This document shows positions 1 to 32,521 of a stretch of 32,521 nt of DNA, piece by piece (within the stretch, counting starts at the first letter, position 1; every line of letters starts with the position of its first letter). Source of the stretch: a virus. Where the stretch lies: positions 1 to 32,521 of IMG/VR virus record IMGVR_UViG_3300030406_006660; one strand, 5' to 3'. The notes below the pieces were generated by a model. It did no database searches and was not told the origin of the DNA. It worked only from the letters and a program-made list of their open reading frames with translations. The position numbers and the translations under genes were made by a program.

Positions 1-879
1 ACGAGTCCTCTTTATGCTCTTCACGTAGAAGCTGGTAATGATTTGCCTGCAAAATTTTCTAATGATGGTGATAGGGCAAGATTATTAATCAATGATAATG
101 ATACTGAAGGGTATGTTATCGTACAAAATAGTAAATTTAGTATAGGACAAGCAAATAGTGTATCTACAAATAATTTAACTATAGATGGTTCAGGAAATGT
201 CGGTATTGGGGACACAAGTCCAAATGCAAAACTTGAAGTTGTTGGTTCTACAATATTTGGTAATACGCCTACAGCTACACATAAATTTACAGGTTCTTTA
301 GATATTAGTGGTAGTGTTGATAATGCTACACCAACATTAAAAGTTCACGGTAGTGGCTCAGGAATATTTGAAGTAAAAGGTACAAACGGAACATTATTTT
401 CTGTTAATGATATAATGGAAGGGAGCATTTTTAGTGCAAACACAATAGCAGGTATACCTGTTATAGAAGCATTTAGTGACCAAAAAGTAACATTAGGGTC
501 ACCAAGTGCCCCTGTAACCATTACAGCGCTTTCATCATCAATGGATGTTTCAGGTTCTTTACGTGCTGTACCAAAAACAGATAGTCTTACAGGTGCAAAT
601 AATCTTGACCTTTCAAAGAATACAAACTTTAACATTACAATTACAGGAAATATTACTTTAACTCCAATTGGCTTGAACGGTCGAGATGGACAAAGTGGTA
701 TAATTACTCTTATACAAGATAGTTCAGGTGGTCATTCAATAACTCTTAATTCATTGTTTAAAACGCCTCGAGGAGATTCTATAGCTTTTGACACAACTGC
801 AGACGGCATATCATTAATGTCTTATTATGTGATAAACGCCTCAAACGTAGCAGTTAACTACTTAGGCCCATTCTCGTAA
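1..879 (+). CDS. Tail fibre/structural protein, 3' part only
   Basis: The frame is open from the first base, so the N-terminus lies outside the window; 292 residues are visible. The protein contains the motif GNVGIGDTSPNAKLEV (about bases 190-240), a beta-strand repeat common in tail fibres and appendages of marine phages, often seen before a chaperone domain. Further DISGSV- and VHGSGSG-type beta repeats follow. The last 80 or so residues (NITLTPIGLNGRDGQSG onward) look like the compact beta-sandwich tip found at the end of many phage fibres, and I see no peptidase S74 chaperone domain after it. The next gene starts 17 bases downstream behind an AGGAG ribosome site, so both are probably on one late transcript. 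Likely role: host-contact fibre or a virion appendage. The fibre call is firm; its place on the virion is unknown. Confidence 0.75.
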   Translation, partial: TSPLYALHVEAGNDLPAKFSNDGDRARLLINDNDTEGYVIVQNSKFSIGQANSVSTNNLTIDGSGNVGIGDTSPNAKLEVVGSTIFGNTPTATHKFTGSLDISGSVDNATPTLKVHGSGSGIFEVKGTNGTLFSVNDIMEGSIFSANTIAGIPVIEAFSDQKVTLGSPSAPVTITALSSSMDVSGSLRAVPKTDSLTGANNLDLSKNTNFNITITGNITLTPIGLNGRDGQSGIITLIQDSSGGHSITLNSLFKTPRGDSIAFDTTADGISLMSYYVINASNVAVNYLGPFS

Positions 880-896
880 TGAGATAGGAGTTACAG

Positions 897-3800
897 ATGG
901 CAGGTGGATTCGGATTTTTTGACGAATTAAAATTCAGTACTGAATTTAATACAACTAAAAGTACAAGTACTTCAAGGAATACCTCCTTAGCTACTGCAAC
1001 TAATAGAGCAACTTCTACTTCAAAAAATACGATTACTACTTTTGCAACTACTTTAGAAACTATTACAACTTATGAAACTTCAAAATCTACGATTACAACG
1101 TTTAATACTACCCAAGAAACTGCAACTACAAAAGCAACTTCTACTTCGAAGTTAACCACCACTACTTTTGAAACTACTTTAGAAACTCTTACAAGTAAAG
1201 CTACTTCTACATCTAAATCTACTATAACAACTTTTAATACCAGCAAGTCAACCATAACTTCTTACAATACAACATTGGCTACTGCTACCACAAAAGCAAC
1301 TTCTACTTCGAAGAGTACGATAACTTCTTATAATACAACAAGAGCTACTGCTACAACTAAATCCACTTCTACTTCGAAGACTACGATAACAACTTTCAAT
1401 ACTACCAGGTCAACTACTACGGTTTACAATACAACATTGGCTACTGCTACTACAAAAGCAACTTCTACTTCGAAGAGTACGATAACAACTTTTAATACTT
1501 CTAAATTAACTATTACAACTTTTAATACTACTAAAAGTACGATTACAAAATATAATACAACGTTAGAAACTGCTACAACTAAAGCAACTTCTACGTCTAA
1601 ATCTACTATAACCACGTTTAATACTACCAAAGAAACGATAACAACATATAATACCACGCTCTCGACTATTGAATCACGTTCCACCTCCACGTCAAAAAAC
1701 ACGATTACAACTTACAATACCACACTTTCAACTATTGAAACGAGAAATACTTCTACTTCAAAGTCAACTATTACAACTTTTAATACTACACGAAGTACTA
1801 TTGAATCGAGGTCTACGTCTACAAGTAGAAGTACAATAACAACTTATAACACTACCTTATCAACTGCTACAACTAAAAATACGGCTACTACAAAAAGTAC
1901 AATTACAACGTATAATACTACTCGGAGTACGATAGAAACGAGAGCGACTTCTACGTCAAAAACTACAATAACGACTTTTAATACTACAAGGTCAACTATT
2001 GAATCGAGGTCTACGTCTACAAGTAAATCTACCACTACAACTTATGAAACTTCGAAAAATACAATAACAACGTTTAATACTACGCTTTCGACTATTGAAA
2101 CAAGAGCTACTTCTACATCAAAAAGTACGATTACAACTTTTATAACTTCGAAGAGTACTATAACAACATTTAACACTACGTTGGCAACTATTACAACTTA
2201 TGAAACTACCAGGTCAACTATTGAATCACGAGCTACTATTACCTCAAAACTTACAATAACTACTTTCAATACTACTTTGTCAACTCTTACAAGTGTGGCT
2301 ACAGCTACAACTAAGTCAACTATTACAACGTTCAATACGATTACAACATATTCGACTACTACAACTTTCAACACTACGAAGAGTACAATAACAACTTTTA
2401 TTACTACGAAAGAAACCACAACTACTTTTGCTACTGCAACTACGAGGTCTACAATTACAACGTTTAATACGATTACAACTTATAGTACCATAACTACCTT
2501 TAACACTACTAAAAGTACCATAACTACTTTTAATACAACAAGAAGCACTATTGAAACAAGAACTACAAGTACTTCAAGAACCACCATAACTACTTATAAC
2601 ACTACTAAGTCAACTATTGAAACAAGAGCAACAGGAACTTCAAAAAGTACTATAACTACTTTTAATACTACCAAGTCAACTATTGAAACGAGAGCAACAG
2701 GAACTTCAAAAAGTACCATAACTACTTTTAATACTACAAAAGACACTATTACAATTTTTGGAACTATAACAACTTATAGTACAATTACAACTTTCAACAC
2801 TACAAAGTCAACTACTACGGTTTACAATACTATTACAACATATGGCACGGTGACGGTTTTTAATACCACAAAGTCTACTATTACAACTTTTATTACTACG
2901 TTGTCAACTATTACAACGTACAACACTACAAAATCAACTACTACGGTTTATAGTACAACAACAACTTTTAATACAAATACTACGTATATCACAACGTATA
3001 ATACGATTACAACTTATTCTACCACAACAACTTTTGGCACGATTACGACATACACAACCACCACCACATTTAACACAATTACAATTTATAGCACGATTAC
3101 AGCTCTATTAACTTCGAGAGAAACGAATACAACTTATAATACTTCAAGAAACACTATTGAAACAAGAGCTACTTCGACTTCGAGAAGTACCATAACTTCT
3201 TACAATACTTCAAAGAATACTATTGAATCAAGAGCCACTAATACAACTAAAAGCACTTCAACTTCAAGGTCTACTATTGAATCAAGAACTACGACTACAA
3301 CGTTTAATACGCAAAAAACAACTATTACTTCGTATTTTACATCAAGAAATACTATTGAGTCAAGAAATACAATTACTTCGTATAACACGACTACAACTTT
3401 TATTACTTTTAGAACTACCACATATATCACAACTACAACTTTTAATACGAATACTACTTTTATGACGGTTTATAATACCATAACTACTTATGCAACTTTT
3501 TATGGTACATATAGAAATACTACTACAATTTTCAATACAGGGTATTTCACTTATTATAAAACATTTTTCTTTACCTTTGACCCGAGGTCAGGTGGTGAGA
3601 CAACAAGTAGAAATACTTCAAGATTTACATCGAAAACTACTTCAAGAACCACGTCTACTTTGTTAGGAATCACAAGTAGGGCAACTACAAGAGCAACGGC
3701 AGAGTCAAGGGCGACAACTAAATCTACAGCAACTTCGAAGAATACTATTGAGTCAAGAACTACAATTTTTAATACTACAAGAGCAACAGGAACTTCAAAA

Positions 3801-6257
3801 AGTACAACCACAATTTACGCAACAAATACAGCTTTGATAACTTCGAGGGAAACGAATACAACGTACAATACTTCAAAGTCAACTACAACTACTTATTCTA
3901 CTACTACCGTGTATAACACAATTACAACATATGCTACAATTACAACTTATACCACCTCAACAACTTTTATTACATCAAAAAGTACTACAACAACTTATAA
4001 TACAATTACCACGTATACAACTTCTACAACGTTTAATACGCAAAAAACAACTATTACTTCGTATTTTACTAATAGAAGTACTATTGAATCAAGGTCAACT
4101 TCTACTTCAAGAAATACCATTGAAACGAGGACAACTTCTACTTCAAAAAGTACCATAGAAACACGTGCTACATCAACTTCAAAAGCAACAACTAAAGCTA
4201 CAGCAACTTCGAAGTCTACTATTGAGTCAAGAAGTACGATTACAACTTTTATTACCACTAAAAGCACAATAACTTCTTTTAATACTACTAAAAGTACTAT
4301 AACTACTTACAATACTGCAAAGTCAACTATTGAAACAAGAGCTACTTCTACATCAAAAAGCACTATAACTACTTACAATACCACACTTTCAACTATTGAA
4401 ACAAGGACTACAAGTACTTCAAAAGTTACCACAACTACTTTTAATACTACTAAGTCAACTATTACTGCTTATAATACAATCACTACTTATAGTACGATTA
4501 CGACTTTCAATACCACAAAGTCTACTATTACCGCTTATAATACAATCACTACTTATAGTACGATTACGACTTTTAATACCACAAGGTCTACTATTACAAT
4601 TTTTGGCACTATAACAACTTATAGTACAATTACAACTTTTAATACTACGAAGAGTACCATAACTACTTACAATACCACACTTTCAACTATTGAAACAAGA
4701 GCAACGTCTACTTCGAAAAGCACTACAACAACTTTTAATACAGCTACTTCGAAGACTACGATTACAAGTTTTAATACTACTAAGAGTACAATAACTACTT
4801 TCAATACAACTTTGAGTACAATAGAAACAAGAGCTACATCGACATCGAAGAGTACTATAACTACTTACAATACCACAACAAAGTTTAATACTATTACAAC
4901 TTTTAATACTACTAAAGGTACGTCTACCGTATTTTCTACTATAACAACTTATAGTACAATTACAACTTTTAATACTACTACCACTACCATAACAACTTTT
5001 GCAACTACGAAGAATACTATAACGAGTTTTAATACAACTAAAAATACTATAACGACTTTTAATACTATAACAACTTATAGCACTATAACGACTTTTAATA
5101 CAACTAAAAATACTATAACGACTTTTAATACGACCACAAGTACTATAACTACTTTTAATACTATAACGGTTTATTCAACCATTACAACTTATAATACTAC
5201 TGATAATACTACTACCGTATATAACACAATTACAACTTATGGTACGGTTACAACGTTTAATACAACTACCACAACCACAACTACTTTTAACACAATAACA
5301 ACGTTTAATACTATAACAACGTTTAATACAACCACAACCACCACAACTACTTTTAATACTATAACGGTTTATTCAACTATAACTACGTTTAATACAACTA
5401 CAAGTACTACAACAACTTTTAATACAATTACAACTTATAGCACAATTACAACGTTTAATACAACTACCACAACTACAACTACTTTTAACACAATAACGGT
5501 TTATTCTACTATAACAACGTTTAACACTACTACCACAACCATAACAACTTTTAATACGACTAAAAATACTATAACTACGTTTAATACTATAACGACTTTT
5601 AATACAATTACAACGTTTATAACAGAAACAGCTACTATTACAACTTTTAATACTACTAAAGGAACTTCAACTACTTTTGAAACTTCTACAAGTACTATAA
5701 CGACTTTTAATACGATAACTACTTATAATACCATAACAACTTTTGAAACTTCAACAAGTACCACAACAACTTATAATACTACTGATAGTACAACTACGGT
5801 ATTTAATACAATAACCACTTTTGGTACGGTAACAACTTTTATTACTTCAACAAGTACCATAACAACTTTTAATACAATTACAACGTTTGATACTATTACA
5901 ACTTTTATTACGAGTACAAGCACTACAACTACTTTTGAAACTTCAACAAGTACCATAACTACGTTTAATACCATAACAAAGTTTAATACGATTACAACTT
6001 TTAATACGACCGAAGGTACCGTAACGACTTTTAATACAATTACAACCTTTAATACCATAACAACTTTTGAAACTTCAACAAGTACCATAACAACGTTTAA
6101 CACAACTACTACGACCATAACTACTTTTGACACGACTAAAAATACTATAACCACGTTTAACACAATTACAACGTTTGATACTATTACTGCTTTCTCTACA
6201 GAATTTAGTACGATAACAACTTTTAATACATCCAGGATAACAAGTTATTACTTCTAA
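897..6257 (+). CDS. Giant Thr-rich hexad/tetrad repeat protein, probable fibre
   Basis: This 1,786-residue protein begins with a short unique leader (MAGGFGFFDELK). From residue 13 nearly everything parses into 6-residue units (bulky residue, then N/S/A, then T, then x-x-T/S; e.g. KSTITT, RATSTS) and 4-residue units (FNTT, YNTT). Bulky positions are F, Y, K, R or L. Thr makes up roughly 40-50%; I find no Cys, Trp or His and only one Pro. Even spacing of 4 and 6 puts all bulky side chains on one face of an extended strand, which suggests a beta-structured rod, perhaps trimeric; this is inference. Residues 895-901 (DPRSGGE), almost exactly central, break the pattern. K/R are common in the first two-thirds and rare in the last 400 residues. 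It has an AGGAG ribosome site and lies between a fibre gene and sugar-enzyme genes. I recognise no named family; a very long fibre or whisker is the best guess. Confidence 0.7.
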   Translation: MAGGFGFFDELKFSTEFNTTKSTSTSRNTSLATATNRATSTSKNTITTFATTLETITTYETSKSTITTFNTTQETATTKATSTSKLTTTTFETTLETLTSKATSTSKSTITTFNTSKSTITSYNTTLATATTKATSTSKSTITSYNTTRATATTKSTSTSKTTITTFNTTRSTTTVYNTTLATATTKATSTSKSTITTFNTSKLTITTFNTTKSTITKYNTTLETATTKATSTSKSTITTFNTTKETITTYNTTLSTIESRSTSTSKNTITTYNTTLSTIETRNTSTSKSTITTFNTTRSTIESRSTSTSRSTITTYNTTLSTATTKNTATTKSTITTYNTTRSTIETRATSTSKTTITTFNTTRSTIESRSTSTSKSTTTTYETSKNTITTFNTTLSTIETRATSTSKSTITTFITSKSTITTFNTTLATITTYETTRSTIESRATITSKLTITTFNTTLSTLTSVATATTKSTITTFNTITTYSTTTTFNTTKSTITTFITTKETTTTFATATTRSTITTFNTITTYSTITTFNTTKSTITTFNTTRSTIETRTTSTSRTTITTYNTTKSTIETRATGTSKSTITTFNTTKSTIETRATGTSKSTITTFNTTKDTITIFGTITTYSTITTFNTTKSTTTVYNTITTYGTVTVFNTTKSTITTFITTLSTITTYNTTKSTTTVYSTTTTFNTNTTYITTYNTITTYSTTTTFGTITTYTTTTTFNTITIYSTITALLTSRETNTTYNTSRNTIETRATSTSRSTITSYNTSKNTIESRATNTTKSTSTSRSTIESRTTTTTFNTQKTTITSYFTSRNTIESRNTITSYNTTTTFITFRTTTYITTTTFNTNTTFMTVYNTITTYATFYGTYRNTTTIFNTGYFTYYKTFFFTFDPRSGGETTSRNTSRFTSKTTSRTTSTLLGITSRATTRATAESRATTKSTATSKNTIESRTTIFNTTRATGTSKSTTTIYATNTALITSRETNTTYNTSKSTTTTYSTTTVYNTITTYATITTYTTSTTFITSKSTTTTYNTITTYTTSTTFNTQKTTITSYFTNRSTIESRSTSTSRNTIETRTTSTSKSTIETRATSTSKATTKATATSKSTIESRSTITTFITTKSTITSFNTTKSTITTYNTAKSTIETRATSTSKSTITTYNTTLSTIETRTTSTSKVTTTTFNTTKSTITAYNTITTYSTITTFNTTKSTITAYNTITTYSTITTFNTTRSTITIFGTITTYSTITTFNTTKSTITTYNTTLSTIETRATSTSKSTTTTFNTATSKTTITSFNTTKSTITTFNTTLSTIETRATSTSKSTITTYNTTTKFNTITTFNTTKGTSTVFSTITTYSTITTFNTTTTTITTFATTKNTITSFNTTKNTITTFNTITTYSTITTFNTTKNTITTFNTTTSTITTFNTITVYSTITTYNTTDNTTTVYNTITTYGTVTTFNTTTTTTTTFNTITTFNTITTFNTTTTTTTTFNTITVYSTITTFNTTTSTTTTFNTITTYSTITTFNTTTTTTTTFNTITVYSTITTFNTTTTTITTFNTTKNTITTFNTITTFNTITTFITETATITTFNTTKGTSTTFETSTSTITTFNTITTYNTITTFETSTSTTTTYNTTDSTTTVFNTITTFGTVTTFITSTSTITTFNTITTFDTITTFITSTSTTTTFETSTSTITTFNTITKFNTITTFNTTEGTVTTFNTITTFNTITTFETSTSTITTFNTTTTTITTFDTTKNTITTFNTITTFDTITAFSTEFSTITTFNTSRITSYYF
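2584..2739 (+). repeat. Recent 66-base tandem duplication in the Thr-rich array
   Basis: The stretch around GAGCAACAGGAACTTC at 2626 recurs at 2692, exactly 66 bases later. Only a few differences separate the copies across the unit, in contrast with the diverged codons elsewhere in the array. It encodes two copies of the 22-residue unit FNTT + KSTIET + RATGTS + KSTITT. Confidence 0.85.
3295..3340 (+). repeat. 46-base direct repeat, copy 1
   Basis: These 46 bases encode most of TTFNTQKTTITSYFT and recur without a change at 4024-4069, an offset of 729 bases (243 codons, in frame). A second matched pair (TSRETNTTYNTS, starting at 3110 and 3839) has the same 729-base offset. A segment of about 230-270 bases on each side of the array centre therefore shares one origin, although the middle of the copies has diverged. 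Confidence 0.85.
4024..4069 (+). repeat. 46-base direct repeat, copy 2
   Basis: Identical to 3295-3340; together the two copies flank the non-repeat centre of the Thr-rich protein. Confidence 0.85.
4461..4592 (+). repeat. Second 66-base tandem duplication
   Basis: The stretch from 4461 is repeated from 4527 with only about four base changes. It encodes the 22-residue sequence ITAYNTITTYS + TITTFNTTKST twice. As at 2626/2692, the unit is 66 bases, so 22 residues is the step in which this array has most recently grown. Confidence 0.85.
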
Positions 6258-6288
6258 TAAAAAAATAATCGTTTAGATTTTTTCATTA

Positions 6289-6296
6289 TATTTATA
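6289..6296 (+). promoter_or_regulatory. TATTTATA motif, candidate late promoter
   Basis: The octamer TATTTATA, followed by TATATAACGG, lies 34 bases before the ATG at 6331, in the 73-base gap after the Thr-rich gene. The same octamer occurs at 12332, 14912 and 17159 at similar distances from a start. It is the reverse complement of the T4 late-promoter box TATAAATA, so its direction is uncertain. An AAGGAG ribosome site follows at about 6318. Confidence 0.45.
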
Positions 6297-6330
6297 TATA
6301 TAACGGTTATATTTCTTAAGGAGTTACTTA

Positions 6331-7302
6331 ATGGCTAAAATGCAAAACGAAATGTTCAATCAACAGGATATGAACGAACGCATTGGTGAGTATGAAAAAA
6401 ATAAATATTTGGTTGACAATTTAGAGCCTATAGATAAATTTTTCAGAAAACGTATGAGAAGGTATACTACAGAGTTTTCATACGATGTTATGGCAAACGA
6501 AATACCATATTTTAAAACTATAAATTATACAGAATATGCCACATCTTTTATGATGGTTCCTCTTAGTCAAATAATGAGAGAGCAACAAATTAAAGACGCT
6601 TATTATGATGAAGAAAGTGAAGAATATCCAATATTAGATTGGGTATCATATTTCAGAAGTAATGTAGAAAACAAAGTATCTAACAAGTATGAAGATAGAA
6701 TAGACTTTACAAAAGACCCTCGATACGATAGAGAACTTGAGGCATTAGTAATTTTACCTGGTTCTAATAAAATTAAAAGTAGAATTTGTTTAAATAAACT
6801 AAAGACTATAAAAGAAAGACATGGAGATAAAGTTTTATTTAAACCACACCCTATAACTCAACATCAGATTATAGGTGAGTTAAAAGATTTATTTGGAGAG
6901 TCTTGTATATTACCACGTGAAGCAGATTTGTATGCTTTTATGATGAAGGTTCCTAAAATCTACACGACAAATATTAGTGAATCTTGTTTGTATTCAGTTT
7001 GTTTAGATAAAGAGATTGACCACATTGAAGTTCATCAAGATATGGCTTGGGGTTCTTTCTATCATATTAATTGGCCTATATTTCAATGTGAAGTTCGTGG
7101 ACAAGATACAAAATATTTTATAAATAAAATATTATCAAGTCCTAAATGTGGAATAGTAAATCCTAAAGTAGACTTAAATTGGAAGAAAAAACTTAGTGAT
7201 TATTTAACTTACATACACAAAGAGAGGGAGTTATGGTACGAGGTTTTTGTACGTGATGACCCTATTACAAAACCTGAAGAATTTAAAAAGAAGAAATCTT
7301 AG
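6331..7302 (+). CDS. GT-B-type glycosyltransferase, capsule-synthesis-like
   Basis: This 323-residue protein has a C-terminal half that looks like the nucleotide-sugar-binding domain of capsule-type glycosyltransferases. A strand (ALVILPGSNK, about residues 138-147) leads to VLFKPHPIT with KPHP at 171-174, then an acidic-Leu segment (READLYAFM) and a strand followed by a Ser-rich turn (YTTNISESC). KPHP plus a following Ser/Thr-rich loop is typical of the capsule polysaccharide and CDP-glycerol-transferase-like GT-B families, which include the Kdo-transferring KpsS/KpsC group. The N-terminal 130 residues are not recognised. It opens the sugar cassette behind a good AAGGAG site and the TATTTATA motif; kdsA starts 10 bases after its stop. 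Donor and acceptor cannot be read. Glycosyltransferase: likely; Kdo transferase: speculative. Confidence 0.55.
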   Translation: MAKMQNEMFNQQDMNERIGEYEKNKYLVDNLEPIDKFFRKRMRRYTTEFSYDVMANEIPYFKTINYTEYATSFMMVPLSQIMREQQIKDAYYDEESEEYPILDWVSYFRSNVENKVSNKYEDRIDFTKDPRYDRELEALVILPGSNKIKSRICLNKLKTIKERHGDKVLFKPHPITQHQIIGELKDLFGESCILPREADLYAFMMKVPKIYTTNISESCLYSVCLDKEIDHIEVHQDMAWGSFYHINWPIFQCEVRGQDTKYFINKILSSPKCGIVNPKVDLNWKKKLSDYLTYIHKERELWYEVFVRDDPITKPEEFKKKKS

Positions 7303-7312
7303 GAGTTTTTAA

Positions 7313-8722
7313 ATGAAAAAAGTTTCAGTTTCAAACATAACATTTGGAGGTGATGATACACCTTTAATAGCAGGACCTTGTGTTGTTGAGACATACAAAC
7401 TTGCTACTGATGTTGCAAAACAACTTGTGAAGATAGGAGAAAAAACAAACACTCCTATAATTTATAAAAGTTCTTTTGATAAAGCAAATCGTTCTTCTAA
7501 TTCATCTTACAGAGGACCTGGAATAGAAAAAGGATTAGAAGCTCTAACAAGAGTAAAAGATGAAACAGGCCTACCTATACTTACTGATGTTCACGAAGTT
7601 CATCACGTAAATCAAGTAGCAGAAGTTGCTGACATATTACAAATACCTGCATTTTTATGTAGACAAACAGATTTGATAAAAGCTGCAGCACAAACAGGTA
7701 AAGTAGTAAATGTTAAAAAAGGTCAATTTTTATCTCCTTGGGAAATAGAAAATGTTATTGTAAAAATTACAGAAGAAGGTAACGAGAATATTCTGATTAC
7801 AGAACGTGGTACACAATTTGGATATCAAAATCTTGTTGTTGATATGAGGTCTATTCCTATTATGCAACAATTTGGATTTCCTGTTATCTTTGATGCAACA
7901 CATAGTAATCAACTTCCTGGTGGTAACGGAACATCAACTGCGGGTATGAGAGATATGGTTCCTTATTTAGCTAAAGCGGCAGTAGCAGTTGGTTGTGATG
8001 GTTTATTCTTTGAAACACATCCTAATCCTGAAGAAGCAAAATCAGATGCTTCTACTCAATGGCCTTTAGATAAGTTAGAAGAAGTTATTTCAAATCTAAA
8101 GATGAAACCAGCTAAGGTAGTTGAGGTTCGTCCTAGTAAAGATTTAGGAGAAAGTCAAGCAGAAAATTATGTAGATAATTTAAAAAAGAAAACTTTAGAA
8201 CATCTTGAAGTTGATTTTAATTCTATGAAAGAAAAAGAAAAGCCTATTGAAACTAAAAAAGAAGATGGATTTCAAGGCACAGCTAATCATTTAATGAATG
8301 AACGTAGTTTAACAAAACGAATAGACATTAACAATGAATCTGATTACGCAAAAATAGATAATTCAGTAAAAATAGAATCAGTAATTTCTGATGGGTATCT
8401 TGATACATTGAATCCTACAGAAGTAGATGAGGTTTTAGTTAGTATGTTTGAATTAGCAGAACGTTTGATAGTTTTACATCTTGAACCTAAACGAAGACCT
8501 ATGCAATGGTGGATGGATAAATTTCAATTTTTAAGAGAAAGACACGACCAAAAAGAGTTAGACATTTTTGTAGTTTTTGACGCAAAGCCGGATGAATTAA
8601 AAATGATTACATTACCTAAAAATTACTATCAAAAGAAAAAAGAACAAGAAGATAGATTAAAGAATAAATCAGTTCCTTTAGTTAAGTGGACAGATGGTAA
8701 TAAACCAAGACCAAGGATATAA
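7313..8722 (+). CDS. kdsA: Kdo-8-phosphate synthase (metal type) with an extra C-terminal domain
   Basis: Residues 1-272 are a full KdsA, which condenses phosphoenolpyruvate with arabinose 5-phosphate to Kdo 8-phosphate (EC 2.5.1.55) in the cytoplasm. Signatures in order: IAGPCVVET, YKSSFDKANRSS (K52, K57), TDVHE, IPAFLCRQTD, NVKKGQFLSPW, ERGTQFGYQNLVVDMR, FDATHSNQLPGG and FFETHP. C23, H197, E234 and D245 match the metal ligands of the metal-dependent class (the Aquifex type); the metal-free enzyme has Asn in place of Cys. Usual length is about 280, but this protein is 469. Residues 273-325 are a charged linker. Residues 326-430 (SDGYLDTLNPTEVDEVL, then LIVLHLEPKRRP, QWWMDKF) resemble the distal half of a class I methyltransferase lacking its glycine-rich SAM motif, a weak call. 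It has an AGGAG ribosome site. No kdsB, kdsC or kdsD is visible here, so the host or other phage genes must supply those steps. Confidence 0.92.
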   Translation: MKKVSVSNITFGGDDTPLIAGPCVVETYKLATDVAKQLVKIGEKTNTPIIYKSSFDKANRSSNSSYRGPGIEKGLEALTRVKDETGLPILTDVHEVHHVNQVAEVADILQIPAFLCRQTDLIKAAAQTGKVVNVKKGQFLSPWEIENVIVKITEEGNENILITERGTQFGYQNLVVDMRSIPIMQQFGFPVIFDATHSNQLPGGNGTSTAGMRDMVPYLAKAAVAVGCDGLFFETHPNPEEAKSDASTQWPLDKLEEVISNLKMKPAKVVEVRPSKDLGESQAENYVDNLKKKTLEHLEVDFNSMKEKEKPIETKKEDGFQGTANHLMNERSLTKRIDINNESDYAKIDNSVKIESVISDGYLDTLNPTEVDEVLVSMFELAERLIVLHLEPKRRPMQWWMDKFQFLRERHDQKELDIFVVFDAKPDELKMITLPKNYYQKKKEQEDRLKNKSVPLVKWTDGNKPRPRI

Positions 8723-8725
8723 TAT

Positions 8726-9070
8726 ATGCACACAGCAGGAAAAGTATGGGGCAAGACAGCTAATATATTTTCTAATCCTAATTTTGAAGTACATAGGATT
8801 GAAGTGAATAAAGGCGGTTATTGTTCTAAACATAAACACAAATATAAATTCAATGCTTTCTATGTAGAGAGTGGTGAATTAGAAATTATAATTTATAAGA
8901 ACGATTACGATTTAGTAGATACTACGATTCTCAAGGCAGGTGATATGACGATTGCAAAACCAGGTGAATACCATAGTTTTAAAGCAAACGCAAAAACAAT
9001 CTGTTATGAATTTTATTGGGTTGAATTGAATCACGATGATATTGAGAGAGAATCTGTAGGCGGTGCTTAG
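8726..9070 (+). CDS. Small single-domain cupin
   Basis: A 114-residue protein with one cupin barrel. Motif 1 is GGYCSKHKHKYKFNAFYVESG, reduced here to its ligands H36, H38 and E48 with G50 closing it. Motif 2 is GDMTIAKPGEYHSF, giving H83. These are the usual metal-binding positions, so it probably binds a divalent metal. It resembles the cupin part of mannose-6-phosphate isomerase/GDP-mannose pyrophosphorylase and sugar epimerases. It starts 3 bases after the kdsA stop and its TAG overlaps the next GTG by one base, so it is translationally tied to the sugar genes. A sugar isomerase, epimerase or sugar-binding role is plausible; the substrate is unknown. Confidence 0.75.
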   Translation: MHTAGKVWGKTANIFSNPNFEVHRIEVNKGGYCSKHKHKYKFNAFYVESGELEIIIYKNDYDLVDTTILKAGDMTIAKPGEYHSFKANAKTICYEFYWVELNHDDIERESVGGA

Positions 9071-9882
9071 TGTACACAATTCCTATTCAAAATCTTGTAA
9101 AAGATAAAAGAGTTATCATTGTAGGAAATTCAGTAGAAATGATGAAGTACGAGTATGGAGACTTCATTGATTCTTTTGATATTGTTGTACATTTAGGTGC
9201 TGCAATCTCACGTGGTGAAGAATATCATAAAAATCTTGGTAGTAGAACTGATATATGGTCTACAGGTACTTTTAGATTACATTGTTATAATGATGTTGTT
9301 GATGAGTTCATAAATGGTCAATTTAAAGATACTATGGTGATTTTTAATAGAGTACGAACTAAATTGTTAGATGTAGACTCTATAGTTTCTTGGGAAAAAA
9401 GTTTACCACAAATTCCTAAAATAGATATGTTTAATGATTTAGAAATAATAAAAATATTAAACGATTTAAATTATTTACGAGGATTTGGAAACGGAATAGA
9501 AGGGCCTGCAAACTCACAAAGACCATCCGGCGGATTTATGACTATTTTGTATTTCTTAAAAAAAGTAAAAACTTACAAAAGTTTAGACATAATAGGTTTT
9601 GATTTTTTTAGAAAAGTAACAAATGTACATCGAGGTCCTGCAGATGAAAAGAATGTCAACAAACCATTTAGTTGGTATCTTCCAATTAGAAGTGAGAAGA
9701 CCGGTATAACACATCCACATAATAAAAACTTAGAATTTAATTATATAAAAAAGTTAGAAGAAGATAAAAAATTGAATTGGAACGTGTTGTCTGATTTAAA
9801 AGAAAAAATGATAAAATACGATGGTTGGTTACATAAACATAAAAAAATTTACACAGATGCTATTCGTGAAGTCGATTCTTGA
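9070..9882 (+). CDS. GT29 sialyltransferase-like glycosyltransferase
   Basis: A 270-residue protein showing the sialyl motifs of family GT29. Motif L is at about residues 14-61: RVIIVGNSVEMM, then GDFIDSFDIVVHLG and LGSRTDIW. Motif S is at about 151-178: RPSGGFMTILYF, then LDIIGFDFF. Motif VS, H-x4-E, fits H217 to E222, which would place the catalytic His at 217. GT29 enzymes transfer sialic acid, or in the plant relatives probably Kdo-type acids, from a CMP-activated donor. With a Kdo-8-phosphate synthase two genes upstream, a Kdo or related 2-keto sugar donor is a reasonable inference. No signal peptide or membrane segment is visible, so it acts in the cytoplasm. The GTG start shares its G with the preceding stop (TAGTG), and its TGA overlaps the next ATG. 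Confidence 0.72.
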   Translation: MYTIPIQNLVKDKRVIIVGNSVEMMKYEYGDFIDSFDIVVHLGAAISRGEEYHKNLGSRTDIWSTGTFRLHCYNDVVDEFINGQFKDTMVIFNRVRTKLLDVDSIVSWEKSLPQIPKIDMFNDLEIIKILNDLNYLRGFGNGIEGPANSQRPSGGFMTILYFLKKVKTYKSLDIIGFDFFRKVTNVHRGPADEKNVNKPFSWYLPIRSEKTGITHPHNKNLEFNYIKKLEEDKKLNWNVLSDLKEKMIKYDGWLHKHKKIYTDAIREVDS

Positions 9883-10796
9883 TGAAAAAAATTGATGATA
9901 AACATAGTTTTCTTCAGTATCGAAAAGACCAAGAGAAGAAGCACTTACAATTAATTGAAAATACTAAGAATCCTTTGCATAGTATTTTAACGGTTGAGAT
10001 GAATCTTACAGAATTATGTAATAGAACGTGTGTTTTCTGTCCACGTCACGACCCTAAAGTATATCCAAATAGAAATTTAAATACAACTATAGAAGATGCA
10101 AGTACAATAGCAAAACGATTAGCAGATTTTAATTATCTTGGAAGAGTATCTTTCAGTGGATTTGGAGAGAACTTTTTAAATAAACAATTTAATGAAATTG
10201 TTCAAGCGATGCGAAACGAATTGCCTAATAATGTATTTGAGTGTAACACTAATGGTGATTTTTTAAATAAACAGACCGTTACTGAAATATATGAAAGTGG
10301 TATGGATATGTTATACATAAATCTATACGATGGTCTTGAACAAATAGAACCTTTTGTTGAGATAATGAAAGAAGCAGGTATATCTGAAGACAACTACAAA
10401 TTACGTGCGCATCACACACAAGATGAATGGGGATTGTTTGTTAATAATAGAAGTGGACTTATAGATTGGATAGGATTTGATGAAGATGATATTGAAAATT
10501 TAAAAGGAACAAAATGTCACTATCCTTATTATAAAATGTTTGTAGATTGGAATGGTGATGTATTGTTTTGTTCTAATGATTGGGGTAGAGAAATAATAGT
10601 AGGTAATTTAATTGAAAGTTCTGTTATGGATGTTTGGATGGGTGAAGAGATGAAAAAAGTTCGTGATAGACTTTCAGTAGGAGATAGAAGTCACAGCCCG
10701 TGTAATACGTGTTCAGTAAAAGGTGACTTATTTGGAGAGCCAAGTTTTAATTTAATTAATGAGTATTATGAGAGTAGCAATAACAGGTCACACTAA
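9882..10796 (+). CDS. Radical SAM enzyme with SPASM-like C-terminus
   Basis: A 304-residue protein, with ATG at 9882 chosen because it overlaps the previous stop (TGATG); a TTG one codon earlier is also possible. ELCNRTCVFCPR gives the CX3CX2C cluster motif (C46, C50, C53) that binds the SAM-reducing [4Fe-4S] cluster, and SGFGE near residue 92 fits the SAM-contacting GGE position. The C-terminal part (C212, C230, C274, C277) looks like a reduced SPASM/twitch domain holding one further cluster; classical SPASM domains have seven Cys. Such enzymes modify peptides or sugars (epimerisation, dehydrogenation, thioether bonds). Its place inside a sugar cassette suggests sugar modification, but modification of a phage protein such as the neighbouring Thr-rich fibre cannot be excluded. 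It overlaps the next gene by 29 bases. Confidence 0.85.
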   Translation: MKKIDDKHSFLQYRKDQEKKHLQLIENTKNPLHSILTVEMNLTELCNRTCVFCPRHDPKVYPNRNLNTTIEDASTIAKRLADFNYLGRVSFSGFGENFLNKQFNEIVQAMRNELPNNVFECNTNGDFLNKQTVTEIYESGMDMLYINLYDGLEQIEPFVEIMKEAGISEDNYKLRAHHTQDEWGLFVNNRSGLIDWIGFDEDDIENLKGTKCHYPYYKMFVDWNGDVLFCSNDWGREIIVGNLIESSVMDVWMGEEMKKVRDRLSVGDRSHSPCNTCSVKGDLFGEPSFNLINEYYESSNNRSH

Positions 10797-11319
10797 AGGA
10801 CTCGGAAAAGAGTTATATAATCGTTTTGGTGATGTAAAAGGATTTTCATCAAGTAATGATTATGATGTTTCAGATAGGTATGACAGAGCAAAAATTATTA
10901 ATGAAATACATAAATTTGATTTGTTTATAAATAATGCACATCCATTCTTTGACCAAACTCGATTGTTAATGGAAGTGTTTCAAGAGTGGAAATATGAAGA
11001 CAAAACTATTGTAAATATAATTAGTAGAGCAAAGTACGATAACATATCTAAAGGATTTATGTATTCTGCTTCAAAAGCATCATTATCTCATCTTTCACAT
11101 AATTTAAGATTTAACACAGATAAGAAATGTAAGATAATTGATGTAAATCCAGGACTACTTGAATCAGATTTGTCAAGTTTGACCTACAAAGAGATAGCTG
11201 ATATTGTTATTTGGTGTATTACTCAACCTAAACATATTGAAATAGGAGAAATATCTGCTTGGCACAGAGATTCATATGTTGAAGTACAAAATGAAAAAGC
11301 AAAAAGATTAAGTAAGTGA
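10768..11319 (+). CDS. Short-chain dehydrogenase/reductase
   Basis: A Rossmann-fold SDR, 183 residues from the ATG at 10768. An ATG three codons earlier (10759) is possible, but MRVAITG is the usual SDR opening. TGHTKGLG at 6-13 binds the nucleotide, NNAH at 55-58 matches NNAG, Y99 and K103 (YSASK) form the catalytic pair, and VNPGLLESD is the usual PG motif. It is about 60 residues shorter than a standard SDR because the substrate-binding C-terminus is trimmed. It overlaps the radical SAM gene by 29 bases and the next gene by 4, so it belongs to the sugar operon. Likely job: NAD(P)-dependent reduction or oxidation of a sugar or sugar nucleotide; the substrate is unknown. Confidence 0.85.
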   Translation: MRVAITGHTKGLGKELYNRFGDVKGFSSSNDYDVSDRYDRAKIINEIHKFDLFINNAHPFFDQTRLLMEVFQEWKYEDKTIVNIISRAKYDNISKGFMYSASKASLSHLSHNLRFNTDKKCKIIDVNPGLLESDLSSLTYKEIADIVIWCITQPKHIEIGEISAWHRDSYVEVQNEKAKRLSK

Positions 11320-12023
11320 ACGTTTATATAGGATATGATAGTAGACAAGATTATTCTGAAAAATATTCAGATGTTGTAAATCCACCTTACCAAGTTTCTA
11401 AGTATTCTATACAAAAATATAACAAAAATATTGAAGTAGAACCAATTATAGTTTCAGAACTAAAAAGAAAAGACTTATATTGGAGAGGAACTGACTATTT
11501 ATCAAGTACAGAGTTTGTTTATAGTAGATTTTTAACTCCGTATCTTAATGGTTATAAAGGATTAGCTTTATTTTGTGATTCTGATTTTTTATGGCAGTGC
11601 GATGTTAATGAATTATTAGATTATTATGATAGTAAGTATTCTGTTATGTGTGTAAAACATAATTATACACCACCTGAAAGTACAAAGATGGATGGTAAAG
11701 CACAAACACATTATCCAAGAAAGAATTGGTCAAGTTTAATGTTGTTTAATTGTGAACATCCTGATATTAAAAAATTAAGTGTGAAAAATATTAACAAAAA
11801 AGACGCAAAATGGTTGCATAGATTTGAATGGACAAGTGATGAATGTGTAGGAGAAATACCAGCAACTTTCAATTGGTTAGAAGGTTGGTATAATGACAAC
11901 GTAGACCCAAAAGCTATACATTATACACGTGGTGGGCCTTGGCATAAAACGTGGGATGGTCACTATAAAGATAAATGGGTAAAAACATATAACAAATTAG
12001 TTAAGGAGAAGTCAAATGGCTGA
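11316..12023 (+). CDS. GT-A fold glycosyltransferase (GT8-like)
   Basis: A 235-residue protein. ALFCDSDFLW carries the DxD metal and nucleotide-sugar motif (D88, D90). The N-terminus MNVYIGYDSRQD and the segment WSSLMLFNC are as in GT8-type enzymes. AIHYTRGGPW gives the C-terminal His (H202) that usually completes the metal site. It therefore is probably a retaining transferase using a UDP- or GDP-sugar. The GTG start overlaps the preceding TGA (GTGA), and the 3' end overlaps the next gene by 8 bases. It is the last gene of the cassette. Acceptor and sugar are unknown. The glycosyltransferase call is good; the exact family number is less sure. Confidence 0.75.
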   Translation: MNVYIGYDSRQDYSEKYSDVVNPPYQVSKYSIQKYNKNIEVEPIIVSELKRKDLYWRGTDYLSSTEFVYSRFLTPYLNGYKGLALFCDSDFLWQCDVNELLDYYDSKYSVMCVKHNYTPPESTKMDGKAQTHYPRKNWSSLMLFNCEHPDIKKLSVKNINKKDAKWLHRFEWTSDECVGEIPATFNWLEGWYNDNVDPKAIHYTRGGPWHKTWDGHYKDKWVKTYNKLVKEKSNG

Positions 12024-12297
12024 AGAAAAAAAGTTCTCAGAAGAAGAACTAAAACAAATAAATGATGTTGCTGACAAATATAATGCACTTCAAACTGAAT
12101 TAGGCAATCTTAGTGTTCAAAAGATTTTAGTAGATGACAGAATACTCGCTATTCAAGATAGAGAAGCTGAAATTAGAAAAGAATGGAAACAGAATCAAGT
12201 AACCGAGCAAGACTTAGTAAAAACACTTAGTGAAAAGTACGGTGAAGGCACTCTTGACCCAAAAACAGGAAGTTTTATACCTGTAGATAAAAAATAA
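12016..12297 (+). CDS. Small charged coiled-coil protein of unknown function
   Basis: A 93-residue, highly charged protein. Residues 7-72 look helical with heptad-like Leu/Ile spacing, a probable coiled coil. The tail EKYGEGTLDPKTGSFIPV is a non-helical cap that I have the impression recurs in small proteins next to sheath genes of marine myoviruses; this is memory, not a search. A strong AAGGAG ribosome site lies before the ATG, inside the end of the glycosyltransferase gene. Being just upstream of the sheath suggests a tail or assembly role. It could also be a chaperone. No function is assigned. Confidence 0.65.
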   Translation: MAEEKKFSEEELKQINDVADKYNALQTELGNLSVQKILVDDRILAIQDREAEIRKEWKQNQVTEQDLVKTLSEKYGEGTLDPKTGSFIPVDKK

Positions 12298-12300
12298 CAC

Positions 12301-12339
12301 TATAAATATAACGTTTGGGATTTTTCTCAACTATTTATA
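12301..12339 (+). promoter_or_regulatory. TATAAATA / TATTTATA pair before the sheath gene
   Basis: TATAAATA (12301-12308, the exact T4 late-promoter box) and TATTTATA (12332-12339) form a perfect 8-base inverted repeat. Between them, TTGGGA and TCTCAA (12315-12330) can pair around four T's. The second box is 37 bases before the sheath ATG. This is a probable late promoter for the most abundant tail protein; the hairpin may also weaken read-through from the sugar genes. Confidence 0.5.
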
Positions 12340-12376
12340 TATGTTTAACAATAACCTTATTTCATAGGAGAATATA

Positions 12377-14791
12377 ATGGCAGAAAGAATTGTAAGTCCC
12401 GGTGTATTTACGCGGGAAAAAGATTTATCATTCTTGCCTCAGGGTGTAGCAGAAATTGGAGCGGCGATTGTCGGACCAACTTTACGAGGCCCTGCATTTA
12501 CTCCAACCGTAGTAACAAGTACATCTGACCTTAAAAAGAAGTTTGGACCAACAGGCGGAACAAGACCTTATTATACAAGTATTGCAGCAGAACGTATGCT
12601 TGATAATGGAGCTCCGAGTGTTACTATTGTTAGAGTATTAGGCATAGGAGGATATCAGGTTGATGCACTCAACCTTTGTGAAGGAACAGGACCTAATAAT
12701 GGTCGAGTCTTAATGACTTTAGTACCTTCAAATAAAGCAAGTGCAGGAACAGGAGATTTAAGTCAATCAAGAATTAGTCACGTAGTAAACTATGCATCAG
12801 GTTCTTCAAACTTAGCATCTGCATCACTTGATGTTGCTTTGTTTGTTTCAGGTTCAGATGTTTCTTTAGAAACTATTGAAGGTTTTCGTGTTGATTCCGG
12901 TACAAACTCTATTGGTGTATCAGCACAAGATACAAACAACTCAGTTTATTTATACAAAGATTATAACTCTGAAGGTAACGTTTTAAATCCTGCACCAACA
13001 GCATCTGTATCGATGTCTTTTCATACACTTGATTTATCAGGCGGTTCACAGACATATAGTGCTAATGGTAATGCAGGTACTTGGACAGGTAATAGTTCTT
13101 ACTCTGTAGCAAGAACACCTTATATCCAATCACAAAAGTTTGGAAGCGCAAGAAAGAACTTGTTCAGAGTTTATACACGTGGGTATGGCGATGATATGAA
13201 TAAAAATTATCACATATCTATTCAAAACGTAAAAGCTGCTAATAGTGCTAACGTAGCTCCAGGATATGCTCAGTTTGATTTATCTGTTTATCTATTTGAT
13301 GCAGACGCAAATAGCTATTCTGAAGTAGAAACTTTTTCGCAGTGTAGTTTAGACCCTGAAAGTAACAGCTATGTTGTTAACAAAATCGGTGATGGATTTG
13401 AAACTTGTGATTCACAAGGTAATCTTACAAAGTATGGTGCTTTTGGAAACAAATCTGATTTTATCAGAATAGGTGATTACTCTATATTACCATCTTTAGA
13501 TAAATCTACAGCACCGATGGGACATAGTGGTGTTTTTAATCCAGGACCAGGTGGCATAAATGTACCATCCGCTTCTTTTCACAGAAGCATTGATGATGCA
13601 AGTGGAAATGTCGATTTAGGTAAATTCTATGGCTTTGATTTTAATACTGCTAACAAGTTAAATCAAGCATACTTATCTCCTATACCTGCTACAGCAACCG
13701 AAGGAGCTAATCCTACAATGTCTCTTGAAGATATGAAAGGTACTTCAGGCGGAGCTACAGGTTTTGCTGATGCTTCAACAAATCTATCATTGGGTTCAGG
13801 TACACACGTACAACAACGTAGATTTAAAGTTCCTTTTCAGTGGGGCTTTGATGGAGAGAATCCTGCTCGTAACATATACTTCAATGGCGACATTGTATCA
13901 AGTAACTCGCAAGGATTTAATTTAGCAACCTCTACTGATAGTGGTTCAGTTGCTTATAATCAAGCGTTAGGTACAATTAAAGACCCTGATAGAATTGATA
14001 TCAATATGATTATCACTCCAGGTATCATACACGAGTATCATCCTTCAGTTAGTAATAACGCAATGAGTATAGCTAAGAGTCGTGGAGACGCTTTCTATAT
14101 TATGGATGGTTCACGTTGGGGTGCTACGGTATCTCAAGCAGTTAGTAATGTATCAGGTATCGATAACAACTATGTAGCTACTTACTTTCCTTGGGTGAGC
14201 ATACAAAACCCAGGTGGTGGCGGTGTAATTTGGGTACCACCATCAGTAGTAATGGCAGGTGCATATGCTAACAACGATAGTATAGGCCAAGAGTGGTTTG
14301 CTCCCGCAGGTCTTAATCGTGGTTTGATAGCTGCGCAGGATGTTAAGAGAATCTTGACACACACAGAGAGAGATGAATTATACGATGGTAGAGTTAATCC
14401 TATTGCTTCTTTCCCAGGACAGGGTATTGTAGCATTTGGTCAGAAAACTCTACAATCAAGACCATCTGCTCTTGACAGAGTAAATGTTCGTAGATTATTA
14501 ATTAACTTGAAGAAGTTTATTGCTTCATCTTCAAGATTCTTAGTATTCGAACAAAATACTGCGGCAACAAGAAATCGTTTCTTGAACATTGTCAATCCTT
14601 ATATGGAATCAGTACAACAACGTTCAGGTCTTTCGGCTTTCAGAGTAGTAATGGATGATACCAATAATACTCCTGAAGTAGTAGATAGAAACCAATTAGT
14701 TGGTCAAATCTTCGTACAGCCTACAAGAACTGCTGAGTTTATTGTTCTTGACTTTGTTGTCTTGCCAACAGGAGCAGCATTTCCCGAATAA
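12377..14791 (+). CDS. Contractile tail sheath protein
   Basis: An 804-residue sheath subunit, the equivalent of T4 gp18, which forms the contracting outer layer of the tail. MAERIVSPGVFTREKDLS is a classic sheath N-terminus, followed by GAAIVGPTLRGPAFTPT and the segment LKKKFGPTGG. The C-terminal core (ALDRVNVRRLL, ATRNRFLNIVNPY, then VQPTRTAEFIVLDFVVLPTG) is the conserved domain that packs on the tube and links neighbouring subunits. T4 gp18 is 659 residues; the extra length lies in the variable middle (about residues 130-520), which forms outward-facing insertions in this family. It has an AGGAG ribosome site, its own candidate late promoter and an intrinsic terminator just downstream, as expected for a highly expressed virion gene. 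Confidence 0.95.
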   Translation: MAERIVSPGVFTREKDLSFLPQGVAEIGAAIVGPTLRGPAFTPTVVTSTSDLKKKFGPTGGTRPYYTSIAAERMLDNGAPSVTIVRVLGIGGYQVDALNLCEGTGPNNGRVLMTLVPSNKASAGTGDLSQSRISHVVNYASGSSNLASASLDVALFVSGSDVSLETIEGFRVDSGTNSIGVSAQDTNNSVYLYKDYNSEGNVLNPAPTASVSMSFHTLDLSGGSQTYSANGNAGTWTGNSSYSVARTPYIQSQKFGSARKNLFRVYTRGYGDDMNKNYHISIQNVKAANSANVAPGYAQFDLSVYLFDADANSYSEVETFSQCSLDPESNSYVVNKIGDGFETCDSQGNLTKYGAFGNKSDFIRIGDYSILPSLDKSTAPMGHSGVFNPGPGGINVPSASFHRSIDDASGNVDLGKFYGFDFNTANKLNQAYLSPIPATATEGANPTMSLEDMKGTSGGATGFADASTNLSLGSGTHVQQRRFKVPFQWGFDGENPARNIYFNGDIVSSNSQGFNLATSTDSGSVAYNQALGTIKDPDRIDINMIITPGIIHEYHPSVSNNAMSIAKSRGDAFYIMDGSRWGATVSQAVSNVSGIDNNYVATYFPWVSIQNPGGGGVIWVPPSVVMAGAYANNDSIGQEWFAPAGLNRGLIAAQDVKRILTHTERDELYDGRVNPIASFPGQGIVAFGQKTLQSRPSALDRVNVRRLLINLKKFIASSSRFLVFEQNTAATRNRFLNIVNPYMESVQQRSGLSAFRVVMDDTNNTPEVVDRNQLVGQIFVQPTRTAEFIVLDFVVLPTGAAFPE

Positions 14792-14812
14792 TAAGGGAGG
14801 TTAAAAGAACTG

Positions 14813-14838
14813 AGGGGCTCATAACGAGCCCCTTTTTT
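14813..14838 (+). terminator. Intrinsic terminator after the sheath gene
   Basis: AGGGGCTC (14813-14820), loop ATAAC, GAGCCCCT (14826-14833), then a run of T's to 14838. The 8-base GC-rich perfect stem stands out in this AT-rich sequence. It sits 22 bases after the sheath stop and before a new TATTTATA box. It probably ends the sheath transcript, leaving a short, abundant message. Confidence 0.93.
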
Positions 14839-14911
14839 CTTGGAAAATAAAACTAAGAAAAAACTAAGAAAAAAGAAATACATTCTTTTATACGATTTTG
14901 TGATTTCTATA

Positions 14912-14919
14912 TATTTATA
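14912..14919 (+). promoter_or_regulatory. TATTTATA motif, candidate late promoter for the tube gene
   Basis: The octamer lies 31 bases before the tube ATG and downstream of the terminator, so some promoter is needed here. The rest of the 159-base gap is A-rich, with the direct repeat ACTAAGAAAAA present twice (about 14852-14876). A good AGGAG ribosome site is at 14940. Confidence 0.55.
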
Positions 14920-14950
14920 ATAGAACAATAAACTTAACAGGAGAAAACAG

Positions 14951-15439
14951 ATGCCTGATTTGATTGGAGCTAACGAAATATTTTTTACACCTTTCGAGCC
15001 TAAAACGAAAAATCGTTTTATCATGGAAATCGAAGGTGTACCGAGTTTCTTAATTAGAGCGGCTAATCGTCCATCAATAGAATTTGAAGAGATTGAATTA
15101 AATCATATTAATGTTAAGCGATATGTAAAAGGGAAAGCTTCTTGGCAGCCCTTAGACATTACTCTTTATGACCCTATCGTACCAAGTGGTGCTCAAGCAG
15201 TAATTGAGTGGATTAGACTTGGACACGAATCAGTAACAGGAAGAGACGGATACTCTGACTTCTATAAAAAGAATGTGACATTCCAATTACTTGGACCTGT
15301 TGGTGATGTTGTTGAAAAGTGGGACCTTAAGGGTGCTTACATACAATCTGCAAATTTTGGAGATTTGGATTGGTCAGTTAGTGAACCTGTAGACATAACT
15401 TGTACGTTACGTTATGACTACGCAGTATTACAATTCTAA
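14951..15439 (+). CDS. Tail tube protein (T4 gp19 family)
   Basis: 162 residues, essentially the same length as T4 gp19 (163), which stacks in hexamer rings as the inner tail tube. Recognisable parts: the N-terminal segment FEPKTKNRFIMEIEGVPSFL, the centre WQPLDITLYDPIVPSGAQA, and the C-terminal strands LKGAYIQSANFGDLDWS and CTLRYDYAVLQF. It follows the sheath gene as in many contractile phages. The next gene begins one base after its stop. The call is firm. Confidence 0.95.
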   Translation: MPDLIGANEIFFTPFEPKTKNRFIMEIEGVPSFLIRAANRPSIEFEEIELNHINVKRYVKGKASWQPLDITLYDPIVPSGAQAVIEWIRLGHESVTGRDGYSDFYKKNVTFQLLGPVGDVVEKWDLKGAYIQSANFGDLDWSVSEPVDITCTLRYDYAVLQF

Positions 15440-15440
15440 T

Positions 15441-15593
15441 ATGAACTTTTTTAGAGAAATGCTTTCAAGTGATGCGAAGATATCGTCTAAACGATTTATA
15501 GGCTTCGCATCATTTGTTATGCTTATAGCAAGTTGGGTTGCAAATACATTTTGGCAGTTCGAAGTAAAAGATGTTATTCTTGGTCGTAAATAA
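15441..15593 (+). CDS. 50-residue single-span membrane protein
   Basis: A short N-terminal stretch (MNFFREMLSSDAKISSKR) leads into one hydrophobic segment at about residues 19-38 (FIGFASFVMLIASWVANTFW), and a charged tail (EVKDVILGRK) ends it. It starts one base after the tube stop, so it is translationally coupled. A holin-like, inner-membrane or tail-tip role could fit; nothing in the sequence decides this. The first third of the gene contains a strong RNA hairpin (15471-15511). No function is assigned. Confidence 0.65.
   Translation: MNFFREMLSSDAKISSKRFIGFASFVMLIASWVANTFWQFEVKDVILGRK
15471..15511 (+). other. Long inverted repeat inside the small membrane protein gene
   Basis: GATGCGAAG (15471-15479) pairs perfectly with CTTCGCATC (15503-15511). 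Inside, ATCGT (15482-15486) pairs with ACGAT (15491-15495) around CTAA. The two nested stems form a 14-pair structure with small internal loops. There is no T-run after it, so it is not a standard terminator. It may slow translation or protect mRNA. Confidence 0.6.
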
Positions 15594-15631
15594 ATAGTTT
15601 TAATTTCTTAACTTAATAAGAGGTAATTGTT

Positions 15632-16369
15632 ATGAGTAAATTTCCTACAGAGGTAATAGACTTACCTTCTAAAGGATTAGTGTATCCAAAAGAACATCCA
15701 CTATCGAGTGGACAAGTTGAAATCAAATATATGACAGCAAAAGAAGAAGATATTCTTACTTCTCCAAACCTTATAGATAAAGGTATTGTGTTAGATAAAC
15801 TTTTAGAAAGTATTATTGTTACAGAAGGAGTTAAGTTAGAAGACTTCATTGTTGGTGACAAGAACACTTTATTAGTATCAGCACGTATACTTGGATATGG
15901 TAAAGATTATCCAATACAACTTGGTGATGAAGAAGTAAATGTTGATTTGACAAGTTTAAAGGAAATATGGATAGATGAAAAAAATCTTGTTGAACCACAC
16001 AAAAATGAATTTAACTATACGACTCCAAAAGGAAAAAACAAAATAGTTTTTTCTATATTAGATGGTCATATGGAAAAACAACTTGAAGATTTGAACAAAG
16101 CATATGAAAAAGCAGGACAATCAAGAGAGTTAACAAATCGATACAAATTAATTATCAAATCAGTAGATGGTAAAGTACAACGTGGCGAGATAGATGATTT
16201 TGTAGACAATCAGTTTATGGCTTTAGATTCAATGGCTTTTAGAGAGTATATTAAAGAAGTTAGTCCTGATATAGATTTTACAACTCAAGTAAAGTTAGCA
16301 GACGGAAGTGAGCAGGAGGTAACGGTCCCAATGACCGTTCGATTTTTTTGGCCTAACGCCGAAGTATAG
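15632..16369 (+). CDS. Baseplate/tail assembly chaperone (T4 baseplate family), short form
   Basis: 245 residues with the start of the T4-type baseplate protein family (gp26-related): LPSKGLVYPKEHPLSSGQVE, KYMTAKEEDIL, then GDKNTLLVSARILGYGKDYP. The C-terminal TVPMTVRFFWPNAEV ends at a TAG. In tail operons, the gene just before the tape measure usually makes the tail assembly chaperone, with a second, frameshifted long form. Here a second frame opens across this gene's end and continues to 16553 without a plausible start of its own. It has an AGAGG ribosome site. Role: probably binds the tape measure and helps assemble the tail or baseplate hub. The family call is good; the chaperone role comes from position. 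Confidence 0.8.
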   Translation: MSKFPTEVIDLPSKGLVYPKEHPLSSGQVEIKYMTAKEEDILTSPNLIDKGIVLDKLLESIIVTEGVKLEDFIVGDKNTLLVSARILGYGKDYPIQLGDEEVNVDLTSLKEIWIDEKNLVEPHKNEFNYTTPKGKNKIVFSILDGHMEKQLEDLNKAYEKAGQSRELTNRYKLIIKSVDGKVQRGEIDDFVDNQFMALDSMAFREYIKEVSPDIDFTTQVKLADGSEQEVTVPMTVRFFWPNAEV

Positions 16370-16553
16370 AGAAAGCGTCTACGAACAAATATTTCAATTA
16401 GGCTACTACAGCCAAGGTTTTCATAGTTTTGATGAATTATATAATATGCCCTTAGGTATGAGAGAGTGGTATTATAGAAGATTAGTAAAAGCTAAAAAAG
16501 AAGAAAACGAAAAAATCAAAAAAGCATCAAGTAAGTATACACGTGCAAAATAA
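16335..16553 (+). CDS. Frameshift extension of the chaperone (long form)
   Basis: This frame reads GLTPKYRESVYEQIF, then LGYYSQGFHSFDELYNMP and a Lys-rich tail to the TAA at 16551. It is protein-like (YRESVYEQIFQLGYY, MREWYYRRL) but lacks an early start codon; the only ATGs lie well inside. It is +1 relative to the upstream gene. The frames overlap only at 16335-16366, and that overlap contains seven T's (16343-16349) read as CGA TTT TTT TGG. A +1 or -2 slip on TTT gives a fusion of about 306 residues; a -1 slip meets TAA at once. Programmed frameshifting at this locus is widespread (lambda G/GT is -1, Mu -2). Confidence 0.7.
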   Translation, partial: PFDFFGLTPKYRESVYEQIFQLGYYSQGFHSFDELYNMPLGMREWYYRRLVKAKKEENEKIKKASSKYTRAK

Positions 16554-17148
16554 AAAAAATCGCGCAACTATAAATTATCTATCAGCATCTTTATCATTTG
16601 AAGAAGATAGAATAACTTACATAAATACCGAAGGTAAGTTAATTAATGTTATGATGGAATGGGAAGACCCTATAATGTCCGCTTCAGCCGCATATGTTTG
16701 TGAGAACGGAGGAGATATTTTAGAGTTTGGTTTTGGAATGGGTATAAGTGCTGATTACATACAATCACACGATATTTCATCTCACACTATTTGTGAAATA
16801 CATCCTCAGATTATTGAGAAAGCAAATGAGTGGGCTAAAGACAAACCTAATGTAACAATCGTTGAAGGTAGTTGGTATAGTAATTTAGATAAGTTAGAAA
16901 CATATGATGGTATATGGTGGGATGCAGGATTTACTTCTGATACACAATACTTTAGTTCATCTTTATCACAATTAACAAGAGAAGGAACTCGTGTTACTTG
17001 GTGGAATGGTGATGAGACAGAAAAGAATAAATTTCCGTTCTTTCCACAAGATTATTCTTTTCAAAAAATAACAGGAATCGAACCTGTAAGTAACGATTAT
17101 TTTGACGAAAAAACTTCAATTTATTTTATGCCAAAAAAAGAATTTTAG
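16543..17148 (+). CDS. Class I SAM-dependent methyltransferase
   Basis: About 201 residues from a GTG at 16543, which overlaps the end of the frameshift extension by 11 bases. No clear ribosome site exists, so the start is uncertain. Motif I is GDILEFGFGMGISADYI, the acidic ribose contact is in TICEIHPQII (about residue 84), and YDGIWWDAGF gives the post-motif acidic strand. FGFGMG and the preceding WEDPIM resemble the guanidinoacetate/arginine-type N-methyltransferase group. Its position between chaperone and tape measure is unusual for a metabolic enzyme. It may methylate a tail protein or be a passenger gene; the substrate is unknown. Confidence 0.8.
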   Translation: MQNKKNRATINYLSASLSFEEDRITYINTEGKLINVMMEWEDPIMSASAAYVCENGGDILEFGFGMGISADYIQSHDISSHTICEIHPQIIEKANEWAKDKPNVTIVEGSWYSNLDKLETYDGIWWDAGFTSDTQYFSSSLSQLTREGTRVTWWNGDETEKNKFPFFPQDYSFQKITGIEPVSNDYFDEKTSIYFMPKKEF

Positions 17149-17158
17149 GGTAACTTGA

Positions 17159-17166
17159 TATTTATA
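17159..17166 (+). promoter_or_regulatory. TATTTATA motif, candidate late promoter
   Basis: Lies 24 bases before the ATG at 17191 in a 42-base gap and is followed by TACGAG. It has the same octamer and similar spacing as the three other gap sites. It would drive the small gene, tape measure and baseplate genes. A GGAG ribosome site follows at about 17180. Confidence 0.5.
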
Positions 17167-17190
17167 TACGAGTCTTAACGGAGAATCTCT

Positions 17191-17364
17191 ATGAAAAATC
17201 AAATCAAAGAAGGGTTCATTGATAAATTCTTTCAAGCTATTGCTAAAGGTAGAGTAGATAGTACTATGAAGAAGATGATAAAACAGAATCCTGAACTTGC
17301 AAAAAACATAAAAAAACGACAAGAAATAGATAAAGAAATAGACGCTATTTTAAAAAGAATATAA
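17191..17364 (+). CDS. 57-residue basic helical protein before the tape measure
   Basis: Sequence opens MKNQIKEGFIDKFFQAIAKG and ends in a Lys-rich helix (QEIDKEIDAILKRI). It has a GGAG ribosome site, a candidate promoter upstream and the tape measure starting 7 bases after its stop. It looks wholly helical, with no membrane segment. The position and small size suggest a tape-measure partner or virion protein; I do not recognise a named family. Confidence 0.6.
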   Translation: MKNQIKEGFIDKFFQAIAKGRVDSTMKKMIKQNPELAKNIKKRQEIDKEIDAILKRI

Positions 17365-17371
17365 ATAAATT

Positions 17372-19333
17372 ATGGCTGATAATTTCGCAAATCTAAAAGA
17401 AATTCAAGATTATCAAAAACTTCTAAAAGAAATAAAAGAAGAAGAGGCTAAAATCCTTGCGGATAGAAGAAGATACAATAAAGAAGGAAACCTATCTAAA
17501 AAAGCACAAGAACAAATCTTAAAACTAATTGCAGACCAGCAAGTAGCTGAACAAGAGATAGCTAAACTACGTGTAAAATCTGCTGAAGAACAGAAAAAAG
17601 TTGGTAAAGACCAAATAAGTTTTCAAAAAGAATTAAATAATTTAGCTAAAAAATCTAATAAACTTGCATCATCTAAAAAAGGCCGTATATTATCAGCTTT
17701 TGGGTTAGAAGCTAAAAATCAAAAATTTATCGATAAAGCTAAGGAAGCTTCAACATTAAAAGAAAAAAATGCCTTCAAAGAATTAGAACAATTACGTATA
17801 GACTCACTTGATGAACTTGCAGACGGCACATTTGATTTAGATATATTTAAGAGTAAATTAGCAGATATAGATTTACCTGATGATTTAAAAGACGCATTAG
17901 AACGTAAATTCAGTAATGCGGCAGGTGATGCAGATGCTATCAAGAATGCTATGGATATTAATTTACCATTTCTTGATAAGTTAGATGATTTACAGGCGGG
18001 TGCAGAAACAATAAAGGGAATGCTTGGTAACGCAAAACTTTTAGGTCTTGCATTAGCAGGATTAGTCTTGAAAGCCATAACAGATTTTGTTATGCAGGCA
18101 AAACAAGCTCGTCAAGAATTAGGTATTACGGCAGGTAGTGCAGCAGAATTATCAGTTGATATGACGGCAGCTTCTAAGGCAGCTTTCTTATTTGGTGGTG
18201 ATACTGAAAAAGCAAGTCAATCCGTACAAGCTTTAACTGAATCTATGGGTAGGGTGGCTCCACTTAGCACTGCAACTGCAGCACAATTTGGTAAAATAGC
18301 AGGTTTATCAGGAGCATCAGCAGAATCATTGGCTACAATCGTAGAATTGAATTCCTTAGCATTAGGACAATCTGTTGACAAATCAGTTTCAGACTTAGCA
18401 TCTTTAGAAGCTTTAGCAGAATCAGAGGGAGTTCTAAAAAGTCAAGTATTTGATGATGTTGCTCAATCAGCAAAAGACCAAGCTTTGTTCTTTGGTAAAA
18501 GTGCAAAAGAAATTGCTAAAGCGGCGGTTGCTATGAGAAAACTTGGTATTGAAGCAAGTGCATTAAATGCTTTAGCAGAATCACTTTTAGATTTAGAATC
18601 ATCAATAGCTTCAGAATTTGAATTACAAGTTTTATTTGGTAAAAATATAAATTTAAATAAAGCAAGACAACTCGCATTTGACAGAGACTCTGCAGGATTA
18701 GCTCGTGAAATTAAAATGCAACTTGGAGGTCAATTTGATTTAGCAAGTGCAAACGCTGCGCAAGTAAAAGCACTAACAGATGCTTTTGGATTATCACAAG
18801 AACAATTACAAAAAGTTATACAAGGTCAAGATATTTTTAACAATAAAGTAAAAGAAGGTAATGATTTTTCTTTTACACAACTTGGTTTAACCGCAGCATT
18901 AGTAGGTACTATAGGAGCGGCAATTGGTGCAGTTATAGGTATGATAACTTTAGGAGCAGCATTACCAAAAATGGCCGCAGGTGCAAAAGGAGGAGCTTTA
19001 ATAGGTGGAGCCGCAGGATTAGCCGCAGGTGGAGTTGGTTTTGGTATTTTTTCTGCAATGAAAAGTAATAAAATGGAAGATGCGTCAATAGAAAGAAAAT
19101 CAGTTGGTTCAATGGAACCTGCCGCTACATTTTCATTAGGTGATGCCGCATCTATAAATGTTTCAAAGTCAACTCAAGATTCTATAAACTTAGAAATGGA
19201 TAAATTAGTAAAAGTTATAAGAGAAGAATTAGTTGCTGAAGTAAAATCAGGTAATAAAGATAACAGAGAAACACTTAGTAGAGTAGTATCTGCTACTGAA
19301 GATAACACAAGAGCAGTTAGGAAAATAATGTAA
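17372..19333 (+). CDS. Tail tape-measure-like protein
   Basis: 653 residues. Residues 1-105 are a charged coiled coil (KEEEAKILADRRR, QVAEQEIAKLRVK). The middle is Ala/Ser-rich helix. Hydrophobic segments lie at about 223-241 (LGLALAGLVLKAITDFVM), 504-531 (LTAALVGTIGAAIGAVIG) and a Gly/Ala-rich stretch at 540-560. This layout, coiled coil then helical rod then membrane-like segments, is that of tape measures, which set tail length and help DNA entry. At about 1.5 angstrom per residue it would suit a tail near 100 nm (inference). Its position after the chaperone and before baseplate genes agrees. Its TAA overlaps the next ATG (TAATG). Confidence 0.7.
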   Translation: MADNFANLKEIQDYQKLLKEIKEEEAKILADRRRYNKEGNLSKKAQEQILKLIADQQVAEQEIAKLRVKSAEEQKKVGKDQISFQKELNNLAKKSNKLASSKKGRILSAFGLEAKNQKFIDKAKEASTLKEKNAFKELEQLRIDSLDELADGTFDLDIFKSKLADIDLPDDLKDALERKFSNAAGDADAIKNAMDINLPFLDKLDDLQAGAETIKGMLGNAKLLGLALAGLVLKAITDFVMQAKQARQELGITAGSAAELSVDMTAASKAAFLFGGDTEKASQSVQALTESMGRVAPLSTATAAQFGKIAGLSGASAESLATIVELNSLALGQSVDKSVSDLASLEALAESEGVLKSQVFDDVAQSAKDQALFFGKSAKEIAKAAVAMRKLGIEASALNALAESLLDLESSIASEFELQVLFGKNINLNKARQLAFDRDSAGLAREIKMQLGGQFDLASANAAQVKALTDAFGLSQEQLQKVIQGQDIFNNKVKEGNDFSFTQLGLTAALVGTIGAAIGAVIGMITLGAALPKMAAGAKGGALIGGAAGLAAGGVGFGIFSAMKSNKMEDASIERKSVGSMEPAATFSLGDAASINVSKSTQDSINLEMDKLVKVIREELVAEVKSGNKDNRETLSRVVSATEDNTRAVRKIM

Positions 19334-22300
19334 TGGCATTAAGTGACTTATTAGATAAAATTGAATCGTTTGATTATAGTCAAGTAGGTAAACCACAATC
19401 ATTTGAAGCAAATGGTAAAGTTGTTACAGGTCAACAATCTTTTGACAGACCAATAGAAACACCATTACCTATTCAAGAAGTAGTTCTTGGTTTTGGTCCT
19501 CGTAGTTTATTGTCTGCTCCACAAGGTGTTGATTTCTTTCAAGGAAGAGCTGAAGGTTTTACTCCTAATATGGAAGACACTCAATTTCGTGGTTTAAATC
19601 TTGATACAAACAAAAGTCTTCCTGCTCCAAGAATTACAATAGGCTCAAGTGTTGTAAGATGGCCAGGCCCTGTAAATTATTTTGCAGATGATTATGCAGT
19701 TGGATTTCAAAAAGATAAATCACCTATAGGAATAGGACCAGGTACAACTGATTATAATTTTATAAATGATGAAACAAGTACTTTCAACGTTAGCACTCAG
19801 TTTGGTGCTGTCAATTATGATTTTCCTCACGAAACAGATTTCTTTGGAAACGATGATGCGAGTGGATTTAATTCAAATAAAGGACCTGAAGGAATAGGAC
19901 CAGGCACTACAGATTTTAAAAATATAGATGGTGAATCATACAATAGAAAACCTGAGTTAGATTCTACTTTTACATGGCCAAGTGCTGGTAACCCATATGA
20001 AGTAGATTTCTTTGATGTAGATAAAAAACATACAAACGCAGGATTCAGTAAAGAATTTCAAACAGGTATTGGATTTTTTCCTAACAAACCTTATTCTAAA
20101 TTTAAGACTGCTAATGACCCATTTGAGTATACTTCTTATTTGTGGGATAGTGAGTATTTTACTTATTTAAGCGACAATTTTCCTTATAAAAGAGTAATAG
20201 ATGATGAAGAAAATGTTGTAGAAACTTTTCAATCAAGCACTTCAACTATATATGGTTTGTCTAATACTTCAATCGAATATAGAGCTTCAGCCGCAAGAAT
20301 TGATAGTATGACTAAAGACGATAGTAACTTTGTTACAACTAATGATGATGGTGATGCGTCTCTTATAGAAGATGCATCTTTGATACAAGATAATAAAGTA
20401 ACTATAGGTGTTGACGCAGATGGTACTTCTGTTACTATACCTGCAGGTACACGAAGTGGGGAAAAATATCAATACCCTACAAGTTATACAAGTACTACTA
20501 TTCTTAATAATGGTGTTTTCTTAGAAGGCGGATTTTTTGGTGACTTACCTGACTCAATAACTATAGAACCAAATAGACTTGGTAAGTTTGCTGATGATGT
20601 TCTTGATGAAGATAATAAAACTTTATTATTACAAGTTGGTGCTGATGGAAGTGCGTTAGCTGCTAATACAGACGGAAGTATGAAAAAAGTTTTATCAGGA
20701 AAAAATCAAGGAATGGGTGGATTAGAAACTTATTCTCAATACATAAGAAAGATGAGTGAAAATGATTCTGAACCTTTTGTTGTACGTAAACAAGGTGATG
20801 ATTGGGGCGCAGATGCGAGTAGAGATTTAGGTCCAAGCGTTTTACAAAATATAATAGAATTTTTTGGAGAAGGATTTAATGCTTTAGATGGGATAGCAAG
20901 TGGTTTTACAAGAGGAGCTCCAGGAATAACAGGTAGAGTTAGTAGAGAACTATTTGATATAACGAGAAAAATTGGAGTTATAAAATCAGAAAGAGGAACT
21001 AATTTTCTGATTACTAATTTTGGTCTTCAAGCTTATAATCGAACTTTAGAAACGAGAGTTTATAATCCACTTTCTTTACTTAGTAATAATTTTGTAGCTT
21101 TAAAAAGACATCTTCTTGGTCTTGAATATACAGACGTTTTAAAAGACCCATTATCGATAATAAAAGACAAACTTCCATCGTTTTTACAAGGATTTTTTCC
21201 TGATGACGAAAAAGCTGATGATATAACTCCTAAAGGAAGAATTATAAATCAAGCAAGTTGGAAAGCTCCTTATCAAACTGACACACAATTAAAAGAACAA
21301 GGTCTTGCGATATCTAACGCACTTACAGCAGGTATAGATTTGCCAAGTTTTGATGAGTTGAAAGGTACAGGAAGATTAATTGCAACTAATCCTAATCATT
21401 ACTTTAGAATACCATTTCCTGTTGACCCATATGGTCAAGGTGATGGTAAAGCAGGTAGTCTTGATAGTGCTAAAGACCAAGAAAGCAGATTAAAAGCAGG
21501 AGTAAGTGCAAACACTACACACACTTTTTCTGATACACCTTTAGACCGACAAGGAGTAGTTAACCTTAATGCTTCAAATAAAAAAGATTATCATTATTTA
21601 TATTATGGACAAATTAAAACCGTTGCAAATGACCCTAATTTACAATATGAAAAAACTATGTTATCGAAAGCAGACGATGTTGATAGCTCAGAATTTGAAA
21701 CAAATTCTCCTTCACTCGTTAGTCCATTTAATCAAGAAAAGAATGGTAAAATAAATAGAAAATTTGCAAGTGCTCCTGTAAGTAATGCAGAATCATCAAA
21801 ATTAGATTTAATTGATGTTGTTGATAATTCAAATGCTAAAGGTACTATAGGAGATGATATAAATGCTATATCTTACACAGGTTATAATACATTTCCTCCA
21901 TTATCTGATAAAGATTGGATTGACTTTGCTTTTGAAACACCACAAACACAAAAAGCAAGGATGGTAAGAAGACATTTACATTTTAGAGCATCTATAAATA
22001 GTTTAAATGAAAGCATATCACCTGAATATTCTGAACAACGTTATCTTGGTAGACCTGACAAATACTATACCTATGCTGGAGTTGATAGAGATATCAATAT
22101 AGATTTTACTTTATATCCAAAAACTGCACAAGAATTTCCTTTTCTACTCGAAAAATTAAATTATCTTGTTGGATTGTGTTATCCTGAGTATAGTTCTGCA
22201 GGTTATATGATTGCTCCTTATACTAAGTTTACTTTAGGTAGTATGTTTGAAGACGCTCCTGGTTATATTTCTTCTTTACAAGTTAATGTACAAGACAATA

Positions 22301-22674
22301 CTACTTGGGAAGTAGATATGTTTGCGTTTCCAAAACATATAACTTGCGCTTTGACTTATAGATATATTGGTAATTATCTACCACACAAATTTGGTAAACA
22401 CTACGAACTTGAATGGTTAAATGTAGATACAGGACTTATAAATACAGACAATGCCGGTTCTACTTTAACTTATGAAAATGAAGAAGGAGTTATAGTTAAT
22501 AGAGAAGTTGGTGGTATATTTGGCTTAGATGATATGATAGGTGAATTTGATTTAAATCTGATGCAAAAAAAGTTAGGTGTAAAAGATGAAAAAATAAATA
22601 AAGTAGAAAAATCAACAGGTACTGACGGACTAAATCTTCCAGGTGAACCTGTTCCTGCCTCAACAGGCGCATAA
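19333..22674 (+). CDS. Large baseplate/tail-tube-initiator-like protein with N-terminal repeats
   Basis: 1,113 residues. The N-terminal 290 hold about five loose repeats near residues 66, 114, 166, 224 and 273, each with (V/T)(D/N)(F/Y)F, an acidic patch and GF; two also carry IGPGTTD(F/Y). They are reminiscent of a string of small domains. The middle is not recognised. Residues about 873-1025 (HLHFRASINSLNES, then QRYLGRPDKYYTYAGVDRDI, NIDFTLYPKT, LLEKLNYLVGLCYP, WEVDMFAFP) have the strand pattern of tube-like baseplate proteins that nucleate the tail tube (compare T4 gp48/gp54). The tube-like match is by pattern and is inference. Overlaps the tape measure stop by one base. Confidence 0.6.
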   Translation: MALSDLLDKIESFDYSQVGKPQSFEANGKVVTGQQSFDRPIETPLPIQEVVLGFGPRSLLSAPQGVDFFQGRAEGFTPNMEDTQFRGLNLDTNKSLPAPRITIGSSVVRWPGPVNYFADDYAVGFQKDKSPIGIGPGTTDYNFINDETSTFNVSTQFGAVNYDFPHETDFFGNDDASGFNSNKGPEGIGPGTTDFKNIDGESYNRKPELDSTFTWPSAGNPYEVDFFDVDKKHTNAGFSKEFQTGIGFFPNKPYSKFKTANDPFEYTSYLWDSEYFTYLSDNFPYKRVIDDEENVVETFQSSTSTIYGLSNTSIEYRASAARIDSMTKDDSNFVTTNDDGDASLIEDASLIQDNKVTIGVDADGTSVTIPAGTRSGEKYQYPTSYTSTTILNNGVFLEGGFFGDLPDSITIEPNRLGKFADDVLDEDNKTLLLQVGADGSALAANTDGSMKKVLSGKNQGMGGLETYSQYIRKMSENDSEPFVVRKQGDDWGADASRDLGPSVLQNIIEFFGEGFNALDGIASGFTRGAPGITGRVSRELFDITRKIGVIKSERGTNFLITNFGLQAYNRTLETRVYNPLSLLSNNFVALKRHLLGLEYTDVLKDPLSIIKDKLPSFLQGFFPDDEKADDITPKGRIINQASWKAPYQTDTQLKEQGLAISNALTAGIDLPSFDELKGTGRLIATNPNHYFRIPFPVDPYGQGDGKAGSLDSAKDQESRLKAGVSANTTHTFSDTPLDRQGVVNLNASNKKDYHYLYYGQIKTVANDPNLQYEKTMLSKADDVDSSEFETNSPSLVSPFNQEKNGKINRKFASAPVSNAESSKLDLIDVVDNSNAKGTIGDDINAISYTGYNTFPPLSDKDWIDFAFETPQTQKARMVRRHLHFRASINSLNESISPEYSEQRYLGRPDKYYTYAGVDRDINIDFTLYPKTAQEFPFLLEKLNYLVGLCYPEYSSAGYMIAPYTKFTLGSMFEDAPGYISSLQVNVQDNTTWEVDMFAFPKHITCALTYRYIGNYLPHKFGKHYELEWLNVDTGLINTDNAGSTLTYENEEGVIVNREVGGIFGLDDMIGEFDLNLMQKKLGVKDEKINKVEKSTGTDGLNLPGEPVPASTGA

Positions 22675-22679
22675 AAAAT

Positions 22680-22976
22680 ATGAGATATTCTAACACTAAA
22701 ATATTAAAAAGAGAAGGTAAACGAGTTTATTCAACTACGTTTTATCCAAAAATTCGAATACAAGATTCAGATGTATACGTAAATGTTCCACGTGGTACAA
22801 GATTAGACCAATTAGCTAATAAGTATTATGGAGATGTGTCACTTTGGTGGATAATAAGTAAAGCTAATGACCTATCAGGGGCTGAGATTCAATTAGACCC
22901 TTCAAAAACATATAGAATTCCTACACAAGTAACAGGGATAGTATCAGAGTTTAATGACTTAAATAGGAAAAAGTAA
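22680..22976 (+). CDS. LysM-type baseplate protein (gp53-like)
   Basis: 98 residues. VNVPRGTRLDQLANKYYGD followed by VSLWWIISKANDLSG is a LysM-like domain of the kind found in small baseplate wedge or hub proteins (T4 gp53, P2 gpX). In T4 gp53 (196 residues) it anchors the wedge around the hub; this one is half that length. The ATG follows the previous stop by 5 bases and its TAA overlaps the next ATG (TAATG), so it is translated together with the two large baseplate genes. Peptidoglycan hydrolysis is not expected. Confidence 0.75.
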   Translation: MRYSNTKILKREGKRVYSTTFYPKIRIQDSDVYVNVPRGTRLDQLANKYYGDVSLWWIISKANDLSGAEIQLDPSKTYRIPTQVTGIVSEFNDLNRKK

Positions 22977-25900
22977 TGTTTGGCAAAAAGTTAAACGAAA
23001 AAGTTACTGATGAGTTAGAAAAACGAAAACGAGCATTAGATAGAAGTGCGGATGTAAACAACGACTTTTCAGGTGAAACTAATCCTTTTAGTGCAGGAGG
23101 GCTAATAGAAAATCCTCTGTTTACTCCTGATTATAAACTTTCAGAAATGATGGTGAAAACTACGTATGCAAGACTTATTTCACCAAGATTTAAAACAAGT
23201 AATGGTTCTGTATATGAAATTCGTGGTAGATTGTTACAACACGAAGCACAAGGTAATTTTGAAGGTAGTAGAGTTAATCAAGTTCGAGACCAACTTAATT
23301 ATACATATTGGAATGCGACTTCTGATGAACGTGGCTATGTTCCACCACCTGGTATAACATCTATTAGAACTGCTTATGTAGGTGAAGGTGCTACTATAAA
23401 CACTATAAAAGAAGCAGACGTAACTCTTAGATTATATAGTTTATCTCAATATAATTTAATTATTCCTTACTTTGTTAGAGTAGGAACTCTTTTATATCTT
23501 GAATTTGGTTGGTCAAATCCACAACTTGAATTATCTAAACTTTCAGCTTATCCTCGAAACTTTATGAAAACAGAACAAGGTGATGATGGTGAAGAAGTAA
23601 CATTAATGGATATAGATGCTATACAAACATATCCGGATGAATTTGCAGTAAATACAAATGGAAATAGTGACATTCTTGTAGGAACGGTTACTAATTTTGA
23701 TGTTAAGATTCAACCTGATGGTGGGTTTGAAGTAAATCTTTCATTAAAATCCCAAGGGTATTCTATGTATCATCAACCTACATATGCTGATAGTAGAGCA
23801 AATTTTAAAGTAGTTAAAAATGTACCAAGTGGTTCTAATGATTCTCCTTTTGGAAATAATTTAGATGAAAGAACTGCGCCAATGATGTTAGCTAAATCTA
23901 AACTATTAATACAAGAAGACTTTAATCTTAAATCTGTATTTTCTACTGCAATAGACGGTGATGAAGACACTTCTATAGAGTTTGCTCAACCTTCTTACAT
24001 ATATATTCCTGTTGGTTCAGGACAATTAGATGACAGACTAACACAATCAAGTACAGGTAAAAAATATATAAAAAAGTATTCTAATGATTTAAAAGGATTA
24101 GGATTTGACGTTAATTCTAATGTAGATAGCGGAATAGCATCATTGTCTGCAATGCACAAAGGCGGAGATTTAATGTTAACCATTTATTCTGCTGGAGTGC
24201 AAAAAGTAGATACTCTTGTATATGATTCAGAAACCGGAGAAGCAAAAATAGACTACTTTTCTTTTGGTTACATTAAATCTAAATTTGGAGATAAAAAGCC
24301 ACCATCAAAGTATAAAACACAGAACTTCTTTATAATGAGAATAAACTATTTTCCTTCTGTTAGATACATTGAAGACAACATTCTTTCACGACTATTTGGA
24401 ACTGCAGACGCAAGTGGTGTAATAAATGGTGGTATACGTTCTTTATCTTTGAGCAAAACTGCAGGTTACGATTTTGAAGGAAGTGATAATCCATTTATAA
24501 GTAACAAAATGTTGACTCATAGAATACTAATACCTAAAAACTTTAATCAAGTATTAATAAACAATGAAGCAATGGTCTCTGTTTTACAAAGAACAGGTAC
24601 CGGACAATTTAAATCAGAAGGAAAAATAATAACAGAAGCAGACGGAATGTTGGGTACAGATTTTGGAGGATGGACACATAAAGCATATGCAGAATATTCA
24701 AAAAGTGTAGGTAAGATACTTAGAAAAGGATTGCCTTTTATATCAGAGTTTGATGGTCAAAAAAATTCTGAAACAGCAGATGACGAAATAAAAAATCCAA
24801 ATCACGTTTCTGCTTTTATAAGACATATGTATGTTAATATAGAGTTAGTACAAGAAGCTTTTTTAGGTTCTGATAATCTTAAATTTTGTAATAGAGCTTA
24901 CTTTCCAAGTTCAGCAGATGTTAAAAAAATAAATATAGGAACTGAACAAGACCCTGAGTATCAATTTGTAAATCGAAATCAAGTTTTAGATAAAGAAATA
25001 ATAGGTTCAGACGAATTATACGCATATTTTCAAGACAGAGGTATTCGATTTAATAAAGAATCGTGTGCTTTAACTTTAACTGAAGGTTTATATAATATGT
25101 GGAATTCAATTTCTGCTAATTTTCACAATTTTCCTAATTTTGAAATAGGAGCTAATATAAATCTACCAAATTTTCTACAAGTGTACGATTTACGATACAC
25201 TAAATCTAATGAATTTTATGAATTTGATGTTTTCAATAGAAATTCTATTTTAAAATCTTTAGAACTATCAAGTCAAATACCTACTAATGTTCAATTAGCA
25301 GCAACCCTTGGTGCAAGTACAACTTTTGATTTTGATTCATTAGTTGGTGGTACTAATAACGGACTTCAAGAAGATTTATTGATATCTGTAAATAAAGGTG
25401 ACGTTATTCGTAAAGATGAGAGTGATAAGAGCGATTTATTAACAACTATGGCTTTTGAGAAATCTTTATATCTTCAGAGTTATTACAAGAAACCACCTCC
25501 AACACCTCCTGCTTTATCACCTGATGAAATAGACCAATTTAATGCCGCATCAACTATGACAGATGACGAGTTTGAAGCATATCTTCTTGATGAAACTCCA
25601 AAAAGTGAAGAAGAAAAACAAGCAGACGAAGAATATAATGCACTTGTAGCCGCTCACGAAAGCTATGTTCCTGGAATAAGCGATAAAATGAAAAATTTAA
25701 AAGTTTTAAAATTAGAAAAAGGTGAAAATAGCACATATGCTTGGTATGGGTTGTCTCCTAACGTAATAGCAGGAACTCCTGAAGCAATTGAAGAAGATTC
25801 TTCAGACCCTGATGATGATTTGAGAAAAAGTTTTCCTGACTTAAATGTAGCGCTTAGTGAGATGCAAGGAACTTTAAATAAATTATTTATGTTAGACAAC

Positions 25901-28003
25901 AAAGGAAAGCTTTTATATGGTGGTTCAGACCCGGATAATCCATTAGAAGTAGAAAACACAGGTGTTGCAGTTGATGTAGTTGACGAAAACGGAGAAGTAA
26001 CAAAAGTTAATCCTTCAGTAAATTTAAGAACCGGTGAGATAACAATTAAAGATGATAAGAAAATGAGTTTTACTACAACGTATGCTAACTTTGTAAAAGA
26101 CGACCCATATGGAAGAGGATTTGTTCACGTAGAATTTGGTACTCACGCAGACTATCAAGCTTATTTAGATTATCTTATTTTTCAAGATGAAAAAGAATCT
26201 TTAGCAGCTTTGAATGGAACAATAAGTTATTTTGAACTTACTTTTGAAATAGACGGTATATCAGGTATTTTACCAGGAGAAGCATTTACTATAAGTTATT
26301 TACCTGATTTGATAAAAGACTATTTTTATTTTATAGTAAAGAACGTAGAACAGACTTTAGGTGCTGATGGTTGGACTACTACGATAACTGCTTTACAAAG
26401 AAGAAAATATGCTGTTGTTAAACCAAGAAACACTTTAGCAATTAGTTTACAAACGTATAGTAGAGGAGGTAAGAAAAACATAAAACCTGAAAAAATACCT
26501 GATGATTTATTTCCTAAAGATAGATTACCAGGTGACCCAATACCTGAACCTGATATTCCTCCATTACCTGATGAAGGTCAAGATACAGAGATACCAAATC
26601 CTAATGATAAAGGTATAGTAAGATTTCCTCCAAAAACAAAAAACAAGTTATCTTTAAATTCAAATTTTGATTTGACTCTTCCACCAAAGTTTGACCCTGA
26701 TGAATTACCAAAACCTCCTGTAAACTTTGTTGCTTATGATATACAAGATTCGCCTACAGCAGAAATAGTATTAAGTTATACAGATGGTCAAGCACAACTT
26801 ACAACTACTCCAGGTGCTGATGAACAACAATTTTTCAAAATTTATCCTGATGGTGATAAAAACAATGCACCTATAGCTTTTACTCTTGGCGTAACAGATA
26901 TATTAAGTAAAGCAGAATATAAAGCTATTATAAATAAATATAAAGATGCGTTTGGCTCAGAAGGTCATAGTGTTCCGATAGAAGATGTATTAGCAGAGCA
27001 ATATATGCCAATGACGATTTCACAACCTGAACGAGGTCAAGGAGAGATAGATTATGGAAAATGGGATGAAGTCGGTGAAATTGAATTTTTTGTAGCAAAG
27101 AGACCTATAGGAACAGGAGATGTTGCAGAAGCAGGAGATGACTCAATGACGGTTTCAAGTTATATTGCTCAAATGATAGAAGCTATGAATGTTATCGGTG
27201 ACGATAATTCTGAACGTGCAAATTCAAATGCAGGAGTTTCTTCAAACTTTTATGCAGACGATATTATAAAAAGAATATTAGACCAACCTCAAAGAACACG
27301 TTTAACCGTTTTAGAAACTGAAAAAGAAGAGATAGAACCTATAGAAAGACCAAAAATACCTGTTCCTTCTGAAGACGAAGATATTGCTGATGATTTAACT
27401 CTTGATGAATTAGATTTTGAAACCTTTGACCTTGATGAGCCACCACCGCCATCACGAGCAAATATAGTATTTGTAGAAAACGAACCTGATACAAATCAAG
27501 AAGAAGAAGTAGAAGTCAAACCAAAAGAACCAATACTATCAACTTATCAAGCTTACTATATGGACCGTGGATATGAAAAAGAGGCTTGGCAACAAAATCA
27601 CGAAGTATTATACGCTTTGTGTGGAGGATGGGGAACTAAAGGTGCTGGATATACAAAAGGTGGAGTTTACTATGGTGAATGCCGCCCTGATGACCCTAAT
27701 TTACAAAACATAGCAGTTCCTTTTAAAAAACGAATGGAATTTTGGGATGAGATGATTCAAAAACCAAATGAAGGCGGTAAATACGACAGAGAAAAAGCAC
27801 TACAACAAATGAAAAAGTTAAAAGCAACCGGTGAGTTTGATAAAATGAAACCAAATCAAACTTGGACACCACAATGGTCATTACCTGCAGGATATAATCC
27901 TGACATTAGTAGAAAAGCAATCAGTTGGTATAAAAAGAAAGATGATAATAAAAAATTAGTAAATGTTGGTAAAACATTTTATAATGACCCTAACTTGGAT
28001 TAA
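22976..28003 (+). CDS. Very large multidomain baseplate hub-like protein
   Basis: 1,675 residues. The N-terminal region (PPPGITSIRTAYVGEGATIN, about 121-140, then ADVTLRLYSLSQYNLIIPYF and LYLEFGWSNP) is a type I have the impression recurs in marine myovirus baseplate proteins. Residues about 1028-1148 (ISYFELTFEIDGISGILPGE, YFIVKNVEQTL, GWTTTITALQRRKY) look like the last domain of a hub protein (T4 gp27, Mu gp44, P2 gpD type). Pro-rich linkers lie near 838 and 1168-1261. The last 150 residues, starting TYQAYYMDRGYEKEAW, form another domain I do not recognise. It may combine functions that T4 spreads over several hub genes. No lysozyme motif was seen. Confidence 0.65.
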   Translation: MFGKKLNEKVTDELEKRKRALDRSADVNNDFSGETNPFSAGGLIENPLFTPDYKLSEMMVKTTYARLISPRFKTSNGSVYEIRGRLLQHEAQGNFEGSRVNQVRDQLNYTYWNATSDERGYVPPPGITSIRTAYVGEGATINTIKEADVTLRLYSLSQYNLIIPYFVRVGTLLYLEFGWSNPQLELSKLSAYPRNFMKTEQGDDGEEVTLMDIDAIQTYPDEFAVNTNGNSDILVGTVTNFDVKIQPDGGFEVNLSLKSQGYSMYHQPTYADSRANFKVVKNVPSGSNDSPFGNNLDERTAPMMLAKSKLLIQEDFNLKSVFSTAIDGDEDTSIEFAQPSYIYIPVGSGQLDDRLTQSSTGKKYIKKYSNDLKGLGFDVNSNVDSGIASLSAMHKGGDLMLTIYSAGVQKVDTLVYDSETGEAKIDYFSFGYIKSKFGDKKPPSKYKTQNFFIMRINYFPSVRYIEDNILSRLFGTADASGVINGGIRSLSLSKTAGYDFEGSDNPFISNKMLTHRILIPKNFNQVLINNEAMVSVLQRTGTGQFKSEGKIITEADGMLGTDFGGWTHKAYAEYSKSVGKILRKGLPFISEFDGQKNSETADDEIKNPNHVSAFIRHMYVNIELVQEAFLGSDNLKFCNRAYFPSSADVKKINIGTEQDPEYQFVNRNQVLDKEIIGSDELYAYFQDRGIRFNKESCALTLTEGLYNMWNSISANFHNFPNFEIGANINLPNFLQVYDLRYTKSNEFYEFDVFNRNSILKSLELSSQIPTNVQLAATLGASTTFDFDSLVGGTNNGLQEDLLISVNKGDVIRKDESDKSDLLTTMAFEKSLYLQSYYKKPPPTPPALSPDEIDQFNAASTMTDDEFEAYLLDETPKSEEEKQADEEYNALVAAHESYVPGISDKMKNLKVLKLEKGENSTYAWYGLSPNVIAGTPEAIEEDSSDPDDDLRKSFPDLNVALSEMQGTLNKLFMLDNKGKLLYGGSDPDNPLEVENTGVAVDVVDENGEVTKVNPSVNLRTGEITIKDDKKMSFTTTYANFVKDDPYGRGFVHVEFGTHADYQAYLDYLIFQDEKESLAALNGTISYFELTFEIDGISGILPGEAFTISYLPDLIKDYFYFIVKNVEQTLGADGWTTTITALQRRKYAVVKPRNTLAISLQTYSRGGKKNIKPEKIPDDLFPKDRLPGDPIPEPDIPPLPDEGQDTEIPNPNDKGIVRFPPKTKNKLSLNSNFDLTLPPKFDPDELPKPPVNFVAYDIQDSPTAEIVLSYTDGQAQLTTTPGADEQQFFKIYPDGDKNNAPIAFTLGVTDILSKAEYKAIINKYKDAFGSEGHSVPIEDVLAEQYMPMTISQPERGQGEIDYGKWDEVGEIEFFVAKRPIGTGDVAEAGDDSMTVSSYIAQMIEAMNVIGDDNSERANSNAGVSSNFYADDIIKRILDQPQRTRLTVLETEKEEIEPIERPKIPVPSEDEDIADDLTLDELDFETFDLDEPPPPSRANIVFVENEPDTNQEEEVEVKPKEPILSTYQAYYMDRGYEKEAWQQNHEVLYALCGGWGTKGAGYTKGGVYYGECRPDDPNLQNIAVPFKKRMEFWDEMIQKPNEGGKYDREKALQQMKKLKATGEFDKMKPNQTWTPQWSLPAGYNPDISRKAISWYKKKDDNKKLVNVGKTFYNDPNLD

Positions 28004-28005
28004 TA

Positions 28006-28818
28006 ATGTTAGATATTGATGAAATAAGAGATATACACAGAAAAACCGTTAGAGTAAGAACGAATGCAGGAGTAGTTCCTGATAATTCATCGTTTTATTA
28101 TAAATCAAATGAGTTTCCTGTTAAGAAAGGTACATACTATCACATACATTATACAAACGACTTTAAAGAAGTTTATATGACAGGTCGCAAACATCAAATA
28201 AATTCAAGAATAATAATTCCTGTAGGTGAAAAAACTGATTTTGAAAGATATGCAAGTAATCCTGCTAACTCATACACTATAATGAAACCTGCAATGGTTA
28301 GAGGTCTACCAAAAAAATCAGATTTTATAGCAGGAAGTTTTACACGATATTTTGCTAAAAGAGTTAATGATGAAACTGAAACTATAGCAGAAGTAAATTC
28401 TGCTTTTACAAGTCCTTTATATCAAGTGATAACTTTGAATTGGAGATTACGTGGTTCTTTATCAAGTGTTTATAGACAGAATTATAGAACCGCACAAGGA
28501 TTTAAAAATAGTTTTCCACAAATAACAAAATTATTGTCTAATCCATTAGAGTTTGTAAAAATACCTGAACTTAATGAAACATTAGACATACGAAATAGAT
28601 TGGGAATCTTAAACGCTCCTAAAGATAAAGATGGAAATATTGTATACGACCCATCATTAACTCCACCTGTAAAGATGGCTTTAGATGAAGGCCCAGGTAA
28701 ATTTAAAATGAAAGGTCCTAAAAAAGGCGGTGGTATTGGTAAAATAAAATTTAATAAGAAAAATTTTGCTAAATATAGCGGTGGAGGTGGCTCAGGAGGA
28801 GGTGGCGGAGGCTACTAA
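28006..28818 (+). CDS. Structural protein of unknown function with Gly-rich tail
   Basis: 270 residues. YYHIHYTNDFKEVYMTGRKH (about residues 44-63) is a short conserved-looking block that I have the impression recurs next to marine phage baseplate genes; no function is known to me. The segment FIAGSFTRYFAKRVND and the Lys/Gly-rich part KMKGPKKGGGIGKIKFNK follow. The end is SGGGGSGGGGGGY, a flexible glycine tail. It begins 2 bases after the hub-like gene and is the last gene before the sigma70-type promoter, so it ends the late tail block. No membrane or signal segment. Confidence 0.6.
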   Translation: MLDIDEIRDIHRKTVRVRTNAGVVPDNSSFYYKSNEFPVKKGTYYHIHYTNDFKEVYMTGRKHQINSRIIIPVGEKTDFERYASNPANSYTIMKPAMVRGLPKKSDFIAGSFTRYFAKRVNDETETIAEVNSAFTSPLYQVITLNWRLRGSLSSVYRQNYRTAQGFKNSFPQITKLLSNPLEFVKIPELNETLDIRNRLGILNAPKDKDGNIVYDPSLTPPVKMALDEGPGKFKMKGPKKGGGIGKIKFNKKNFAKYSGGGGSGGGGGGY

Positions 28819-28826
28819 AAAAATAC

Positions 28827-28855
28827 TTGACATTATCAATAAAAAGTTATATATT
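28827..28855 (+). promoter_or_regulatory. Near-consensus sigma70 promoter
   Basis: TTGACA (28827-28832), 17-base spacer, TATATT (28850-28855). The -35 box is perfect, the spacing optimal and the -10 box has one mismatch. Transcription would start near 28862, right at the GTG of the polymerase-like gene. It is the only such pair I noticed in the window. Confidence 0.75.
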
Positions 28856-28860
28856 AAGAC

Positions 28861-30132
28861 GTGGTTATAATAGAGAAGTACAACCAATTTGAGGACTTTA
28901 CAGGTGAGTATCATTCTTCAGATTGGGTGTTTTTACATTTCATAGGAAGCAAGAATAAACATCCATTAAACGATTATCCGTTAATGCTATACGTACGGAC
29001 TTCATCTGATAAAGAATACGTGTTATCTTTTGGACACGATGAAGCTACTGAATTAACTTTAGATTGTTTACTGAATTTAGATACTGACATTCCAAAGTAT
29101 GTAGCAGACGTTAAAGCTGTCTGTCACTTTGCTGACTTTAAAAACGTGATTGACTTACAACAAACAGAGTTTGAAAAACAAGGTAATTTAGTAGACAATC
29201 AGATATTCTTAACAACTTCACATAGATTTTTCCATTCTAAAGGTATGAATAATTTTGTAGTTCCTTTGATGAAACACATAGAATATTGTCAAGATTTATT
29301 CACAAACTACAAAGATAATATTGGTAACGAATATAATGATTTTTATGTAGATGCTAATAAAGTGTTTTCTCAAGTAGAACGTGCAGGTCTAAGAGTTAGT
29401 CCGTTACACGTTCCAAATGAACAAAAAGATAATGTTTCTAAAGACCATTTAATGTTTTCAAACTATAACGTACTAACTCCTACAGGCAGACCAAGTAATG
29501 CTTATGATGGACTTAACTTTGCAGCGATGAATAAAAGTGATGGTTCACGTAAGATGATAAAAAGTAGATTTGATGAATTGATTGAATTTGACTTTGATGC
29601 TTATCACGTAAGATTGATTGGCAAACTAATTGGTTATGATTTTGGTAATGAAAGTGTACACGAACACTTTAGTAAACTATATAATGTGTCTTATGAAGAG
29701 TCAAAGTCAATGACTTTTAAATATATGTATGGTGGTGTTCCTGATGATGTAGCAAAAACACACGAGTTTTTTGGTAAAGTTAAAGATTATTATACTAAAT
29801 TATGGTCACGATTTAAGAGAGATAAAGTTTTATTAACTGATATTTATAAAAGAAGAATAACGTTAAATGAAAAAGACTTTTATCCTTCAAAACTTTTTAA
29901 TTATATGATACAAAGTTTGGAAACAGAACGAAATATCGTAATATTGAAGAGTTTATTAAAAGAAACAAAAGACTTTGAAAGTAAGTTAGTATTATATCAT
30001 TACGATAGTTTTTTGTTTGACTATAACAAAAACGATGGAGATAAATTTGTTGAAATTGTTCAAAAAGAGTTACAGAGAGATGGATTCCCTGTCAAGATGA
30101 AACGAGGTAAGAACTACGATGAACTCATTTGA
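28861..30132 (+). CDS. Compact family A DNA polymerase-like protein
   Basis: 423 residues. Landmarks of the Pol I polymerase domain in order: LTPTGRPSN (R210); NFAAMNK and SDGSRKMIKSRF (about 219-237); motif A IEFDFDAYHVRL with catalytic D244; motif B SKSMTFKYMYGG (K282, F286, Y290, G291); motif C LYHYDSFLF with catalytic D382. Changes from Pol I: the steric-gate Glu of motif A is H249, the motif B Arg is Y278, and the motif C HD is YD. A typical Klenow-type enzyme is about 600 residues; here the TGR motif comes at 208, so the thumb and exonuclease region is much reduced, with no clear exonuclease acidic residues. The start is unclear: a stop at 28855-28857 leaves GTG 28861 as the first option, with no ribosome site (possibly leaderless); ATG 28984 is an alternative. 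Likely a replication or repair polymerase or a specialised relative. Confidence 0.65.
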   Translation: MVIIEKYNQFEDFTGEYHSSDWVFLHFIGSKNKHPLNDYPLMLYVRTSSDKEYVLSFGHDEATELTLDCLLNLDTDIPKYVADVKAVCHFADFKNVIDLQQTEFEKQGNLVDNQIFLTTSHRFFHSKGMNNFVVPLMKHIEYCQDLFTNYKDNIGNEYNDFYVDANKVFSQVERAGLRVSPLHVPNEQKDNVSKDHLMFSNYNVLTPTGRPSNAYDGLNFAAMNKSDGSRKMIKSRFDELIEFDFDAYHVRLIGKLIGYDFGNESVHEHFSKLYNVSYEESKSMTFKYMYGGVPDDVAKTHEFFGKVKDYYTKLWSRFKRDKVLLTDIYKRRITLNEKDFYPSKLFNYMIQSLETERNIVILKSLLKETKDFESKLVLYHYDSFLFDYNKNDGDKFVEIVQKELQRDGFPVKMKRGKNYDELI

Positions 30133-32383
30133 TAAACTACTTACCGAAATCTCTTGGTTATACGAAAAGGGATATCCTGATTTCAGTATAAAAGAAGATA
30201 GAGAAGCATTATATGATTATCTCTTATCTATAGGATTTCCACACTCTGATGTTATAGAATTATCTGAAAGATTTATCAACGAAGACGACATTGTTAAAAA
30301 CAAAGATAGTGGCAACACATATGTAGTTAAAAAACACAATCCTGACACTCAAGATTTAGTTCAAAAAGACGCTTCTGAAGATGATATTGAAAAAGTAAAA
30401 GATGGTGGTGAAGAAGAACCTGAAAGTAAATCAATACAATCTCGTATTGATGCTATGAAAAAAGATTTAGAAAAGAAAGGATTAGTAGATGTAAGTGATG
30501 ATGGTAGTGGCGTTATGGTTCCTAATTTTCCTGTAGAGAAAGCAAAAAATCCTTCATCTGATGACCCGAGGGTAATTGAAAAACGAAATCAAAGAATCGA
30601 CACACTTATTACAAGTTTAGACAAACACGATAATATGGGAGATGACAAAGAGTTAGTCAAATCAGGAATGACTAAGTATAAAGAAAGTCGTGTAGAAGAA
30701 ATGTCTCAAGAAGAATTAGAAGCTATACGTAGATGGGTAGCAGTAAAGAAAGGTAAGACTGCTGCGTTGTACATAGCAGATGTTAAACCTAACGATTGGA
30801 GAAAAGGTAAAGTTTCACATAAAGGACAGAGTGTTGAAAACAGATATTCTATACCTAAAAGTGATGATTCATCAAAATTTAGTTTTGAATATACAAAAGG
30901 GTTAGCTAAAGATTTAGGTTTAAGACAACAACCAGGTACTAATAGTAGAACAAGTTCAAAAGATGTAGACCCTGCTTCATTAACTGACGATAGAGATAAA
31001 GTTGAGGTTCAGAAAAATGAAGATGGTTCAGTTACTTTTGGTAGTATAACTTACAGAGAAAGAGAAGTTCCTGATAGAGATGAATTATCTAAAGCTTTAC
31101 AAAAACGTGGTATGTCAAAAGAAGAAGCAGATAAAAAAGCAAGAGTAGTTGCAGTTGGTATTGAAAGACACAATAGAGCAGTTAGAGAAATGCAAGATAT
31201 GGAAATTGTTGATATGGGTGATGTGTCTACTCCTGAAGGTAAAAAACAAGCTATGGACAAAGTCTTAGATTTAGTAGGAAATAAATTACAAGAAAAATTA
31301 GAAGCATCAGGAGAACTTAATGGACCATTAAGTGAAGGTCATTATGAACTCATTGATAAGATTAAAAACGTAAAGAATCCTACACCACCAATAAGTGGTG
31401 AAGACGTTAAGAAGTATGAAGAAGAATTAGGTCAAATTTTAGTTAAGATGGAAGAAATAGGAGATATGCAAACTTCACGAGCAGAAGTAGCAGAAGCATT
31501 AACATATTGTGTTAGATTATCACAAGGATTTGAAGCATACTTTCCATCAGACCAAACTGCTAAAGTTAGTGATGTGTATGCACTGAAAAAAATTCAAGAT
31601 TATGATAATGTTGAAGAAGTGGCAGATTCTATACAACAGATATTAGTTGAAGTAGAAGTGACGGGTGGAGAGAGTGTTAAATTTAATTCAGGTGCAAAAT
31701 CAGCATCAGCTGATAAAGTAGACTTAACAGAATACGGTGACCCTGCAACTAAACAAATTATAAAAGATGCTTTTGAAAGTTACGATTTACTTTATAATGC
31801 AAAACCATTTCCGCCAAAATCTAATGATAGTGTTTATGATGATTTAAAAAAATCTAACGATACTTTAATAGACCATTTAATAGCAATGAGAGAGAAACAC
31901 AATCCTGAACCTATCAAATATGGTCGTCCTGCAAAAGAGTATCCTATGACTAAAGAAGGTATGAACGATTTATATGATGCATATTATCAACGTGGAGTTG
32001 AAATATCAGAAAAGATAATGAAAAATAAAAAGTTTGCTAAGAAGTTTCAATCTTTAGACGATGAAGGCAGACAAGCTGTTATAAAAGCAATGGCCACTCA
32101 TTGTGCGATGGGTAATATGGCGTCACATATGAATAATGCAGATGCAGAGTATAATAATTTTAACAATGTTTCACACGGATTAAATAAAACTACAAAAGGT
32201 ATCAAATACAAAAAGAAAGAGATGGATGGAGTAGAAATATTATCAGGTATGAATTTTAGTTGTGACCAAGGATTTACCGTATCTACTAATAAAGACGATT
32301 CTTTTAGAGCAATCAAACCTGAAAATAAAAATCCAACAGCCATAGTTCCAATAACTCGTGGCGGAAAAGCACACAGATTTTAA
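30119..32383 (+). CDS. Charged 754-residue protein of unknown function
   Basis: Starts inside the end of the polymerase-like gene (14-base overlap) with AGGT about 12 bases before the ATG, so the two are co-translated. The N-terminal 60 residues (FDKLLTEISWLYEKGYPDFS, LLSIGFPHSDVIELSERFI) look like a small helical domain. A block NTYVVKKHNPDTQDLV follows. The rest is charged, mostly helical, with no Walker motif, metal-binding cluster or membrane segment that I can see. The C-terminus (VEILSGMNFSCDQGFTVSTN, then AIVPITRGGKAHRF) looks folded. It could be a virion-packaged protein or a polymerase partner; I do not recognise it. Confidence 0.7.
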   Translation: MNSFDKLLTEISWLYEKGYPDFSIKEDREALYDYLLSIGFPHSDVIELSERFINEDDIVKNKDSGNTYVVKKHNPDTQDLVQKDASEDDIEKVKDGGEEEPESKSIQSRIDAMKKDLEKKGLVDVSDDGSGVMVPNFPVEKAKNPSSDDPRVIEKRNQRIDTLITSLDKHDNMGDDKELVKSGMTKYKESRVEEMSQEELEAIRRWVAVKKGKTAALYIADVKPNDWRKGKVSHKGQSVENRYSIPKSDDSSKFSFEYTKGLAKDLGLRQQPGTNSRTSSKDVDPASLTDDRDKVEVQKNEDGSVTFGSITYREREVPDRDELSKALQKRGMSKEEADKKARVVAVGIERHNRAVREMQDMEIVDMGDVSTPEGKKQAMDKVLDLVGNKLQEKLEASGELNGPLSEGHYELIDKIKNVKNPTPPISGEDVKKYEEELGQILVKMEEIGDMQTSRAEVAEALTYCVRLSQGFEAYFPSDQTAKVSDVYALKKIQDYDNVEEVADSIQQILVEVEVTGGESVKFNSGAKSASADKVDLTEYGDPATKQIIKDAFESYDLLYNAKPFPPKSNDSVYDDLKKSNDTLIDHLIAMREKHNPEPIKYGRPAKEYPMTKEGMNDLYDAYYQRGVEISEKIMKNKKFAKKFQSLDDEGRQAVIKAMATHCAMGNMASHMNNADAEYNNFNNVSHGLNKTTKGIKYKKKEMDGVEILSGMNFSCDQGFTVSTNKDDSFRAIKPENKNPTAIVPITRGGKAHRF

Positions 32384-32521
32384 ATGATAGATTCACAACT
32401 ACTTTGCACTTTCTCTAACAAGAAAGAACTTACTGAAATGGTCCTCATCATCAAAGAGTCTGCACCTCTTTCTATGAAGAAATTATACGTACTACAACGT
32501 GTGGATAATCAAAATGAATTA
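32384..32521 (+). CDS. Small protein of unknown function, 3' end outside the window
   Basis: ATG follows the previous TAA directly (TAAATG). The first 46 residues are visible: MIDSQLLCTFSNKKELTEMV, then LIIKESAPLSMKKLYVLQRV, still open at the last base. The frame continues from the polymerase operon. The N-terminus looks like a small alpha/beta protein; no motif is recognisable in so short a piece. Confidence 0.6.
   Translation, partial: MIDSQLLCTFSNKKELTEMVLIIKESAPLSMKKLYVLQRVDNQNEL

Follow-up and report, generated by a model that had tools for sequence, protein, structure and literature searches.

Background

Phage tail-fibre shafts are known as trimers, built as a triple beta-spiral or a triple-stranded beta-helix or processed by Peptidase_S74, a fibre chaperone. 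Regular spacing of Thr on one face of a strand characterises the T-x-T beta-solenoids of antifreeze and ice-nucleation proteins. In bacteria, the autotransporters TibA and AIDA-I and the serine-rich repeat adhesins are repeat-rich surface proteins whose genes adjoin a glycosyltransferase gene of their own, and glycosylation of TibA influences its stability and oligomerisation (PMC3835316). As for viruses, the mycobacteriophages Che8 and Rita encode glycosyltransferases and carry glycans on virion proteins, the major capsid protein being the reported target (PMC11256854, citing Freeman et al. 2023).

The locus described here encodes a Thr-repeat protein, P0001, followed by a glycosyltransferase-like gene, GT323. 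With the trimeric shafts P0001 has in common a fibre locus, beta-compatible repeats and, in one member of its class, a Peptidase_S74 end; it differs from them in lacking Gly/Pro turn positions, in being 45% Thr, and in a mixed grammar of four- and six-residue units with steps of 10 or 12 residues. Its Thr spacing is like that of the antifreeze and ice-nucleation proteins, yet coil length is not constant and there is no sequence match. The pairing of a repeat-rich protein with an adjoining enzyme gene recalls the bacterial adhesins, whereas P0001 would be a virion protein and uses Thr, not Ser; no relatedness or homology of the enzymes is claimed. Unlike in Che8 and Rita, the candidate target here is a fibre of Thr repeats, and the gene for the putative enzyme is closely linked to it.

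Locus and gene neighbourhood

The window, that is, the whole stretch of DNA analysed, comes from a marine phage with a contractile tail; it is an IMG/VR fragment of 32.5 kb and also has genes for the baseplate hub and wedge. Over its full length the tail sheath shares 37-40% identity with those of a megaphage and Microcystis phage Mel-JY01; with that of Flavobacterium phage immuto the identity is about 50%, over part of the length. The Thr-repeat gene lies upstream of the sheath, with a tail-fibre-like ORF before it and a series of sugar-related genes after it:

1..879, + strand: tail-fibre-like protein, C-terminal part, directly upstream of P0001 (phrog_9942, 5.6e-5)
897..6257, + strand: Thr-repeat protein P0001, 1786 aa, an open ORF, stop included in the coordinates
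6331..7302, + strand: GT323, 323 aa, glycosyltransferase-like, the constant downstream partner (LPGSN, KPHP and SE motifs; phrog_26179)
7313..8722, + strand: Kdo-8-P (3-deoxy-8-phosphooctulonate) synthase domain, KdsA type (TIGR01362, 388 bits against a cut-off of 314; PF00793)
8726..9070, + strand: cupin, WbuC-like, below cut-off
9070..9882, + strand: GT29 sialyltransferase-family protein (PF00777, 32.5 bits against a cut-off of 23)
9879..10796, + strand: radical SAM / SPASM protein (PF04055, PF13186)
10759..11319, + strand: short-chain dehydrogenase (PF00106)
11316..12023, + strand: conserved phage protein (phrog_28018), glycosyltransferase-like by eye only, with no Pfam or NCBIfam match
12377..14791, + strand: tail sheath (phrog_23, 5.6e-71)
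14951..15439, + strand: tail tube (phrog_4542, 1e-30)

P0001 is thus encoded among virion and tail genes, as befits a tail-fibre shaft. A longer copy of the upstream ORF in a related locus (L005) matches phrog_18345 (2.6e-10), and relatives of P0001 have additional fibre-like ORFs upstream, with a tail-sheath stabiliser match among the upstream ORFs. P0001 itself has no Peptidase_S74, recognisable anchor domain or tip domain, while a Thr-repeat ORF of its class in L166 (243-3038) ends in Peptidase_S74 (23.1 bits, cut-off 22) and that of L153 has an S74-like end by eye. Because of the tail-fibre-family neighbours, the sheath and tube that follow and the S74 end in L166, the identification of P0001 as a fibre protein appears well supported, and the fibre locus proposed in the earlier note is supported.

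The row of Kdo-8-P synthase, cupin, GT29, radical SAM and short-chain dehydrogenase genes between fibre and sheath (7313-12023) is an unusual sugar cassette for a phage. Close relatives show length-matched ORFs in the same order where their sequence extends; other lineages are devoid of the KdsA/GT29 cassette.

Repeat grammar

P0001 can be divided into five segments:

897..932, + strand: N-terminal 12 residues, MAGGFGFFDELK, of which relatives keep MANGAFGFLDELKF (alignment of 7 relatives)
933..3398, + strand: repeat arm 1, residues 13-834, in 10/12-residue steps (unit parse, parity)
3399..3965, + strand: central irregular stretch, residues 835-1023, with tetrad runs and the non-repeat FDPRSGG (residues 894-900)
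3966..6224, + strand: repeat arm 2, residues 1024-1776
6225..6254, + strand: conserved C-terminal end, NTSRITSYYF

The N-terminal residues are a possible attachment end. The central motif resembles VDPFRGP, found in the centres of the L012 and L014 proteins.

Thr makes up 45.1% of the protein and Ser 11.5%. Cutting the chain before F/Y/K/R/L, with no further assumption, yields 193 hexads and 77 tetrads, and the third position is Thr in every one of them (193/193 and 77/77). A parse into four- and six-residue units spans 99.9% of P0001, with 226 hexads, 107 tetrads and Thr at position 3 in 330 of 333, whereas a strict unit definition covers 87.7%, and 200 shuffled sequences average 25% and never exceed 30%; the earlier claim that the protein is built from such Thr units therefore holds. 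So does the 22-residue step (4+6+6+6) proposed at the same time: autocorrelation is high only at even lags (0.50 at lag 22), with most odd lags at about 0.18. The underlying step is nonetheless shorter. The number of hexads between consecutive tetrads is odd in 38/40 cases in arm 1 and 38/41 in arm 2 (76/81), compared with 41% after shuffling, none of 20,000 shuffles reaching the observed value, and because of this odd number the step amounts to two units, i.e. 10 (4+6) or 12 (6+6) residues, of which 22, 32 and 54 are sums. The parity rule is broken in the centre, at about residues 835-1023.

The chain alternates between two kinds of positions. Odd positions of the units (1/3/5) hold Thr, F, Y, K, R, E and L, with not a single Ser, Ile, Asn or Ala, and even positions (2/4/6) mainly T, S, I, N and A, so that all Ser (205), Ile (155), Asn (126) and Ala (57) of P0001 sit on the face without bulky residues. 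That bulky residues would line one side of a strand had been anticipated, and all Ser does lie on the other; Thr, which had been assigned to that other side too, occurs on both, with 543 residues on the bulky face and 262 opposite. Of 303 Glu residues at hexad position 5 family-wide, 300 precede an Arg/Lys, likely forming a same-face salt bridge. The longest alternation without phase slip extends over 3,404 residues (L012).

Length differences respect the same steps: indels between the L007 and L009 proteins measure only 12 (four times) or 22 (twice) residues, and in more distant pairs of relatives nearly all are even in length. Codon identity between repeats at the main repeat lags is 0.42-0.48, near the 0.39-0.41 of random expectation, and dN/dS between relatives is about 0.25-0.3; the repeat pattern is therefore held by selection on the protein. 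An artefact of tandem DNA duplication was ruled out, the codons between repeats being nearly randomised.

The strict alternation, together with the 10/12 step, speaks for a regular beta structure. An ordered beta structure is proposed in preference to a random Thr-rich chain because of the even lags, the 76/81 parity, the indels of 12 and 22 residues and the Glu5-Arg/Lys coupling. The earlier note suggested that it may be a new beta-rod or beta-solenoid; a rod, a solenoid and a trimeric helix are all candidate shapes. AlphaFold monomers gave no confident fold, with a mean pLDDT of 34.5 for residues 1-330 of P0001 with 7 relatives, and of 27.3 for a 108-aa register-matched segment with 40 rows. 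Strands in the former model start at residues 279, 289, 301, 311 and 323, hence 10 or 12 apart, at a confidence too low to rely on. PDB matches of P0001 to the Roco leucine-rich repeat (E 2e-6) were rejected as the product of a coincident 22-residue period in a low-complexity chain, and an antifreeze function was considered and found to be unsupported.

Relatives and distribution of the gene pair

Close IMG/VR relatives of P0001 reach 3,418 aa, N-terminal MANGAFGFLDELKF and C-terminal ends of the TSRITSYY type being common, and the 323-aa gene is next downstream wherever flanking sequence exists. A DNA-pattern scan for Thr repeats alone retrieved 20 further loci, whose Thr-repeat ORFs have differing terminal domains. 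Of these loci, 16 keep their downstream flank intact, and 12 of the 16 have a GT323 relative (45-47% identical) as the gene that comes next. Used as a profile for scanning, GT323 gave 301 relatives, of which 80 were kept; 72 of the kept viral loci had enough upstream DNA to be usable, and a Thr-repeat ORF ends within 1.5 kb upstream of the GT323 relative in 71 of these 72, the number of independent pairs being lower because many loci are near-identical strains (roughly 15-20 types by their C-termini).

The pair is found in KVP40 (0254/0256), phi-pp2, QD01, 6E35.1a and F86; in the Caulobacter phages Lullwater (gp41/42), Quill and BL198 (gp046/047), as well as Cr30, where the repeat is more degenerate; and in the C. 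fetus plasmid mp1 (a Campylobacter phage-plasmid), the Vibrio plasmid pTHAF64_c and a prophage of Ilyobacter, in which a discoidin-like domain precedes the repeat. The partner stands without an adjacent Thr-repeat ORF in L124 and Vibrio phage D479. Conversely, L043, L051, L058 and L059 form a separate Thr-repeat lineage with no partner nearby; here, conserved proteins of 193 and 176 aa come next (DUF6875 weakly). A scan of cellular genomes with P0001 found no relative, and that with GT323 had as its sole find a contig from a Flavobacteriales MAG, which carries two Thr-repeat ORFs and is probably phage.

Position 3 is Thr in 99.4% of units in the window family and 95.3% in 95 other proteins, with Ser at no more than 0.8%, although Ser often occupies positions 2, 4 and 6 (about 100 proteins).

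Neither Pfam, NCBIfam nor PHROG has a family matching the repeat; tblastn and blastn of P0001 against GenBank phages gave no match, most likely owing to low-complexity masking, and a search of the literature on Thr-rich phage fibres or repeat strings returned nothing relevant. Among the database families and papers found here, none covers the Thr-repeat class. P0001, treated as isolated in the earlier note, is instead one member of a broad class tied to a glycosyltransferase-like gene.

Several observations on individual loci may be recorded. The Thr-repeat proteins of phi-pp2 (L163 3163-3693) and QD01 (L162 3187-3693) are labelled 'cell wall mannoprotein', evidently a misannotation driven by composition. 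In L150 (1-1752), the Thr-repeat ORF ends in a Hint/intein-like stretch, LDVEPNDVFYANGILTHN, without a Pfam match, which suggests self-processing. Tandem pairs of Thr-repeat ORFs, mostly with an uncharacterised protein of 170-200 aa between them, occur in L040, L044, L049, L055, L153 and L166. In L079, L162, L159, L168 and L169 the Thr-repeat/GT pair has a radical SAM gene a few genes away, the proteins being mostly too divergent to count as orthologues. Several ORFs of 2-oxoglutarate-oxygenase appearance (by eye) in L039 (2081-4936) are flanked by a short ORF of Thr tetrads on one side and by a 29% GT323 homologue on the other. L075 (11559-12923; contig G001 31559-32923), on a 126-kb phage contig, has three ORFs with a type IV pilin-like start, GFTLIELIMVMIILGILGAVAIPR, being either phage-borne prepilins or the sign of a chimeric contig.

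The partner gene

GT323 matches phrog_26179 (9.9e-25), which is listed as of unknown function and has no record of the Thr-repeat link. The window's own GT323 has no Pfam match and no PDB sequence match; matches to GT-B families come from three distant members and cover the KPHP region (Capsule_synth, 1.6e-3 and 6.1e-3; Glyco_transf_52, 5e-4), all below the Pfam curated cut-offs, the best scores among GT323 relatives being 18.4 against 20 bits for Capsule_synth and 19.8 against 26.1 for GT52. Across 15 diverse members, at identities as low as 20-25%, K-x-H-P never varies and S-E hardly does, in keeping with a conserved HP-type catalytic motif of the GT52 / Capsule_synth type of GT-B enzymes. 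On account of the sub-cut-off matches and these motifs GT323 is called glycosyltransferase-like, and it looks like a GT-B glycosyltransferase; conservation of the motifs at such low identity suggests catalysis. Since one partner is found behind Thr-repeat ORFs of differing terminal domains, the repeat itself is the substrate pointed to.

Discussion

The reading I favour, and hold on balance to be somewhat probable, is that P0001 is a beta-structured, probably trimeric fibre shaft whose exposed Thr residues are O-glycosylated by GT323. P0001 would form the shaft of a long virion fibre, its chain alternating strictly between two faces, with the small-residue face (S, T, N, I, A) packed inside and the face of Thr and F/Y/K/R/E exposed. 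Units of 10 or 12 residues (tetrad plus hexad, hexad plus hexad) would be stacked along the fibre axis, most likely in a trimeric assembly as in other phage fibres, and fibre length would shift through the gain or loss of whole 10/12-residue steps. GT323 would be a dedicated GT-B-type enzyme acting on the exposed Thr during assembly, and the glycans may stabilise the shaft, shield it or give it binding properties; in the window phage, the Kdo-8-P synthase and the GT29-type transferase encoded nearby probably provide the sugar or elongate it. Thr is taken as the target because position 3 is Thr in 95-99% of units and hardly ever Ser, which is common at even positions, yet beta propensity alone could produce this preference. 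Observed are the repeat grammar and its conservation, the near-obligate pairing of the two genes, the surrounding fibre genes and the S74 end in one relative; the trimer, the inside and outside faces, the activity and substrate of GT323 and Thr glycosylation by it are what I infer.

The partner of the same shaft might act differently: GT323 could be a chaperone for folding or assembly of the fibre specifically, its GT-B fold degenerate, or it could modify the host surface in superinfection exclusion and simply travel with the fibre. Fibre chaperones are often encoded directly 3' of fibre genes, GT323 almost always adjoins the fibre and its Pfam support is weak; such a role is nevertheless unlikely, for the invariant K-x-H-P and near-invariant S-E suggest catalysis, and the constancy of the partner while terminal domains differ suggests that the repeat is the substrate.

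As to the fold, a monomeric beta-solenoid with insect-antifreeze-like T-x-T ladders and 10-12 or 22 residues per coil would agree with T-x-T on one face, small residues opposite and steps of 10, 12 and 22. I consider it rather improbable: a mixture of 4- and 6-residue units leaves the coil without a constant length, P0001 is without cysteines or caps, and AlphaFold, which often finds monomeric solenoids, returned the low pLDDT values above and no confident constant-coil fold of the T-x-T antifreeze type. The composition, the glycosyltransferase-like partner and the low AlphaFold confidence would also suit an extended, disordered, mucin-like stalk with O-glycosylated Thr, but disorder requires neither two-face alternation, maintained for up to 3,404 residues without phase slip, nor the 10/12 step and Glu-Arg coupling, which makes this stalk very improbable.

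A generalisation of the glycosylated, beta-structured shaft, which I advance tentatively and as the less probable outcome, is that bulky-x-Thr repeats constitute a phage-wide fibre class with a beta fold of its own, on which a near-obligate GT-B enzyme reads the register and glycosylates the array of exposed Thr, yielding sugar-coated fibres across phages of several host phyla.

The two-gene module, which escapes family databases on account of the low complexity of its repeat protein, recurs in marine myophages, KVP40-type vibriophages, T7-like phages of Caulobacter, and prophages or phage-plasmids of Campylobacter, Vibrio and Fusobacteria. With so strict a grammar, the repeat is also a candidate for a beta fibre that can be designed. 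Should the enzyme modify the fibre, both receptor binding and stability in the environment would hinge on a glycan in phages that are already culturable and in which, as far as the literature search shows, a fibre glycan has apparently never been sought. To sum up, the evidence suggests a widespread and so far unrecognised class of phage fibres that may be sugar-coated.
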